From: Psychrobacter sp. P11F6
Lineage (GTDB): Bacteria; Pseudomonadota; Gammaproteobacteria; Pseudomonadales; Moraxellaceae
Assembly (NCBI RefSeq): GCF_001435295.1
Contig: NZ_CM003594.1
Coordinates: 2,232,001-2,296,000, forward strand
Length of the DNA: 64,000 nt
Direction of reading: 5' to 3'
Positions 1 to 64,000 of the stretch are shown here, one piece after another; the stretch's first letter is position 1; each line of letters opens with the position of its first letter. Under the pieces are notes generated by a model. It was not told the DNA's origin. It was given only the letters and a program-made list of their open reading frames with translations, and searched no databases. Made by a program: the position numbers and the translations under genes.

Positions 1-129
1 TCATGCATCTTTCCATAAGAAAAATAAGGGAGTGGTCTGTGCAAGCTTAGGTTTTCATGGCTATATATTTTCATGCTCAACATTCCTTTGTTTAACATTT
101 TTTCCAATGGCGCTTTTTTTGATGCCTAA

Positions 130-1329
130 CTAAACAATCCCATCGGCTTTAAGCTTGGCTATCATGTCGCTGTCATAGCCTAAAGCAGTAAGCGTGCTGT
201 CAGTATGCTCGCTCAACTTCGGTGGCGGTGACCGATAAGTGACGGGTGATGCAGATAGTTTGATTGGACTACCAAGTGCTCTTACCGGACTGCCTTGCGT
301 GGCAAAATCAACCACCATCTCGCGTGCCAGCGCTTGTGGCATTACCAAGGCCTCAGCGATATTATGAATCGCACCGCACGGAATACCCGCTTTATCCAAC
401 ACCTCTAACCAATAAGTACGAGGTTGCTCGGCAAATTTATTACTCAGCTCATCACACAGCAGCTCGCGGTTGGCAACGCGTTGAGGATTGGTCGTAAAGT
501 GCTCATCCATATGCCAATTAACTGCAAGTATATCGCACAGTTTGGCAAACTGACTGTCATTGCCGCAAGCTAAAATAAAGTGCGCGTCACCCTGCCCTGC
601 AAATACTTGATAAGGCACAATATTAGGATGCTGATTGCCCAGTCTGGGCGGGATTTGACCTGATGCCAAATGATTCATACCAACATTAGCCAGCATGGCA
701 AGCGCACTATCTAAAAGTGCAACGTCTACCTGTTGCCCTAACCCAGTAGTCTCACGAGCAATCAAAGCCGCTTGAATACCAATCGTCAGCTGCAAACCTG
801 CAAACAAATCAACCACTGCCACGCCAACCTTATGCGGTTCACCATCGCTCGGACCCGTAATACTCATCAAGCCTGATAAACCTTGAATAATATAGTCATA
901 ACCGGGGCGCTTGGCATCTGGTCCTGTCTGACCAAAGCCCGTCAATGAGGCATAAATCAGGCGCGGATTGTCTTGTTTCAGACTGTCATAATCTAAGCCG
1001 TACTTCTTAAGACCACCAACCTTAAAGTTCTCAACAACGATATCGCTGTTCGCGATAAGTTGCTTGATAATGGTTTGCCCTGCAGGGGTATTAATATCGA
1101 CCGTGAGTGATTTTTTATTACGATTGATGGTAGCGTAGTAAGCAGAGGTGTCATCGCTGAATGTTGGCGGTGCCCAATGGCGCGTTTCATCACCGATATG
1201 CGGACGCTCAACCTTGATGACTTCAGCGCCCAAATCTGCGAGTACTTGAGTACAAGAAGGACCTGCCAACACTCTCGATAAATCAAGCACCTTGATACCA
1301 TGCAATGCACCTTTTGCCATATCCGTCAT
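130..1329 (-). CDS. CaiB/BaiF family CoA-transferase, probable succinyl-CoA:glutarate CoA-transferase
   Basis: This is a 399-residue class III CoA-transferase. The N-terminus has the family pattern VLDLSRVLAGPSCTQVLADLGAEVIKVE, and the VVDLFAG stretch near residue 170 carries the Asp that forms the acyl-enzyme in this family. It would move CoA onto a free dicarboxylic acid in the cytoplasm. The substrate is inferred as glutarate because the next gene upstream on the same strand is a glutaryl-CoA dehydrogenase; the pair would activate glutarate and then oxidise it to crotonyl-CoA. The ATG is preceded by AAGGGA at good spacing. Another dicarboxylate substrate cannot be excluded from sequence. 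Confidence 0.82.
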   Translation of the reverse strand: MTDMAKGALHGIKVLDLSRVLAGPSCTQVLADLGAEVIKVERPHIGDETRHWAPPTFSDDTSAYYATINRNKKSLTVDINTPAGQTIIKQLIANSDIVVENFKVGGLKKYGLDYDSLKQDNPRLIYASLTGFGQTGPDAKRPGYDYIIQGLSGLMSITGPSDGEPHKVGVAVVDLFAGLQLTIGIQAALIARETTGLGQQVDVALLDSALAMLANVGMNHLASGQIPPRLGNQHPNIVPYQVFAGQGDAHFILACGNDSQFAKLCDILAVNWHMDEHFTTNPQRVANRELLCDELSNKFAEQPRTYWLEVLDKAGIPCGAIHNIAEALVMPQALAREMVVDFATQGSPVRALGSPIKLSASPVTYRSPPPKLSEHTDSTLTALGYDSDMIAKLKADGIV

Positions 1330-1579
1330 AATAATCCCTTATTGTGTGGCATATTTTTGATAAAAAATTGCTATGCATCATTTATCTTTTGGTACTTTTC
1401 ATTGAAATTTTTAGATAATAAAGACTGATAAATAAATGATGAATAACAACCATGCATAAAAACGATGTATAAAAATCAGAAACGCACGCTACTATCTATA
1501 ACAGCTTATTAAAAAGCCAAACAATAACGTACGTTAGTCAAAACTCTCTTTAAATCTCTGCATTTAAATTACATTCAGT

Positions 1580-2764
1580 TTAAAAGAACGCTTGAATACC
1601 AGTCTGCGCACGACCTAAGATGAGCGCATGAATATCGTGCGTACCTTCATAGGTATTAACCGCTTCTAGGTTCATCACATGACGGATAATGTGGAACTCA
1701 TCAGAGATACCGTTACCGCCATGCATATCACGAGCAATACGCGCGATATCGAGCGCCTTACCGCAGTTATTACGCTTAATCAGTGAAATCATCTCAGGCG
1801 CCGCATTGTCTTCATCCATCAGACGACCCACACGTAACGCGGCTTGTAGACCTAGCGTGATTTCAGTCTGCATATTGGCAAGCTTCAACTGTACTAGCTG
1901 CGTTGCCGCGAGCGGACGACCAAACTGTTTACGATCTAGCGTGTACTGGCGTGCTGCTTTCCAGCAGAATTCAGCTGCCCCCATCGCTCCCCAAGCGATA
2001 CCGTAACGGGCTTTATTTAAGCAACCAAATGGACCTTTTAGACCACGGATATCTGGGAAAGCATTGGCTTCAGGAACGAATACTTTGTCCATCACAATCT
2101 CACCCGTGACTGAAGCACGTAATGAAAACTTACCCTCAATCTTCGGCGCTGATAACCCTTTCATGCCTTTGTCTAAAACAAAACCACGAATTTCACCAGC
2201 ATCATCTTTTGCCCAAACCACAAATACATCAGCGATAGGACTGTTGGTAATCCACATCTTATTACCCGTCAGCTCATAACCGCCATCAACCGCTCGTGCA
2301 CGAGTCGACATTGAGGCTGGATCTGACCCTGAATCTGGCTCAGTCAGACCAAAGCAGCCGACGTACTCACCTGTGGCAAGCTTAGGCAGATACCTCTCTC
2401 TTTGTTCTTCAGTGCCGTATGCCCAAATGGGATGCATGACCAAGCTTGACTGTACACTCATCGCTGAACGATAGCCTGAGTCAACGGCTTCAACTTCTTT
2501 GGCGATTAGACCATAAGCGACACTAGACAAACCAGCACAGCCATAACCTTCAATCGTGACACCAAGCAGACCCATTTCACCCATTTGACGCATGATATTA
2601 CGGTCAAAATTCTCGTTACGATTGGCTTCAACAATGCCAGGCATGAGCTCGTTTTGGAAAAACTGACGAGCGCTGTCCGTGACCATGCGCTCTTCATCAG
2701 TCAACTGGTCGCGTAATAAAAACGGATCTTCCCAATCGAAACTTGGACGCGTAGATGTTGCCAT
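1580..2764 (-). CDS. gcdH: Glutaryl-CoA dehydrogenase
   Basis: A 394-residue acyl-CoA dehydrogenase of the GCDH type, which oxidises and decarboxylates glutaryl-CoA to crotonyl-CoA with FAD in lysine/tryptophan/glutarate breakdown. Visible signatures are the FAD/substrate motif [16 protein letters not shown], the [16 protein letters not shown] strand, and [20 protein letters not shown], which carries the catalytic Glu. An in-frame ATG 24 bases further upstream exists, but I chose the ATG at 2764 because AAGGAG lies eight bases before it and the protein then begins [15 protein letters not shown], typical of the family. About 250 bp separate it from the CoA-transferase gene downstream. Confidence 0.92.
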
Positions 2765-2939
2765 GTGGATCTCCTTGATATCAGTCATCCTGACCGACGA
2801 GTAGTGATTAATGAATAAATTAGCTTAATAGTTTATTGACTTACCAATTCCGCTGTGCGAAACTTAGTTTCATAATTTAAATTCATTAAAACAAAGTTTT
2901 GGGTCGCTGTAAACCTTTATCCAAAAAAATGAGCATAAA

Positions 2940-3767
2940 ATGACAAAAAACATATCAACAGCTACTCCGCTACTCGATCGAATGACCACCATTCTTGAGC
3001 AAAGTAAAGACGATAATGATCGACAGTTTGTGACTGCATTGGGACGGGGACTAATCATACTGACAGCGTTTGAACATCATGAGCGGCTCACCCATCAGCA
3101 GCTATGTCAGATGACCGATCTGCCAAAGGCAACTATTACTCGCCTTATCCATACCTTGATGACACTTGGATTTTTACGTGTCACTGAGCACGGACAGTAT
3201 CAACTAGGCAGTAGTGCTGTACGTCTAAGTGCTACCGCATGGAGTCGCCATGATATGGTCGCAGCGGCTGAGCCTTTACTGCGACAGTTTGCTAGTGAGA
3301 ATGAAGTATCAGTGAATCTGGCGACCGAAGTCGAAGGAGAGATGCGCTATCATGCCTGCTGTCGTAGCCCTGCTCGCCTATCGGTCAATTTGCAAGTTGG
3401 CTCGGCAGTGCCCGTCGCCCGTACTGCGATTGGACGCGCTTTTTATGCGGCTAGCTCGCCAGCAAGACAGGCTGTCATTGAAGGTAACTTAAAAGAGCAT
3501 TTATCTACAGAAGATTATAACCATGCCCAAACTGCCCTAGACAGCGCGGCAGAGCATTATGATAAATATGGTTATACGGTGTCTGATGGGGAGTTCTCTA
3601 CTGATATATTGGCAGTAGCGGTTGGGGTTTTTGATGTCGCGACTGGACAGTATGCGTATTCGCTTAATGCCAGTGTGCCAAGTGCGAACTGGCAAAGCGA
3701 CGATTATGCAGCGATGATTGTGCCAAAATTGCAGGCGTTGGCGGAGCGGATTGGTGGTGGGGTTTAA
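2940..3767 (+). CDS. IclR family transcriptional regulator
   Basis: A 275-residue protein with an N-terminal winged helix-turn-helix (about residues 30-95, including TDLPKATITRLIHTLMTLGFLRV) and a C-terminal IclR effector-binding domain (about 105-270, including GSAVPVARTAIGRAFYAA and YDKYGYTVSDGEFSTDILAVAVGV). It is divergent from the glutaryl-CoA dehydrogenase gene across a gap of about 175 bp, so it most likely controls the two catabolic genes. The effector is unknown; glutarate or its CoA ester is the obvious guess. In pseudomonads the equivalent regulator is of the LysR type, which makes the IclR pairing noteworthy. Confidence 0.88.
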   Translation: MTKNISTATPLLDRMTTILEQSKDDNDRQFVTALGRGLIILTAFEHHERLTHQQLCQMTDLPKATITRLIHTLMTLGFLRVTEHGQYQLGSSAVRLSATAWSRHDMVAAAEPLLRQFASENEVSVNLATEVEGEMRYHACCRSPARLSVNLQVGSAVPVARTAIGRAFYAASSPARQAVIEGNLKEHLSTEDYNHAQTALDSAAEHYDKYGYTVSDGEFSTDILAVAVGVFDVATGQYAYSLNASVPSANWQSDDYAAMIVPKLQALAERIGGGV

Positions 3768-3807
3768 AAGAGAATAAACCATAAAGCTATAGTACGAGTA
3801 TCTTGGC

Positions 3808-5547
3808 TTAGTTGATGGGTTTTATCTTATGAAAAATGCTTCCTTTTAACTCATCAAACCGCAGCCCAAATTTCATCAGATACTTACGCAATCTGTCGCT
3901 ATCATTTGGATTTTTTAGCTTATCGCGTGAGTTGGCATACAGATATCGCCCAGCCGCTGCTTGGTTTTTATGACGTATACACACCTCAATCACATACGCC
4001 AGTTGCACCGCATCAAACGGATCAATAGTTGTCAGAATCTCTTCATCGAGATATTTTCTTAAAATATTATGGCTACCCTGCTTGATGGTTTCACTATCTA
4101 GAGTAGTATCGGGGCTATTTTTAGTCCTGACATTACCGCCATTTAAGCTATTAGAGCCGTTTGAACTGTCAGGTAATTCCCAAAGATAAGTTAACCTCTC
4201 AATCTCCGCTTGCACATCATCATTGCGAATCACTTTACTCTCAGCAAGTGTAGTCAAACGAATTATACTGGCGGTCAAATCACGAAAATTCCCCTGCCAT
4301 GTCGCATCCTGACTCATTGCAAAAGTTTCATAACGCTGCCTTGCTTCTGGCGTAAATCGATAGTGCTGCTGTTGCTCGTTACCCAAACGCGCTAGCTCAT
4401 AATCGATATTGGCAGGTAAATCTTCCAACCTATCTTTGAGTGATGGCAAAAAGAACGTCCACGTATTGAGACGCGCAAACAAATCCGCCCGAAACTCGCC
4501 ATTTGCGACTGCTTGGCGCAAGTCTTTATTGGTGCCTGCCATCAGCTGAAATGACACGCTAATCGGCGTATCACTACCGAGCGGATAAAAGCGTTGTTCC
4601 TCAAGTGCGGTCAATAGCATCGCTTGCTCATCAAGCCCAAGCTCGCCAATCTCGTCTAAGAATAACAAACCACCATCGGCTGATTTTAGCAGCCCGTCTC
4701 GGCTCGTTGCAGCTCCCGTAAATGCACCTTTTACATGACCGAATAACACACTCATGGCGGTATCACCACGCAGCGTGGCGCAGTTGACCTCGACGAATTG
4801 TTCAAGCGTGTTTTTGCCTTGCGTGCTGTTAGCTTTGGCTTTTTTGAGCGCGTAGATTTGGCCTGCCAATTGAGACTTGCCCGCCCCTGTTGCGCCCATC
4901 AGCAGTATGGGAGCAGTTGATCGAGTAGCGACTTTTTCGATATCGGAGATAAGCTTTTGATAAGCGGCGTTTTGGGTGACTAGATTGGCTTGCAAGGTTT
5001 GCCAATGTTGCTGTTTTTCCGCTTCAAAACGCTCACGTAAACCATCATAACGCGAGACATCTAGGTCAATCACTTGATAGCGACCTTGCGGATCAGCTTG
5101 GTCAGGTCTTGGGCAAGGTGATGTCTGAATCAAATCTGCGGGAATAAAGCCCGCCTCTACCAACAAGAACCAGCAAATCTGCGCCACGTGCGTACCCGTG
5201 GTCAGATGCAGCAAGTAATCGGTACTATCCTGAAAATCAAACCCTGTAGCAAAATCATACAGCTCAGCATAAACATCGGCAAAATCCCACGGACTGCTCA
5301 ACGCCACATGATGACCAATTATTTTAGTCTGAGGACTCACTTTTGCGACGTCATCAACTACTATTTTAAACAGCCGCTTATCTCGTTTACTGTATAAGAT
5401 ATGCAGCTCATCGACCAATAGCTCATCATGTATACCTAAGCTCACGGTTGGTCGCCATCGTTGCCAACGCTTGTCATTAAAGCCATTATCTAAGGTAGTG
5501 CCGAGGAAGCCGATGACGGCGGTTCTGTTATTTGGATCACTATTCAT
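3808..5547 (-). CDS. rtcR: Sigma-54-dependent activator of the RNA-repair operon, RtcR
   Basis: About 579 residues. The N-terminal region begins TAVIGFLGTTLDNGF, typical of the RtcR regulatory domain, which belongs to the CARF group of ligand sensors. A central AAA+ domain has Walker A GATGAGKS, the sigma-54 contact loop GAFTGA and Walker B GGLLFLDEIGEL. A C-terminal DNA-binding domain ends the protein. It activates sigma-54 RNA polymerase at the divergent rtcB promoter when its sensor domain is engaged, by RNA-derived ligands according to work on the family. I chose the ATG at 5547; a GTG five codons upstream is possible. The next gene is rtcB, 254 bp away in the opposite direction. Confidence 0.95.
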   Translation of the reverse strand: MNSDPNNRTAVIGFLGTTLDNGFNDKRWQRWRPTVSLGIHDELLVDELHILYSKRDKRLFKIVVDDVAKVSPQTKIIGHHVALSSPWDFADVYAELYDFATGFDFQDSTDYLLHLTTGTHVAQICWFLLVEAGFIPADLIQTSPCPRPDQADPQGRYQVIDLDVSRYDGLRERFEAEKQQHWQTLQANLVTQNAAYQKLISDIEKVATRSTAPILLMGATGAGKSQLAGQIYALKKAKANSTQGKNTLEQFVEVNCATLRGDTAMSVLFGHVKGAFTGAATSRDGLLKSADGGLLFLDEIGELGLDEQAMLLTALEEQRFYPLGSDTPISVSFQLMAGTNKDLRQAVANGEFRADLFARLNTWTFFLPSLKDRLEDLPANIDYELARLGNEQQQHYRFTPEARQRYETFAMSQDATWQGNFRDLTASIIRLTTLAESKVIRNDDVQAEIERLTYLWELPDSSNGSNSLNGGNVRTKNSPDTTLDSETIKQGSHNILRKYLDEEILTTIDPFDAVQLAYVIEVCIRHKNQAAAGRYLYANSRDKLKNPNDSDRLRKYLMKFGLRFDELKGSIFHKIKPIN

Positions 5548-5724
5548 AATATTACTTATCACTGAGTATCATTAGTAAATAATATATTATTTTCTATTCA
5601 GTTAGATATATTTCTATATATTTTTAACTCATGATTAAATAAATATTTTTATTCGAAAAAAATACAAAAATTAAACCATTTACTATCAATTACTTATGAT
5701 TAAATACTGAATATCTTAAAAACT

Positions 5725-5740
5725 TGGCATGTCCTTAGCA
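5725..5740 (+). promoter_or_regulatory. Sigma-54 (-24/-12) promoter of the rtc operon
   Basis: The bases TGGCATGTCCTTAGCA fit the sigma-54 consensus TGGCACGNNNNTTGCW with two mismatches. The invariant GG (5726-5727) and GC (5738-5739) are exactly 12 bases apart. It lies 61 bp before the rtcB start and points toward it, next to the gene for a sigma-54 activator. No confident activator-binding palindrome was identified in the AT-rich DNA between it and rtcR. Confidence 0.88.
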
Positions 5741-5801
5741 TTATATAAAGTAAGAATTATCTTCAATAATAAACAAACTTTGCAACGCTAAGGAATACAA
5801 C

Positions 5802-7034
5802 ATGCAACCAACCACTCATAACATCATTCAAGACGGTGGAACGCCTATCAGACTTTGGACCAAGGGCGTGCCTGTCGATCCAAAAGCACACGATCAATTG
5901 ATCAAAGCATCAAAAATGCCGTTTGTATATAAATGGCTTGCAGTGATGCCCGATGTGCATGTCGGTATTGGCGCGACTATCGGTACGGTATTGCCAACCA
6001 AAGAAGCGATTATTCCGGCTGCCGTTGGCGTCGATATTGGCTGCGGAATGATGGCAGTACAAACCACCCTAACCGCGAACGATTTGCCTGATAGCTTGCT
6101 TGGTCTGCGTACCGAGCTTGAAAAAGCCATTCCGCATGGTCGTAGTAAAACGCGTGGTCGCGGATCACGCCGTGATGTCGGCGCGTGGGCAAACCCTGAC
6201 GACACCGTAATGAACGGTTGGGGAACGCTGGTTGATGACTTTAATTATCTAACCCAAAAGCACCCTAAACTTAAAAATACCAATAACCTTAACCATTTGG
6301 GTACGCTGGGTACGGGTAACCATTTCGTCGAGGTGTGCCTTGATGAAACCAACCAAGTTTGGATCATGCTGCACTCAGGCTCACGCGGTGTGGGTAATGC
6401 CATTGGTCGCTACTTTATTGAGCTGGCACGTGAGGACATGCGCAAGTGGTTTATCAACTTGCCAGATAAAGATTTGGCTTACTTTGCCGAAGGTACAGAA
6501 CATTTCGATGACTATTGGTTTGCGGTTGGCTGGGCGCAGCGTTTTGCCTTTAAAAACCGCGAAATTATGATGGAAAAAGCCATCAAAGCACTACGCTACA
6601 TCATACCTAAGCCCTTTGATGCTGCCGTAAAAGCGGTGAACTGTCATCACAACTATGTGGCTAAAGAAGAGCACTATGGTGAAGAAGTATTTGTGACCCG
6701 CAAAGGCGCAGTACGTGCCCGCGTTGGCGAGTACGGAATTATTCCGGGGTCGATGGGTGCCAAATCATTCATCGTGCGCGGTAAAGGAAACGAAGAGTCG
6801 TTTTGCTCTTGCTCGCATGGTGCAGGTCGTATCATGTCACGTACTGAGGCCAAAAAAGTATTTACAGTTGCCGATCAAATTGCGCAGACCGAGGGCGTAG
6901 AATGTCGAAAAGACGCGGATGTAATTGATGAGATTCCAGCGGCTTATAAAAATATTGATGACGTGATGCAAGCGCAAAGTGATTTGGTAGAAGTGGTACA
7001 TACGCTGCGTCAGGTGGTTTGTGTTAAAGGATAG
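5802..7034 (+). CDS. rtcB: RNA-splicing ligase RtcB
   Basis: A 410-residue tRNA/RNA ligase that joins 2',3'-cyclic-phosphate or 3'-phosphate ends to 5'-OH ends using GTP and Mn2+. Visible active-site pieces are VGVDIGCGMMA (metal-binding Asp and Cys), GTGNHFVEV, the HSGSRGVG loop, NCHHNYV, and the C-terminal SHGAGRIMSR, whose His is the guanylylated residue. Length is typical of the bacterial family. It is the first gene after the sigma-54 promoter, with AAGGA before the ATG, and is followed after 39 bp by the HEPN-protein gene. Confidence 0.96.
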   Translation: MQPTTHNIIQDGGTPIRLWTKGVPVDPKAHDQLIKASKMPFVYKWLAVMPDVHVGIGATIGTVLPTKEAIIPAAVGVDIGCGMMAVQTTLTANDLPDSLLGLRTELEKAIPHGRSKTRGRGSRRDVGAWANPDDTVMNGWGTLVDDFNYLTQKHPKLKNTNNLNHLGTLGTGNHFVEVCLDETNQVWIMLHSGSRGVGNAIGRYFIELAREDMRKWFINLPDKDLAYFAEGTEHFDDYWFAVGWAQRFAFKNREIMMEKAIKALRYIIPKPFDAAVKAVNCHHNYVAKEEHYGEEVFVTRKGAVRARVGEYGIIPGSMGAKSFIVRGKGNEESFCSCSHGAGRIMSRTEAKKVFTVADQIAQTEGVECRKDADVIDEIPAAYKNIDDVMQAQSDLVEVVHTLRQVVCVKG

Positions 7035-7073
7035 GTAGGAACTATTATTTTCTAATATCACAAGGATAAAATT

Positions 7074-8705
7074 ATGGAAGATTCCATCCAGTCTAAGCTT
7101 ATATATACAAACTTGCAGTTAGATAATGCATCTGAAATGATTAATAAAGGGCAGTTTGAACAAAGCTATAAGTTATGCTTATATTTAAAGGAGCTTCTAG
7201 AAAAAGTCCATGATCTCAGTGACCCTAGTTTTTCCTACGCATTTTTTAGACTTGCTGGACTATTTGTTGATTTAGGTAATAGGGATTCCAACCTAGAGTC
7301 TTCTCAAATCGGATTGGAAATAATGGAGTCTAATAGCTTTGAACACTGTTTAACTCGTGATAGTTATTACTACTGCTTAGCAAACGCTAAAGGTAATTTG
7401 ACTCAAAGTGATTCCAATAACTACTGTAAAACTGATGTCAGTAAGATAGAAAGATTTTCAGAAGTAGGGTCATTACTTCTCAAAGCAACTATGATTCGTA
7501 GAAAAAATAAAGATGTTTTGTCGCCACAGGTTATGGTTAATATGGGAATAAATCTATATCTGCAGTATAGATTTTCAGAAGCATTAAGTTTGTTTGACAA
7601 GGTCAATTGTATGGGATTAGACATTCCAGAATCTTGGGTAAATCGCAGTGAATGTTTAGCACTATTAAATCAGATTACAGAAGTATTCTCGATCCAACAA
7701 TATAAAGAGGTAGCTCAAGGCTATTATCATGCTAGTGTTTCGAGTGAATTTCCTTATGACTGGCAAAATAACTTTTTCAATAAGGCTAAACACACGGAAA
7801 AAGAGATCGAAGATTATTGTTTGGATTTGGGTATAGATATAGAAGATGACAAACATTTAGACGAACAGGAATATCAATCTTTGTCAGAATATCGTAGATG
7901 GTGTTTAGATAATTTTTTAAGCCTTAGTGAACATGGTTTATATTGTAAGTGTCATGGAAGTGCGCGTGATAACTTGAATATCCCAGTGCCCACTAGAGCA
8001 GTTGCTGGAGATTTTATATTACCGATGGAGAAGGTATTAAATAGGCTTAAATCCGAATTTGGACTTGCTAGATTAATGTTGTATGAACATCAATCTGATA
8101 AGAAAGATAACGATATTGACGATGATGCTTGCTATGCGGAGCTATATGACAACGAGCTGCTAGGAACAAACATCGAAAAGCTTCGTACTGCTTTTCGAAT
8201 TTGCTTTGGTATACTAGATAAGATAGGTAATGCCATTGCTTTGTTGTTTGATTTACAACTTAAAACCAATAAAGGTAAAGTCAGGCCCTCATATTTTCAT
8301 ACCTTTTGGGAACTTGAAAACGAAGACAGACGTCAAAAGTTCGAAGCTTATGATAATGAAGGTTTGATTGGTTTATATAGCATAGCTTGTGATTTAAATC
8401 ACAAGCTAGAAGGTGAGCTTAGTTTTTACAAGCAGTGGCGAAATGCCTTGGAGCATAGTTTTGTATTTGTTTATGAGAATGAAAAACCTGAAGATATTGA
8501 AACCTCATTAGCCTATTATGAAGAACCAGTTTTTATTTCAGAGTCCGAATTTGTTGAGAGCGCCGAGCATGTCCTGCAATTGACACGTTCAGCCATTTTT
8601 TCCTTCGTCTTTGCAGTTAGGATCAAAGCCGAGAAGGAAGCTCTTAACAATATCCCTGATATTTTAATTCAAAATAAGTTTCTTGAACAAAAAAAATATA
8701 CTTAG
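7074..8705 (+). CDS. LA2681-like HEPN-domain protein in the rtc operon
   Basis: 543 residues. The N-terminal ~250 residues are helical and look like degenerate tetratricopeptide repeats (NKGQFEQSYKLCLYLKELLEK; YRFSEALSLFDKVNC). A middle segment has YRRW near 273-276. The C-terminal ~170 residues look like a HEPN fold with KQWRNALEHSF, an Rx4H motif at Arg456-His461. That RNxxEH pattern is the ribonuclease signature of active HEPN proteins and matches my memory of the LA2681-like HEPN family. No signal peptide or membrane segment is seen. AAGGATAAA precedes the ATG, which lies 39 bp after rtcB; rtcA follows 77 bp after the stop, so co-transcription is likely. The gene is visibly richer in AT than rtcB or rtcA, which suggests later acquisition. 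RNase activity is inferred from the motif. Confidence 0.75.
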   Translation: MEDSIQSKLIYTNLQLDNASEMINKGQFEQSYKLCLYLKELLEKVHDLSDPSFSYAFFRLAGLFVDLGNRDSNLESSQIGLEIMESNSFEHCLTRDSYYYCLANAKGNLTQSDSNNYCKTDVSKIERFSEVGSLLLKATMIRRKNKDVLSPQVMVNMGINLYLQYRFSEALSLFDKVNCMGLDIPESWVNRSECLALLNQITEVFSIQQYKEVAQGYYHASVSSEFPYDWQNNFFNKAKHTEKEIEDYCLDLGIDIEDDKHLDEQEYQSLSEYRRWCLDNFLSLSEHGLYCKCHGSARDNLNIPVPTRAVAGDFILPMEKVLNRLKSEFGLARLMLYEHQSDKKDNDIDDDACYAELYDNELLGTNIEKLRTAFRICFGILDKIGNAIALLFDLQLKTNKGKVRPSYFHTFWELENEDRRQKFEAYDNEGLIGLYSIACDLNHKLEGELSFYKQWRNALEHSFVFVYENEKPEDIETSLAYYEEPVFISESEFVESAEHVLQLTRSAIFSFVFAVRIKAEKEALNNIPDILIQNKFLEQKKYT

Positions 8706-8731
8706 AAAATGAAGAATAAGAGAGTACCAAA

Positions 8732-8767
8732 ATGAAGCTCGCAGAGGCCCTACTCATTTGCCAATAA
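8732..8767 (+). pseudogene. Possible vestige of a DIP1984-like gene (11-codon ORF)
   Basis: Between the HEPN gene and rtcA, an ATG preceded by AGAGAGTACCAAA opens an 11-codon frame reading MKLAEALLICQ before TAA. MKLAEALL closely resembles, from memory, the start of the small DIP1984/septicolysin-like family (typically MKLAEALI followed by a charged helix), members of which I recall near rtcB genes. This may be the 5' scar of such a gene left by a deletion. The match is only eight residues, so chance or a leader peptide for rtcA is possible. Confidence 0.35.
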
Positions 8768-8782
8768 AGATAATAAATACTC

Positions 8783-9886
8783 ATGACTAAAACAAAACCA
8801 AAAACTCTAAAAATCGACGGCAGTACAGGCGAAGGCGGTGGACAAATTATCCGTACTGCATTGTCTTTATCCATGCTCACAGGCACACCAATCGAGATCA
8901 CCAATATTCGCGCTGGGCGAACCAAATCAGGATTGATGCGTCAGCACTTGATGTGTGTACAAGCCTCGCAGCAAATATCAAATGCCACCGTGACAGGTGC
9001 AGTTTTGGGCAGTATGGCGTTCACCTTTACGCCAAGCACAGTGAAATCGGGCGATTATAATTTTGATATTGGCTCAGCAGGCAGCACCAGTTTGGTGCTA
9101 CAAACGCTTTTACCCACCCTGCTTTTTGCCAATACTGGTTCAGCATCACCATCTACCGTGACTATCAAAGGTGGTACGCACAATCCACTCGCGCCAACCA
9201 CGGACTTTTTGCAGCAAGCGTTCGTCCCTGCATTAGCGAAATTGGGTATGCACATGGATATCGAGTGTGTACAAGCAGGGTTTGCGCCTATTGGTGGCGG
9301 CATGATTAAAGCGACGATAACGCCATTTATGCGCCATGCAAGCGCTTCACAATTTAACCTGACTAAACGCGGTAAGCTTATCGGTATAGAGCTGGTCGCG
9401 AGCGTGCTCAATCTAGAGTACGACATTTGCAAACGTGAGCTTGCCAGCGCAAAAGCATCATTGGTCGAATCGGGAATTGATGAAACGCTGATAACCACTC
9501 ATAGTCATAAATTGCAAGGTATAGGTGAAGGCAATAGCTGCTATGCACAAGTCACTCATGAGGTTTCTGACACCCAAAATCATGAAGAATATCACGCCGA
9601 GGTGTTCACTTTACTAGGAGAAAAACGCAGCTCAGCGGAAAAGATAGGTTGTCGTTTATCAGGCTTAGTCAAACGTTATGTATTTAACACCGACTCACTG
9701 GTCGATGAATACTTAACCGATCAATTACTCTTACCGTTGGCTTTAGCAGGCGGTGGCGAGTTTACCGCGCGTGTTGTTAGTAAGCACACTGAAACCCAAG
9801 CATGGCTCATTCAGCAATTTTTGCCCGTTGAGATTAAGCTTAAAGTAATCGATGAGCAGAAAACTTTGGTACAAGTTATCTGTTAA
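8783..9886 (+). CDS. rtcA: RNA 3'-terminal phosphate cyclase
   Basis: 367 residues. The enzyme converts RNA 3'-phosphates to 2',3'-cyclic phosphates through a covalent His-AMP intermediate, supplying ends that RtcB can ligate. The N-terminus IDGSTGEGGGQIIRTALSLSMLTGTPIEITNIRAGR is diagnostic, as are the IRGGTHN-like strand (IKGGTHNPLAPTTDFL) and the C-terminal LALAGGGEFTARVVSKHTETQ, which contains the likely nucleotidylated His. It is about 30 residues longer than the E. coli enzyme. It is the last gene of the rtc operon and shows only a weak ribosome-binding site. Confidence 0.95.
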   Translation: MTKTKPKTLKIDGSTGEGGGQIIRTALSLSMLTGTPIEITNIRAGRTKSGLMRQHLMCVQASQQISNATVTGAVLGSMAFTFTPSTVKSGDYNFDIGSAGSTSLVLQTLLPTLLFANTGSASPSTVTIKGGTHNPLAPTTDFLQQAFVPALAKLGMHMDIECVQAGFAPIGGGMIKATITPFMRHASASQFNLTKRGKLIGIELVASVLNLEYDICKRELASAKASLVESGIDETLITTHSHKLQGIGEGNSCYAQVTHEVSDTQNHEEYHAEVFTLLGEKRSSAEKIGCRLSGLVKRYVFNTDSLVDEYLTDQLLLPLALAGGGEFTARVVSKHTETQAWLIQQFLPVEIKLKVIDEQKTLVQVIC

Positions 9887-10093
9887 AATCACGCCACTAG
9901 CAACATCAACAGTAGCACTCTGTTACCCAATTACTGCTATGCAGTGATATCATATGTGTATGATGTAGGCGATAAATCTGAGCGCTTTGTCAGTGTCTAA
10001 CAATAATGGTCATAAGAGGGTGGTTTTTACCCTACTCTCTCTTTGAATCATTGTCACCTTTTTAATATTTATGTATTACTGTTGAGTGTAGCC

Positions 10094-11896
10094 ATGCCCC
10101 AATCTCGTACCAATCTAAATCCTGAACCTAAAACCAACTCTCCGTATTTGGTCGGCTTATTGCTGCGCTATAGCACCTTTGGCGCTGCTATATTAATATT
10201 TTTAGCAGGTCTACTATTGCTAAATTGGTGGTTAATTATTCTCGGTGGGTTTGGGGTATGCTTGGGGATTTATGACGTCATACAATCAAAGCATGCTATT
10301 TTGAAAAACTATCCAGTTGCCGGACATATTCGTTATGTGCTTGAAGATTTTCGTCCTGAAATTCGTCAATATTTACTAGAAAATGACAAAGAGCAAGTAC
10401 CGTTTTCACGCCAGCAGCGGGCGCTAATTTACCAACGTGCTAAGAATGTCAGTGACACTAACGCCTTTGGTACGCTAGATAATTTATACACCAATGGTAA
10501 AGAATGGTTTTTACAATCAGCGATTAGCCAACCTCTAGAAAACAAAGATTTTCGTATTATGGTTGGCGGTGAGCGGTGTCAGCAGCCGCATGATATGTCG
10601 GTATTTAATATCTCGGCGATGAGCTTTGGCAGCTTATCAGCTAACGCGATTATGGCGCTCAATCAAGGCGCAAAAATGGGCGGCTTTACTCATGATACGG
10701 GTGAAGGGGCTATCAGCCCTTATCATCGCAAGTTCGGTGGTGATTTGATTTGGGAGCTAGGTACAGGGTATTTTGGTTGCCGTGATGATAGTGGCAATTT
10801 TGACCCGCAGTCTTTTGCCGAAAAAGCGGTTGATCCGCAAGTAAAAATGATTGAAATCAAATTATCCCAAGGGGCAAAACCTGGTAAAGGTGGCGTGCTA
10901 CCCGCGGAGAAAATCACCCAAGAAATCGCTAATACCCGTCAAGTACCGACAGGTCAAGATTGTGTGTCGCCCTCGTCGCATACAGCCTTTAGCACCCCGC
11001 GAGAATTGGTGGCTTTTTGGCAACAACTGCGTGAGTTGTCAGGCGGCAAACCTGTGGGCTTCAAACTTTGTGTTGGTCAGCCTTGGCAGTTTATGGCGAT
11101 TGTGAAAGCCATGATCGAAACCGACAACTATCCTGATTTCATCGTCATCGATGGCGCAGAAGGGGGTACTGGCGCGGCTCCTGTCGAATTTATGGACAAT
11201 GTCGGCATGCCGATGGTTGAAGGATTTTTATTAATACACAATACTTTAGTCGGCGCAGGCATTCGCGATAAGATCAAACTTGGCGTGAGCGGTAAAATCG
11301 TCTCTGGTTTCGATATTGCCCGTATGATTGCCTTGGGCGCAGACTGGTGTAATTCAGCGCGCGGCTTTATGTTTGCTGTTGGCTGTATTCAATCACGCTC
11401 GTGCCATACCAATACTTGCCCGACGGGCGTTGCCACCCAAGACCCGTATCGTCAAAAAGCGCTGGACGTCCCTAGCAAAGCTGAGCGCGTCGCAAGCTTC
11501 CATAAAAACACCCTGAAATCCTTAGCCAGTATCGTCGGTGCGGTCGGCTTACAACACCCAAGCCAATTACAACCGTATCATATCGCGCGCCGCCTCGATG
11601 ATGGGCAGATAAAACTATTATCGAAGTTCTTTTATTTTACAGATAAGGGAGCGCTACTCAATAATAGCGCCCGCGCAGATGTGTTTAATCAGATGTGGGT
11701 CATGGCGAACCCAGATAGCTTTTTAGCCAATGATGATGCCCTCATTGCTTATAATAAAGACTCACGGGATAAAGGTAGGGAAACCACCACATCGGTGGAA
11801 CAGAGCCTTGGCAACTTTGCAAGTATCACTGGCGGTGGGCAGTTAATCGGCAACGTCAACAATACTTTTCGCGATGTTCCACTTAACAATGATTGA
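10094..11896 (+). CDS. Membrane-anchored FMN-binding glutamate synthase family protein
   Basis: About 600 residues. One or two membrane segments lie near residues 15-60 (LLRYSTFGAAILIFLAGLLLLNWWLIILGGFGVCLG), followed by a domain like the FMN/TIM-barrel part of glutamate synthase: MSFGSLSANAIMALN, GAKPGKGGVLPAEKIT, DGAEGGTGAAP, KLGVSGKIVSGFDIARMIALGAD. The Cys cluster CIQSRSCHTNTCPTGVATQ would hold an iron-sulfur centre. No glutaminase domain or small-subunit gene is nearby, so it is one of the stand-alone GltB2-like oxidoreductases of unknown substrate. I preferred the ATG at 10094 over a TTG 17 codons upstream. Confidence 0.85.
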   Translation: MPQSRTNLNPEPKTNSPYLVGLLLRYSTFGAAILIFLAGLLLLNWWLIILGGFGVCLGIYDVIQSKHAILKNYPVAGHIRYVLEDFRPEIRQYLLENDKEQVPFSRQQRALIYQRAKNVSDTNAFGTLDNLYTNGKEWFLQSAISQPLENKDFRIMVGGERCQQPHDMSVFNISAMSFGSLSANAIMALNQGAKMGGFTHDTGEGAISPYHRKFGGDLIWELGTGYFGCRDDSGNFDPQSFAEKAVDPQVKMIEIKLSQGAKPGKGGVLPAEKITQEIANTRQVPTGQDCVSPSSHTAFSTPRELVAFWQQLRELSGGKPVGFKLCVGQPWQFMAIVKAMIETDNYPDFIVIDGAEGGTGAAPVEFMDNVGMPMVEGFLLIHNTLVGAGIRDKIKLGVSGKIVSGFDIARMIALGADWCNSARGFMFAVGCIQSRSCHTNTCPTGVATQDPYRQKALDVPSKAERVASFHKNTLKSLASIVGAVGLQHPSQLQPYHIARRLDDGQIKLLSKFFYFTDKGALLNNSARADVFNQMWVMANPDSFLANDDALIAYNKDSRDKGRETTTSVEQSLGNFASITGGGQLIGNVNNTFRDVPLNND

Positions 11897-11968
11897 GATT
11901 TAGCGATTAAAAATCCGTGAGCCCTGACTATTTATATCTCACTCCATACTATAAAAGATATATCATTG

Positions 11969-12784
11969 ATGCCAAATTTCGCTCTTCCCTTACCTTTAGG
12001 AGCAGTCGCCCTACTCTTGATAAGTGTCAGTGCTTGCCAACCGATAAGCACTGATGCTACTGACAACAAGACACAAAACTGGTCATGCCAGACTCAGGAT
12101 GCACCATTTTCTTATAGTGTTTGTAGCATTGACGCTCAAGCCTTGATGGATGGCCGCTATTCACTGAAATTGTTTTGGCAGCAGCCTGATAGTACGAAAT
12201 CGTTGCTCACATTCGAGACGTTATTAGCCACATTGCCCTCCAATCAAGCGCTGAACTTTGCCATGAATGCTGGCATGTACAATGAGAACTATGCACCGAT
12301 TGGCTATACCATCATTGATGGTGAAGAGATCAAATCGCTAAATCTTAAAGAAGGCGGTGGCAATTTCCATTTATTGCCCAATGGTGTGCTGTGGTGGGAT
12401 AAAGTTGGAAAAGTACATATCACAGAAAGTACCGCCTTAAACGAGCAGCTTAACAGTGGCGAAGCGAAGCCTTGGTATGCCACCCAATCAGGTCCTATGT
12501 TGGTTATCAATAACGAGATACATCCACAGTTTAATCCTGATAGCACCTCACTCAAGATTCGTAATGGCGCAGGTGTTTGTGATGACGGCCACATAAAATT
12601 TGTCAATAGCGATGAGCCGGTGACATTTTATCAATTTGCATCGTTATTTAAGAATGACTTAAACTGTCCGAATGCTCTGTTTTTAGATGGCGGGATTGCG
12701 TCGGCATTATATGCGCCCAGCATTGATAAGCATGATAAAAAAGAGATGGGTGTGATGGTTGGATTGGTTGAAAATAAAGATTAG
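11969..12784 (+). CDS. Lipoprotein with phosphodiester glycosidase (NAGPA-like) domain
   Basis: 271 residues. The N-terminus has a hydrophobic signal and the lipobox VSAC, so the mature protein should be lipid-anchored. The body resembles the phosphodiester-glycosidase/DUF2233 family: FAMNAGMYNENYAPIGYTIIDGEEI, NFHLLPNGVLWWD, ATQSGPMLVINNEIHPQF, IRNGAGVCDDGHIKFVNS, NALFLDGGIASALYAP. These are the usual conserved blocks, including the GP-x-LV and FLDGG motifs. The natural substrate in bacteria is unclear. A TTG codon directly before the ATG is an alternative start. The gene ends before a strong shared terminator. Confidence 0.82.
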   Translation: MPNFALPLPLGAVALLLISVSACQPISTDATDNKTQNWSCQTQDAPFSYSVCSIDAQALMDGRYSLKLFWQQPDSTKSLLTFETLLATLPSNQALNFAMNAGMYNENYAPIGYTIIDGEEIKSLNLKEGGGNFHLLPNGVLWWDKVGKVHITESTALNEQLNSGEAKPWYATQSGPMLVINNEIHPQFNPDSTSLKIRNGAGVCDDGHIKFVNSDEPVTFYQFASLFKNDLNCPNALFLDGGIASALYAPSIDKHDKKEMGVMVGLVENKD

Positions 12785-12837
12785 GCGATGTATCCATTTT
12801 TAAAATAGTGATAAAAATAAGATAAATTGCATTGAAT

Positions 12838-12879
12838 AAAAAGCACTTGAGACGACTTTGTCATCCAAGTGCTTTTTTT
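12838..12879. terminator. Bidirectional rho-independent terminator
   Basis: AAAAGCACTTG and CAAGTGCTTTT form a stem around a 17-base loop, with A-runs and T-runs on the two sides. It lies between two convergent genes (the glycosidase lipoprotein and hmp) and can serve both. Confidence 0.85.
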
Positions 12880-12916
12880 ATTAATAGCAACAGTTAATGG
12901 CTAACAATAGCTGAAA

Positions 12917-14113
12917 TTAACCGCCCAAACTCATCTTGGGACCAAACGGTTCATAATGAACGCTATCAACACCGTGATCTAGCGTCACTAGCCCATCGAT
13001 CATGCTTTCCATAAATGGCATCGAGCCACAGACATAAATATCAGCAGGCTTAGGTAATTGAGCAAGCCACGCCTCATCTAATAGTTGTCCAGACTCAAAA
13101 TAGAAAATATGCCTCTCTACAGTCTCAGCCTTTTCTAACAGCGTCTCCACTTCAGTATTGAAAGCGTGATGCGCATCATTTTGGCAAGCATAAACCCAGA
13201 TAATAGGTCGTTTTGGATTGGCTAATACTTGTGCTTCCAACATAGATAGCACAGGAGTTACACCAACACCCGCACTCATCAATACTAGCGGAATCTCATT
13301 TTGCTGTACCAAGTCTGGATTGAGCGCAAAGTCACCTGCTGGTGCCGATAATAAAACCGTGTCACCCACTTCTAATTGGTCGTGCATATAGTTAGAGACC
13401 AAACCATGATGCTCATTGCGGTTATCGCGTCTGACCGCAAACTGAATGCCTGCATCGGTACTAGCAGAGTACAAAGAGTAATGACGCAGGGCAACATGGT
13501 CACTGTCTTTTGGATCTGTTTTCACCGTGATGTACTGACCCGCGGCTAAAGTCAATTTGCTCAGGTCGATCTCTTGATGACTTTCTGCATTATCACTGAC
13601 TGGTACAACTGTAAAAGCCGCAATATCCGTAGCAGCTGCTACCTTTTTAGTCACTACAAAAGGCGCAAAACCCTGCCACATTGCTTCCTCATACATGCCA
13701 TGTTCAATCTGGATAAATACTGAGGCAATCTCATCATAAGCTTCAGTCCAAGCATCGATGATATCGTCATTGGCAGCCTCGCCCAGCACTTCCTTGATTG
13801 CACCGATTAAATGCTTACCAACGATAGGATAATGCTCAGGCAAAATCTGTAGAGCACGATGCTTATGGCTGATTTGCGTGACTTGTGGCAATAACGTCGC
13901 CAATTTATCCAAGTGTTTAGCAGCAGCTAACACGGTCGTTGCTAGAGCCGTCTGTTGACGACCCAATTTTTGATTGGTTTCGTTAAATATGTCCAACAGC
14001 TCGGGATGCTCTTCAAACATATTTTTATAAAACACCGTGGTGATTGCCGTTCCATGCTCTTCAAGGACGGGAACAGTTGCGGTGACGATTTCTAAAGTCT
14101 TTGGTGAAGCCAT
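12917..14113 (-). CDS. hmp: Flavohaemoprotein, nitric oxide dioxygenase
   Basis: 398 residues, the usual Hmp length. The N-terminal globin domain (about 1-140) contains SHKHRALQILPEHYPIVGKHL, with the proximal His. The FAD domain carries LRHYSLYSAST and an NADH-binding domain carries LVLMSAGVGVTPVLSMLEA and IYVCGSMPFMESM. It oxidises NO to nitrate using O2 and NAD(P)H, protecting respiration. I chose the ATG at 14113 (MASPKTLEIVTATVPVL) with AAGAGAGAC before it, not the frame start 28 codons upstream. A 27-bp palindrome about 250 bp upstream may be its NO-responsive operator. Confidence 0.95.
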   Translation of the reverse strand: MASPKTLEIVTATVPVLEEHGTAITTVFYKNMFEEHPELLDIFNETNQKLGRQQTALATTVLAAAKHLDKLATLLPQVTQISHKHRALQILPEHYPIVGKHLIGAIKEVLGEAANDDIIDAWTEAYDEIASVFIQIEHGMYEEAMWQGFAPFVVTKKVAAATDIAAFTVVPVSDNAESHQEIDLSKLTLAAGQYITVKTDPKDSDHVALRHYSLYSASTDAGIQFAVRRDNRNEHHGLVSNYMHDQLEVGDTVLLSAPAGDFALNPDLVQQNEIPLVLMSAGVGVTPVLSMLEAQVLANPKRPIIWVYACQNDAHHAFNTEVETLLEKAETVERHIFYFESGQLLDEAWLAQLPKPADIYVCGSMPFMESMIDGLVTLDHGVDSVHYEPFGPKMSLGG

Positions 14114-14365
14114 ACTGTCTCTCTTATTAATACCAATTCCAAAATATCTGAGGAGCACCGTCAAACTCGTGTAGTCTACTGAATGTAGTACTTGCACGCG
14201 CTTTTTGCTACTAAAATGATTGAAAATGGCATAAGTTCATTACATTGATTGGTTGATTAACATATGAAAAATGAAGTGCTTAAATAAGCAACGACGACTG
14301 ATTTTTACAAAAGATTATCAAATTCTTGTCATCAAATTTTTCGCCGAACCAGTCAGAACGCTTCC

Positions 14366-14392
14366 ATAACATTCATTTTAAATGAATGTTAT
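14366..14392. promoter_or_regulatory. Perfect 13-1-13 palindrome, candidate NsrR operator
   Basis: ATAACATTCATTT, one T, then AAATGAATGTTAT. The inner 11-1-11 part has the layout of the NsrR motif, where the half-site in enterobacteria is close to AAGATGCATTT. The nearest gene reading away from it is hmp, a classic NsrR target, but the site is about 250 bp upstream of that start codon. NsrR binding is inference. Confidence 0.5.
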
Positions 14393-14451
14393 CACACTTT
14401 ACTTAGCATACCAATGCCGTGTGACTGCAAAACTGATTATTTTCGACAAAA

Positions 14452-14488
14452 AAGCAGCCGCTATGCTGTCATAACGGCTGCTTTTATC
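14452..14488. terminator. Rho-independent terminator after the MoxR/VWA pair
   Basis: AAAGCAGCCG and CGGCTGCTTT form a strong GC-rich stem flanked by A-runs and T-runs. On the minus strand it lies about 60 bp past the end of the VWA-protein gene. Confidence 0.8.
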
Positions 14489-14549
14489 AAAAAACATGAG
14501 GATTAACAGGTTTTCTAAGTTAGGGCGTATCTTTATCCAAACGTCAAAA

Positions 14550-15773
14550 TTAGCGCGCTAGATAATTGGTCATCTCTTCTACCCCATGTAAGGTCATCGG
14601 ATACATTTTATTGTCGAATAGTTTCTTAATTTCAACGATGGTTTGGGTATATTGCCAGTATGCTGGATCCTCAGGGTTGAGCCAAGCGACTTTATCAAAA
14701 TGCGCCAATACCCTTTTTAACCAAACAATACCCGCCTCATTGTTCATATATTCAACGCTACCACCAACTGTCATCAGCTCATATGGCGACATTGACGCAT
14801 CGCCGACGAAGATAACGCGATATTCACGACCGTATTTATTGAGCAGCTCATACGTTGGCATCGGCGCACTATGGCGACGATTATTGTCCTTCCAAACATA
14901 GTCATACAAACAGTTATGAAAGTAAAAAAACTCTAAGGTTTTAAATTCATTTCTAGCCGCTGAAAATAGCTTTTCTAAGGCTTCAACATGGACATCCATA
15001 CTGCCGCCCACATCGAACAGCATCAATACTTTGACGCGATTACGGCGCTCAGCTTGCATATGGATATCGAGCACGCCTTTTTTTGCCGTGCGTTTAATAG
15101 TCTCATGAATGTCTAGCTCATCGGCGCTACCGGTACGGGCAAACTGGCGCAAGTTTCGTAGTGCCATTTGAATTTGACGGGTACCAAGCTGACTGTCATC
15201 ATCAAGGTTGCGGTATTTACGCTGCTCCCAGACTTTTACGGCGCTACGTTTACGTGATTCACCGCCAACGCGCACGCCTTCTGGATGGTCACCATAGGCA
15301 CCAAATGGCGATGTACCGCCTGTACCAACCCACTTACTACCGCCTTGATGACGCTCTTTTTGCTCTTTGAGACGCTCTTCAAGCGCTTTCATCAGCTCCT
15401 CTAATGAGCCGTATTTTTTCAGCAAGCGCCGCTGCTCTTCGGTCAAATTCTTTGGATCAAGCTTTAAATCGAGCCATTCTTTAGGAATGTCCGTAAATTT
15501 AGCCAATAGCTCATCCATATCTAGACTGTCGACGCCTTCAAAATAATCTGCCATTGCTCGATCGAATTTATCAAAATGGCGCTCGTCTTTGACCATACAA
15601 AGCCGAATCAGCCGGTACATATCCTCACGACTGGCAAAGGTAGACAGCTCTGGATTTTCAGGATGCGGCTGCATCATCAGCCCTTGATCTAATGCGGCAT
15701 TTAGGTCAAGCAGCTCACGCGTACTGACTGGCACACCATAAGTACGTAAGGTATAGAACAATTTGATAAACAT
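14550..15773 (-). CDS. VWA (CoxE-like) domain protein
   Basis: 407 residues. The N-terminus FIKLFYTLRTYGVPVSTRELLDL and the C-terminal von Willebrand A-like domain, with VLMLFDVGGSMDVHVEALEKLFSAA (a MIDAS-like DxGGS), are typical of CoxE/YehP-type partners of MoxR ATPases. A glutamate-rich middle segment (about 95-145) is probably a coiled coil. The canonical MIDAS motif DxSxS reads DVGGS here, as in this subfamily. It follows the ATPase gene after 86 bp and probably works with it as a chaperone-like module for assembling or metallating a client. The client is not encoded beside them. Confidence 0.85.
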   Translation of the reverse strand: MFIKLFYTLRTYGVPVSTRELLDLNAALDQGLMMQPHPENPELSTFASREDMYRLIRLCMVKDERHFDKFDRAMADYFEGVDSLDMDELLAKFTDIPKEWLDLKLDPKNLTEEQRRLLKKYGSLEELMKALEERLKEQKERHQGGSKWVGTGGTSPFGAYGDHPEGVRVGGESRKRSAVKVWEQRKYRNLDDDSQLGTRQIQMALRNLRQFARTGSADELDIHETIKRTAKKGVLDIHMQAERRNRVKVLMLFDVGGSMDVHVEALEKLFSAARNEFKTLEFFYFHNCLYDYVWKDNNRRHSAPMPTYELLNKYGREYRVIFVGDASMSPYELMTVGGSVEYMNNEAGIVWLKRVLAHFDKVAWLNPEDPAYWQYTQTIVEIKKLFDNKMYPMTLHGVEEMTNYLAR

Positions 15774-15859
15774 AAGAGTCGCATCGCTTATTGGCTGATA
15801 TGGTGACGAGTGAAGCCGTTTTATTAGGGCGTGTCGTCATTTTGAAAATAGTCTGTTGC

Positions 15860-16723
15860 TTAACGACGCATTATATTAGCAAAGCGTTGCAACAAGCTCA
15901 CATCGGCTTCATTTTTAAGCAGCGCGCCATATAATGGTGGAATAGACTTCTCACCGCGCAAGTTTTCTTCTAACTCTGTTTGTGCCATATCATCAGCCAG
16001 TAGCAAAGTTAACCAATCGACAAGCTCGGACGTTGATGGTGGCTTTTTAAGCCCTTGAACATTACGCAGCTTATAAAAAATATCCAGCGCATCATTGACT
16101 AGCTTTTCTTGGATATTAGGGAAATGCACGTCAATGATTTGACGCATGGTTTCTTCTTCTGGAAAGTCAATATAATGGAAAAAGCAGCGACGCAAGAAAG
16201 CATCTGGGAGCTCTTTTTCATTGTTTGAGGTGATAATAACCACAGGACGCTGTGCAGCAGTGATGGTCTCGCCTGTCTCATAGACATAAAAAGACATTTT
16301 ATCAAGCTCATGCAGCAAGTCATTTGGGAACTCGATATCAGCTTTATCAATTTCATCAATCAGCAACACACTGCGCTCGTTACTGGTGAATGCCTCCCAT
16401 AATTTACCGGGCTTGATATAATTACCAATCTCATAAACCTTATCATCACCCAGTTGCGAGTCACGCAAGCGCGATACGGCATCATACTCATACAACCCTT
16501 GCTCCGCTTTGGTGGTTGACTTGATGTGCCACGTAATCAGTGGCAGCCCTAAGCTTTCAGCGACCTCCTCCGCCAATAATGTCTTACCAGTGCCTGGCTC
16601 GCCTTTAATCAATAGTGGTTTTTGTAACGTCATCGCGGCGTTGACCGCCAACTGCAAATCGTCAGTGGCAATATAATTTTGCGTACCAGTAAAGCTTTTT
16701 TTCGTTTTATCAGTCGTGCTCAT
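15860..16723 (-). CDS. MoxR family AAA+ ATPase
   Basis: 287 residues. Walker A is GEPGTGKTLLAEEVA, Walker B is SVLLIDEIDKAD, sensor 1 is VVIITSNNEKELPDAFLRRC, and the family hallmark FPEEETM follows. It is upstream of, and presumably co-transcribed with, the VWA-protein gene; such pairs act as a chaperone/insertase for other proteins. I used the ATG at 16723 instead of a TTG two codons earlier. Confidence 0.9.
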   Translation of the reverse strand: MSTTDKTKKSFTGTQNYIATDDLQLAVNAAMTLQKPLLIKGEPGTGKTLLAEEVAESLGLPLITWHIKSTTKAEQGLYEYDAVSRLRDSQLGDDKVYEIGNYIKPGKLWEAFTSNERSVLLIDEIDKADIEFPNDLLHELDKMSFYVYETGETITAAQRPVVIITSNNEKELPDAFLRRCFFHYIDFPEEETMRQIIDVHFPNIQEKLVNDALDIFYKLRNVQGLKKPPSTSELVDWLTLLLADDMAQTELEENLRGEKSIPPLYGALLKNEADVSLLQRFANIMRR

Positions 16724-16928
16724 AATCAAGTCTCAGTTATTGTTATAGATTAGGGCTATCAAGAGCCAGAAAAGGCTTAAAGGCAATTGATGGCAAATAA
16801 ATAATCATTTAGATTAGCACAGCATGATTGATTGCCAAAATACTCATGCGTTCGCAGTTGTTGAAAAACAATAGATGCCTTGAACGCTTTTTGACGGTTG
16901 ATCGGCACAGTCATAAAACGTTTTTTCA

Positions 16929-16959
16929 TAAAAAAAGACACGCATGGTGTCTTTTTTAT
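16929..16959. terminator. Rho-independent terminator
   Basis: AAAAAAGACAC, loop GCATG, GTGTCTTTTTT. It ends transcripts of the membrane-protein gene at 17103-17744 and separates it from the moxR/VWA operon. The remainder of the 380-bp gap (16724-17102) shows nothing else I can name. Confidence 0.85.
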
Positions 16960-17102
16960 GGTGCTTTTCATTCACAGTATTTTTATTGATAGCGTCTTTT
17001 GTATAGCTACTATAAAAGCAAAGCTCCAACCATCGCTAGCGAAATTTTAATATCACTTTACTGACGTCATTTTTCTGATGACACTTTATTAATGTTACTT
17101 TA

Positions 17103-17744
17103 CTACTTATCAAGCTTTTCCATATTAGGCTTTTTAGCTAAACTACTGTCTTTTTTTAAGCTAACGTCTGCTTTAGGATTAGCCGCTAAAGGCGTTTTAT
17201 TAGACGGTTCAGCAACAGTGACTTGATCGGTTAAAGTCGTGCCTTCTGTCAAATAATTGCCAGTCGTCAGCTGCATGGTCGCTTGTGTATCTTCTGCAGT
17301 ACGACTGCGCGCTTTGTCTAGACTTGATTCAAAAGCACCGCGAATAAGCTGCCAGACGAAGCCCACAAACAAGCCGACCACTAACACCACAAGTATCGGC
17401 AGCATATTGGTAATCGCGCCTGCCGTATCTTTCATCATAATTGCATAAACCACAGCGATACTAGCGGGGGCAATCACACTTGGATCGCCAAGGGCAGTAC
17501 CTGGTGCCAATAACACAGCAAACAATATCATCCAACTCATACCGCCCAACGGCCGCGGCAGCATACGAGCGACCAGCAACCACAATACCAACACAATAAC
17601 GACACCACCCAGATACGCATACATCGGTAAGTCTGCGGGTGGCACGTCTTTTACCAGCTGTCCCCACCAAATAGCAATTTCGCCGAGAATATCACTAATG
17701 GCTTCCAGCGGTAAGCTGTTTATAATACCTTTTAACCAGTCCAT
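17103..17744 (-). CDS. Hypothetical inner-membrane protein
   Basis: 213 residues, family not recognised. Three or four hydrophobic segments occupy about residues 43-62, 70-88, 90-105 and 112-135 (for example YLGGVVIVLVLWLLVA and NMLPILVVLVVGLFVGFVW). A polar, Lys-rich tail of about 75 residues (SLKKDSSLAKKPNMEKLDK) is probably cytoplasmic. It stands alone between two non-coding gaps of more than 300 bp, with its own downstream terminator. Confidence 0.7.
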   Translation of the reverse strand: MDWLKGIINSLPLEAISDILGEIAIWWGQLVKDVPPADLPMYAYLGGVVIVLVLWLLVARMLPRPLGGMSWMILFAVLLAPGTALGDPSVIAPASIAVVYAIMMKDTAGAITNMLPILVVLVVGLFVGFVWQLIRGAFESSLDKARSRTAEDTQATMQLTTGNYLTEGTTLTDQVTVAEPSNKTPLAANPKADVSLKKDSSLAKKPNMEKLDK

Positions 17745-18051
17745 GCGTGTGTAGTTACCTGCGTTTATAAATTGTGCAGCGCGTTTACGCGCTTAACGAT
17801 AGACAGTGTGCTGTTTCAACGAACCATAATATCGAATACATTATCGTCAAAAGCAATTAAGACATAAGCACTTGAAACACGACCTTTTGCCTCGCCACGT
17901 ATTTTTTGTCTTGTCACTCATATAGCCTGCTAGTTTATCACGACTTTCTACCAAAATGCATGAGCGCAAATGTGTCGTAAACTTTTTCTTACTGGCTGTC
18001 ATGCAACATAGCCAAAAGAAGCTGATTAAAAACTCGCTTCAAAAATACCCA
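17745..18051. other. Non-coding gap
   Basis: Between ycgL and the membrane-protein gene. I see no gene, terminator or repeat; it presumably holds the promoter of the membrane-protein gene. Confidence 0.5.
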
Positions 18052-18372
18052 TTAATCATAAATATTGTCTTGTGCTTCACGCGCACGTAATTCCGCTTGG
18101 CGACGCATCACATCTTGCGGTGGCATTTGTACAAAATACCCTTGCGACTGTAATTTTGCCAGTACCTCTGCTTTATCAACGCGCGCAAGCGTCGGTGTAT
18201 TGGCTAAGTCCAAGTGCATCACAAATTTACTGCGCCCTAAACTGGCACGGAAATCTTTTGGTAATACGCCAAGCCAATCTTTAATCTCGTCGGTATCGTC
18301 AGGATAATCAGGACGGGCAATATAGACATACATATCGTTATGTTTGGGGAATTTATAAATATCACAATGCAT
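18052..18372 (-). CDS. YcgL domain protein
   Basis: 106 residues. The start MHCDIYKFPKHNDMYVYIAR and the later block VLAKLQSQGYFVQMPPQDV match the YcgL family (DUF709), a small cytoplasmic fold common in gammaproteobacteria with no established function. In other genera ycgL often lies beside rnd; here rnd is about 8 kb away. Confidence 0.9.
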   Translation of the reverse strand: MHCDIYKFPKHNDMYVYIARPDYPDDTDEIKDWLGVLPKDFRASLGRSKFVMHLDLANTPTLARVDKAEVLAKLQSQGYFVQMPPQDVMRRQAELRAREAQDNIYD

Positions 18373-18612
18373 AATAATGACCTATCAGAAACTATCGCCA
18401 TAGATTAGCATATTTTGGGTGAATATCAGTAGTCGCTTTACGTTTTACGATGGGCATTCATGCTAAATTGACTACTGCCTACCAAACGTAAAACGCTTTA
18501 CTTATCGATACGGTATTGATTATTCTCACAAAAAATCATTTTTGCCAAAATTATTCACTTTAATCGCCTAGATGACTTGTAAAAGCGCGGTGAACCTTTC
18601 ATAATAAAAGCG

Positions 18613-18740
18613 TTTTTCAGGAGAGAGTCTTGAGCACAATATCAGGTGCGTTCATATTAATGAGCTGGCGCTGATAGTTGCTACTTGACCACCGAAGGCG
18701 CATCCACCCTGCCAATCGCTCAGGTAAAAGGACTGAAAAA
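18613..18740 (+). promoter_or_regulatory. Glycine riboswitch, aptamer I
   Basis: P1 is closed by TTTTTCAG (18613-18620) and CTGAAAAA (18733-18740). Between them are the conserved aptamer pieces GGAGAGAG, CCACCGAAGGCGCA and CTCAGGTAAAAGGACTGA. The P2 arm between GGAGAG and CACCGAAGG is about 70 bases, much longer than in well-known examples. Together with aptamer II it forms a tandem switch upstream of the glycine cleavage genes. Confidence 0.9.
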
Positions 18741-18807
18741 CACATGTCACGACTGTTTCACTGTCTACCATCAATTGCGTAGCACATCCAAACATAAGGC
18801 ATAACAA

Positions 18808-18951
18808 ATCTGGAGAGCGGTAAGGACGGACGACGCCTTACCCACCGAAGGGGAGAAAATGCGACATCATTTAATTTGTTTTTTTAAGGCTGATGCTTTT
18901 AAAAACGTGCAATGATGGTTCGTGTTGAAAATCTCAGGTTACAGGACAGAT
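18808..18951 (+). promoter_or_regulatory. Glycine riboswitch, aptamer II with enlarged P3 arm
   Basis: P1 pairs ATCTG (18808-18812) with CAGAT (18947-18951). P2 pairs GGTAAGG with CCTTACC, followed by CACCGAAGGGG and, far downstream, TCTCAGGTTACAGGACAGAT. Between the last two lies an insertion of about 70 bases that can fold on itself (CATCATT near 18865 with AATGATG near 18911). The expression platform is the ~195 bp between the aptamer and gcvT; no clear terminator was seen there, so an on-switch acting on translation or on a less obvious terminator is possible. Confidence 0.85.
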
Positions 18952-19147
18952 AGGGCTTTTGCTTAAACCGACGTTCAGCGTCTGTTTGGCGGATTGCGCT
19001 ATTTTTCTGTGCTACCCTTGGTTGCAATGTTTGCACCTTGCAATATTGCTTCTCGCTACTATGATAAGGCACATCAGCCCTCATACTTTGATACTTGTTT
19101 TTACGACTGGTTATCGAATGCAGCTGATGTCCACATAAGGATTTGTT

Positions 19148-20335
19148 ATGACCACTACTCAAGATAATACTGCTCAAAGCGCCAACACTTCAGCCCCTAA
19201 ACGCACACCTCTTTATCAGTCTCACGTTGATAGTGACGGCAAGCTGGTGGATTTTTCTGGTTGGGAATTACCAATCCATTATGGTTCGCAAATCGAAGAG
19301 CACGAAGCGGTGCGTACTGATGCTGGTATGTTTGATGTCTCACATATGGTCGTCGCTGATGTTAAAGGTAGCGATACCAAAGCATGGCTACAAAAGCTAC
19401 TGGCCAATGATGTCGATAAACTCAAAACCGTCGGTAAAGCGCTATATTCTGGCATGCTCAATGAGCAAGGTGGCGTCATCGATGACTTAATCGTTTATCT
19501 AATGAACGAAGACGCTACTGAATACCGTATCGTCTCAAACGCTGCTACTCGTGATAAAGACATGGCACAATTTGACAAAGTCGCCGAAGGTTTTGACATC
19601 AGCATCACCGAGCGTCCAGAGCTTGCGATGATTGCCGTGCAAGGACCAAACGCTGTTGAAAAACTCGCGCAAACCAAACCTAGCTGGGCAGATACCTTAT
19701 CTGGCCTTAAGCCTTTCGTTGGTGCTGATTTAACAGACATCGAAGGCGCAGATTGGTTCGTCGCTCGGACTGGCTACACTGGCGAAGATGGCGTCGAAGT
19801 CATTATGCATGGTGATGATGCACCAGCATTTTTTGAACAATTAAAAGCCAATGGCATAAAACCTGCCGGTCTTGGCGCGCGTGATACCTTGCGTATGGAA
19901 GCTGGCATGAACCTCTATGGTCATGACATGGACGACAACGTCAGTCCTTACGAGTGCAACATGGGCTGGACACTCGCGCTTAAAGACGAGCGTGATTTTG
20001 TCGGTCGTGATGCTTTAGTTAGTAAACGCCAACAGTCAAAAGACGATAGCTCTGCCATGAAGCAAGTTGGCTTGCTGCTAACGACACGCGGCGTATTGCG
20101 TGAAGGCATGACCGTCACCATCAATCAAGGCACTGACAATGAACAAACTGGCATTATCACCAGTGGTACATTCTCCCCTAGTCTAAAAAATTCAATTGCG
20201 ATTGCCCGTGTACCTGCCAGCGTATCAGATGATGATAGCGTTCAGGTCGATCTGCGCGGCAAAGGCAAGTTCGTTGATGTGCGTGTTCTTAAGCTACCGT
20301 TTGTCCGTAATGGCAAACAGCAGTTTGACTCGTAG
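19148..20335 (+). CDS. gcvT: Glycine cleavage system T protein (aminomethyltransferase)
   Basis: 395 residues. It transfers the methylene group from the aminomethyl-lipoyl arm of GcvH to tetrahydrofolate, releasing ammonia. Signatures: [70 protein letters not shown] and [22 protein letters not shown], with the catalytic Asp in the last block. AAGGATTTG precedes the ATG. First gene behind the glycine riboswitch. Confidence 0.96.
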
Positions 20336-20404
20336 GCATTATAAACCCTATTATTAACGTCCACTATTTTTGTTAACCATCCTCTATCATTTAGGAGAGA
20401 GACC

Positions 20405-20785
20405 ATGAGCAATATCCCAGCAGAACTAAAATACATCGCCAGCCACGAGTGGTTACGCTTAGAAGACGACGGTACTATCACTGTTGGTATCACTGACCAT
20501 GCTCAAGACCTATTGGGTGACGTGGTGTTTGTTGAATTGCCAGACGTGGGCGACATCATCGCTGTTGATGACGAAATCTCTGTAGTTGAATCAGTAAAAG
20601 CTGCTTCTGACGTTTATGCACCTATCTCAGGTGAAGTCGTTGCCATCAACGAAGCCCTAGAAGACGATCCAGAAATCATTAACTCTGACCCATATGGCGA
20701 AGGTTGGTTCTTTAGAATGAAGCCTGACAACATCGCTGACTATGAAGCACTGCTAACTGCTGATGAATACGAAAACGAGCTGTAA
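20405..20785 (+). CDS. gcvH: Glycine cleavage system H protein
   Basis: 126 residues. This small carrier shuttles the aminomethyl group on a lipoyl-lysine; [17 protein letters not shown] contains the lipoylated Lys65. The start [23 protein letters not shown] is typical, and AGGAGAGAGACC before the ATG is a strong ribosome-binding site. It lies 69 bp after gcvT. Confidence 0.96.
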
Positions 20786-21032
20786 TAGCATCTTCACTCT
20801 CTCGCTTTAAAAGCGGTGTTTTATTTAAATGCCGCTACTTATAACCTTAAAAAACATAGCTTGTTATGACAGATATTGGCGTCAGCTGATATCTGTACGC
20901 TTTTTCTTAGAATGCTTATCGCTCAATTTATTGCGTCCAATCGCTATCTGATTTATTCATATCAATTACTTGTCAGGCGCTATTAAAGAGACGTACTCAA
21001 TACTGCCCCAAGTTGATCACTTAATCTCCAGC

Positions 21033-21827
21033 ATGGATTCTCATATGACCCCTGACACTGATAATCAAGCAAACGCTCAAGCAAGTTCTCAAGAAAAATT
21101 TGCCACGCCTGATAATACACCGCAGCTGCAAGCGTTTCGCGAAGTGGTTGAATCACGTCGTTCAGTCCGCCGCTTTACCGATACAAAGATACCTGATGAT
21201 GTGTTAGCAGACTGTTTGCGTTTGGCCATGCTTGCGCCAAACTCTAGCAATCTACAGCCATGGGAATTTTATGTGATTGATGATGCGGACAAGCGCAAAC
21301 GTGCGGTGAAAAACTGCATGAATCAAAATGCAGCAAAAAGCGCCGCTCGTTTAATCGCAGTCGTTGCTCGCACCGATGTGTGGCATGATCATGCCAAGCA
21401 AATATTGCGCGAATACCCTGATAAGCCAGTACCAAAAAAAGTCAAAGACTATTATAACAAAGTCGTGACCATGGACTTCTTACGAGGACCTGCCAATGTG
21501 GTATCAGCGGCTAAATGGAGTGCGACTCAAGTGGTCAGACGGGTAAAAGGTCCGATTAAATCACCTTACTATACTTTTGAAGACACCAAAAACTGGGCAA
21601 CCAACAATACAGCCCTTGCGGCTGAAAACCTAATGCTTGCACTACGCGCGCATGGCTTTGATAGCTGTCCGATGGGTGGTTTTGATGAGCCTGCCATGAA
21701 GCGCTTATTAAATTTAAGCGACGATCAACATATCATTATGATGATTGGTGCTGGCGAACGCGCTGATAATGGCGTTTACAACAGCCAGTTCCGCTTTGAC
21801 CAAAAGCAATTTGTTCATTACGTATAA
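21033..21827 (+). CDS. Nitroreductase family FMN protein inside the gcv operon
   Basis: About 264 residues. FMN-binding signature FREVVESRRSVRRFTDTKIPDDVLADCLRLAMLAPNSSNLQPWEFYVI, and near the C-terminus NTALAAENLMLALRAHGFDSCPMGGFDE with GAGERA. These are the usual family blocks; the substrate cannot be told. It sits between gcvH and gcvP on the same strand, about 250 bp after gcvH and 76 bp before gcvP, so it may be under riboswitch control by read-through. Start uncertain: ATG 21033, ATG 21045 (better spaced GGAT), or a TTG at 20970. Confidence 0.85.
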   Translation: MDSHMTPDTDNQANAQASSQEKFATPDNTPQLQAFREVVESRRSVRRFTDTKIPDDVLADCLRLAMLAPNSSNLQPWEFYVIDDADKRKRAVKNCMNQNAAKSAARLIAVVARTDVWHDHAKQILREYPDKPVPKKVKDYYNKVVTMDFLRGPANVVSAAKWSATQVVRRVKGPIKSPYYTFEDTKNWATNNTALAAENLMLALRAHGFDSCPMGGFDEPAMKRLLNLSDDQHIIMMIGAGERADNGVYNSQFRFDQKQFVHYV

Positions 21828-21903
21828 AATCTTAAACCGTCATTAGTTATTATTACTAGTTATTTTATCCATCCCTTTATTACTCCCTTAACCAAGGATT
21901 GTC

Positions 21904-24801
21904 ATGACTATCTCGCAAAACCCAACGTTTGATACCTTTAAAGGTTTATTCAACGAAGCTGAATTTGTCTATCGTCATCTAGGCTCTAATGAGACCAAGC
22001 AAGCTGACCTGCTCAGTGCCGTTGGTTATCAAGACATGGCGAGCTTCATCAATGATACCGTGCCTGAGCCAGTGCGCTTGCATAAAGAGCTAGATTTGCC
22101 AGTGGCGATGAGTGAACATGCCGCGCTTGCCAAATTGCGTACCATGGCAGATGACATCACTGTTAATAAGAGCTATATCGGACAAGGCTATTCGCCAGTA
22201 CGTATGCCTGCGGTCATTCAGCGTAACGTCCTTGAAAATCCAGGCTGGTACACAGCTTATACGCCTTATCAGGCAGAGATTGCCCAAGGTCGTCTAGAAG
22301 CCTTGCTTAACTTCCAACAAGTATGTATTGATTTGACTGGTCTTGAGCTCGCTGGCGCGTCATTGCTTGATGAAGCAACCGCAGCCGCAGAAGCCATGGC
22401 AATGTCAAAGCGTGTCAGCAAAAGCAAATCGACGCAGTTTTTTGTTGATGACCGTATCTATCCACAAACCTTAGATGTTATTAATACCCGTGCCAAGTAC
22501 TTTGGTTGGGAAGTGGTGGTTGGTGATTTCGAGCTGGCTAAATCAGGCGATTATTTTGGTGCGCTATTCCAGTACGTCGGTGTTGAAGGCGATGTTAAAG
22601 ATTTAACCGACGTCATCGCTTCGGTGAAGAAAAACAAAACTTATGTGAGTGTCGTCAGTGATATCATGAGTTTGGTGCTATTGAAATCACCAGCAGATAT
22701 GGGCGCAGACGTCGCTTTAGGTAGCACGCAGCGTTTTGGTATTCCAATGGGCTTTGGTGGTCCACATGCCGCCTACTTTGCCTTCTCTGACAAAGCCAAA
22801 CGCTCAGCACCTGGTCGTATCATCGGCGTCTCTAAAGATTCGCAAGGCAATACTGCCCTACGTATGGCACTACAAACTCGTGAGCAGCATATCCGCCGCG
22901 AAAAAGCCAACTCAAACATCTGTACCTCACAAGTATTGCTCGCCAACCTAGCCGGTATGTATGCTGTTTATCATGGTCCAGGCGGCGTAAAGCGTATCGC
23001 GACTCGTATTCATGCATTTGCCACTGCCTTTGCTGATGTCATCAAAAATGCTAACGACAGCAACTTAAATGTCGTACATGACCAATTCTTTGACAGCGTC
23101 GTCGTTGATTGTGGATCAGAAAAACTGGCTACTCAAATTTTCGAAAATGCGGACAATGTAGGCTATAACTTATGGCGTCTTGGTGAAACCAAATTAAGCG
23201 TCGCGTTTAGTGAAACCAGCGATCAGCATGACTTTAATGTATTAACTCAACTGTTTGTCAGTAAAGCACATGACCTACCAGAAGACGCTCGTGTTTCTCT
23301 TGATAGTGCACACTTGCGTACTGACGCTATCTTGACGCATCCAGTATTTAACTCACATCATACCGAACATGAAATGCTGCGTTATTTAAAATCGCTTGAA
23401 GACAAAGATTTGGCAATGAACCGCAGCATGATTTCATTGGGTAGCTGTACCATGAAACTGAATGCCACCAGTGAGATGCTACCGATTACTTGGCCTGAAT
23501 TTGCTAATGTGCATCCTTTTGCACCACGTGACCAAGTCACAGGCTACGTTGCCATGATTGATAGCTTGCAAGACCAGCTGAAAGCCATTACTGGTTTTGA
23601 TGATGTGTCTATGCAGCCAAACTCTGGTGCTTCAGGTGAGTATGCTGGTCTGCTAGCGATTCGCCGTTATCACGAATCATTGGGTGAAACTGACCGTGAT
23701 GTTTGTTTAATCCCTCAGTCAGCGCACGGTACCAACCCTGCGACAGCTATGATGATGGGTATGAAAGTAATCGTGGTCAAAACCGATGACAATGGTAACG
23801 TTGACATCGATGATCTAACTGCTAAGTGTGAAGAAAACAGCGCCAATCTAGGTGCATTGATGATTACTTATCCATCGACGCATGGCGTGTTTGAAGAAGG
23901 CATCCGTAAGATCTGTGACCTCATTCATAAACATGGCGGTCAAGTTTATATGGATGGTGCCAATATGAATGCACAGGTTGGCATGATGCAACCAGCTGAC
24001 GTTGGCGCTGATGTATTGCACATGAACTTGCATAAAACCTTCTGCATCCCGCATGGCGGCGGCGGTCCAGGTATGGGCCCTATCGGCATGAAATCGCATT
24101 TAGCACCCTTTATGGCCAACCATACATTGAGCCCTGTGCATAATGCACAAAAAGACTGCTCGGCCGTATCGGCAGCCCCTTATGGTTCAGCAAGCATCCT
24201 ACCAATTTCATGGATGTACATTGCCATGATGGGTCGTGATGGTCTGCTAAAAGCAACTGAGCTTGCACTATTAAATGCTAACTATGTCGCTGCTCAATTA
24301 AAAGACCACTACCCTGTCCTTTATACGGGCAAAAACGGTCGCGTCGCGCACGAATGTATCATCGATATTCGTCCCTTGAAAGAAGAGACTGGCATCAGTG
24401 AAAGCGATATTGCTAAGCGCTTGATGGATTACGGTTTCCACTCACCAACGATGAGTTTCCCAGTTGCGGGTACCTTGATGATTGAACCAACTGAGTCTGA
24501 ATCTAAAGAAGAATTAGATCGTTTCATCAGTGCCCTAAAATCTATCAAAGCCGAAGCAATGAAAGCCAAAGCTGGCGAAGAAGGTTGGACGTTAGAAGAC
24601 AACCCACTAGTCAACGCACCGCATACCGCGGCGATGGTCACCAACAGCGAATGGACGCACCCATACAGCCGTGATACAGCAGCATTCCCACTGCCTTATA
24701 TCCGCGCCCATAAGTTCTGGCCAAGCGTAGCACGTGTCGATGACGCTTATGGTGATAAGAACCTCATGTGTTCTTGCCCAAGTATCGAAAACTATATGTA
24801 G
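21904..24801 (+). CDS. gcvP: Glycine dehydrogenase (decarboxylating), P protein
   Basis: 965 residues, the fused single-chain form. It decarboxylates glycine with PLP and passes the aminomethyl group to GcvH. Signatures: FVYRHLGSNETKQADLLSAVGY, YTPYQAEIAQGRLEALLNFQ, SMISLGSCTMKLNATSEM, QPNSGASGEYAGLLAIR, and the PLP-lysine block MNLHKTFCIPHGGGGPGMGPIG. The C-terminus MCSCPSIENYM is typical. AAGGATTGTC precedes the ATG. The L protein of the complex is not next door; the flavoprotein at 59331-60827 is one candidate. Confidence 0.97.
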   Translation: MTISQNPTFDTFKGLFNEAEFVYRHLGSNETKQADLLSAVGYQDMASFINDTVPEPVRLHKELDLPVAMSEHAALAKLRTMADDITVNKSYIGQGYSPVRMPAVIQRNVLENPGWYTAYTPYQAEIAQGRLEALLNFQQVCIDLTGLELAGASLLDEATAAAEAMAMSKRVSKSKSTQFFVDDRIYPQTLDVINTRAKYFGWEVVVGDFELAKSGDYFGALFQYVGVEGDVKDLTDVIASVKKNKTYVSVVSDIMSLVLLKSPADMGADVALGSTQRFGIPMGFGGPHAAYFAFSDKAKRSAPGRIIGVSKDSQGNTALRMALQTREQHIRREKANSNICTSQVLLANLAGMYAVYHGPGGVKRIATRIHAFATAFADVIKNANDSNLNVVHDQFFDSVVVDCGSEKLATQIFENADNVGYNLWRLGETKLSVAFSETSDQHDFNVLTQLFVSKAHDLPEDARVSLDSAHLRTDAILTHPVFNSHHTEHEMLRYLKSLEDKDLAMNRSMISLGSCTMKLNATSEMLPITWPEFANVHPFAPRDQVTGYVAMIDSLQDQLKAITGFDDVSMQPNSGASGEYAGLLAIRRYHESLGETDRDVCLIPQSAHGTNPATAMMMGMKVIVVKTDDNGNVDIDDLTAKCEENSANLGALMITYPSTHGVFEEGIRKICDLIHKHGGQVYMDGANMNAQVGMMQPADVGADVLHMNLHKTFCIPHGGGGPGMGPIGMKSHLAPFMANHTLSPVHNAQKDCSAVSAAPYGSASILPISWMYIAMMGRDGLLKATELALLNANYVAAQLKDHYPVLYTGKNGRVAHECIIDIRPLKEETGISESDIAKRLMDYGFHSPTMSFPVAGTLMIEPTESESKEELDRFISALKSIKAEAMKAKAGEEGWTLEDNPLVNAPHTAAMVTNSEWTHPYSRDTAAFPLPYIRAHKFWPSVARVDDAYGDKNLMCSCPSIENYM

Positions 24802-24834
24802 TTTTCAAATAAGTATGAACAGTTGATATAAAAA

Positions 24835-24871
24835 TAAACCTCCAAGTCAGCAGCTGATTTGGAGGTTTTTA
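24835..24871 (+). terminator. Rho-independent terminator of the gcv operon
   Basis: AACCTCCAA-TCAG and CTGA-TTTGGAGGTT form a long stem followed by TTTATTTTG, 34 bp after the gcvP stop. The rest of the gap up to 25138 is AT-rich and shows no gene. Confidence 0.85.
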
Positions 24872-25138
24872 TTTTGTATGTACTTTATCTGACTTGTTAT
24901 GCTCTTAGCATGATTAACTCTAAATAAAACAAAAGATGATCAGAATAGCCTGCTACTAATACATATTTTCCTTGCTTGCTGTGCGACTTCGTCACTGTAG
25001 ATGCTACGTAAAACTTATCTCAGCAGCACTTAATTCTTTTTAAATTTAATCGACTATAGTTAGTTAAAATTATAATTGTGTCTATAAGCAAACGCTTTAT
25101 AATGATCTTCTCATTTAATCTTATGTGGAATAGCTAAA

Positions 25139-25759
25139 ATGACTCGTGCAAATAAAAATACGACAGTGTCTAATCACGAGCCCATTCAGCTTGAAGGTGT
25201 CATACTCATAGCAGGCATCATGTTTTTTGCTGCTCTAGCCACAGTTATCAGTATCTATTTTAATGACTATAAGTTAAACATCAGCTGTGAAAAAAAACGA
25301 CCTGATGAAATAGCAATCTGCCAAATTGTTAAAGTAAACCTACTTGACCAGAAGACTGTATTATTTGATGACCAACCTATTACTACTGCTAATATATTAG
25401 GAGTATTAGTTTTTAACAGAAGTCCTAGCGCAGTTAGTAACAACTTCCAAAAAAAGCTGTGCAAAGCTCAATTATATGGTAGTTATGGAGAAGTAATTTG
25501 GAAAACTCAGCATTCTAATGAATGGTGGAAACAAAACTGCTTTGGATATGATGATAGTGGCGCTTTTATAGATTACTTAGAAAATCAAGAAATTGCAGAA
25601 AACAGAAAGCTGAATCACAACTACCAACTTGTTATCTATAAACATTGGGATAAGTACTTACTAAGCTTTCTAGGTTGGGCAGTGGTTTGCTCAATTATCC
25701 TTATTATATATTGCCATATAAGGTTGGGAATAGAACTCCGTAAAATGAGTCAAACTTGA
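25139..25759 (+). CDS. Hypothetical protein with two membrane segments
   Basis: 206 residues, not recognised. One hydrophobic helix near residues 20-43 (GVILIAGIMFFAALATVISIYF) and another near 175-195 (LLSFLGWAVVCSIILIIYC) enclose a domain of about 130 residues with four Cys (CEKKRPDEIAIC, KLCKAQ, QNCFGYDD), probably periplasmic. Base composition is more AT-rich than the flanking gcvP, which hints at transfer. It ends 110 bp before the hydrolase gene. Confidence 0.65.
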   Translation: MTRANKNTTVSNHEPIQLEGVILIAGIMFFAALATVISIYFNDYKLNISCEKKRPDEIAICQIVKVNLLDQKTVLFDDQPITTANILGVLVFNRSPSAVSNNFQKKLCKAQLYGSYGEVIWKTQHSNEWWKQNCFGYDDSGAFIDYLENQEIAENRKLNHNYQLVIYKHWDKYLLSFLGWAVVCSIILIIYCHIRLGIELRKMSQT

Positions 25760-25869
25760 GCTAGATTTAATATACATAGATTATATGAGTTATAAAGACT
25801 GGTTCTTCATGTTTTTAGCATTCTTTTTCATATGTTACCAAAACTATTTTTACTTTGTTGGAAAATGCC

Positions 25870-26559
25870 ATGCCACAAAAAAACTGCGTCATTCTCATTC
25901 ATGGTCTGCACCAAACCGCTTGGATCATGCGACCACTGGCCAAACGCTTGCAAGCAGCAGGATTTAACACTCATCAATTTGGCTATCGTAGTATGCGTGA
26001 CGGTATCAAAACCAATAGTGCCCACCTAAATAGCTGGCTAGAAAACCATCATCACCCTGACCAACCGATAGATTTGGTCGGTCATAGTTTGGGCGGCCTG
26101 ATTATTCGTGATTTTGTCACTACATATCCGCAATGGCAGATAGGACGCTGCGTGACACTTGGGACACCGCATGTAGGGAGTGTATGTGCTGACTACATTT
26201 GGCGCTTGACCCCAGCTGTGGTGGGGTGCTCGTACGTCGATGCGCTAGATGGAACGGTCGCACCCCTACCCGAGCATATTACCTTAGGCGTAATTGCGGG
26301 TAATCGTCCTTATGGCCTAGGACAGTTGTTTTTGCAGTATCATAATCGCAAACTGCGTCGAGCAGATAATATGCCATCAGTAGAACATCTGCTACATGAT
26401 GGCACCGTATATGTAGCAGAAACCAAAATAGAGGCAGCCACGGATCATATCGTATTACCAGTGTCGCATACTGGGATGCTGGTCGATAAAACCGTGGCCG
26501 CGCAAACCAAGTACTTTTTACAACATGGACAATTCGAGCATAACAAGCTTACGTCTTGA
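25870..26559 (+). CDS. Alpha/beta hydrolase, lipase-like
   Basis: 229 residues. CVILIHGLHQTAWIMRPLAKRL gives the oxyanion HG motif. DLVGHSLGGLIIRDFV holds the nucleophile elbow GHSLG, and VSHTGMLVD near the C-terminus holds the likely catalytic His. THE TLGTPHVGS block is typical of lipases and PGAP1-like acyl hydrolases. No signal peptide is visible, so it is probably cytoplasmic. I placed the start at the ATG at 25870; two TTG codons five codons upstream are alternatives. It converges on rnd, 39 bp apart. Confidence 0.82.
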   Translation: MPQKNCVILIHGLHQTAWIMRPLAKRLQAAGFNTHQFGYRSMRDGIKTNSAHLNSWLENHHHPDQPIDLVGHSLGGLIIRDFVTTYPQWQIGRCVTLGTPHVGSVCADYIWRLTPAVVGCSYVDALDGTVAPLPEHITLGVIAGNRPYGLGQLFLQYHNRKLRRADNMPSVEHLLHDGTVYVAETKIEAATDHIVLPVSHTGMLVDKTVAAQTKYFLQHGQFEHNKLTS

Positions 26560-26598
26560 GAAAAGCATCATCTTTTATCAATGATAGAATCTTATGGC

Positions 26599-27933
26599 TT
26601 ATCTAACATTGATACCCATACCCTGCTGCAACTCAGTTTTATGTTTTTTGATGACTGGAATCAGGGTGTTCATGACCCAGTCATTCCGCCAACCTTTTAA
26701 GCCTTCTGGCAACTCGCTTAAATCTTTATCAAAAGCAATTACTTCATACAATTGTCCGAGCCACTTCTTACGCATCAATACATTGTCAGGTACGCCGATA
26801 GCTCGTGCGTGATCATCGATCGCTTGCTGCACTGCTTTTGACAGTACTTTATTTTTTGAGCGATACGGCGGTAATAGGCAGTCAGGATATTCAGCAGGGT
26901 GCAAGTTTTTTGCTTGATTTATCACTTTTAGCAGCTCTTCGCCGTATAAGCGTAACATACTGCGATGCATCGTGGTTTTGTGCGCAAGCTCTCGCATATT
27001 ACTTGGTCTTTCAGTGATGATCTCACGTACTGCTTGTTTTTTAATCACAAACGTACGTGGCTGATTGGTCGAACGCGCCAGCTCCTCGCGCCACGTCGCA
27101 ACCGCTTGCAGTATCGCCATCTGCTGTGAAGTATAACGATAATCTGCCATTGTTAGGTACATTGCATTGTCTTCAACATGCTGAGCATCATACAAATCAC
27201 TGGCATAAAGCTGGCAATCTGCCCATACATAATCATACAAACCTTGCTTTTTTAGCGCATATTCAAGACTCAAATAGAGTGCTGGCAAAAAGCGTACGTC
27301 ATCAATCGCATATTGCTCTTGCTCATCTGATAATGGGCGTTGCAGCCAGTCAGACTGGCTTTGTTCTTTATCAATGTGCATGTCTAGCTGGTCGTCAAGC
27401 GCTTGCTGATAGCCCATTTGCAATTGACCCGTTAAGTAAGACAACGCAATTTGCGTATCAAATATATTAGTCAATGGCGGACAACCAGAGAGTAGATAAA
27501 AAATCCCTAAATCCTCACCACAGGCATGCCAAATCGCTACATCAACTTTGGCTAATGCCTGCCACAGTTCGGTCAGTTGCAACTGCGGGGCATCTAATAA
27601 ATAAATATGATTGCCGGTATTCAGCTGCACCAATGCCAAGCGCGGATAATAAGTATCACGTTTGATAAATTCGGTATCTAACGCCACCCGACCACAAGTC
27701 GCCAATGCATCGATAACTTCAGCCAAACCATTTTGCGCACGCACCCACGTGACAGCAGCTTCGTCGGCACTATCTAGCAGCGCATCAATATCTGGCTCTG
27801 ACGGTAGATCTGCTGACTCTATTTTAGAATTAATTGATGATTCTAATAAATCATCAGAAGCAGCAATGGTAATGTTGTCTGCAAGGTTTGATTGGATGGC
27901 AGCAGTTGAAGCTGTTGGAGCATGGTTGGACAC
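26599..27933 (-). CDS. rnd: Ribonuclease D
   Basis: 444 residues. The DEDDy exonuclease domain shows RVALDTEFIKRDTYYPRLALVQL (Exo I Asp/Glu), WHACGEDLGIFY (Exo II) and YAIDDVRFLPALY (Exo III Tyr/Asp). Two HRDC-like regions follow (YRYTSQQMAILQAVATWREELAR). It trims the 3' ends of tRNA and other small RNAs. The start is GTG, with no better ATG in frame. The ~60 N-terminal residues before the exonuclease domain are an acidic, low-complexity extension absent from the E. coli enzyme. Confidence 0.92.
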   Translation of the reverse strand: MSNHAPTASTAAIQSNLADNITIAASDDLLESSINSKIESADLPSEPDIDALLDSADEAAVTWVRAQNGLAEVIDALATCGRVALDTEFIKRDTYYPRLALVQLNTGNHIYLLDAPQLQLTELWQALAKVDVAIWHACGEDLGIFYLLSGCPPLTNIFDTQIALSYLTGQLQMGYQQALDDQLDMHIDKEQSQSDWLQRPLSDEQEQYAIDDVRFLPALYLSLEYALKKQGLYDYVWADCQLYASDLYDAQHVEDNAMYLTMADYRYTSQQMAILQAVATWREELARSTNQPRTFVIKKQAVREIITERPSNMRELAHKTTMHRSMLRLYGEELLKVINQAKNLHPAEYPDCLLPPYRSKNKVLSKAVQQAIDDHARAIGVPDNVLMRKKWLGQLYEVIAFDKDLSELPEGLKGWRNDWVMNTLIPVIKKHKTELQQGMGINVR

Positions 27934-28091
27934 GGGCAGATACCTGCATAAATAGGAAAAAATAAAACGCTAAAGGGCGTCTCAACAAAAGTAAATAATA
28001 AGATACTAGTGAATCAATTATAACAATTTCATGAAATAAAATGGACAAGACTTGGTTTTTATAAAGAAGTTATAGAAAAAATGTCAGTGTG

Positions 28092-28685
28092 CTATAAAAA
28101 TGAACGATTTTGCATCGCTTGTCCAAGGGTCATGCTATCAAGATATTCAAGCTCGCCGCCCATTGGTACACCTTGTGCCAAACGTGTGACCTTATTAACA
28201 TGACGACTAACCGCTGCGCTGATAAAGTGCGCGGTGGTCTGCCCTTCGACAGTCGTACCAGTCGCCAATATCAACTCTTCAACAGGCTCTTGCTTGACCC
28301 GCCAGACCAGTTGTTCAATATTCAAATCATCAGCGCTAATGCCATCAATCGGCGATAAATGACCACCTAACACAAAGTAGCGGCCACGGTAGCCTGCGGT
28401 TTGTTCGATAGCCATCACGTCTGCTGCGGTCTCAACCACACATAGTAAGGCATCATCACGCCGCGGATCTTGGCACAGCGGACAGATTTGATCATCACTG
28501 AAGCTGTGGCAACGCTGGCATTCGACGATATCACGCATCGCCTCATCAAGCGCTTGGGCAAGTGCCATGCCTTGTGGACGTTTTTTGGTGAGCAAATGCA
28601 GCGCCATACGTTGGGCACTTTTTTGACCCACACCCGGCAAAATACGCAGCTGTTTAACCAGCTGATCAAATTTGGCTGTCAGCAA
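28092..28685 (-). CDS. recR: Recombination protein RecR
   Basis: 197 residues. Helix-hairpin-helix [20 protein letters not shown], a zinc finger [16 protein letters not shown], and a Toprim domain starting [36 protein letters not shown]. It loads RecA with RecFO at gaps. The only sensible start is TTG, with AAGGAAG about eight bases before it; a nearby ATG is out of frame. It lies downstream of ybaB, as in many bacteria, but a terminator hairpin lies between them. Confidence 0.95.
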
Positions 28686-28727
28686 AGCATCTTCCTTTAT
28701 TTAACTTAATTTATAAATCGTAGCTAT

Positions 28728-28766
28728 AAAAATGGGGTCGTATCGTGTCGATAACAACCCCATTTT
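28728..28766 (-). terminator. Probable terminator between ybaB and recR
   Basis: AAAATGGGGT and ACCCCATTTT pair around a loop, and on the minus strand a T-run (TTTTTAT) follows the stem. It could end part of the ybaB transcripts before recR. Confidence 0.65.
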
Positions 28767-28804
28767 GTCTTTAATATGTCGTGTTTGGCTTAAAAAATAA
28801 CGAC

Positions 28805-29134
28805 TTAGAACATACCTTGCATACCAGGTGGTAGACCCATACCTGAGGTCGCGCCAGCCATGGTTTCTTCGTATAGCGCATCTGCTTGACGAACGGCGTC
28901 ATTGATGGCAGCAGCGATAAGATCTTCGATCATATCTGGCTCATCTTCAAGCAAGCTTGGATCGATGGTTAAACGCTTAACCACATGGCGACCCGTCATG
29001 GTGACTTTTACCAGACCACTGCCCGCTTCAGCTTGTACTTCTTTATTCGCAAGCTCTTTTTTAGCGTTTTCAACGTTTGCTTCGACTTTCTTTTGCATCG
29101 TTTGTGCTTGTTGCATTAATGCTTGAATATTCAT
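28805..29134 (-). CDS. ybaB: YbaB/EbfC nucleoid-associated protein
   Basis: 109 residues. [62 protein letters not shown] is the standard family sequence: an N-terminal coiled coil followed by the small beta domain. It is a dimeric DNA-binding protein. GAGGTAAC precedes the ATG. It is followed by recR, as often seen; dnaX is not directly upstream here. Confidence 0.94.
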
Positions 29135-29180
29135 AGTTACCTCTTTTGTTTTTTAATCATAAATGATTGATATTTTACTA

Positions 29181-29348
29181 GGGCATGTCCTCAATTCAAT
29201 TGATCATATCTAAACGGGCTAAAAATGGCTAAATTTTGCCAAACATCGTTAAATAGCTGGTTAATATCCCGATATTAACCAGCTATTTTCCTCGTTTGAC
29301 GGCAATTTATTTCATTTTTATCACCATTTTTGAAATAAGGACACGCCC
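29181..29348. mobile_element. MITE-like foldback element, copy 1
   Basis: 168 bp flanked by TA on both sides. The ends are inverted: GGGCATGTCCTCAATTCAA on the left, and on the right the complement of GGGCGTGTCCTTATTTCAA. In the middle, two perfect 18-base arms (29251-29268 and 29271-29288, AAATAGCTGGTTAATATC) face each other with a 2-base gap. No coding capacity. It sits between metZ and ybaB. Confidence 0.85.
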
Positions 29349-29384
29349 TAATATAAAGTGCTAACTGCGATTATACCGTTATCT

Positions 29385-30659
29385 TTACAAACTGTCTAAA
29401 CCACGCGCCAAATCTTTGATGATATCTTCTACATCTTCTAAGCCTACTGACAAACGAATAAGACCATCTTTGACGCCCGCTTCTGCGCGCTCTTTTGCAC
29501 TCAAGCGAAAATGAGTGGTGGTTGCAGGATGAGTAATCGTCGTTTTAGCATCACCTAAATTATTAGTGATAGAGACCATTTGGGTCGAGTCAATGACATG
29601 CCACGCGGCAGCTTTTGAATCAGAGCTAGCCGACGGTTTCACTTCAAAACCCATGATAGCACCATAGCCACCTGTCATATGATGTTGACGCGTCGCAAGC
29701 TCATGAGCAGGATGATCACTCAAACCTGAGAAATGTACGGCACTAACATTGGGATGATTGACCAAAAACTCTGCTACTTGATTAGCATTTTGACAATGCG
29801 CTTGCATACGCAGTTTCAGCGTCTCTAACCCTTTGGTAAATACCCATGCGTTAAATGGACTCATACTGATACCGCCTGAGCGTACCACGGTAAACGCCTC
29901 TTGCATGAGCTTATCACTGCCGACCAATGCGCCGCCGAGTACTCGACCCTGACCGTCTAGATACTTAGTTGCAGAATGAATCACCACATCGGCACCCAAA
30001 TCAAGCGGACGCTGCAAAGCTGGGGTAGCAAAGCAATTATCAACGACCAATAAGATATCATTGGCTTTACACAGCTGGCTTAAAAAGCCAATATCACAAA
30101 TCTGTGCCAATGGATTGCTAGGGCTTTCGCAATAAATGACTTTGGTGTTTGGTTGAACGGCGTTTGCCCACGCCTCATTATCGAAGCAATCAACGTAGCT
30201 GACTTCCACACCGAACTTTGCCATATAATTATTAAATAGACCAATCGATGAGCCAAATAATTGATTGGCAGCAAGCAAATGATCGCCCGCTTTCAGATAT
30301 GCCAAGCACATGGTCAAAATCGCGCCCATGCCAGAGGCTGTCGCCACTGCGCGCTCACCGTTTTCAAGCGCTGCCAAACGACGCTCAAAGGTACGCACAC
30401 TTGGATTGGTATGGCGTGAGTACACGTTGCCCGTCTTGTCTCCATTAAAATGTGCCGCGGCATCTGCCGCTGAGGTATACACGTACGAGCTGGTAGTAAA
30501 GATAGCCTCTGAGTGCTCACCCTCATCGGTACGATGTTGCCCTGCCCGTACAGCAATGGTTTGCATACCATAATCGAGATCTAAGTTGAGCGCGTCACTG
30601 CGCCAGTTTGGATCTAATTTATCTACATTTTTATCATCATGGGCTTGCGACTGACTCAT
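29385..30659 (-). CDS. metZ: O-succinylhomoserine sulfhydrylase (Cys/Met metabolism PLP enzyme)
   Basis: 424 residues. Cys/Met PLP family: SSYVYTSAADAAAHFNGDKTGNVYSRHTNPSVRTFERRLAALE, GMGAILTMCLAYLKAGDHLLA, IYCESPSNPLAQICDI, and the PLP lysine in DVVIHSATKYLDGQGRVLGGALVG. The whole is closest in style to MetZ, which makes homocysteine from an acylated homoserine and sulfide. The start MSQSQAHDD at 30659 has GGAAT before it; the frame extends 30 codons further upstream without a credible ribosome-binding site. Cystathionine gamma-synthase is the main alternative. Confidence 0.88.
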   Translation of the reverse strand: MSQSQAHDDKNVDKLDPNWRSDALNLDLDYGMQTIAVRAGQHRTDEGEHSEAIFTTSSYVYTSAADAAAHFNGDKTGNVYSRHTNPSVRTFERRLAALENGERAVATASGMGAILTMCLAYLKAGDHLLAANQLFGSSIGLFNNYMAKFGVEVSYVDCFDNEAWANAVQPNTKVIYCESPSNPLAQICDIGFLSQLCKANDILLVVDNCFATPALQRPLDLGADVVIHSATKYLDGQGRVLGGALVGSDKLMQEAFTVVRSGGISMSPFNAWVFTKGLETLKLRMQAHCQNANQVAEFLVNHPNVSAVHFSGLSDHPAHELATRQHHMTGGYGAIMGFEVKPSASSDSKAAAWHVIDSTQMVSITNNLGDAKTTITHPATTTHFRLSAKERAEAGVKDGLIRLSVGLEDVEDIIKDLARGLDSL

Positions 30660-31018
30660 AAATATTCCGTTGCTTTGATTGGTATTTTGATTGATATAAA
30701 ATGACTGCTTATTCTTCTGATTATTGACCGAATGCATCAGCGTTATCATATCATGTCAACTTATTCCACACAGCTGGTTTCAAGCGATGGCTAAATATTA
30801 TTTTTGAATACACATCTATCTCTTTCTCAATAACAGATGAAAGAGAGACGATAAGTAAATAATGATTGAATAAGTCGCTGAATCTAACAAAAATAACGTA
30901 TTTATAATAGGCATAGATGACGACAGCTGATAAGCTTAGCGGCGATTTAATTTTTGCCTTGGGCGATATTGTTATACGCTTCGTAATCAGTGCTATCATC
31001 GGTAAAATAAACGATGCA

Positions 31019-31081
31019 CTAGCGCATGTCTTTCATTCAATTGATAGTCTTTTTAATGGACTAAAAATGAGGACATGCCCT
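31019..31081. repeat. Short degenerate MITE-like element, copy 2
   Basis: GCGCATGTCTTTCATT on the left and the complement of GGGCATGTCCTCATT on the right enclose about 30 bases. The inner stretch TTCAATTGAT and GGACTAAAAATG match the left arm of copy 1, so this is a shrunken relative. It lies about 60 bp before the PLD-family gene, in an otherwise empty 480-bp gap. Confidence 0.65.
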
Positions 31082-31138
31082 CACGCTTACTTTCTAACAA
31101 ATACTTCTTTATGTAAGGCTCACTAAGGTAATTCATTT

Positions 31139-32779
31139 ATGTCGATGTTCAGTATAGAACCAAGCAACTTATCGTTGAGTCTAACACTCGGACTAACCTT
31201 AGGTCTTAGTGGATGTCAGGTTTTGCCAAAACAGCCACACTTACCTGAGAGCCAAGCATTATCAGCACGAGTACATGACTTATATCAGCAAGAAGACAAT
31301 CAAGAAACTGGACAAAGTGACACAGTAGCAACCAATGACGTTGATTTGGTAGCATCGATTAGCGAGCAGAATGATATTCACCCAGATTTATCTGGCTACC
31401 ACCCCATTGTAACTGGTGCCAATGCTTTTGCTTCTCGCAGCATATTAACGGACATGTCCACACGTAATATCGATGCGCAGTATTATATTTGGCATAATGA
31501 CCAAGCTGGTCAGCTACTATTGAAAGATCTGTGGGAAGCGGCTGAACGCGGCATCATTGTACGCTTACTATTAGATGATTTTAATAATGATGCCACTTTC
31601 GATCAGCATTTATTACGTTTTTCCAGTCATCCGAATATCGCGGTACGAATCATCAATCCGCTGATGCACCGTAAGTTTCAAACATTAAACTACGTCACAG
31701 GTCTGCCACGTATCAATCGCCGCATGCATAATAAAAGCATGACTTTTGATAAGCAGATTACCATCATTGGGGGACGTAATATTGGCAATGAATATTTAAG
31801 CAATGACCAAAATAGTCAATTTGCGGATTTGGATGTTTTACTCATCGGTAAAGTCGTCGCAGATATTGACAACAGTTTTTCAAGCTATTGGTCGTCGCCT
31901 TTGTCATTTGACATCGAAACGCTAGTGAAACCTGACAACAATACAGCGCCTGATTTCCTAGCGGCACTGGACAAGCTCGGTCAGGACGAAAAAGGTAGCG
32001 ACAATCATTTGACGGTGTATAAAGAAGCGCTAGAAGAGTCAACGATAGACAGTGACTTGGTCAATAAACGCGTGCCTTTTCGCTGGACAGACATGCAGTT
32101 TTTGAGTGATGATGTGGGCAAGCTGACTAAAACGGTACCAGCGGATACCAATTTGGTGCATCAATTGCGTACCTTATTAGGCAGCCCAACCAAAAAGCTA
32201 ACCATCATTTCTTCTTATTTTGTACCCACCAAAGATGGTGTCAATACTTTAGTGCAATTGGCTGAAGCTGGTATCGAGATTAAGATTTTGACCAATTCAT
32301 TTGATGCGACCGACGTGACTGCTGTGCATTCTGGCTATAGTCAATGGCGACCTAACTTGCTGCGCGCTGGTGTCAAAATCTACGAGCTAAAATCCACTGC
32401 CTCTGAAGAAAAACGCGAAAACAAGCTTTGGAAAGCTCGTAGTCAATCCTCAACCAGTTTACATGCAAAAACGTTTGCCGTTGATGACTATCAAGTATTC
32501 ATTGGCTCCTATAATGTCGACCCTCGCTCTGCCAATATCAATACAGAAATGGGTGTGATCATCAATGATGATGAGCTGGCAAAACAATTGCATGGTGCGC
32601 TGAGCGATGACCTGCTAAACCAAGCTTATGAAGTCAAACTATCAGATAATGGTAAGCTACAGTGGCATACTATGGAAGACGATAAAAAAGTGGTTTACGA
32701 TTCAGAGCCACGCGTCGATATCAGCGATCATGTCTGGCTGACCATCATGTCATGGCTACCTATTGATTGGTTACTATAG
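31139..32779 (+). CDS. Phospholipase D family lipoprotein (cardiolipin-synthase-like)
   Basis: 546 residues. N-terminal signal with lipobox GLSGC, so probably lipid-anchored. Two HKD motifs: HNKSMTFDKQITIIGGRNIGNEY (about residue 197) and HAKTFAVDDYQVFIGSYNVDPRS (about residue 442), the paired catalytic sites of the PLD superfamily. Family members transfer or hydrolyse phosphatidyl groups; substrate not established. AAGGTAATTC precedes the ATG. Two further patterns, AQYYIWHNDQAGQLLLKDLWEAAERGIIVRLLLDD and YFVPTKDGVNTLVQLAEAGIEIKILTNS, are typical of the YmdC/ClsC-like branch. Confidence 0.9.
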   Translation: MSMFSIEPSNLSLSLTLGLTLGLSGCQVLPKQPHLPESQALSARVHDLYQQEDNQETGQSDTVATNDVDLVASISEQNDIHPDLSGYHPIVTGANAFASRSILTDMSTRNIDAQYYIWHNDQAGQLLLKDLWEAAERGIIVRLLLDDFNNDATFDQHLLRFSSHPNIAVRIINPLMHRKFQTLNYVTGLPRINRRMHNKSMTFDKQITIIGGRNIGNEYLSNDQNSQFADLDVLLIGKVVADIDNSFSSYWSSPLSFDIETLVKPDNNTAPDFLAALDKLGQDEKGSDNHLTVYKEALEESTIDSDLVNKRVPFRWTDMQFLSDDVGKLTKTVPADTNLVHQLRTLLGSPTKKLTIISSYFVPTKDGVNTLVQLAEAGIEIKILTNSFDATDVTAVHSGYSQWRPNLLRAGVKIYELKSTASEEKRENKLWKARSQSSTSLHAKTFAVDDYQVFIGSYNVDPRSANINTEMGVIINDDELAKQLHGALSDDLLNQAYEVKLSDNGKLQWHTMEDDKKVVYDSEPRVDISDHVWLTIMSWLPIDWLL

Positions 32780-32860
32780 CTGCCACCATCAAAAATACTC
32801 TAAAACCTGGTCATATGTACATAATAACAGCGTTATCGAGTGATTCTTTTGCCCATTTTT

Positions 32861-32907
32861 TTTAGTTTGAGCACTTTTTAGTTTGAGCACTTTTCATTCA
32901 AGTGCTC
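32861..32907. repeat. 16-base direct repeat plus hairpin
   Basis: TTTAGTTTGAGCAC occurs at 32861 and again at 32877. The second copy runs into a hairpin GAGCACTT...AAGTGCTC (32885-32907). It could be a weak terminator for the PLD gene; the T-run expected of one is missing. Confidence 0.55.
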
Positions 32908-33068
32908 TTAATGCCGATGCTTGTTGCTCAATAAATTTTAGCTCAAACGTCTTTATTTTTTCGGCAAATCATTATTTTTCATATTGATTTGTCGTTTTTT
33001 ATTATAGCCGGTTATCCAGATAATAATCGGCTTAACGAATACTATTATATGTGGATGCGCGACCTATT

Positions 33069-34370
33069 ATGCCTTCTCGTTCTCAATATGCAATGATGTC
33101 TTCTAAAGACAGAAACACCGTACTGTTTATCTGCTTTAGCAGCGCAGTCGCGTTTTTTGATTTTTTGATTTATTTATATCTAGCAGATATCATGGCGACC
33201 GCTTTTTTCCCTGCTAATATCGACCCAGCTATTACAAAGGTGCAAGGGCTTGGTCTATTTGCAATTGGCTATTTGGCACGCCCACTTGGCGGTATCATCT
33301 TTGGTCGTTATGGTGATATCAAAGGCCGAAAACCCATACTATTGATTAGTATATTAGTGACGGCGGTCAGCTTGTTGGCGATGGCATGCTTACCGACCTA
33401 TGGGCAATGGGGGTTGATTGCACCAACCTTATTTATAGTCTTGAGGCTGATACAAGGCATGGCATTTGGTCTTTATGTGCCACTCGCTTGGGTTTTTGTG
33501 GCAGAGCATGTACCGCGCCAATATTCGTCAGTATCTTGTAGCTATGTCACCGCCAGTTTTTATGTAGGCGTGCTGTTTTCTAATGCCTTTTTTCTTTGGT
33601 TAACCAATTCTATGACGACTGAGCAATTGGCTAATTACGGCTGGCGCTTGCCATTTTTCATCGCGGCTATTCTGAGTTTATTGCCATTACTGGCGTGGCG
33701 ATGGATAGATGAGTCACCCTTTTTTCTGGAAATGAAAAACTCAAAACCAAGCGATTATGTTGCCAAACCCTTTAATTTACTCTTTAAGCATTGCAAACAT
33801 TCGCTATTTATCGGCATGGTTCTCACGCTTATTGTTTCTAGCATCACGACCGTTGTTGTGCTGTTGCTACCCGATTTGATTGAATTACGTTTTACCTTAG
33901 ACAGCGATTTATTTGGATTCTCACACAGTCTGGGTATTGTGTTCATGGTTTTTGGTTGTATTTTTTATGGGATAATATCCAACCATCAAAACTTCGGTAA
34001 GATTCTGACAGTTGGCTCTATTCTTTTAATCGCTCAGATGTTTGCCTTTTTCTACCATCTGCAAGCCAGCGGTGACTACATCCTCATTATGTATGCGCTT
34101 TTAGGCTTTTGTGCTGGCATCGTTGGGATGATACCTGCCATCCTTGTACAGTTATTTCCGACCAATGTAAGACTAACAGGAATGGCTTTTTGTTATAATA
34201 TCGCCTACGGTATTGTTGGAGTGCTTGTGCCTTTTGGACTGGGTTATGCCACTTTGTATGTGAGTTTCTCACCAGCGCTCTACATTGCATTTATCGGTTT
34301 TATCGGCATAATAATGGGTATTTATTTTTATAATTTGCCTGAATTCAAAAAAATCGACCACATTATTTAG
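33069..34370 (+). CDS. MFS transporter, metabolite:H+ symporter type
   Basis: About 433 residues with twelve predicted membrane segments. AVAFFDFLIYLYLADIMATAFFP, RPLGGIIFGRYGDIKGRKPILL (the MFS loop 2-3 motif G-R-x-GDxxGRK) and LFIVLRLIQGMAFGLYVPLAWVFVAEH are typical of the MHS branch (proline/betaine, citrate, alpha-ketoglutarate or shikimate transporters). The substrate cannot be told. A GTG at 33051 is an alternative start. Confidence 0.85.
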   Translation: MPSRSQYAMMSSKDRNTVLFICFSSAVAFFDFLIYLYLADIMATAFFPANIDPAITKVQGLGLFAIGYLARPLGGIIFGRYGDIKGRKPILLISILVTAVSLLAMACLPTYGQWGLIAPTLFIVLRLIQGMAFGLYVPLAWVFVAEHVPRQYSSVSCSYVTASFYVGVLFSNAFFLWLTNSMTTEQLANYGWRLPFFIAAILSLLPLLAWRWIDESPFFLEMKNSKPSDYVAKPFNLLFKHCKHSLFIGMVLTLIVSSITTVVVLLLPDLIELRFTLDSDLFGFSHSLGIVFMVFGCIFYGIISNHQNFGKILTVGSILLIAQMFAFFYHLQASGDYILIMYALLGFCAGIVGMIPAILVQLFPTNVRLTGMAFCYNIAYGIVGVLVPFGLGYATLYVSFSPALYIAFIGFIGIIMGIYFYNLPEFKKIDHII

Positions 34371-34414
34371 TTAATAGCTGCCTATTATCTGCTTAACGAT
34401 TGAAATTAAAAATT

Positions 34415-34448
34415 AAGGTGCAATCGTATGTCTCATACATTGCACCTT
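34415..34448 (+). terminator. Possible terminator after the MFS gene
   Basis: AAGGTGCAAT-GTATG and CATAC-ATTGCACCTT form a strong hairpin with a 3-base loop, 45 bp after the MFS stop. Only a weak T-run follows. Confidence 0.55.
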
Positions 34449-34495
34449 GTTCATTTATTTAAGACACCAATATTAAAATATTAAGGCTCAAAACC

Positions 34496-35467
34496 ATGGT
34501 TGATATGACCAACAAACGTCTTTCCGTTGCACCCATGATCGACTGGACAACGACGGATTATCGTTATTTTGCTCGGCTTTTTAATCCGCATGTTTATTTG
34601 TACACCGAGATGATCAGTACGGGCGCGCTGATACATGGCAATCGAGCACGGCATCTGCGCTTTGATACGCTTGAGCATCCGCTTGTACTACAGCTGGGCG
34701 GCGCAGATATTAGCGAGATGACGCAATGTGCTGAATTTGCGCAGCAGCATGGTTATAGTGAGGTCAATATCAATGTTGGTTGTCCCTCTGATCGCGTACA
34801 GCATAATAAGATTGGTGCTTGCCTCATGGCAGAGCCGCACACGGTTGCCGATTTGGTTAAGCACATGCAAGCGGCGGTCGATATCCCAGTAACCGTCAAG
34901 CATCGTATTGGTATTGATGATTTTGACAGTTATGAGTTTATGGTAGATTTTGTAGAAAAAGTGGCAGCAGCGGGTTGTACACGCTTTATTGTCCATGCAC
35001 GTACTGCATGGCTACAAGGGCTTAGCCCCAAGCAAAATCGCGAGATACCACCGCTACGTTATGAGGATGTCTATCGTCTCAAACAAGATTTTCCACAGCT
35101 TGATATCGAGATTAATGGCGGCATCGATACCGTTAAAGACATCGAAGCACATTTGCAACATGTGGATGGCGTGATGATTGGTCGCGCGTTTTATCACAAC
35201 CCTTACCTATTAGCAGAAACCAATAGCTTATGGAACGAACCAGCACCTAAGCGCTCAGATATTCTAGCGCAGCTGTATCCGTATATGGAGGCGCAGATTG
35301 CTAAAGGTGAAGCACTGCCAACGATGACAAGACATTATTTAGGGCTGTTTCAAGGACTGACGGGTGCGCGCAAATGGCGACAGGCGTTAAGTGGCAAACC
35401 TCAGCTAACAATCGATGATATTAAACGGGCAGCGGATGAGGTGTTACTACTAAATCCTGATGCTTAA
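34496..35467 (+). CDS. dusA: tRNA-dihydrouridine synthase A
   Basis: 323 residues. FMN enzyme that reduces uridines 20/20a in the tRNA D-loop. Signatures: RLSVAPMIDWTTTDYRYFARLF, YTEMISTGALIHG, EVNINVGCPSDRVQHNKIGACLMAEP (catalytic Cys), VKHRIGIDD, and the DusA-specific HARTAWLQGLSPKQNREIPPLRY. Length and order are standard for DusA. Confidence 0.95.
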   Translation: MVDMTNKRLSVAPMIDWTTTDYRYFARLFNPHVYLYTEMISTGALIHGNRARHLRFDTLEHPLVLQLGGADISEMTQCAEFAQQHGYSEVNINVGCPSDRVQHNKIGACLMAEPHTVADLVKHMQAAVDIPVTVKHRIGIDDFDSYEFMVDFVEKVAAAGCTRFIVHARTAWLQGLSPKQNREIPPLRYEDVYRLKQDFPQLDIEINGGIDTVKDIEAHLQHVDGVMIGRAFYHNPYLLAETNSLWNEPAPKRSDILAQLYPYMEAQIAKGEALPTMTRHYLGLFQGLTGARKWRQALSGKPQLTIDDIKRAADEVLLLNPDA

Positions 35468-35532
35468 GAAAATTCATCATTATGATGACAGCTATAAAAG
35501 TGTAATAATAACGCCGAAATACCATTATTTAT

Positions 35533-36321
35533 TTAGGCGGTTTGCGCAATATATTGCCACATCGCCGCCCCATTATTCACGATATGCAATAATATCGGCA
35601 GCAACAGCGAGCCTGACTTGATACGCGCGTAGCAAAATATCAATGCCAGTACCACGATGGTACTGATTTCATAAATACCATACTGCACATGGATCACCGC
35701 AAATATCAAGCTGGTGACGACACTTGCTACGATCGCCCCTCGATGCTTTGAATAAGTTGACGAGGTAAATTGCTCTGCGATCGCTGACCATAATAGACCA
35801 CGAAATATCAGCTCTTCATAGATTGGCGCAACAATGACCATTGCAAATATCAACAGCCATACTGAGCTGACAGACTGATATAAAGGGTCAACGAAGAGCA
35901 GTGGCGATTTATCAAGTAAATAAGTCAATGCCTGACTGCCAATCATAAATATCAATAGCAGCCCAAGCAATCCCATACCCACCGCAAATGAGAACGGCTT
36001 TAGCGCTAAATACTGCCCACTATCGCCGCCTCTTACACGGATCACTAAAAGGCTAATAGCAATCAATAGCACGCAGCCTATGATAATAGAGAGGCTGACC
36101 ACGGTGCCATCGTTACTACCAAAAAAGAAGATATCAGCCATGGTTGAATTTTTAGAAGCCGGTAATACTAGCTTGCCAGCGATATATACGCCTAGCAGCT
36201 GACTGATAAAAAATGCCATCAGTATACCAATAGTCAGTAGCAATACACCCAATCGTGAAAATAGCGGCGTGCGCTTAGGCAGTGTATTAAGATTGTGCGA
36301 ACCAGTAGCATTTTTTAGCAT
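35533..36321 (-). CDS. CPBP family intramembrane metalloprotease
   Basis: About 262 residues, seven or eight membrane segments. Abi/CAAX-protease motifs: EELIFRGLLWSA (EExxxR), FAVIHVQYG (FxxxH), and HIVNNGAAMW (HxxxN). Bacterial members are glutamic-type intramembrane proteases; partners unknown. The start is uncertain: ATG 36321, or TTG at 36336. It converges on dusA. Confidence 0.85.
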   Translation of the reverse strand: MLKNATGSHNLNTLPKRTPLFSRLGVLLLTIGILMAFFISQLLGVYIAGKLVLPASKNSTMADIFFFGSNDGTVVSLSIIIGCVLLIAISLLVIRVRGGDSGQYLALKPFSFAVGMGLLGLLLIFMIGSQALTYLLDKSPLLFVDPLYQSVSSVWLLIFAMVIVAPIYEELIFRGLLWSAIAEQFTSSTYSKHRGAIVASVVTSLIFAVIHVQYGIYEISTIVVLALIFCYARIKSGSLLLPILLHIVNNGAAMWQYIAQTA

Positions 36322-36398
36322 AAAGTCATTACTCAAACGGATATTTTGTCAGATCGCATCTAGCATAAGCAATAATGAGCAGAAATAGTCATCAGCGA

Positions 36399-37289
36399 TT
36401 ATGTTGGTAGTTGCTGCTCAATCAATGATAATACTTGCTGAGAGACCGACTCTGGATACTCAAGTGGGAACATATGACCACCGACATGGGTCTCATAAGG
36501 AATATCCAAACGCGACTTTATTTGTTGCGGAAATCGGCGTTTTAAAAAGATACTGTCTTGACCGATAATCAAAGTAACAGGCGGCTTTGGTCCATGATTT
36601 GGTGCCAGCCAATACCAAGATGGATTGGTGCGAAAGACAGCGACCTCACTGGCTTTCGGAATCGCCAATGTCACTTTGCCATCCGCACGTTCGTGTAGCC
36701 CATGCTCGATATAGCCTTGAAAACTACGTTCATCGAAGTTTTTGAAAAAGCCTTTATGCCGCATCTTATCGTACGCATCTGCGCGGCTCTCCCAGACATC
36801 ACGGCGATGCTTAGACACGCCAGCTGGTGACAATTTATCCATCAGGCGGTTATTCATCATCGGCAATCTATCCGCCGTCTTTGCCAAATGCCATAGCAAG
36901 CTCACTTTGCCATAAATCCAAGGCGGATCCATGAGTACCGCTTGGGCAAAGTGCTGCGGCGCACGATACAATGCCTGCAAGGTACACATCGCACCAAGCG
37001 AATGACCCACTGCCACTACTTGCGACACGCCATGCTTCTCACAGGTATTTTTGACACTATCAATAATCTGCTGTGTAAGGCTGCGCCAATGATCATCGAC
37101 TGGATAATCAGGCGTTGCACCCAGCATGGCAATATATTCAATAGTAAAAAATTCTGCTAACTTCTCAAAAAATGGTTGATAAACCGCACTTGGCATCCCA
37201 TTAGCATGAGCAAAATGCAGGACAGGTTTGTTGGTTATTGTAGAGACAGGTAAAGCAGTAAAAGTTGGCAAATTAATTTCATCACTCAT
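36399..37289 (-). CDS. Alpha/beta hydrolase
   Basis: 296 residues. LHFAHANGMPSAVYQPFFEKL is the oxyanion region, AVGHSLGAMCTLQAL the nucleophile elbow, ILVDPPW-like VLMDPPWIYG a conserved strand, and HVGGHMFPLEYP holds the likely catalytic His. Substrate unknown. I chose the ATG at 37289 with GAGAGCTTG before it, although the frame is open for 17 more codons upstream. Confidence 0.85.
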   Translation of the reverse strand: MSDEINLPTFTALPVSTITNKPVLHFAHANGMPSAVYQPFFEKLAEFFTIEYIAMLGATPDYPVDDHWRSLTQQIIDSVKNTCEKHGVSQVVAVGHSLGAMCTLQALYRAPQHFAQAVLMDPPWIYGKVSLLWHLAKTADRLPMMNNRLMDKLSPAGVSKHRRDVWESRADAYDKMRHKGFFKNFDERSFQGYIEHGLHERADGKVTLAIPKASEVAVFRTNPSWYWLAPNHGPKPPVTLIIGQDSIFLKRRFPQQIKSRLDIPYETHVGGHMFPLEYPESVSQQVLSLIEQQLPT

Positions 37290-37359
37290 GACAAGCTCTC
37301 TTCGATTTAAGTCGCTATTTAGGGTATTTTTTATAATCATTGAATCTCATATACAATTA

Positions 37360-37387
37360 AGGCTGAGCATAATCATACGCTCAGCCT
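37360..37387 (-). terminator. Probable terminator after sppA
   Basis: AGGCTGAGC and GCTCAGCCT pair perfectly around a 10-base loop; on the minus strand the stem is followed by TTAATTGTAT. It lies about 40 bp after the sppA stop. Confidence 0.6.
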
Positions 37388-37424
37388 CAACAATCATACA
37401 CAGTAAATCTCAAACATAAAACGC

Positions 37425-38480
37425 TTAACGCATCTGCGCATTACCTTCTTCTTGCGGTAAAACATCAAGGCTGACACTAGAGCCAATGCCCGCCCCCAAT
37501 TTAACAGCAAAGCGGTCCATGAATAATTGGAACGGATCTGTTGGGCTATAATTGATGACATTATCCAGCTCTAACTGCTTTTCTAAGCTAGCGATGCTGC
37601 CTTTCTTATCGGCTAAGCCAAGCTCAATCGACTGCTCGCCTGTCCAGAATAATCCTGAGAACAGTTTATTTTGTTCAGGATTTTTGAGACGATCACCGCG
37701 CCCTTCTTTCACTGCATTAATGAAATGCTTGTGGGTGTTGTCCAATACTTTTTCGACATGTTTTTCTTCATAGTCCGTTAACGGACGTGACAAACTTAAG
37801 ATGTCTTTGTATTCACCAGCAGTAATCGTACGATCTTCTACGCCAACTTTATCCATCAAACCTTTGATGTTATAGCTTGGCATAATCACGCCGATAGAGC
37901 CAACCAAACTTGATGGGTTCACATAAATCTCATCCGCCGCAGAAGCAATATAATATGCGCCAGAAGCACCCATATCACCAATCACTGCATAGAGTTTTTT
38001 GTCTGGATATTCTTTACGCAAATCCATCATAGTCTGCCAAATCTCATCAGACTGTACTGGTGAGCCACCAGGTGAATTGATATCCAATGCTACCGCCTTT
38101 GAATTGCTATTTTCAAAAGCACGGGTCAATGCCTCATTGACATCATAAGCGTTGGCCACATCGCCACTACTAATGACACCTTGTAGCTCAACCACAGCTA
38201 AATGCGGCTTGCTCGTGTCAACACCATCTAAACCCGTTGGCGCGCTGCTGCTGCAACTACGACCAAGCGTCAGAAATATCAGTAAAATATAACCAAAGGT
38301 CAATAGTTTAAAAAAGATACTCCAGCGACGGGCGCGGCGTTGCTCGACCACACTAGCCAATAAAGTGTTTTCAAGCAATCGCCATTCTTGTCCACTCGGC
38401 TGGCTTGGCGGCGACATCGGTACTGGCTGATTTGCCGAATTGTCAGGACGTTTGTTAGGGTCTGGTGGCCAGTTGGGCAT
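37425..38480 (-). CDS. sppA: Signal peptide peptidase SppA, S49 family
   Basis: 351 residues, the short single-domain form. A transmembrane helix near residues 50-75 (FFKLLTFGYILLIFLTLG) anchors a periplasmic protease. Signatures: VVELQGVISSG, ALDINSPGGSPVQSDEIW, AVIGDMGASGAYYIASAADEIYVNPSSLVGSIGVI (catalytic Ser in GASGAYY), and TAGEYKDILSLSRPLTDYE (catalytic Lys region). AGGAAG precedes the ATG. It degrades signal peptides left in the membrane after protein export. Confidence 0.93.
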   Translation of the reverse strand: MPNWPPDPNKRPDNSANQPVPMSPPSQPSGQEWRLLENTLLASVVEQRRARRWSIFFKLLTFGYILLIFLTLGRSCSSSAPTGLDGVDTSKPHLAVVELQGVISSGDVANAYDVNEALTRAFENSNSKAVALDINSPGGSPVQSDEIWQTMMDLRKEYPDKKLYAVIGDMGASGAYYIASAADEIYVNPSSLVGSIGVIMPSYNIKGLMDKVGVEDRTITAGEYKDILSLSRPLTDYEEKHVEKVLDNTHKHFINAVKEGRGDRLKNPEQNKLFSGLFWTGEQSIELGLADKKGSIASLEKQLELDNVINYSPTDPFQLFMDRFAVKLGAGIGSSVSLDVLPQEEGNAQMR

Positions 38481-38686
38481 ATAACTTCCTAAGTCAGAAA
38501 CAGTCTAAAGCAATAAAAAGAGAAGATAGAAATACAGTCAGTAATAAGGAGCTGCTTCTCACTCCAAATACGGTCACAGTCATCTATATTCATAGGCTGC
38601 TAAGTATGGTGGTATTTCAATCATGGTTCAATAGTATAACTGGGAAATATCACTATATTGTAACATTGATTAGATAAGCGATATTT

Positions 38687-41600
38687 TTATGGCGTCGTAT
38701 TGGTAGTATCTACTGCTGCATTGAGAGACAACGTTGCTTCTGGCATTTTGTCATCATAAGTGATCATTTCATTGATGGTTTGACGATTTATCACCTCAGC
38801 AGTTATCTGTGATGTGCTATGTCCTAGCCATATCACATTACGAAAAGGGCGTGGTTGCTCAGGTATTTCAACTGGACATAACAATATCCACATTTGCCAA
38901 ATACGCTGATGGGTATCTGCATTTAATATCAGACGTGCCTGAGGCATATTGGCTTGATGAGTCGGTGGCTGGCTAATTGATGTGAGTGTTTGCACAGTAG
39001 CAGGTGTTGATTTGAGTGGATCAGCCGCATTATATTTTAACACCCTTATGGACAAGCTGGCATCTATAGCCACCGTACAATCCCAAACACTCGGACTGTC
39101 TATTTTGCTCCACCCTGTCAATGCTTGTATGGACAAATCACCATTGCCCAACTGCCACGTTTTGCCTTGTTCACAGCGTTGCACACTAATATTCGTCATG
39201 TCCTTGGATTGGCTAGTGACTTTATAGGCTTGCTGAAATGCAGACCAACGATCAGAGCGTCCTGCTTGCCAATACTGACTAATAGGTAAACGCTGATTAA
39301 GCTGAAAAACCGTCAAAGGCAACAGCGCAGAAGCATTAGTAGAAGCATTAGCATTAGAAGCTAAATACTTCTTATCAGTAGCAAGCGTATCCGTCAATCC
39401 AGCACTACTACTCTGCACAACCATACCCTCTAATGTATCAACTGACAAGCTACCCAGCTGCTGCGCCAATGTCATCGACAGCTTATTCGCCGTTAGATTA
39501 CTGGGCATCGTTCGTGCGACATTGGGTCTGTGGTCAGATAAAAATAGCCAGCTGATGTTGTTCTTATGCGTATCTGTTGTGGATGACTGCTTATTATTGG
39601 TAACAGGATACTGTAACAAAGCAGCGCTTATATAGGGGTCACCCGTTGGTAAGATATACAAGGTCGGTATCGTCGTTAGTGATTGCTGATTGGCATATAC
39701 TGTCATCATTAATAAGGTTAGCGGCGGCAGTGCCAGCCAACGACTGATAAATCCTCGTGGTAGTAGCCATGGCAACATACTTAATAGTACCATCAGCAAT
39801 ATGGCGACATTCACGGGGGTATAAAGCCACGCTTCTGACAATACTGGTAATGAGGTTAACCACGTTATCAGTTCATGCAATTTCGCGACAATGGCGCTAA
39901 CAAGCAGCCAAATACTATCAGCAATAGCAGGTGATAAAAGATAGCAAAGCCCTGCCAACAGATTAAGTGGCACAATCACCCAACCAAATAAACCGATAGC
40001 AAATAGATTGATGACAAGACCCCACAGCGACGCCTTGCCAAATAATAGCAATGTAATAGGTAATAAAGTAATAAATAGCCAAAATTGTAATTTGAATACA
40101 CGTTTGCCTATTATCCAAATATGCTTGAACGCAGTCTCTACTACACTGGCATTATGAGCAGATGCCGTTTCTGATACGACAGCTGATTGCGTATATGATG
40201 CATCATCATATTTAAGGAGTAATGCCACTGCGATAAAAGATAGCCAGTACCCTGCCTGCCATAATACATAGGGATCAAGCCATGCCATCAACACTGCCAA
40301 GGCAAACAACACCCGCATCGTACTAACCGGCAATAATGTTAAACGTACCAAACCTATCGCGAATAACATCCATGCGGTACGAGCAGCAGGTACATCAAAA
40401 CCAGTAAATAACGCATAAATAAAAGCAGCAGCGATCATCACCCACCAGCGCACTTGCCAACGCGGTACATAACGATAAATCCTTGGCCATAACCGATCAA
40501 AAAGCAACACCGCCGCACCCGCCAGCATAATCGCTAAAAACAATACATGAGTGCCAGAGATAGCCAGCAAATGTGAAATACCAGCCAGCTGATATAGATC
40601 TTTGGTATCGCGATTGATTAAACTGCGATCACCTGTGAGCAAACTTAAAGTGACCGCTTTTGCCTGTTGCGCTGCTGTGGTCTGTGTTGACCAATCTTGA
40701 TAAAAATACTGGCGTAATTGCCAACGTCCTTGGTTGATATAAGTCTGAAAACGCTGCAGATATGAAGAAGAGGAAAATGCTGGCTTTGATACCTCAGTAT
40801 TGGTGACATTTGATGTGCCAACGGTCAATATATTAGCGACTCCATCAATATGACGACCTCGCAGCCAGCGATAACTGTCAAAACCAGATGGATTGCTCAA
40901 CGCTTGCTCAGAGGTCGCCAGTGGTGCAAGGGCTAAACTCATAAACAGCTGATCGCCAGGTTGTAAGTAATTTAAGCGGTCAAACGGATTGTTGTCCAAA
41001 TTTTTCTTGGATGATTGTTTTGATGGATTTTTTGGATAACCATTGAGCAATACACGGTACGTGCCATCCTTACCGTTATTGTTATTGTTATTGTTATTGT
41101 TATTTTTATTGTTATTTAAGTTATTTTCATACAATCTATTATTGCTTAGGCTATTATTTTCATCTATTAGAAAGTTACTGGTCATGGCATCTAAATCTTC
41201 AACCGCCAACGCCGACACCAAGGGTGATATATCACTAATGACAGCAACTTGTCGATAGCCACTGTCCGTGGCGACGTCATAAACGCTGTCACTTATTCCT
41301 TCGATGGTGACTAATGCTTGTACACGCATTGGCTCAGTGATTTCTGTTAGTTCTGCTTGCTGATGGCTAATCAGGGCTTGCAGCCCACTGCCAATGATTA
41401 ATCCAATTGCCAATACAGCAACTAAAACATGAGTCAAGATACGAAAGAAGAGTTTAGATTTATGTGAAATATTATATGAAGGATTACGTGAAGAGAGACC
41501 CGCAGTATGTTGCGATAAATGGCTGGGTTTTGCAGAAGGTACATTAAACTGGGCAATAACAATCAGTATAATAGCAAAAATAATGAGCGACAAAGATAAG

Positions 41601-41716
41601 GTGGGAGTATTCAATATATCCATTAACGATGAACTAGTGGGTATCGCCATACTATCTGCGACTGCCAAAACGCCCATCATGGCGATAATAATCAAGCTAC
41701 CAATCAACCAGTACAC
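38687..41716 (-). CDS. comEC: ComEC/Rec2 DNA-uptake channel with degenerate nuclease domain
   Basis: 1009 residues. N-terminal helices, then the OB-like region, then the Competence domain: AKAVTLSLLTGDRSLINRDTKDLYQLAGISHLLAISGTHVLFLAIML and LFTGFDVPAARTAWMLFAIGLVRL. It forms the inner-membrane channel for single-stranded DNA in transformation. The C-terminal ~280 residues stand where most ComEC proteins have a metallo-beta-lactamase-like nuclease, but the HxHxDH motif is absent (LFLSDHRPN is the closest stretch) and DVGQGD is replaced by ILPTGD. Near residue 205 a run of Asn (NNNKNNNNNNNNNN) is encoded by a hexamer repeat at 41080-41125. Confidence 0.9.
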   Translation of the reverse strand: MYWLIGSLIIIAMMGVLAVADSMAIPTSSSLMDILNTPTLSLSLIIFAIILIVIAQFNVPSAKPSHLSQHTAGLSSRNPSYNISHKSKLFFRILTHVLVAVLAIGLIIGSGLQALISHQQAELTEITEPMRVQALVTIEGISDSVYDVATDSGYRQVAVISDISPLVSALAVEDLDAMTSNFLIDENNSLSNNRLYENNLNNNKNNNNNNNNNNGKDGTYRVLLNGYPKNPSKQSSKKNLDNNPFDRLNYLQPGDQLFMSLALAPLATSEQALSNPSGFDSYRWLRGRHIDGVANILTVGTSNVTNTEVSKPAFSSSSYLQRFQTYINQGRWQLRQYFYQDWSTQTTAAQQAKAVTLSLLTGDRSLINRDTKDLYQLAGISHLLAISGTHVLFLAIMLAGAAVLLFDRLWPRIYRYVPRWQVRWWVMIAAAFIYALFTGFDVPAARTAWMLFAIGLVRLTLLPVSTMRVLFALAVLMAWLDPYVLWQAGYWLSFIAVALLLKYDDASYTQSAVVSETASAHNASVVETAFKHIWIIGKRVFKLQFWLFITLLPITLLLFGKASLWGLVINLFAIGLFGWVIVPLNLLAGLCYLLSPAIADSIWLLVSAIVAKLHELITWLTSLPVLSEAWLYTPVNVAILLMVLLSMLPWLLPRGFISRWLALPPLTLLMMTVYANQQSLTTIPTLYILPTGDPYISAALLQYPVTNNKQSSTTDTHKNNISWLFLSDHRPNVARTMPSNLTANKLSMTLAQQLGSLSVDTLEGMVVQSSSAGLTDTLATDKKYLASNANASTNASALLPLTVFQLNQRLPISQYWQAGRSDRWSAFQQAYKVTSQSKDMTNISVQRCEQGKTWQLGNGDLSIQALTGWSKIDSPSVWDCTVAIDASLSIRVLKYNAADPLKSTPATVQTLTSISQPPTHQANMPQARLILNADTHQRIWQMWILLCPVEIPEQPRPFRNVIWLGHSTSQITAEVINRQTINEMITYDDKMPEATLSLNAAVDTTNTTP
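41078..41125. repeat. Hexamer repeat (GTTATT)n inside comEC
   Basis: GTTATT is repeated about six or seven times with small variants, and on the coding strand reads AATAAC, giving an Asn run. The unit is a multiple of three, so copy-number change would alter protein length without a frameshift. Confidence 0.8.
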
Positions 41717-42039
41717 CAGCGCTCCTTGCTTGATGAGGTGAATATTAGTTTTTGCCTAAATAAAGCCATTTATTATGATAAATAGCCACTTAATACGACG
41801 AAAATGTACCGGAATGCTAAAACACAGATTGATACTAAAACCAGAAACAACAACTGATACGTCATGCAATAGCATTTATATAACTATTACCCTATACTGA
41901 CTGACATATTGCGATGATGATAATCTAACATCATTATCCTCTATATTCTCAGCTGTACACTTTATGAATAATATTACTTTATAGCAGACCATCAATGAGA
42001 TTGAGCGGACTTTAGCTAACGATTACAAAAGGCGATCCT
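41717..42039. other. Divergent intergenic gap comEC / DUF2062
   Basis: 323 bp, AT-rich, presumably carrying both promoters. I see no repeat, RNA or clear operator. Confidence 0.5.
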
Positions 42040-42615
42040 GTGCCCCAAAAACGTCTGAAAGACCTACTTCCTACGCCAGAGAAAATCTTAGAAAGTCGCA
42101 CCTTAAAACTGTTCGCACCGCATTTGGCTGATCCACGATTATGGCACTTTAATCGACATAGCTTAAATAAAGCGGTCTATATCGGGGTGCTTAGTGCATT
42201 TTTCCCATTGCCAGGGCAAATGCTACTGGCTCTAGTTGGCTCATTGATTTTTCGTGCCAATGTTCCCATGGCACTCGGCTTGACTTGGATTACCAATCCA
42301 CTCACGAGCTTGCCCATCTTTTATGCAGGCTATTATATCGGTGCCAAAATCCTTGACGTACCGATGATTAGTTTGCGGCTTATCGGCAGGATGATTGCTG
42401 ATTTTAGCTTATGGGCACTATCAGATGGTGCAAATCCATTTATTACCTATCGCGGCACGGTATCGATTGCTGCTTTTTGCATAGGGTTGACGATATTAGC
42501 GATTGTGACCAGCATCGTTTGTGGACTGGCATTTAAGGCTGTTTGGCGATATAAAACCGTCGTGAGCTGGCAAAAACGTCAGCAAGAACCTTCTGATAAA
42601 TCACCTAAAACCTAA
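42040..42615 (+). CDS. DUF2062 membrane protein
   Basis: 191 residues. Region HSLNKAVYIGVLSAFFPLPGQMLLALVGSLIFRANVPMALGLTWITNPLTSLPIFYAGYYIG is characteristic of DUF2062, a membrane family of unknown role. Three or four membrane segments follow, with a basic C-terminal tail. The start is GTG, with AAAGG eight bases before it. It lies opposite comEC. Confidence 0.85.
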   Translation: MPQKRLKDLLPTPEKILESRTLKLFAPHLADPRLWHFNRHSLNKAVYIGVLSAFFPLPGQMLLALVGSLIFRANVPMALGLTWITNPLTSLPIFYAGYYIGAKILDVPMISLRLIGRMIADFSLWALSDGANPFITYRGTVSIAAFCIGLTILAIVTSIVCGLAFKAVWRYKTVVSWQKRQQEPSDKSPKT

Positions 42616-42798
42616 TATATGCTGCTGTTCTCAAGTCATGGTAACCATAACGTAGCGAACCACCCTTTACTTTCAACCATTCGCTAACGCCAGCAATCTA
42701 GGTTACCATCTGTCCTCGATTATTCTATGCTATGTCTCGATATCACCTTAAGCTGGCTATGACTTAAAAACAAAAGCCATTTTCTCTGTTGATACCAG

Positions 42799-43110
42799 TC
42801 ACTCTGCTTCTTTATTCTTTTCTATGGCAGCAAGGATGTTGTCCGTAAGGCTAGTGTTCATCTCGAAAACTTCAACCACTTTTTCATCTTTAAGCAATGT
42901 ATAACGTTTGCCCGTTGCACTGTCTTGAGCTTTTAGATCATAATCAACGCCAGCCAAAGTAATGGCATCAAAAACGGGTGTTAATAGATCTATTTGTTCC
43001 TGTTTATCAATTGTCTCGAATAACGTCACATCCATATAGGGTTTTAACGGTTCATTGCCTTCTTCGGCACTGCCAAAAGCAGCGATTGGGTCGTCATCTC
43101 TATCCATCAT
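42799..43110 (-). CDS. Hypothetical acidic protein
   Basis: 103 residues, not recognised. Acidic N-terminus (MMDRDDDPIAAFGSAEEGNE), no signal peptide or membrane segment, and a possible small mixed alpha/beta fold. GAAGGATTATT before the ATG is a good ribosome-binding site, which supports a real gene. Downstream neighbour on the other strand is the DUF2062 gene. Confidence 0.65.
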   Translation of the reverse strand: MMDRDDDPIAAFGSAEEGNEPLKPYMDVTLFETIDKQEQIDLLTPVFDAITLAGVDYDLKAQDSATGKRYTLLKDEKVVEVFEMNTSLTDNILAAIEKNKEAE

Positions 43111-43210
43111 AATAATCCTTCTTTAATAAATTGGCGGCATTTTTCAGCCCCATTTTGCGTTTATTTTTATTAAAAACTTAGTGTCTGTTGAACATAATCT
43201 TGTCTTTCTA

Positions 43211-43373
43211 GGGTATATCCTCATTTAATAATGATGATAAAAGCAAGACAAATTACCGTTAAACAAGAGAAATAACACAGATCATAGTAAATATTAATCA
43301 GCAGTTCAGTTCAACGACGTTTGATAAAGTTTAGCCCATGTAGATATCAATTGACTTAAATCAGGACACACCC
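43211..43373. mobile_element. MITE-like element, copy 3
   Basis: 163 bp with TA on both flanks. Ends: GGGTATATCCTCATTTAA on the left and the complement of GGGTGTGTCCTGATTTAA on the right. The interior is degenerate and non-coding. It lies between the 103-residue protein gene and lolD. Confidence 0.8.
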
Positions 43374-43429
43374 TACTAGTTAGCAACCATAACCATTTAC
43401 GCTATTAAACTTAAAGCGTTAAAAAACAG

Positions 43430-44110
43430 TTAATACTGCTCCCAATGACCATTACGTAGCAATAACTGACGATCCGCCAGCGCCGCGAGATTGCGATCAT
43501 GTGTCACCATTAATAGTGCGGTTTGCATGGTATTTTGCAGCTCTGATAATAGTCCAAACACGCTTTGCGCATTGTCATAGTCCAAATTACCAGTTGGCTC
43601 GTCTGCCAAAATAAGCGACGGCTTCGTAACCAAAGCACGGGCAATAGCCACACGCTGACGCTCGCCGCCCGATAGCTCACCAGGTCTATGCGCCAGACGG
43701 TGCTCAAGTCCGACACTTTCTAGTATCGCAATTGCTTGCTCTCTTGCTGAAGTCGTTGAGACCTCTGGTCGCATCAGTAACGGCATTGCAACGTTTTCAA
43801 TGGCAGTAAATTCGGCTAATAAATGATGAAACTGATAAATAAATCCCAAATGCTTGTTACGCATGGCACCGCGCTCAGTTTCATTCATGCTATTTAACAA
43901 TTGACCATGTAGCCAGACCTCACCGCTGGTTGGCGTATCAAGACCACCAAGCAAGTGTAGCAAAGTGCTCTTGCCTGAACCACTGGTGCCAACGATGGCG
44001 ATGCGCTCGCCAGCATGGACGGTCAAATCCAAGCCAGTCAATACTTGCGTACTAACCGCCCCTTCATCATATATCTTGTTGATATTTTTCGCCTCTAAAA
44101 TGGCAGACAT
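43430..44110 (-). CDS. lolD: Lipoprotein-releasing ABC transporter ATPase LolD
   Basis: 226 residues. Walker [19 protein letters not shown], the LolD-typical Q-loop region [24 protein letters not shown], signature [32 protein letters not shown], and switch His in VTHD. It powers release of lipoproteins from the inner membrane to the carrier LolA. AAAGGAAAA precedes the ATG; it follows the permease gene after 155 bp. Confidence 0.94.
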
Positions 44111-44265
44111 GGCTTTTCCTTTATTCTATTTATACTGGTATTGATGCTTTATTCAGTGCTACAAACAATATATCAGCCTAAACTTGCATTAAAATTAATT
44201 TTACCTAACAAGCATTGGTAATAACTTAAACTGTATATAAAAACTTAAGCGACATATAAAATCAT

Positions 44266-45501
44266 TTATTCATAACGCAACGTCTGTGCTGGCTGAATCT
44301 TAGCCGCTCGGCGTGCTGGATAAATGGTTGCCAAAAAGCTCAGTACGAAAGACGCACCTGTAATCAATACCACATCTAGTACACGCAACTCTGATGGCAA
44401 ATAATTAACAAAATACGCATCAAACAAGTTCAAATTAAAGACTTGGTTAATAAAGCCTAAAATATCACTCACTGTAAGCGCAAATATCACGCCCAGTATC
44501 GTACCAGCAATCGTACCAATCACACCGATGACCACACCTTGCACCATAAACACTTGGGTAATCAAACGAGGAGACGCACCAAAAGTTTTTAGAATCGCAA
44601 TATCCGCTTTTTTATCAGTTACGAGCATTACTAGACTGGAGACAATATTAAAAGCAGCCACTAGGATAATTAAAAATAGCAGCAATCCGACCATGGCTTT
44701 TTCCATTTGAATCGCGCCAAATAGGTTGCCATGCGTTTGTGTCCAATCATTAGGATACAGTTTCTGAGGGGCAATAGCGGCGGCTTTTTCTGCTGCCATC
44801 GGAGCGGTAAAGATGTCATTGAGCTTCATACGCACACCCTGCGCGCCATCTGGCAGACGCAACAGTTTTGCCGCATCACCCATCGGGATAAATGCCATGA
44901 GGCTATCGACTTCTGGACTGATGGTAAAAATACCTGTCAAGGTAAAGCGCTTGAATCGTGGTATCACGCCAGCTGGTGAAGGCGATGCCTCTGGCAGCAC
45001 TAGCGTCACTTTATCACCCAGTTGCAGCCCTAGAGACTGTACCATCTCTTCACCCAGTACAATATTGAACTCACCACTTTGTAAAGTATCAATACTGCCT
45101 TGAACCATATGTTCATTGATAATAGAGACATCTTTTTCGTATTCAGGATCGACACCAGTGACCATAATCCCTGCAACCTGACCGTTTGACGTCAACATCC
45201 CTTGCAGTTGAATAAAGGGCGCTACAGCTGCCACTTCAGGATCTTCTTTAATTTTATCAGCCAATTGCTTCCAATCACTGATAATCTCGGTGGAAACGAC
45301 CGTTGCTTGCGGGACCATACCCAAAATACGGGTTTTTAACTCCCGATCAAAACCATTCATGACTGATAGCACCGTGATCAATACGGCAACCCCAAGAGTC
45401 AAACCAATCATCGAGATCAGCGAGATAAAAGAGATAAAACCATTACTACGCTCTGCTCGGGTGTATCGTAAGCCGATAAACAACGCTAAAGGACGAAACA
45501 T
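44266..45501 (-). CDS. Lipoprotein-releasing permease, LolC/LolE (LolF-like single permease)
   Basis: 411 residues, four membrane segments: one near residue 25-50 (SLISMIGLTLGVAVLITVLSVMNGF), then a large periplasmic domain, then three near the C-terminus (LLFLIILVAAFNIVSSLVML; VIGVIGTIAGTILGVIFAL; LITGASFVLSFLATIYPARRAAKIQPAQTLRYE). This is the LolC/E layout. Only one permease gene is present beside lolD, so it may act as a homodimer, as LolF does in other gammaproteobacteria; a second permease elsewhere in the genome cannot be excluded. The start ATG is 45501. Confidence 0.9.
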   Translation of the reverse strand: MFRPLALFIGLRYTRAERSNGFISFISLISMIGLTLGVAVLITVLSVMNGFDRELKTRILGMVPQATVVSTEIISDWKQLADKIKEDPEVAAVAPFIQLQGMLTSNGQVAGIMVTGVDPEYEKDVSIINEHMVQGSIDTLQSGEFNIVLGEEMVQSLGLQLGDKVTLVLPEASPSPAGVIPRFKRFTLTGIFTISPEVDSLMAFIPMGDAAKLLRLPDGAQGVRMKLNDIFTAPMAAEKAAAIAPQKLYPNDWTQTHGNLFGAIQMEKAMVGLLLFLIILVAAFNIVSSLVMLVTDKKADIAILKTFGASPRLITQVFMVQGVVIGVIGTIAGTILGVIFALTVSDILGFINQVFNLNLFDAYFVNYLPSELRVLDVVLITGASFVLSFLATIYPARRAAKIQPAQTLRYE

Positions 45502-45954
45502 ATTCAAACTCTTTATCTTATCTACGTGCGACTTTATATATACTATAAAACGAGCAACAGCAAATGCATCTCACACCTGCACTTGCCATAGTCACATATA
45601 AATCGAACACAAAAACAGGGTTTCAGACGAGCCAAAGACAGCCGTCAAAAGGGAGCTAGTTTGACACAATTTGGCTGATATGTGCCAGTCATTAGCAAAA
45701 ACTGGGCGTATTTTTTAATAAAAAACTGGCTTTTGTTACTATTTTTTATGAGGGGCTTGCTATTACTTGCGTCAATACCTATATATTGTATGCTAAGGAC
45801 AATTGTCATTAACCATTCATTGTGGTTTGTTGACCCTTTACTGATGACAACGTTGCCAACTATCATAAATCTATCGTGTTAAATAAAGCCTTATGATAGC
45901 CAGCAATAGCCGTTTCAGGTCCAAACCTCACGCTGACTAATTTTGAGTATCTTC
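45502..45954. other. Divergent intergenic gap
   Basis: About 450 bp between the Lol permease gene and the next gene on the plus strand. Small frames exist on both strands here, but none has a convincing ribosome-binding site or recognisable product. Nothing else is seen. Confidence 0.5.
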
Positions 45955-46929
45955 ATGACCATTAATTATCAATATAAAAACGTCCAATCTCCCACCAAAA
46001 TCACCATGACTGATGAGCAATCTGCAGGTCACGCCGATCATTGGAGTATTCTGACCGATGACATGAGTCATGACGTGCCAGAATGGCTACAAAAAATGAT
46101 CGAAAAGGCGGCCATGCCTAAAGGTCTCAATAGTAATGTCAGCGCTCAAGACAGCTGCCTATTGCTGTCTGAAAACCAGCCTTGTCATATCAATCAAGTA
46201 TTAGCCATGAAAAATGGTAAGCCTGAATGCTTTATCAATGCTTATCCTTGTGTCGATAGCCCGTATGGACTCAATTGTAAGATTGAGCGCATCATTGCCA
46301 ATGACAATTCACACGATGCTGTATTACGCTTGCGTACCGCTGATGGCAGTATTATTTACGCCTTTGACCAGCTCTACACCACCAATCGCCATTTATATCA
46401 GCGAGACACGTCTTACTTTGTGAACTTTAGTGCTTGGGCACATGAGATTAAGCTAAGTGAGCAAAACGAAGTCATTATGGTTGAAGATCAAGAAGCGATC
46501 CGCTACCACCGTGCATTTAACGACATCGTTGCCGCCAATGATGGAAAAATACCCGATGACCTGCAAGAGCAAATCAAAGAATGGAAACCAGAGACCAAAG
46601 CGCAAATGGCGCCAGTTGAGATCAACTTGGGTCACATGTGCGCCTATCTATTTGGTGATACTTTGGGACAAGAAGATGAAGCATGGTGCCAAGGTCAGGT
46701 GCTCGGCAAGCAAGAAACCGTATTTAATGATAAATCCATTATTCTGTTTGATGTCGTGATACTACGCGAACAAGATGCCGATCCTTTCGTGATTCGTATC
46801 GGCGCGCTCAACACGCCAGAGACGGCTTCTATTAAAGTGCATGACTACGTACAAGCGAACGTCTGGCTACAAGCTGCCATCTATAAAGAAAACCAGCAAA
46901 GTGCAGCGCAGCAATCAAAAGCCAGTTAA
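45955..46929 (+). CDS. Hypothetical protein, unrecognised family
   Basis: About 324 residues, no signal peptide or membrane segment. I do not recognise a domain. Features: several Cys in the first half (SCLLLSENQPCHINQV, ECFINAYPCVDSPYGLNCKIERI), a central segment AFDQLYTTNRHLYQRDTSYFVNFSAWAHEIKL, and a C-terminal beta-rich half that could be an OB-like fold (VQANVWLQAAIYKENQQ at the end). Start uncertain: ATG 45955, or TTG four codons upstream. A strong terminator follows. Confidence 0.7.
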   Translation: MTINYQYKNVQSPTKITMTDEQSAGHADHWSILTDDMSHDVPEWLQKMIEKAAMPKGLNSNVSAQDSCLLLSENQPCHINQVLAMKNGKPECFINAYPCVDSPYGLNCKIERIIANDNSHDAVLRLRTADGSIIYAFDQLYTTNRHLYQRDTSYFVNFSAWAHEIKLSEQNEVIMVEDQEAIRYHRAFNDIVAANDGKIPDDLQEQIKEWKPETKAQMAPVEINLGHMCAYLFGDTLGQEDEAWCQGQVLGKQETVFNDKSIILFDVVILREQDADPFVIRIGALNTPETASIKVHDYVQANVWLQAAIYKENQQSAAQQSKAS

Positions 46930-46985
46930 CTACTTTACGAGTCATCCGCTACTTTTAATAATGACCATTAAATGTATCATCAAAT

Positions 46986-47021
46986 AAAAAGCCCCTAATA
47001 AGCATTAGGGGCTTTTTGTCT
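46986..47021. terminator. Bidirectional rho-independent terminator
   Basis: AAAAAGCCCCTAAT and ATTAGGGGCTTTTT pair around a short loop, followed by further T-runs. It serves both the unrecognised plus-strand gene and the SCP2-domain gene on the minus strand. Confidence 0.9.
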
Positions 47022-47059
47022 TTTTACAATCGTCGGGATAAAACCCTGAAAATATGAAA

Positions 47060-47449
47060 TTAAGCCATGGTCGTCATTGATTTGATACGAGTATATAGCT
47101 CTTTTTGTTCAGCACTTGGGCGTGCCGTTTGTACTGCCATCAGTTGTGACATATCGCCTTCAACGCGAATTTTACCACCCATAAAGGCACCCATAATTTC
47201 ATTGGTATCGAAATCAGTGATGATTGATTGCAAGATACTGCGGTCAAGCAACAAGGTAGTTGTCGCTGCATCGTTCAAGCCGCGATGCAATAAACCGTTT
47301 GCAAAGTTTGCTTCGATGTCTTGCTCAGTATCAGAGACTTTTAGGTTGACGATCATATTCGCCAGTGCTGGCGGCAAATTTAGCTCGCCTGCCTCATTAC
47401 CCATTTGCTCAACTTGCTCAAACCACTCATCTGTCAAAAAAACTGCCAT
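47060..47449 (-). CDS. SCP2 sterol-binding domain protein
   Basis: 129 residues forming one SCP2-like domain: VSDTEQDIEANFANGLLHRGLNDAATTTLLLDRSILQSIITDFDTNEIMGAFMGGKIRVEGDMSQLM. The LLLDRSILQSII and GKIRVEGDMSQLM blocks are typical. Such small proteins bind lipids or acyl-CoAs; the physiological ligand is unknown. AAGGACAATAAT before the ATG gives a good start. Confidence 0.88.
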   Translation of the reverse strand: MAVFLTDEWFEQVEQMGNEAGELNLPPALANMIVNLKVSDTEQDIEANFANGLLHRGLNDAATTTLLLDRSILQSIITDFDTNEIMGAFMGGKIRVEGDMSQLMAVQTARPSAEQKELYTRIKSMTTMA

Positions 47450-48310
47450 ATTATTGTCCTTAATTGATGTTATTTCAGGCTACCGTTGTTTGGCTCACTC
47501 GCCTGACTGGATATCAAGTGATAAAATAGTTGCTCATAATAGCAGTACAAAAACTGCTATCATCACTTATATTTAGCCTCATTATAAGGGTCGACTTGAT
47601 GATAAGTAAAACTTATTTAGAGTGCTTATGCGGCCATTGTTACAAAAATGCTGCTGGTCATGATATCTAAGCGTAGTAATTACTGTCCCTCTATCACCAA
47701 AATGTATTTCTAGAATCGTGATAAAATTGGGTATAAAATATACAAATTGCAAAGCTATAATAAGTTGCTTGCTAAGATTTTTACCAAAGAGTTTGTATTT
47801 TGCCGCATAGTTCTGATGATATTTGATTAGGATTGCGTTACAATACCCTTAAACAGAGTCGGGAGTTTTAACTAAACATTACGCAAACATGTTTTTTTGT
47901 CAGCCGCCGCTAGCATACGTCTATGGTCAGTAAGTTTTTATGGCCCTATGGATATTGGTATCTATCTTCATTAGTACAGAATTTTTGGTAATAATTAAGA
48001 TAAATACTTCACCTCTTTAGATGTTTGATGCTCAAAAACGGCGCATCTTCTTATCCACTTTAATGATTTATTAACAATCCTACTATCGACCAGCTGTGAG
48101 TGTCGTGCGTTTAAAACGCCTTTATGCCTCAATACCAGCTGATATAAAGCGAAAGCTTAGATTGATAGTTAATAATATTGTGGTGATAAGCGAGAAAAAA
48201 AACAGCATGTGCCGCGATTCTATTTTTATCTGACTATTACTTTTATGATGCAGATAGCGCGGAGAGTTAGTTAATTCTGTTGATAATTCGGGCTGTAAAG
48301 GAATCATCCA
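47450..48310. other. Long non-coding region upstream of ccoN
   Basis: About 860 bp and the longest gene-free stretch here. It is AT-rich and presumably holds the cbb3 operon promoter and a leader. I looked for an FNR/ANR box (TTGAT-N4-ATCAA) and found only half-sites, for example TTGATGCTCAAAAA at 48024. No RNA gene was recognised. Confidence 0.5.
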
Positions 48311-49792
48311 ATGAGTTTACAAAACACAGCAGTCGCCCCAGTTGACCGTGAGTACGAAATTACTATCGTAAGATTCTTTACGATAATGGCCGTGGTATGG
48401 GGCATCGTCGGCATGAGTATTGGTGTGTTCATTGCTTCACAGTTAGCATGGCCATCACTTAACTTTGACATTCCATGGCTGACATTTAGTCGTTTAAGAC
48501 CGCTACATACCAATGCGGTCATTTTTGCGTTCGGTGGCTCTGCCCTGTTCGCAACGTCTTACTATATTGTTCAGCGTACCTGTAAGACAAGGTTATTTGC
48601 TCCTTATTTAGCTTGGTTTACCTTTTGGGGTTGGCAAGCCGTTATCGTATCAGCGGTTATTACCCTACCTTTAGGTTTAACATCGACCAAGGAATACGCT
48701 GAGCTTGAGTGGCCAATCGATATTTTGATTGCCTTGGTATGGATCTCTTATGCCATTGTCTTTTTCGGTACGCTCATCAAACGTAAAACCTCACATATTT
48801 ATGTGGCTAACTGGTTCTTTGCAGCCTTTATTATTACGATTGCATTACTGCATATCGTAAACAGCATGGCGATTCCTGTTAGCGCATTTAAGTCTTACTC
48901 GTTATTTGGCGGTGCGACCGATGCGATGGTGCAGTGGTGGTACGGACATAACGCGGTAGGTTTTTATCTAACGGCAGCTTTCTTAGGAATGATGTATTAC
49001 TTCGTTCCAGTCCAGATTGGTCGTCCTATTTATTCTTACCGTTTGTCTATCGTTCACTTTTGGGCATTGATTGCGTCATATATGTGGGCTGGTGGTCACC
49101 ATTTGCATTATTCAGCGCTTCCAGATTGGACACAGTCTCTAGCAATGGTATTCTCAATCATCCTGTTTGCGCCATCTTGGGGTGGTATGATTAACGGTGT
49201 ACTAACACTATCAGGTAGTTGGGATAAGCTGCGTACCGATCCGATCATTCGCTTTATGATTGTGGCATTGTCGTTTTATGCGATGTCGACGTTCGAAGGT
49301 CCAATGATGTCGATTAAGACAGTGAATGCGTTATCGCATAATACGGATTGGACAGTCGGTCACGTACACTCAGGTGCACTTGGTTGGGTAGGTATGATTA
49401 CCATTGGTTCGCTATATGTACTGTTACCACGTATCTATAACAAACCTAAGATGTATTCTATCAGCTTAATCACCACGCATTTTTGGTTGGCGACAGCGGG
49501 TACTATTTTCTATATCGTATCTATGTGGATTTCAGGTATTGGCCAAGGCATGATGTGGCTGGCTACTAATCCAGACGGTACATTGGTATATAGCTTCGTT
49601 GATACAGTTGAGTTCTCACATTTCCCATATATTGGTCGTGCTTTTGGTGGCCTATTGTATGTATCGGGTATGTTTGTGATGGCATATAACGTTTATAAAA
49701 CACTTAAAATGCCAGAAGGTAAGCCTGTCGATATCGCAGATCCTACTGATCATGAACCTAGTGTTGATAAACCTTCAGCAGCTAACGTATAA
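48311..49792 (+). CDS. ccoN: Cytochrome c oxidase cbb3-type subunit I
   Basis: 493 residues, twelve membrane segments. Catalytic subunit holding low-spin haem b, high-spin haem b3 and CuB. Haem/copper ligands lie in [56 protein letters not shown] (CuB His with the Tyr in the adjacent helix), [13 protein letters not shown] and [30 protein letters not shown] before the ATG. First gene of ccoNOQP, giving high-affinity respiration at low oxygen. Confidence 0.97.
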
Positions 49793-49801
49793 GGAGCGAT
49801 C

Positions 49802-50440
49802 ATGTCTGGTACACCGCATGAAATTATTGAAAAAAATACAGGCTTGTTGGTTATCGGTATCGTTATTGCTATTAGCTTTGCAACGCTAGTTGAAATCGTA
49901 CCATTGATATATGACAACAAGGGTCCTGAAGAAGGTGGGGTGAATGCTCCCCTGCCCTCTATGGAGCCATGGACTGCACTAGAATTTGAGGGTCGTGACA
50001 TCTATATTCGTGAAGGTTGTCACGTTTGTCATACTCAGATGATTCGTCCACTACGTGCTGAAGTTGAACGTTATGGACCTTACTCACGTGCTGCTGAATC
50101 TACGTGGGATCACCCTTTTCTTTGGGGTTCAAAACGTACTGGACCTGATCTAGCACGTGTTGGCGGTCGTTATTCTGAAGACTGGCAAAAGCAGCATTTA
50201 ATTGCGCCACGTTCACTAGTACCTGAATCAGTAATGCCTGGCTTCCCGTGGCTTGCTACCAACGAAGTGAATGGTGAAAACGTTCAAACTAAAATGCGTC
50301 TATTCCGTGATCGCTTTGGTGTACCTTACACTGAAGAAGATATCGAAGGAGCACCAGATGCTGTACTTGGTGCCACTGAACTTGATGCTTTGGTTGCTTA
50401 TCTACAGCAACTGGGCACCGCGATGGAAGGACAGCGCTAA
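49802..50440 (+). CDS. ccoO: Cytochrome c oxidase cbb3-type subunit II
   Basis: 212 residues: an N-terminal membrane anchor (about 14-36) and a monohaem cytochrome c domain with CHVCH at residues 73-77. The axial Met is probably in the VMPGFPWL block, and [14 protein letters not shown] is typical. It passes electrons to CcoN. Nine bp after ccoN; its stop codon overlaps the ccoQ start by one base. Confidence 0.96.
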
Positions 50441-50622
50441 TGGGTATTGGTGAATTACAAACAATTGCGACCGTTTCTGCCTTTGTTGCCTTCGTAGGTG
50501 TTGCATGGTGGGCGTATTCGCCAAAAAACAAAAAACGCTTCGAAGAAGATGCACAACTTGCGCTTGATGACGAGGATATAAAATCTCTGTCTGAAGAGCA
50601 GCGCAATAAGGATAAACGATGA
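50440..50622 (+). CDS. ccoQ: Cytochrome c oxidase cbb3-type subunit CcoQ
   Basis: 60 residues: one membrane helix (TIATVSAFVAFVGVAWWAYSP) and a short charged tail (KKNKKRFEEDAQLALDDEDI) typical of CcoQ, which stabilises the complex. Start and stop overlap the neighbouring genes (TAATG with ccoO, ATGA with ccoP), indicating translational coupling. Confidence 0.92.
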   Translation: MGIGELQTIATVSAFVAFVGVAWWAYSPKNKKRFEEDAQLALDDEDIKSLSEEQRNKDKR

Positions 50623-51755
50623 CATTTTTTTGGAGTTCTTGGATTACCATACTAAGTATCATGTGTTGGGCTGCTATCCTCGGTGTCTTACTAATGGTAT
50701 TGAAGTACAAGCCAGAACTAGAAGATGACGGTACAACAGGCCACGCTTATGATGGTATCAAAGAGTACGACAAGCCATTACCTAAATGGTGGCTCGTAAT
50801 ATTTTTTGGCTCTATCGCTTGGGGTGTTGCCTATTGGGTATTTTTCCCAGGTATTTTCCCATCAAAATGGGAAGGTATTGCCACTGTAGAAGTCGATGGC
50901 GAAACGGTACCGTGGACCTCTAAGAACGAGCTATATAGCGAGCTTGAGAGTAATAACAAAGTATTTACGGATAACTTTGAGAAAAACATCTTAGCAAAAG
51001 CGGATGCTAGTGGTGCGACAGAGACCTTAGCGGCACTTGCTGAGTTACAAGCAACGATGCGTCGCAGTGAAACACCACCAGCAGATCTGCAAGCTCAAAT
51101 TGATGAGAAAACTGCAGAACTATCCCCTTATGTAGAAAAGCTTTCAGAAAACCCGAATGCTTTAAAGGTTGGTAGTCGTTTGTTCTTACAGAACTGTGCG
51201 GTCTGTCATGGCTCTAACGCCAAAGGTGCGGTAGGCTATCCAAATCTAACTGACAATGACTGGTTATATGGCGGAGAAGCGTCAAACATTTTGACCACGC
51301 TACATAAAGGTCGAGTTGGTGGTATGGCTGCATGGCGTGATCAAATCGGTGAAGATGGGGTACGTGCGGTATCTGAATACGTGCTGTCAATATCTGGCAA
51401 CCAACCTGGTTACGAGCTTGATAAAGCTCAAGTCGCTCAAGGTGAGGCCATCTTCAATGAGCCGACTAACTGTGTACTTTGTCATGGTGCAGATGCCAAA
51501 GGTATGACTTCTACTGGCGCGCCAAACTTGACAGATAACATTTGGTTATATGGCGGTGATCGTGAGACCATCCGCGAAACCTTACGTTATGGTCGTGCTG
51601 GTGTGATGCCTGAGTGGGAAACCAAACTGGGTAATGAGCGTATTATGCTGATTGCAGCTTATGTTTACTCATTATCAGATAAAACCCCTCAACCTGCTGC
51701 TAAAGCACCAACCGCTACTCAAGTAGCAACCACTGTAGAAACGACGGCTAACTAA
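50619..51755 (+). CDS. ccoP: Cytochrome c oxidase cbb3-type subunit III
   Basis: 378 residues. Two membrane helices near residues 8-28 and 57-77, a coiled linker, then two cytochrome c domains with CAVCH (193-197) and CVLCH (285-289). Both show the LTDNDWLYGG / LTDNIWLYGG blocks expected of CcoP. A Pro/Ala/Thr tail follows. It is the electron-entry subunit of the oxidase. Confidence 0.96.
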   Translation: MTFFWSSWITILSIMCWAAILGVLLMVLKYKPELEDDGTTGHAYDGIKEYDKPLPKWWLVIFFGSIAWGVAYWVFFPGIFPSKWEGIATVEVDGETVPWTSKNELYSELESNNKVFTDNFEKNILAKADASGATETLAALAELQATMRRSETPPADLQAQIDEKTAELSPYVEKLSENPNALKVGSRLFLQNCAVCHGSNAKGAVGYPNLTDNDWLYGGEASNILTTLHKGRVGGMAAWRDQIGEDGVRAVSEYVLSISGNQPGYELDKAQVAQGEAIFNEPTNCVLCHGADAKGMTSTGAPNLTDNIWLYGGDRETIRETLRYGRAGVMPEWETKLGNERIMLIAAYVYSLSDKTPQPAAKAPTATQVATTVETTAN

Positions 51756-51798
51756 TATTTAAAGATGGTTGTCATAGCATCAGTGGATAAGATTTGAT

Positions 51799-51834
51799 AA
51801 AGGGAGAACTGTTATTGCAGTTCTCCTTTTTTTA
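51799..51834 (+). terminator. Terminator of ccoNOQP
   Basis: GGGAGAACTG and CAGTTCTCC form the stem, with TTTTTTT after it, about 45 bp past the ccoP stop. It separates the oxidase subunits from the assembly genes. Confidence 0.88.
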
Positions 51835-51926
51835 TAAATTCTTCGATGAGAGTTTATTAACTGCTACCGCATTGTCAAAATTTGAGTGGTAAATAAAATG
51901 TAGCTAAATACTACATAGAGCACGAC

Positions 51927-51956
51927 CAATATATCGATCATTATGCTGATATATTG
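51927..51956. promoter_or_regulatory. Inverted repeat upstream of ccoG
   Basis: CAATATATC and GATATATTG face each other across 12 bases, about 280 bp before ccoG. It may be an operator or a cruciform-prone site; no known protein motif was matched. Confidence 0.4.
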
Positions 51957-52234
51957 ATTGGTTTTTAAGATTATTACCCCATTTATAGTAGGGAGAATGC
52001 TAAAATGATAATACCTAAAAACCACTTATTAGTGGCGAATTTAGAAGATAGTCATCCATTCTCATTAAGCTATTTGCAATCGATCATTTGGTAGATGGGT
52101 TAAAATATTTTTCTGTTCAATATTTTATCCGCTACTTACTGACATTGATAACATCACACACTCATACATCTGATGATTAAAGATGTTTGTTCATCATGCC
52201 AGCAAACTGATTCTTTTTTAAAAGAGGCACGTTT

Positions 52235-53644
52235 ATGTCAGCACCACAACCCAATAAAATCCCTGTACAGCAAATTGACCTTGATGCGACCAAGCATCGA
52301 GTTCACCCTAGGTTTGTCACCGGTTTTTATCAAAACATTCGTGTCGTCACGATGTATGCGCTTTTAGCCGCTTTTCTGCTGTTGCCATGGTTACGTTATA
52401 ATGGTAGGCAAGCAATATGGCTTGATGTTCCCTCGCAGCATTACTATATTTTTGGCATGACTTTTTTGACCCAAGATTTTTACTTCATTGCCGCCTTTGC
52501 GATTATTGCCGCATTCACTTTATTCATGGTGACTGTGTATGCGGGGCGTGTTTGGTGTGGCTATGCCTGCCCTCAGACGATTTGGACACATCTTTATCAA
52601 TATGTTGAAAAATGGGTGATTGGCGATCGCAACAAGCGTATCAAATTTGATAAAGAACCGATGAGCGCAAAAAAAGCCTTTAAACGTTCTTTGGTATATT
52701 TTATTTGGTTGGTATTTTCAGTGATTACCGCGGCAACCTTTGTCAGTTATGTCGCTGGAACAGATTATTTATATCAAAGCTGGCAAACCGTTGGTTTTAT
52801 TCCTATTCCTGATTGGCCAACATGGGTATGGGTGTCGATGTTTATTTTCACCTTTGCTACCTACGTCAATGCAGGTTATATGCGTGAGCAGATGTGTATC
52901 CAAATCTGCCCATACGGTCGTTTTCAAAGCGTCATGTTTGATAAAGATACCTTGGTCGTATCCTATGATTATGAACGCGGTGAGCCTCGCGGGGCACGAA
53001 AAAAAGGCACGCATCCTGAACATTTAGGCGACTGTATTGAATGCACCATGTGCGTGCAGGTATGTCCGACTGGCATTGATATTCGAGATGGTTTGCAAGT
53101 CGCTTGCATACAGTGCGCGGCTTGTGTTGACGCTTGTAATGAAATTATGGATAAAGTCGGGTATCCACGTGGACTCATTCGTTATACGACAGAACGACAG
53201 TTGTCAGAAAAAGAAAATACCCGCGTCATCAGTCCACGTCTATTTGCTTATTTAGCCGTTATTACTATTTTATGTGGTGGCGTTATTTATGCATTGACGG
53301 ACCGTGTACCGTTAGAGATTGATATTCGCCGTGACCGTAATCAGTTGTCTTCAGTGAATAATCAAGGCATGATTGAAAACAGCTATATCGTCAAGCTGAC
53401 TAATAAAACACAAGAGCCGCATACCTATACAATAACCCTTGCTCCACAAGAAGGTTTGAGCTTGGAGCTGCGGTTCAATGATGTACCATTAGAAGCAGGT
53501 GAAAGCTTTGATATGCCTGTGAGTATTTATGGCGATCCTAAGGTTATCGATTTTGAACAAACATCAGTGACCCTAAATGTGACCAGTGAAGATGGTCAGT
53601 ATAAAGTCAGTAAACAAAACGTATTTACTACTCAAGGGCAGTAG
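52235..53644 (+). CDS. ccoG: Cytochrome c oxidase accessory protein CcoG (FixG/RdxA family)
   Basis: 469 residues, five or so membrane segments and two [4Fe-4S] ferredoxin motifs, CIECTMCVQVCP and CIQCAACVDAC, plus the upstream CGYACPQTIWTHLYQYVEKW and QMCIQICPYGRFQ blocks. The C-terminus is an Ig-like periplasmic domain. It acts in copper handling for cbb3 assembly, with CcoG reported as a Cu(II) reductase in this family. AAAAGAGGCACGTTT precedes the ATG. Confidence 0.94.
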   Translation: MSAPQPNKIPVQQIDLDATKHRVHPRFVTGFYQNIRVVTMYALLAAFLLLPWLRYNGRQAIWLDVPSQHYYIFGMTFLTQDFYFIAAFAIIAAFTLFMVTVYAGRVWCGYACPQTIWTHLYQYVEKWVIGDRNKRIKFDKEPMSAKKAFKRSLVYFIWLVFSVITAATFVSYVAGTDYLYQSWQTVGFIPIPDWPTWVWVSMFIFTFATYVNAGYMREQMCIQICPYGRFQSVMFDKDTLVVSYDYERGEPRGARKKGTHPEHLGDCIECTMCVQVCPTGIDIRDGLQVACIQCAACVDACNEIMDKVGYPRGLIRYTTERQLSEKENTRVISPRLFAYLAVITILCGGVIYALTDRVPLEIDIRRDRNQLSSVNNQGMIENSYIVKLTNKTQEPHTYTITLAPQEGLSLELRFNDVPLEAGESFDMPVSIYGDPKVIDFEQTSVTLNVTSEDGQYKVSKQNVFTTQGQ

Positions 53645-53673
53645 GTTTTTATAAGCAATTAATAGCTTAGCGA

Positions 53674-53832
53674 GGGCAGGTCCTCATTTTAAAAGTGGTA
53701 ATAGAAATGCAATAAATGGCAGCCAAACTGGGAAAATAGTATAGATAATATCGGCATATTAACCAGCTGTTTGGCAAAATTTAACCATTTTTAATCCATT
53801 TAGGTGCTTTCATTCAGACTGAGGATGCGCCC
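53674..53832. mobile_element. MITE-like element, copy 4
   Basis: 159 bp. Left end GGGCAGGTCCTCATTTT, right end the complement of GGGCGCATCCTCAGTCTG; TA follows the right end. The centre has a foldback, with GCCAAAC facing GTTTGGC and the same ATTAACCAGCTG run as copy 1. It separates ccoG from ccoH. Confidence 0.82.
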
Positions 53833-53979
53833 TAGTATATAATTCTATATTTCACCTGTGAGTCAGTGGCTAGCAGGTGGACGATTTATCATTAAACTGG
53901 CAGCTGTTTCGCTGTCAGCTTATCCATTGATACAGTTTATAGATATCTGATAAACAGATATCTGATTAATAGGTATTTT

Positions 53980-54561
53980 ATGTCTACTCCAGCATCAAAT
54001 TTTAAGCATCAAGATACTCAGCCATGGTATAAGAATTACATGGTGGTTATTTTTGTTATTGGCATGCCAGCATTTGTCGTAGTGGCCTGTATCTTTTTTG
54101 TTTATTACTCTTATCAAATTCGGGATAGCGTGGTACGTGACGACTGGTATATGGATGGTAAGACGCTTTATCATGATGTATCACGTGACAAACTGACTTA
54201 TGACTTAGATTTGCACGGCGAAATGCAGTTTGCAGATAATGGTGATGTTGTATTCTATCTAAATTATCCTGAACAGAGTCTGCAATCAGGTAAACTGCTG
54301 AATGGTAGTCCTCTGGCTTATCCTGAAAAACTAGAGCTGTCTATCTCGCATGCAACCGATATCAAAAAAGATCACGATGTCGTACTTCAACATGTCGAAG
54401 GCAATAAATACAGTGCGCAGGTAGATATAGATCCTTTAAAAGCAAAATATTATCTACAAGTAAGTAGTGATGGTAAAGATGACTGGCGCATGCAAGATGT
54501 GGCGAAATTACCACGTTCAAAAGTTAGCTTTGACCCATTACCTGTTTTTGCAGAAAGTTGA
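53980..54561 (+). CDS. ccoH: FixH family protein, cbb3 oxidase assembly (CcoH)
   Basis: 193 residues. An N-terminal membrane helix (about 22-46, MVVIFVIGMPAFVVVACIFFVYY) follows QPWYKNYMV, a standard CcoH start. The rest is a periplasmic beta-rich domain with YDLDLHGEMQFADNGDVVFYLNYPE and the KYYLQVSSDGKDDWRM block. It helps assemble the cbb3 complex. It lies 335 bp after ccoG, with a MITE copy in between. Confidence 0.88.
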   Translation: MSTPASNFKHQDTQPWYKNYMVVIFVIGMPAFVVVACIFFVYYSYQIRDSVVRDDWYMDGKTLYHDVSRDKLTYDLDLHGEMQFADNGDVVFYLNYPEQSLQSGKLLNGSPLAYPEKLELSISHATDIKKDHDVVLQHVEGNKYSAQVDIDPLKAKYYLQVSSDGKDDWRMQDVAKLPRSKVSFDPLPVFAES

Positions 54562-54610
54562 TTTTATAAAAACTACTTTTATAACCATGATTAATAATCA
54601 ATTTATTAAC

Positions 54611-54656
54611 ACATAAAAAAAACCAGCCATTTATCAATAATGAGCTGGTTTTTTAC
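54611..54656. terminator. Rho-independent terminator
   Basis: AAAAAACCAGC and GCTGGTTTTTT pair around a loop, with runs on both sides. It lies between the convergent genes ccoH and ttcA. Confidence 0.85.
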
Positions 54657-54715
54657 ACTAACGGTTTATGCTATTTTTTATAAATGTCACTTAATATTAT
54701 CGAATAAGCGAATCG

Positions 54716-55873
54716 TTAAATAACAGGATTTATTGTTGGAATTTTCTGATTCGTATGCTTATTTTCTGCTGAATTATCAGACTCTGTCGAAAGCAGCTTA
54801 CGATCAAACTTCGGATTGAACGCTTGGGTTTTTGGCGATACAGGTAAGCCAATTTCAGTCAAGCTCTCGGTCTGCCCAGCTTGAATGTTATCCCCTTCAA
54901 ACAAACGCTCATTGTCATCACGATCAAGACTCAAGGTTTCAAAGTCAAATAACTCACGATCCGCCAATTGCGAGGGCGCAACATTTTGCATGGCCTTAAA
55001 AATAGAGGCCAAACGCTGCGGATGAGCATCATCCCATTCCCGCAACATATCGTTGATAATGGCCCTTTGTAAGTTGGTTTGGCTGCCACATAAGTTGCAT
55101 GGAATAATTGGAAATTCTTTTAAGCGAGCATATTCGATGATGTCTTTTTCTTCGACATAAGCCAGTGGACGAATAAGTAGGTTTTGCTTGTCATCACTGA
55201 GCAATTTCGGTGGCATCGATTTAAGAGTGCCGCCATGAAATAAATTCAAAAAGAAAGTCGCCAACATATCATCGCGATGATGACCCAGCGCAATTTTGGT
55301 TGCGCCAATCTGCTTAGCAAAACCGTATAACGAGCCGCGGCGCAGACGTGAACACGCCGAGCAATAAGTTTTGCCTTCTGGCACCACGCTCTTAACGATA
55401 CTATAAGTGTCTTTTTCTAAGATATAATGCGCGATACCCTGCTCGTTCAAATACGCCGGCAAAATATCTTCAGGGTAACCGGGCTGCTTTTGATCGAGAT
55501 TGACCGCGACGATATCAAAGTTAATCGGGGCGATACGCTTGAGTAATAGTAAAATATCCAGCAAGGTATAGCTGTCTTTGCCACCTGAAACACAGACCAT
55601 CACCACATCGCCGTCTTCGATCATATTAAAATCACGAATCGCCCAAGAGACTTGTCTACGTAGCTTCTTTTGCAGCTTACGGAACTCTGCTGATTCAGTA
55701 GACGTTGACGGTGCAGCGGCGATACTGTCTTCATTTGTATGATCGGCAGCAACATCCTCATATTCCATACTATCGCCATCAGTGTCCCAAGCATGATTAT
55801 CCAAACCTGTATCAGCTGACATATCATCGGTTTCAGGCGTAATTTGTGGCGTAAACAAGGTTGCTGCGGTCAT
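54716..55873 (-). CDS. ttcA: tRNA 2-thiocytidine biosynthesis protein TtcA
   Basis: 385 residues. PP-loop ATPase with [18 protein letters not shown], the iron-sulfur Cys pair [32 protein letters not shown], and [12 protein letters not shown]. It thiolates C32 in some tRNAs. It is longer than the E. coli enzyme because of an acidic N-terminal extension of about 60 residues and a C-terminal tail of about 90 residues that look poorly conserved. Confidence 0.94.
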
Positions 55874-56008
55874 AAGTTACTCAATATCTTTACAAGGGAA
55901 TTTTGCTAAAAAATGGAAGCATAAAGCCTTTAGCAAGGAGGTAATAGCACAGTGGCTCTAAAAGCAGCGATTATAACAAAATTTGCTAACAGATTGAAAA
56001 GATGAGAT

Positions 56009-56870
56009 TAGGGCGTGTTGAACATTGGGAATAAAATAGTAGCAAAAAAATAGCAAACGGTTAGTCTTTAAGTTCTCACACAAAAAAGACATCGTTTGCT
56101 ATGCCTCGTACAATGCTCAAAGATCAACACTGGACAAGACTAAGACCTATATTACTAGAACTTAATATCTATGACAAAGGGAATCTTAGACAAACCTTTG
56201 AAGGCGTATTATATCGGATGCGTGTTGGCTGTCCTTGGCGTGATCTGCCACCTTACTTTGGTAAGCCTAATACCGTCTACAAGGCTTATCAGCGCTGGTT
56301 TCGTAGCAATAAACTGATTGCACTGTTCGCTTTATTAACTAAAGACTCAGACTGTGAATGGGTGTTTATCGATGGCACACACATTAAAGCACATCAGCAC
56401 AGTAATGGTAGCAATGAGGTGGAACAAGCCATTAGTAAAAGTGTGGCAGGACGCGCAACCAAGATTCATTTAGCAGTTGATGCTCATGGCAACCCTATTA
56501 CTTTTATCCTATCAGATGGCACGACTCACGATGTAAAGGTGGCTCCAGACTTAATTGATGAGATTAATTTAAGTAGTACAGACATACTATGTGCCGATAA
56601 GGGCTATGATTCTGATCCACTGCGAGCGCATATTGAACGAGCAGGTTGCTTCAATAATATTCCTCGAAAACAGAATACTAAGTCCACCAATAACCATATG
56701 GACTGGCACTTGTACAAGGCTCGACACTTAGTAGAAAATGCTTTTGCTAAGTTAAAAAACTACAGGGCGGTTGCAACTAGATTTGATAAGCTCAAGCAAA
56801 GTTATGAGAATACGGTGGCTCTCGCTTGTGCTTATCTTTGGTTGAAACTTTGAATGTTCAACACGCCCTA
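56009..56870. mobile_element. Complete IS5-family insertion sequence
   Basis: Inverted ends GGGCGTGTTGAACATT (from 56011) and its complement (to 56868), with TA duplicated outside each end. The 858-bp body holds one transposase gene. It is inserted between ttcA and queC, disrupting neither. The IS appears intact. Confidence 0.92.
56101..56853 (+). CDS. IS5-family transposase
   Basis: 250 residues in a single uninterrupted frame. Helix-turn-helix region near the start (NLRQTFEGVLYRMRVGCPWRDLPPYFGKPNTVYKAYQRW), then the DDE catalytic pieces: WVFIDGTHIKAHQH, DILCADKGYDSDPLR and RHLVENAFAKLKNYRAVATRFDK. The last is the family block with the catalytic Glu. The stop codon lies within the right inverted repeat. 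Some relatives need a frameshift to make transposase; this copy does not. Confidence 0.94.
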   Translation: MPRTMLKDQHWTRLRPILLELNIYDKGNLRQTFEGVLYRMRVGCPWRDLPPYFGKPNTVYKAYQRWFRSNKLIALFALLTKDSDCEWVFIDGTHIKAHQHSNGSNEVEQAISKSVAGRATKIHLAVDAHGNPITFILSDGTTHDVKVAPDLIDEINLSSTDILCADKGYDSDPLRAHIERAGCFNNIPRKQNTKSTNNHMDWHLYKARHLVENAFAKLKNYRAVATRFDKLKQSYENTVALACAYLWLKL

Positions 56871-57100
56871 AACTATCAGATTAAATATTCAGTATTTTTT
56901 ATGGCTTAGCTTAAGGTATGGTGAACATTCGACCATAGCACTGCTGATAGCTCCACACTTTTATAAAAAAATTTCTTATTTGAGCTGATTAAGGTTTCAT
57001 ATCGTATTTATAATGGCTTCGTGGTTCTGTAATGAGCGTATTTTTGCTAAAATAGGCGTTTTTCGCAAACCAATTTCGCAAACCAATAATAGATACCACT

Positions 57101-57880
57101 ATGACTAATGTTACTTCGCAAAGCGCCTCTAATAATCAAGCCTTCGATACTGACTTAAATGCTCTGCATAAAAGCCAAAATGCCGTTGTGCTGCTGTCAG
57201 GCGGGCTTGATTCGGTGACTTGTTTGTATTGGGCCAAGGCACGTTATGCGTCGGTGACTGCGGTCAGTTTTAACTATGGTCAACGCCACAATAGTGAGCT
57301 GGTCGCGGCAAAAGCCATCGCTGAGACTGCCGAGGTCAATCACAGGATTATTGATATTGATATCGCTCAGCTTGGTGGCTCTTCGCTGACAGATCACAGT
57401 ATGATTGTTCCTGATGGCGATACGGATAAGTTCCCTAATAAAAAGCGTGATGAGATCGATAACGACGCTATTCCCAACACCTATGTGCCTGCGCGTAATA
57501 CGATATTTTTGTCTTATGCGCTAGCCGTTGCTGAAGTGACCGATGCCAATCATATCGTCATTGGCGTTAGCTCAGTCGATTACTCAGGCTATCCCGACTG
57601 TCGTCCAGAGTATATTGCCGCCTTCGAGCATATGGCCAATCTTGCCACCAAAGCGGGCGTTACCGGTCATCACTTATCCATTCAAACGCCATTACAGCAA
57701 CTGTCAAAAGCAAAAACCATTGAGCTTGGATTGTCATTGGGCGTCGATTATGGGCAAACCATATCTTGCTACCAAGCCGATGCACAAGGTCTTGCTTGCG
57801 GTGTATGTGATAGCTGTGCCTTACGCCGTCAAGGATTTGCTCAGGCTGGCATCACTGACCCAACCCATTATCAATCTTAA
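57101..57880 (+). CDS. queC: 7-cyano-7-deazaguanine synthase
   Basis: 259 residues. The ATP-binding loop AVVLLSGGLDSVTCLYWAKAR, then YVPARNTIFLSYALAVAEV, GVSSVDYSGYPDCRPEYIAAFEHM and the C-terminal zinc-binding CYQADAQGLACGVCDSCALRRQGF. It converts 7-carboxy-7-deazaguanine to preQ0, a precursor of queuosine in tRNA. It stands alone; the rest of the queuosine pathway is not in the window. Confidence 0.95.
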   Translation: MTNVTSQSASNNQAFDTDLNALHKSQNAVVLLSGGLDSVTCLYWAKARYASVTAVSFNYGQRHNSELVAAKAIAETAEVNHRIIDIDIAQLGGSSLTDHSMIVPDGDTDKFPNKKRDEIDNDAIPNTYVPARNTIFLSYALAVAEVTDANHIVIGVSSVDYSGYPDCRPEYIAAFEHMANLATKAGVTGHHLSIQTPLQQLSKAKTIELGLSLGVDYGQTISCYQADAQGLACGVCDSCALRRQGFAQAGITDPTHYQS

Positions 57881-58116
57881 TGAATGATGGGATTGCACTT
57901 GCATGAAAGCGTGATAGCAATCAACATTAGCGAAACATTCGCTTGCATTAACACAGCACGCCGCCGTTGTATTTTAACTCACATACTTGTTATGGTATGA
58001 GCGATTGCATTTATCACAAGATATAAGTAACCACATTAGTCAACGGACTATGAGTACTTTTGCTTTACTTTGAGTACAAAATTTAGAAAATTGATGTTAC
58101 CCGTAAGAGGATATTT

Positions 58117-58446
58117 ATGAAGTTGTTGCCATTATTACCCCTAGCTTTAGCTGCCATTTTTGTGATGCCACAAGCAAACGCTGCCGATATTAAGCAAAAT
58201 AACATCAATACCTGCGTTAATGGTGCGGTCAAATATAAAGTCGCTGACAAAGGCGATGCGACCAAACTATGCAATTGCACTATTGGTGTGCGTAGCAACA
58301 TGACCATCGGTCAGATGTGGGAAATTGAGAGCTATGCCCAAGACAAAAAAGATCCGTCTGGACTGCCTTACGTCAAAAAAATGCAAAAAGATTTGCAGCA
58401 ATGTACTGTTGGCTTAGATTTAAAACAGCCACAAAAACCAGCATAA
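58117..58446 (+). CDS. Hypothetical secreted Cys-containing protein
   Basis: 109 residues. Signal peptide MKLLPLLPLALAAIFVMPQANA, probable cleavage at ANA|AD. The mature part has four Cys (NTCVN, KLCNCTIG, QQCTVG), suggesting disulfides in the periplasm. Family not recognised. AGAGGATATTT precedes the ATG, and a strong terminator follows. Confidence 0.75.
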   Translation: MKLLPLLPLALAAIFVMPQANAADIKQNNINTCVNGAVKYKVADKGDATKLCNCTIGVRSNMTIGQMWEIESYAQDKKDPSGLPYVKKMQKDLQQCTVGLDLKQPQKPA

Positions 58447-58467
58447 TACACATCTCGTTTGATATAC

Positions 58468-58495
58468 AAAAGACTGGCTATTGCCAGTCTTTTTT
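58468..58495 (+). terminator. Rho-independent terminator
   Basis: AAAGACTGGC, loop TATT, GCCAGTCTTT followed by T-runs; about 20 bp after the secreted-protein stop. Confidence 0.9.
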
Positions 58496-58636
58496 GTTGT
58501 CAATACAGGCGCAAAGTGTAAAACTGATTATGAATCGCTGCTAATCTGCTTATAATAAGAACACAGTATAGATTACCAATCGACATAAGCACGAATATAA
58601 GTACTGACATAAACAAAAACGAATAAGGATTTTATA

Positions 58637-59134
58637 ATGGCAAAACCAACCACAGAAAACCTAACCTTACCTGACTTTCCAGTGACGATAGTACGAAAGC
58701 TTGCCGGCAACTTTATCCATGATGAAATCAATCTCAAAGAGATGATTGCCAATACTGATAAAGGGCTTATTCTGTACTTTTATCCAAAAGACAGTACGCC
58801 AGGCTGCACCACTCAAGCAACCGAATTTACTGCTCATCTCCATGAGTTTGATGATTTAGGCTATGACATTATCGGCGTCTCACGTGATAGTGTTGAATCT
58901 CATGAGAAATTCATCACCAAATATGATTTAAACATTGCCCTTATCAGCGATACTGATGAAAAACTATGCCAATACTTTGACGTGATTAAGGAAAAAAACA
59001 TGTATGGCAAAATAACGTTAGGGCTGGTCCGCTCAGCGTTCGTTTTTAACAAAGATGGCGAGCTGACCCATGCTCAGCGAAATTTACGTGCCAAAGGCTA
59101 CACTGAACGTTTGCTTGAAACCTTAGCACCTTAA
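58637..59134 (+). CDS. bcp: Peroxiredoxin, BCP/PrxQ type
   Basis: 165 residues. LILYFYPKDSTPGCTTQATEFTAHLHEFDDLGYDIIGVSRDSVESHEKF contains the peroxidatic Cys57 in TPGCT. Most BCP proteins carry a resolving Cys five residues later; here that position is Thr62, so the enzyme may be of the 1-Cys type or use the Cys in KLCQYFDV. It reduces peroxides with thioredoxin-like donors. AAGGATTTTATA precedes the ATG. Confidence 0.92.
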   Translation: MAKPTTENLTLPDFPVTIVRKLAGNFIHDEINLKEMIANTDKGLILYFYPKDSTPGCTTQATEFTAHLHEFDDLGYDIIGVSRDSVESHEKFITKYDLNIALISDTDEKLCQYFDVIKEKNMYGKITLGLVRSAFVFNKDGELTHAQRNLRAKGYTERLLETLAP

Positions 59135-59330
59135 CCAATAAAACTAAGAGTCATAAAAAAGAATTTTAAAATAGACGCTAATAATCATTACGATAAACGC
59201 TGGATAACAGAGGCCAAAAGTAGTTTTTGAATGACTATCTTTTAGAGCAATCTCTTATCAGAGGAATCTCTTAAAAAACTCATCTAAAAAACAGCCCTGA
59301 ATACTAAACATCTTATAACTTGAGAGTAAT

Positions 59331-60827
59331 ATGAATAAACAATCCGATACTGCAGCGGATAACACAGCATCCAAAGCTACTCGCCAAGTATCTGTTGCCG
59401 TTATCGGTGCAGGTACTGCTGGGCAAAATGCTTTTCGTCAAGCCAGTAAAACCCGTGATGATGTTGTTATTATTAATGACGGATTCTGGACGACCACTTG
59501 TATTGCGGTCGGCTGTATGCCAAGCAAACTATTGATTGCCGCCGCTGATCGTGCGTATGAAGCCAATCACTCTGCTGAATTTGGCGTCCATGCCACCGTC
59601 CAGATAGATGGCAAGCAAATCATGCAGCGCGTTCGGGACGAGCGTGCTCATTTTGCTAGCTACATCAAAGCTCAAGTAGATAGCTGGCCTGATCACAAAA
59701 AAATCTCAGGACGCGCTCATATCAATAACCAAGGATTCATTGAAGTCAATGATGCGCTGATTGCCGCTGACAAAATCATTATCGCCACGGGCAGCTCTCC
59801 ATTTATTCCAGATGGCTGGGCAGATAAGCTTGGTGACACCATGCTCACCTCTGATACGATCTTTGAGCTCACAAATTTACCCAAAACAATGGCCGTCGTC
59901 GGTACAGGTGCTATCGGATTAGAGCTTGCGCAAGCCTTTAAACGCTTAGGCGTAGAAGTAACTTTGTTTAATCGTGTCAAACGTGTTGCAGGTCTCAAAG
60001 ACGATGATATCAATAACAAAGCTATCGATTGCTTAAGCCGCGAATTGACCATGCATTTGGGCAGCAAAATCAACGATGTCGGCGTGCAAATAGCCACGGA
60101 TAATGACCATTCAACCGCGTTTATTAATTATGAAGACAGTGCCGGAGAGTCGCAACAATGGCAAGGTGAGTATGTACTGGTTGCCACTGGTCGCCGTAAT
60201 AATATCAAACCGCTGGGAGTCGAACATTTAGGCGTTGAGCTTGACGACAAAGATCGTCCAAAGCACTTGAATAAAAAAACAGGTCAGATTCGTGATTTAG
60301 ATGTCTATATCGTTGGTGATGCCAACGCCAACCTTCCACTATTGCATGTGGCCAGCGATGAAGGCTATAGCGCTGGAAGTATGGTCTGCGAGAATGAAGA
60401 CGCCGCTCATATTCGCCCGCCCGCCACGCCCTTCTCGATTGTGTTTTGTTCACCACAAATCGTTAACGTCGGCATGTCTCTACCAGACATTCAGCAGGAT
60501 ACAAGCTTAGAATATGTCATCGGTAGCGTCAGCTTCGACAATCAAGGCCGTAGTCGCGTGATGGGCGTCAACTGTGGCCTGCTACATATCTATGGCTGTA
60601 AAAAAACTGATAGAATCTTAGGCGCTAGTATGGTGGGTCCTGATGCCGAGTATATTGGACACATTTTAGCGGCAGCGATTACCAATGATTTGAGTGTTAA
60701 GGCCATGCTCGATACGCCTTTTTATCATCCTACGATATTAGAAGGCTTACGTACCGCGTTACGCGATGTTCAACACAAAATGGCAATACCTTATCAGTAC
60801 CAAGACACACAGGAAGATAGCTTTTAA
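59331..60827 (+). CDS. Dihydrolipoyl dehydrogenase-like flavoprotein
   Basis: 498 residues. FAD site VAVIGAGTAGQNAFRQA, redox disulfide TTCIAVGCMPSKLL (two Cys in C-x4-C), the NAD site MAVVGTGAIGLELAQAFKRLGVEVTLF, and the C-terminal PFYHPTILEGLRTAL with the His-Glu pair of the active site. This is the class I pyridine-nucleotide disulfide oxidoreductase plan, closest to E3/Lpd. It is not beside any 2-oxoacid dehydrogenase genes, so its partner is unclear; it could serve the glycine cleavage system encoded in the window. A mercuric-reductase-like or glutathione-reductase-like role is less likely. Confidence 0.82.
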   Translation: MNKQSDTAADNTASKATRQVSVAVIGAGTAGQNAFRQASKTRDDVVIINDGFWTTTCIAVGCMPSKLLIAAADRAYEANHSAEFGVHATVQIDGKQIMQRVRDERAHFASYIKAQVDSWPDHKKISGRAHINNQGFIEVNDALIAADKIIIATGSSPFIPDGWADKLGDTMLTSDTIFELTNLPKTMAVVGTGAIGLELAQAFKRLGVEVTLFNRVKRVAGLKDDDINNKAIDCLSRELTMHLGSKINDVGVQIATDNDHSTAFINYEDSAGESQQWQGEYVLVATGRRNNIKPLGVEHLGVELDDKDRPKHLNKKTGQIRDLDVYIVGDANANLPLLHVASDEGYSAGSMVCENEDAAHIRPPATPFSIVFCSPQIVNVGMSLPDIQQDTSLEYVIGSVSFDNQGRSRVMGVNCGLLHIYGCKKTDRILGASMVGPDAEYIGHILAAAITNDLSVKAMLDTPFYHPTILEGLRTALRDVQHKMAIPYQYQDTQEDSF

Positions 60828-60931
60828 GCATCAGCTCAGCTACACTTTCAAAACAAGGATGTCTCGTATTAATCATCACTCATGTTGTGTTTGGTAGCAC
60901 TGACGACTTGAGATACTTTAAAAAACTCTGC

Positions 60932-62131
60932 ATGGACCAAAAAATGGCAATCGCTAGTATTACTGATTTTTTTAAAGAGATTGTTCGTGACCTGCATACT
61001 AGCCTCTACCTTGCGCTTGGCGGCTCTGTCGATGAAGAGTCACTTGATTGGTCGTCTCAAGCGGTAGAGCTCGCTAGTACTGCCATCAAAATCCTAATAC
61101 TGCTGGCAGTGTTGGGATTTTTTTATTGGCTTGCCATTTACATCCTTAAGCAAAGTAGGACAAAAATCCGCCTGAATGAGCGCCGTACCAAGATTGTTCG
61201 TTCAGTCTTGCGTTATATCTGGATAGTTGCCAGCCTGATTGCCATTATGAGCCAGATTTACTTTGAACCAGAGACTATCAAAGCCACTGCAAAAGCCAGT
61301 ACATGGGCGGGGATTTATTATGTACTTTGGGCGTCATCTGGACAGATTATCCATAAGGTGTTACAGCATTATGGTCTCAATGCTTCTATAGAGCAGCTGC
61401 TTCAAAACATCTTGTCAGTGCTGCTATTGGTACTCGGACTTGCCAGCGTCATGGCGCAATTTGGTTTCGATATCGTCTCATTGGTCGCAGGTTTAGGGAT
61501 TGTGGGTTTGGCAGTCGGTTTTGCTGCCCAATCAACGCTTGCTAACTTCATTGCGGGTATTACCATTTTACTCGAACAATCTTTTCAGGTTGGCGACTGG
61601 ATTCATATCAATGACAATGAGGGTCGCGTCGTACTCATTGCATTACGCACCACCCATATTTTGACTCGAGACAACATCACCGTCATTATTCCCAACTCTA
61701 ACGTTGCCTCCTCTGAGGTGACCAATTTAACCTCCAAGAACTTCATACGTTTCGATATTCGTGTGCGTATCGCCTTTGAAGATGATGTCGATACTGCTCG
61801 CAAGGAAATTTTGCAGGTGCTTACTGATACCGATGTAGTACTCAGCCGTCCTGAAACCTCGGCCACCGTGGATGAAATTGGTGAATACGGAGTGTTCTTT
61901 ATTGTGCGTTTTTGGGTCAAGCCTGCTGCTGTCGCGCGCATGCCCAAAATTAAAGAAGGTCTAAAAGAAGATATCAAGCGTGCCTTTGATGCCGCTAATA
62001 TTTCTACTCCTTACCCTCATATGCGTCTGCTTATGCCAAAGGATGTGGATTATCCTATTGCCACTAAACCTTTTGCAACTACAACGCAGGTCGTGTCAGA
62101 AACGCCACCACTGAGCAAAGCGGATAAATAA
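60932..62131 (+). CDS. MscS-family mechanosensitive ion channel
   Basis: About 399 residues. Three or more membrane helices in the first 200 residues, then the pore helix VAGLGIVGLAVGFAAQSTLANFIAGI, and the beta domain starting LEQSFQVGDWIHINDNEGRVVLIALRTTHILTRDNITVIIPNSNV, all typical of MscS. It releases solutes during osmotic downshock. Start uncertain: ATG 60932, ATG 60944 or GTG 60887; none has a strong ribosome-binding site. Confidence 0.9.
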   Translation: MDQKMAIASITDFFKEIVRDLHTSLYLALGGSVDEESLDWSSQAVELASTAIKILILLAVLGFFYWLAIYILKQSRTKIRLNERRTKIVRSVLRYIWIVASLIAIMSQIYFEPETIKATAKASTWAGIYYVLWASSGQIIHKVLQHYGLNASIEQLLQNILSVLLLVLGLASVMAQFGFDIVSLVAGLGIVGLAVGFAAQSTLANFIAGITILLEQSFQVGDWIHINDNEGRVVLIALRTTHILTRDNITVIIPNSNVASSEVTNLTSKNFIRFDIRVRIAFEDDVDTARKEILQVLTDTDVVLSRPETSATVDEIGEYGVFFIVRFWVKPAAVARMPKIKEGLKEDIKRAFDAANISTPYPHMRLLMPKDVDYPIATKPFATTTQVVSETPPLSKADK

Positions 62132-62359
62132 GCTCATTAGATTATTTATCCCTTGGACAATTTACCCCACAATTTTTAGGCTCAAGGTTTTCATCTTTAG
62201 TATGATAAGCATGATTTTGTGAAAGATGACATTGCTGAATCTCTCTTTGATAAACACCACCACTTTAAACCATCCTGCCCTGAATTATGGTAAAATTGGC
62301 GGTTAAACATCTTATTTTATGATGTGCATTACTTATCAATTTAGCCCACAGGTATCCGT

Positions 62360-64000
62360 ATGACCGAAACAACCGCGCCCGCACCTCTAACAGCAGCTTC
62401 ACCAGAATTGTCGCTTGACCTTATTATCACCTGTGCCGATGGGCTTGAGGCACCACTCCAAACTGAGCTGACAAGTTTTGGTATTGCAAGTGAAATCAAA
62501 AGTACAGGCCGTCTGGCAGTTACTGGTACTTTGCGTGACTTATATAGCATTTGTTTGTGGTCACGTGTCGCCTCGCGGGTATTAATGCTCATTAAACGCA
62601 AAAATATCAATGCCGAATACGATGTGGCTGAGCAACTTTATGGCTTGGCAAAATCGGTCAATTGGATTGAGCAGTTTAGTTTAGAGCAAACCTTTGCCAT
62701 TCGTCTGTCGGTCGACAAGCGTGTCGCCGTCAGTCAACAGTTTGCGATGCTACGTATCAAAGATGCGATTGCAGATACGTTCAATGAAGTTTACGACAGC
62801 CGTCCTAACGTCGATAGTAAAAATCCAGATTTTTCGATATTTGCAACTGTGAATGATAAGCAAGCTGAGCTGTATTTAGATTTATCAGGCACCAGTTTGC
62901 ATCGCCGTGGTTATCGCGTGGCAATGACTGAAGCGCCACTCAAAGAAAACTTGGCAGCGGCTCTACTATATAGTGCAGGCTGGCACAAGAAAAATGAAGC
63001 TGATAATGCACCTTTTTATAATGCGCTAATTGATCCAATGTGTGGGTCTGGCACCTTTATTATTGAAGCACTACTCATGCATTGCGATTATGCTGTGGGT
63101 ATCGATAAAGCCGCCAATCAATTTGGTTTTTACCAATGGCGGCATCATGACGATGCCTTATGGCAACAGATGATCGATGATGCCCAGACACGTTTTCGCG
63201 AAGCCTTAGCAATTGCTAATGAGCAACCAGATACATTACCGCTGATTTTGGGGTTTGATGCTGATAGCGGCGCGATTTTAGCAACAGAGAAAAACCTGAT
63301 TGCCGCAGGTTTGCAAGATTTATTACCACTGCTTGATCTTGAGACGCGTGCGCTTGACCAGCTGAGCACTGTCCTGAAGCCATTGGTCGATGACGGTCGA
63401 TTGAGCAATCCTCTAATCATCACCAACCCACCTTATGGTGAGCGTTTGGGTGACGAAGAGATGATTAAGCCGTTATATCAGGCGATTGGACTTATTTTGC
63501 AAGATAGCTTTGCTGGTAGCGGCGTCGATCCGATGCTTGGCATATTGGCATCTAATGTTGAGCAAGTTGATATCTTACCGATTAAAGAACCAAAAACCTT
63601 ACGCTGTCATAATGGTGCTATCACCGTTTATTTCCGCTATGGCACGTTGATTGCGGGACAAACGGGCAATCTCGTTAGTCGCTTCGAAAAACGTGAAATT
63701 GAAGTGGAAGAGGGACAAGACTTTATCAACCGCTTGCAAAAAAACCTGTCCAAGCTGAAGAAGTTGGCTAAAAAAGACAAGGTTAGTAATTTGCGCGTTT
63801 ACAATGCTGACTTGCCCGACTTCAAAGTCGCCGTCGACTTATATGGCGACTATGTGCACGTACAAGAATATGCGCCACCAAAAACCATTCCACCTGAGAC
63901 TGCTAAAAAACGCTTCAACTTGGCATTAATGGGTATTCGTGAAGTTTTTGGTATTAACCGTGAACAAATATTTATCAAGACCCGTGCACGCCAGTCTGGT
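62360..64000 (+). CDS. rlmL: Bifunctional 23S rRNA methyltransferase RlmKL, partial (runs off right edge)
   Basis: 547 codons are in the window with no stop. It starts MTETTAPAPLTAASPELSLDLIITCADGLEAPLQTEL, followed by a THUMP-like region (AVTGTLRDLYSICLWSRVASRVLMLI). The RlmL methyltransferase shows NALIDPMCGSGTFIIEALLMHCDYA and ITNPPYGERLGDEEMIKPLYQAIG (NPPY, N2-guanine methylation of G2445). The frame then continues into the second, RlmK-type domain (KKRFNLALMGIREVFGINREQIFIKTRAR), so the full protein is the fused form that also makes m7G2069. The gene is open at the window end, which is why it would be missed by a closed-frame search. Confidence 0.93.
   Translation, partial: MTETTAPAPLTAASPELSLDLIITCADGLEAPLQTELTSFGIASEIKSTGRLAVTGTLRDLYSICLWSRVASRVLMLIKRKNINAEYDVAEQLYGLAKSVNWIEQFSLEQTFAIRLSVDKRVAVSQQFAMLRIKDAIADTFNEVYDSRPNVDSKNPDFSIFATVNDKQAELYLDLSGTSLHRRGYRVAMTEAPLKENLAAALLYSAGWHKKNEADNAPFYNALIDPMCGSGTFIIEALLMHCDYAVGIDKAANQFGFYQWRHHDDALWQQMIDDAQTRFREALAIANEQPDTLPLILGFDADSGAILATEKNLIAAGLQDLLPLLDLETRALDQLSTVLKPLVDDGRLSNPLIITNPPYGERLGDEEMIKPLYQAIGLILQDSFAGSGVDPMLGILASNVEQVDILPIKEPKTLRCHNGAITVYFRYGTLIAGQTGNLVSRFEKREIEVEEGQDFINRLQKNLSKLKKLAKKDKVSNLRVYNADLPDFKVAVDLYGDYVHVQEYAPPKTIPPETAKKRFNLALMGIREVFGINREQIFIKTRARQSG

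Follow-up and report, generated by a model that had tools for sequence, protein, structure and literature searches.

The window, a 64,000-nucleotide stretch of DNA from Psychrobacter sp. P11F6, carries rtcB, rtcA, a divergent rtcR, and a sigma-54-like site, the combination that defines an RtcR-controlled rtcBA repair operon. A 543-aa open reading frame separates the ligase gene from the cyclase gene (Table 1), and all four genes lie where a sequence-only reading of this DNA had placed them.

Table 1. Features of the rtc locus, in window coordinates.
Feature	Position	Strand	Evidence or remark
rtcR	3808..5562	minus	Pfam RtcR E 6.1e-70, Sigma54_activat E 2.5e-48; divergent from rtcB
Sigma-54-like -24/-12 site TGGCATGTCCTTAGCA	5725..5740	plus	end 61 bases 5' of rtcB
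rtcB, RNA ligase	5802..7034	plus	Pfam RtcB E 6.8e-131
Cargo gene, 543 aa, TPR-like N-terminal half and C-terminal HEPN_LA2681, predicted ribonuclease	7074..8705	plus	
TPR-like helical repeats, residues 1-252, presumed sensor	7074..7829	plus	AlphaFold2 model, PDB matches
HEPN_LA2681 domain, residues 317-517	8022..8624	plus	Pfam PF18733
Rx4H motif RNALEH, R456 to H461	8439..8456	plus	R, E, H invariant in alignments
DUF6847 (DIP1984) gene-start remnant, MKLAEALLICQ stop	8732..8767	plus	intact gene elsewhere begins alike
rtcA, RNA 3'-terminal phosphate cyclase	8783..9886	plus	Pfam RTC E 2.5e-73

The earlier proposal of a sigma-54 activator is borne out by the Pfam matches of RtcR, whose sensor domain is described as a divergent CARF domain in the relevant passages of PMC4012209, and by the sigma-54-like site upstream of rtcB. 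The site in the window has two mismatches to TGGCACN5TTGCW and, on its own, is at chance level and not significant; all 33 further rtcA-bearing Psychrobacter loci have a TGGCA[CT]-N7-GC[AT] site upstream of rtcB, at a distance of 59 to 182 bases from it, and a sigma-54-like site is absent from three and degenerate in one of four rtcA-less loci. Among the loci of other Moraxellaceae, the first pattern was found in 4/39 and the looser TGGCA[CT] in 33/39. RtcA is encoded in 42, RtcR in 40, and both in 39 of 105 Psychrobacter genomes. The cargo gene starts only 39 bases behind rtcB, which suggests that it would be expressed from the RtcR/sigma-54 promoter once RtcR senses RNA ends. Co-expression of the slot position is also supported by the 252-fold rise of both rtcB and the gene directly downstream that a passage of PMC7652931 reports for Acinetobacter baumannii with tigecycline.

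The LA2681-type HEPN protein

The LA2681-type HEPN domain previously proposed for the cargo protein was recovered by profile search (PF18733; E 1.5e-37; 129.4 bits against a cut-off of 27). Its Rx4H motif is intact, as had been noted, and R456, E460, and H461 are invariant among nine of nine aligned proteins (the window protein and eight homologues, 18-70% identity), all of which match the HEPN_LA2681 profile, and also in a second alignment (n=7) that has partly the same members. The domain, the conserved Rx4H motif, and the fusion to TPR are shared with the LA2681 family as characterised in PMC3710099, whose main text makes no mention of RtcB by name. According to a passage of PMC9879122, the domain functions in most HEPN proteins as an endoribonuclease that does not depend on metal, and enzymes of this kind produce cyclic phosphate ends. 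A table in PMC3710099 marks some HEPN families as inactive, which would allow for a non-catalytic, RNA-binding HEPN domain in a protein that scaffolds or regulates the repair machinery. We regard this as improbable, because the same table has "Yes" for LA2681 in a column reading "Mostly conserved" for other families, because the motif residues are invariant, and because the C-terminal half is under strong purifying selection (dN/dS of 0.075 for the HEPN_LA2681 region relative to the G500 allele).

The proposed TPR-like character of the N-terminal half holds at the level of structure, where an AlphaFold2 model (pLDDT 76, pTM 0.80) consists of helical hairpins whose best PDB matches in Foldseek are TPR proteins (E 4e-4), but not at the level of Pfam, where no TPR profile matches the window protein. 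The model of the C-terminal part is weak (pLDDT 67) and matches nothing in the PDB at E <= 0.001; HepT (5yep, 6m6w) and AbiV (9bj7) are among its matches at E 1.3 to 3.2 only. A sequence search of the PDB returned nothing below E 0.77, and PADLOC gave no match for the protein. As observed before, the cargo gene is AT-richer than its neighbours (34-35% GC vs 47-50% in rtcB), and the view that it is a later addition is supported. Residues 1-250 are 32-62% identical to those of the G500 allele, the remainder 80-100%.

A variable cargo slot between rtcB and rtcA

In the genomes compared, the stretch between rtcB and rtcA of Moraxellaceae is a cargo slot whose contents vary between species and which is bounded by rtcB on one side and by a DUF6847 gene next to rtcA on the other. 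A HEPN-candidate gene occupies the slot in 22 of 75 contiguous rtcB-rtcA loci (14/36 in Psychrobacter, 8/39 in other Moraxellaceae), and the candidates include three Pfam HEPN families (LA2681, DUF4209, and DUF4145); the rtcB-rtcA gap is <= 250 bases in 4 of the 39 loci of other Moraxellaceae. The Psychrobacter loci (32 plus the window, L006, L007, and L009) are drawn from 42 RtcA-matching genomes, with G045, G008, and G001 (split contigs), G470 (no operon-type rtcB), and G014 and G021 (short fragments) omitted. The remaining family sample comprises 40 fetched genomes out of 49 that bear RtcA, one of which (L188) has no rtcB. Most of the loci read from genus g319 match the rtcB-rtcA stretch of A. 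baumannii with 79-97% DNA identity, and the genus is therefore probably Acinetobacter. A class-level sample had suggested that the slot is confined to Psychrobacter, an idea that was overturned by the survey of the family. In the class survey, 30 of 35 matches, including the window, were read; rtcB lies <=1.5 kb upstream in 8 of the other 29. Of the remaining 21, 20 were read further out (about 6 kb upstream in 15, shortened by contig ends in 5), and rtcB is absent from all 20.

The motif R-[NH]-x-[LIVAS]-x-H occurs in 8/28 cargo families (>=120 aa) vs 2/279 background ORFs (Fisher 7e-8), and in 7/27 if the G470 family, whose locus has no rtcB, is set aside (Fisher 6e-7); the motif was picked after inspection of the cargo, and the test ignores the shared descent of cargo families. 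By this measure, slot cargo is enriched in HEPN-motif proteins, among which the candidates C20, C33, M8, and M26 are based on the motif together with weak or no profile matches. The cargo also includes homologues of anti-phage genes, namely of PD-T7-4 (E 1.5e-92) and PD-T4-7 (E 4e-33) in two slots of genus g319 (genomes L184 and L176); further defence homologues match PDC-S39 (E 1.3e-164) and PDC-S32 (E 1.2e-81). PD-T7-4 and PD-T4-7 originate in a functional anti-phage selection (passage in PMC9519451); their homologues share the slot with the window gene but belong to different families, except that the PD-T7-4-like cargo of L184 is of the DUF4145 HEPN type.

Many slots are occupied by uncharacterised proteins. 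In the profile scans, which covered one representative of most cargo clusters and excluded the smallest and several single-locus cargos, many families (e.g., C1, C6, C7, C8, C10, and C11) had no match, and no link to defence was found for a DUF7684 cargo. A scan of ten cargo-related proteins against NCBIfam gave nothing convincing except DIP1984 for a 152-aa gene. The idea that non-HEPN cargo encodes immunity proteins to RNase toxins was rejected, since SUKH matches were weak (E 0.007-0.01) and limited to one family. A 271-aa insert in L142 appears nucleotidyltransferase-like, as judged by eye only.

Cargo exchange and LA2681 genes outside the slot

Pairwise identities indicate that slot content swaps independently of the flanking genes. 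A pair of DUF4209 cargos is 97.2% identical vs 80.5% for rtcB and 71.6% for rtcA, and the LA2681 cargos of G500 and G466 are 98.4% identical vs 92.4% and 82.9%, respectively. The DUF6847 gene closes the slot in most Psychrobacter loci (Pfam DUF6847 E 1.5e-47 in L077) and has been reduced to a remnant in the window, as it has in the other Psychrobacter LA2681 slot copies examined (L006-L010, G466, and G465, the last with an interrupted HEPN gene). DUF6847 is unlikely to be the antitoxin of the window HEPN protein, because it is decayed in these copies and, by tblastn, absent from G529. Nor does the locus correspond to a HEPN-MNT toxin-antitoxin pair: no nucleotidyltransferase or other antitoxin gene is adjacent, as the slot holds nothing besides the HEPN gene and the decayed start of DUF6847, flanked by rtcB and rtcA.

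The gene recurs, as anticipated, in the rtcB-rtcA gap of G529, a member of another genus (40% identity). A dedicated place for it in the rtc system is not supported; the slot accepts many alternative cargos, of which this gene is one, a conclusion that follows from the variability of the slot, from Psychrobacter G048, and from LA2681 copies away from rtc genes. G048 retains the HEPN gene despite the loss of rtcR, rtcB, and rtcA; the gene lies together with DUF6847 behind a remnant of the 3' end of rtcB. No rtc genes adjoin the LA2681 copies, in the flanks covered, in six plasmid contexts, in four viral contigs, or in four copies of g319 (both flanks visible for three, the downstream flank only for one). 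The plasmid contexts come from six of the eight plasmid records with a LA2681 match; the remaining two are from Vibrio, and their match figures are identical to those of H2. The viral contigs yielded no relatives by single-sequence search and four by alignment search, and one relative (42% identity) adjoins resolvase-like and tail-type genes, as judged by eye; phage records contained no relative of the window protein.

These observations bear on a circuit in which one particular RNA is cleaved by the HEPN protein and re-joined by RtcB, with RtcA preparing the ends. The juxtaposition of a predicted cutter, a ligase, and a cyclase, and the cyclic phosphate ends left by HEPN endoribonucleases, are in keeping with such a circuit, to which we nevertheless give little credence, because other genes fill the slot in most relatives, HEPN genes occur without rtc genes in G048 and outside the slot, and none of eight rtcB-rtcA pairs outside Moraxellaceae has a HEPN gene in between (BLAST and ORF view; one 0.77-kb insert unnamed).

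The same copies outside the slot, the retention of HEPN and DUF6847 in G048, and the 20 of 28 cargo families without a HEPN-type motif are compatible with a passive hotspot, where an inducible promoter and recombining flanks merely store HEPN and other genes that have no biochemical link to RtcB and RtcA; hotspots of phages and satellites also carry antiviral genes (PMC9122126). This is a serious possibility that we hold to be somewhat short of probable, because predicted RNA-targeting cargo is enriched specifically beside RNA repair, and because 8/8 LA2681 and 5/15 DUF4209 matches in Psychrobacter lie at the rtc locus, which makes up roughly 0.03% of the searched genus sequence (an estimate; 32 slots total 84 kb).

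Related systems and a possible role in defence

In our view, the window probably carries one allele of an RtcR-controlled, exchangeable defence slot in the RNA-repair operon of Moraxellaceae. Similar arrangements are known from other systems. In type II CoCoNuTs with RtcR homologues, as described in PMC11090510, an RtcR-like CARF regulator lies upstream of operons that contain HEPN RNases together with ancillary defence genes, and HEPN products with cyclic phosphate ends are proposed to feed the regulator. By contrast, the core of CoCoNuTs is a McrBC-like system, whereas the Moraxellaceae case is an rtcBA repair operon with one exchangeable cargo position; none of four profiled window genes has a McrBC-like match, and the slot holds one gene. 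In Salmonella, an RtcR/sigma-54 repair operon (rsr-yrlBA-rtcBA) is co-transcribed with a ribonuclease toxin module (dinJ-yafQ), which is located downstream of rtcBA and not, as in Moraxellaceae, between rtcB and rtcA; RtcR activation there does not need YafQ and was unaltered when the Gifsy-1 HEPN gene STM14_3211 was deleted (passages in PMC9879122 and PMC7790460). The locus of G529, which comprises RtcR, a Ro60-like protein, three Y-RNA-like matches, rtcB, HEPN, and rtcA, resembles the Salmonella operon in its gene set. The G51 islands of A. baumannii, with rtcBA, rtcR, and an RNase Z gene, likewise represent a strain-variable rtc block, and the gene order in L213 is rtcR, RNase Z, rtcB, a hypothetical gene, DIP1984, and rtcA. 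The relevant passage of PMC3224125 covers presence or absence of the block rather than the slot within it.

An exchangeable cargo, a good share of it predicted RNA cutters or antiviral genes, suggests that immunity is wired to RNA repair at this position. In such a defence slot, the 543-aa protein may act as a TPR-sensed HEPN RNase. RNase attack or phage infection would give rise to the RNA ends sensed by RtcR, the TPR part would recognise a trigger and the HEPN part would cut RNA, and RtcB and RtcA would mend whatever RNA is repairable. A chemical coupling between HEPN cargo and RtcB/RtcA is plausible, and we infer from the gene neighbourhood that cutting and repair may be coupled. More tentatively, and on balance unlikely, the operon could be an immune module that is gated by RNA damage and whose effectors can be swapped. 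The alarm signal would then be 2',3'-cyclic phosphate at RNA ends, in response to which RtcR switches on an effector specific to the species along with the ligase and the cyclase; HEPN effectors would generate further such ends and amplify the response, healing of the cell's own RNA by RtcB and RtcA would make the attack survivable, and recombination would exchange TPR sensor halves to track new triggers.

It has long been asked what purpose the bacterial Rtc operon serves and what makes the cuts in the RNA that it mends. The repeated presence, in a slot within this operon, of unrelated predicted RNases and of homologues of anti-phage genes suggests that the answer lies in conflict with phages or toxins. 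The slot supplies a natural set of alleles for testing this role, and its cargos form a list of defence candidates outside the classical defence islands.

The HEPN protein of the window and the variable slot

In the window, rtcR, rtcB, the ORF of the 543-residue protein, and rtcA are present as described in the sequence-only reading. Its assignment of the protein to the HEPN superfamily is supported by a match to the HEPN_LA2681 profile (PF18733; residues 317-517, E 1.5e-37), and the proposed Rx4H motif is present in RNALEH. Three residues, R456, E460, and H461, do not vary in an alignment that combines the window protein with six plasmid relatives (from three Alphaproteobacteria, Vibrio, Paenibacillus, and Cetobacterium) and two Psychrobacter alleles, all homologs of 18-70% identity. 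An AlphaFold2 model is consistent with the predicted TPR-like N-terminal half; a fold search with the weakly modeled C-terminal part did not confirm a HEPN fold. As a member of its family, the gene is unexceptional.

A survey of rtcB neighborhoods indicates that the HEPN gene recurs next to rtcB, as anticipated, but that its position is a variable slot with exchangeable contents (cargo) rather than the site of a fixed gene. RtcA is encoded in 42 and RtcR in 40 of the 105 Psychrobacter genomes, and the distance from rtcB to rtcA ranges from 0.8 to 6.7 kb across 32 loci of varying content. Typically, rtcR and rtcB come first, followed by cargo, then a 152-aa DUF6847/DIP1984 gene, in some loci an AAA ATPase gene, and finally rtcA. 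No other gene accompanies rtcB-rtcA as regularly as the DUF6847 gene in the Moraxellaceae loci examined. The bases directly upstream of its start are nearly identical behind different cargos in the window and four other loci (L077, L087, L091, and L102) and differ in L110, L088, L095, and L107. Two rtcB-rtcA loci (G052 and G488) contain no cargo ORF before DUF6847.

Several loci deviate from this layout. Four genomes (G467, G022, G483, and G036; L105-L108) possess rtcB without rtcA, rtcR, or slot cargo; their sigma-54-like site is missing or degenerate, and only G483 has kept DUF6847. The slots of G004, G492, and G491 (L087, L100, and L101) contain several related Cys-containing proteins of up to 281 aa in a layout resembling a paralog array; the two scanned have no Pfam match. 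The second RtcB-like gene in the genome of the window may be of the RtcB2-PrfH type.

Coordinates of features in the window, its genome (G000), and other sequence stretches (L-numbers)
Feature	Location	Remarks
ORF of the 543-aa HEPN protein	window 7074-8705 (+)	LA2681 cargo
DUF6847/DIP1984 remnant	window 8732-8767	first codons only; gene intact in most other slots read
Second RtcB-like gene	G000:C1:2862622-2863800	56% identical; similar genes in many Psychrobacter
Second copy of rtcB 3' end	L087 (G004) 6577-6678, rtcB orientation	in slot; residues 377-410, 94%
PIN-type toxin and AbrB-like antitoxin pair	L099 (G464) 5123-5899, opposite strand	in slot; recognized by eye
Ro60-like gene and three YrlA Y-RNA-like hits	L229 (G529) 8234-8725 and 9174-10811	rtcR/rtcB/HEPN/rtcA locus; YrlA-like hits under Rfam gathering score, E 6.7e-11 to 4e-6
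LA2681 HEPN gene	L149 (viral contig) 3959-5560	42% identical to window protein over its length; adjoins resolvase-like and tail-type genes (by eye)

HEPN families among the cargo

HEPN candidates are present in 14 of the 36 contiguous Psychrobacter loci, comprising LA2681 proteins in seven (the window, G053, G044, G058, G500, and G466, plus G465 with an interrupted copy), DUF4209 in three (with two more on split contigs), DUF4145 in two, and R-N-x-x-x-H proteins with weak HEPN matches in two (G471 and G034). DUF4209 and DUF4145 are classed with the HEPN families in PMC3710099. Two more Psychrobacter loci encode a protein of the PDC-S32 cluster (one member scanned), a defense candidate without proven HEPN.

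In the other Moraxellaceae, where 39 rtcB-rtcA loci were read, the Psychrobacter-type order is also common, and eight of these loci contain HEPN candidates: one LA2681 protein, one DUF4145 protein that matches the defense entry PD-T7-4 almost from end to end, a single weak MAE_28990-like match, and five members of a small family with the motif RN[WL]LKH, of which the one scanned has no match in Pfam or PADLOC. Seven cargo families, not counting DUF6847, are common to Psychrobacter and other genera. A HEPN-type motif, chosen post hoc, occurs in 8 of 28 cargo families vs 2 of 279 background ORFs (7 of 27 without the G470 family; Fisher 6e-7, a statistic that ignores shared descent of the families).

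In Psychrobacter, all eight PF18733 matches lie at the rtc locus, seven between rtcB and rtcA and the eighth at the corresponding site of a genome in which the rtc genes are missing. DUF4209 is located in the slot in 5 of 15 cases, and DUF4145 occurs mostly outside, since only 2 of its 28 matches over the cut-off fall within it. PF18733 was detected in 11 of 229 genomes of the family sample, namely in five Psychrobacter slots, in the Psychrobacter genome G048, in the slot of another genus (G529), and in four genomes of g319 (taken as Acinetobacter), where the flanks read contain no rtc gene (the contig of G597 covers only the downstream flank). Outside Moraxellaceae, BLAST and ORF inspection found no HEPN gene within eight rtcB-rtcA pairs of the class sample (one of them with an unidentified 0.77-kb insert), and 20 further RtcA loci have no rtcB in the stretch examined; the HEPN slot is therefore so far found only in Moraxellaceae.

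Exchange, regulation, and coupling to repair

Two pairs of genomes point to cargo exchange. The DUF4209 cargos of G017 and G030 are 97.2% identical, whereas rtcB and rtcA share only 80.5% and 71.6%; the LA2681 cargos of G500 and G466 are 98.4% identical, with values of 92.4 and 82.9 for the same two flanking genes. In other pairs the cargo is not more similar than its flanks (e.g., DUF4145 cargo 73.7% vs rtcB 83.5%). Between the HEPN proteins of the window and G500, identity is 32-62% with saturated silent sites at residues 1-250 but 80-100% at residues 251-543 (dS 0.61, dN/dS 0.085). Judging from this split, the sensor half looks to have been replaced through recombination, and the effector half is under purifying selection. 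The second rtcB 3' end in the slot of G004 is a possible recombination scar.

In Psychrobacter, 33 of 33 rtcA-bearing-type loci have a TGGCA[CT]-N7-GC[AT] site ahead of rtcB. In other Moraxellaceae, a stricter initial pattern occurs in 4 of 39 loci and the looser TGGCA[CT] in 33, of which 32 end in GC[AT]. The site in the window has two mismatches and by itself would not stand out. In Acinetobacter baumannii exposed to tigecycline, rtcB and the gene directly downstream each increased 252-fold (PMC7652931); judged by its position, the latter gene would be slot cargo or DUF6847. A scan for sigma-54-like patterns found no promoter beside rtcB of G529, perhaps because the Ro60-like gene and YrlA-like elements share the locus.

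Evidence against a tight coupling to repair comes from G048, where a genome search found no match for RtcB, RtcA, or RtcR. This genome retains a stub of the rtcB 3' end, followed immediately by a HEPN ORF (517 aa, 58% identical, with an intact motif) and DUF6847; the HEPN gene can therefore persist after the repair enzymes are lost. Likewise, no rtc neighbors were found around the LA2681 copies read outside the slot. In Salmonella, neither the co-transcribed YafQ nor the Gifsy-1 HEPN gene was needed for RtcR activation (PMC9879122).

The predicted HEPN RNase of the slot most likely serves in defense under the control of RNA damage, alongside the repair enzymes. At the family level, both the reaction of HEPN proteins and the ligand of RtcR are known (PMC9879122 and PMC11090510); the trigger, the target RNA, and the feedback are the parts of the mechanism that we infer. 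A feed-forward loop of similar type has been proposed for CoCoNuTs (PMC11090510). The literature searched, whose coverage is incomplete and excludes a key review, yielded no description of a slot between rtcB and rtcA. With its contents, the slot adds a variation to the theme of RtcR-linked defense and makes the purpose of the RNA-repair operon testable.
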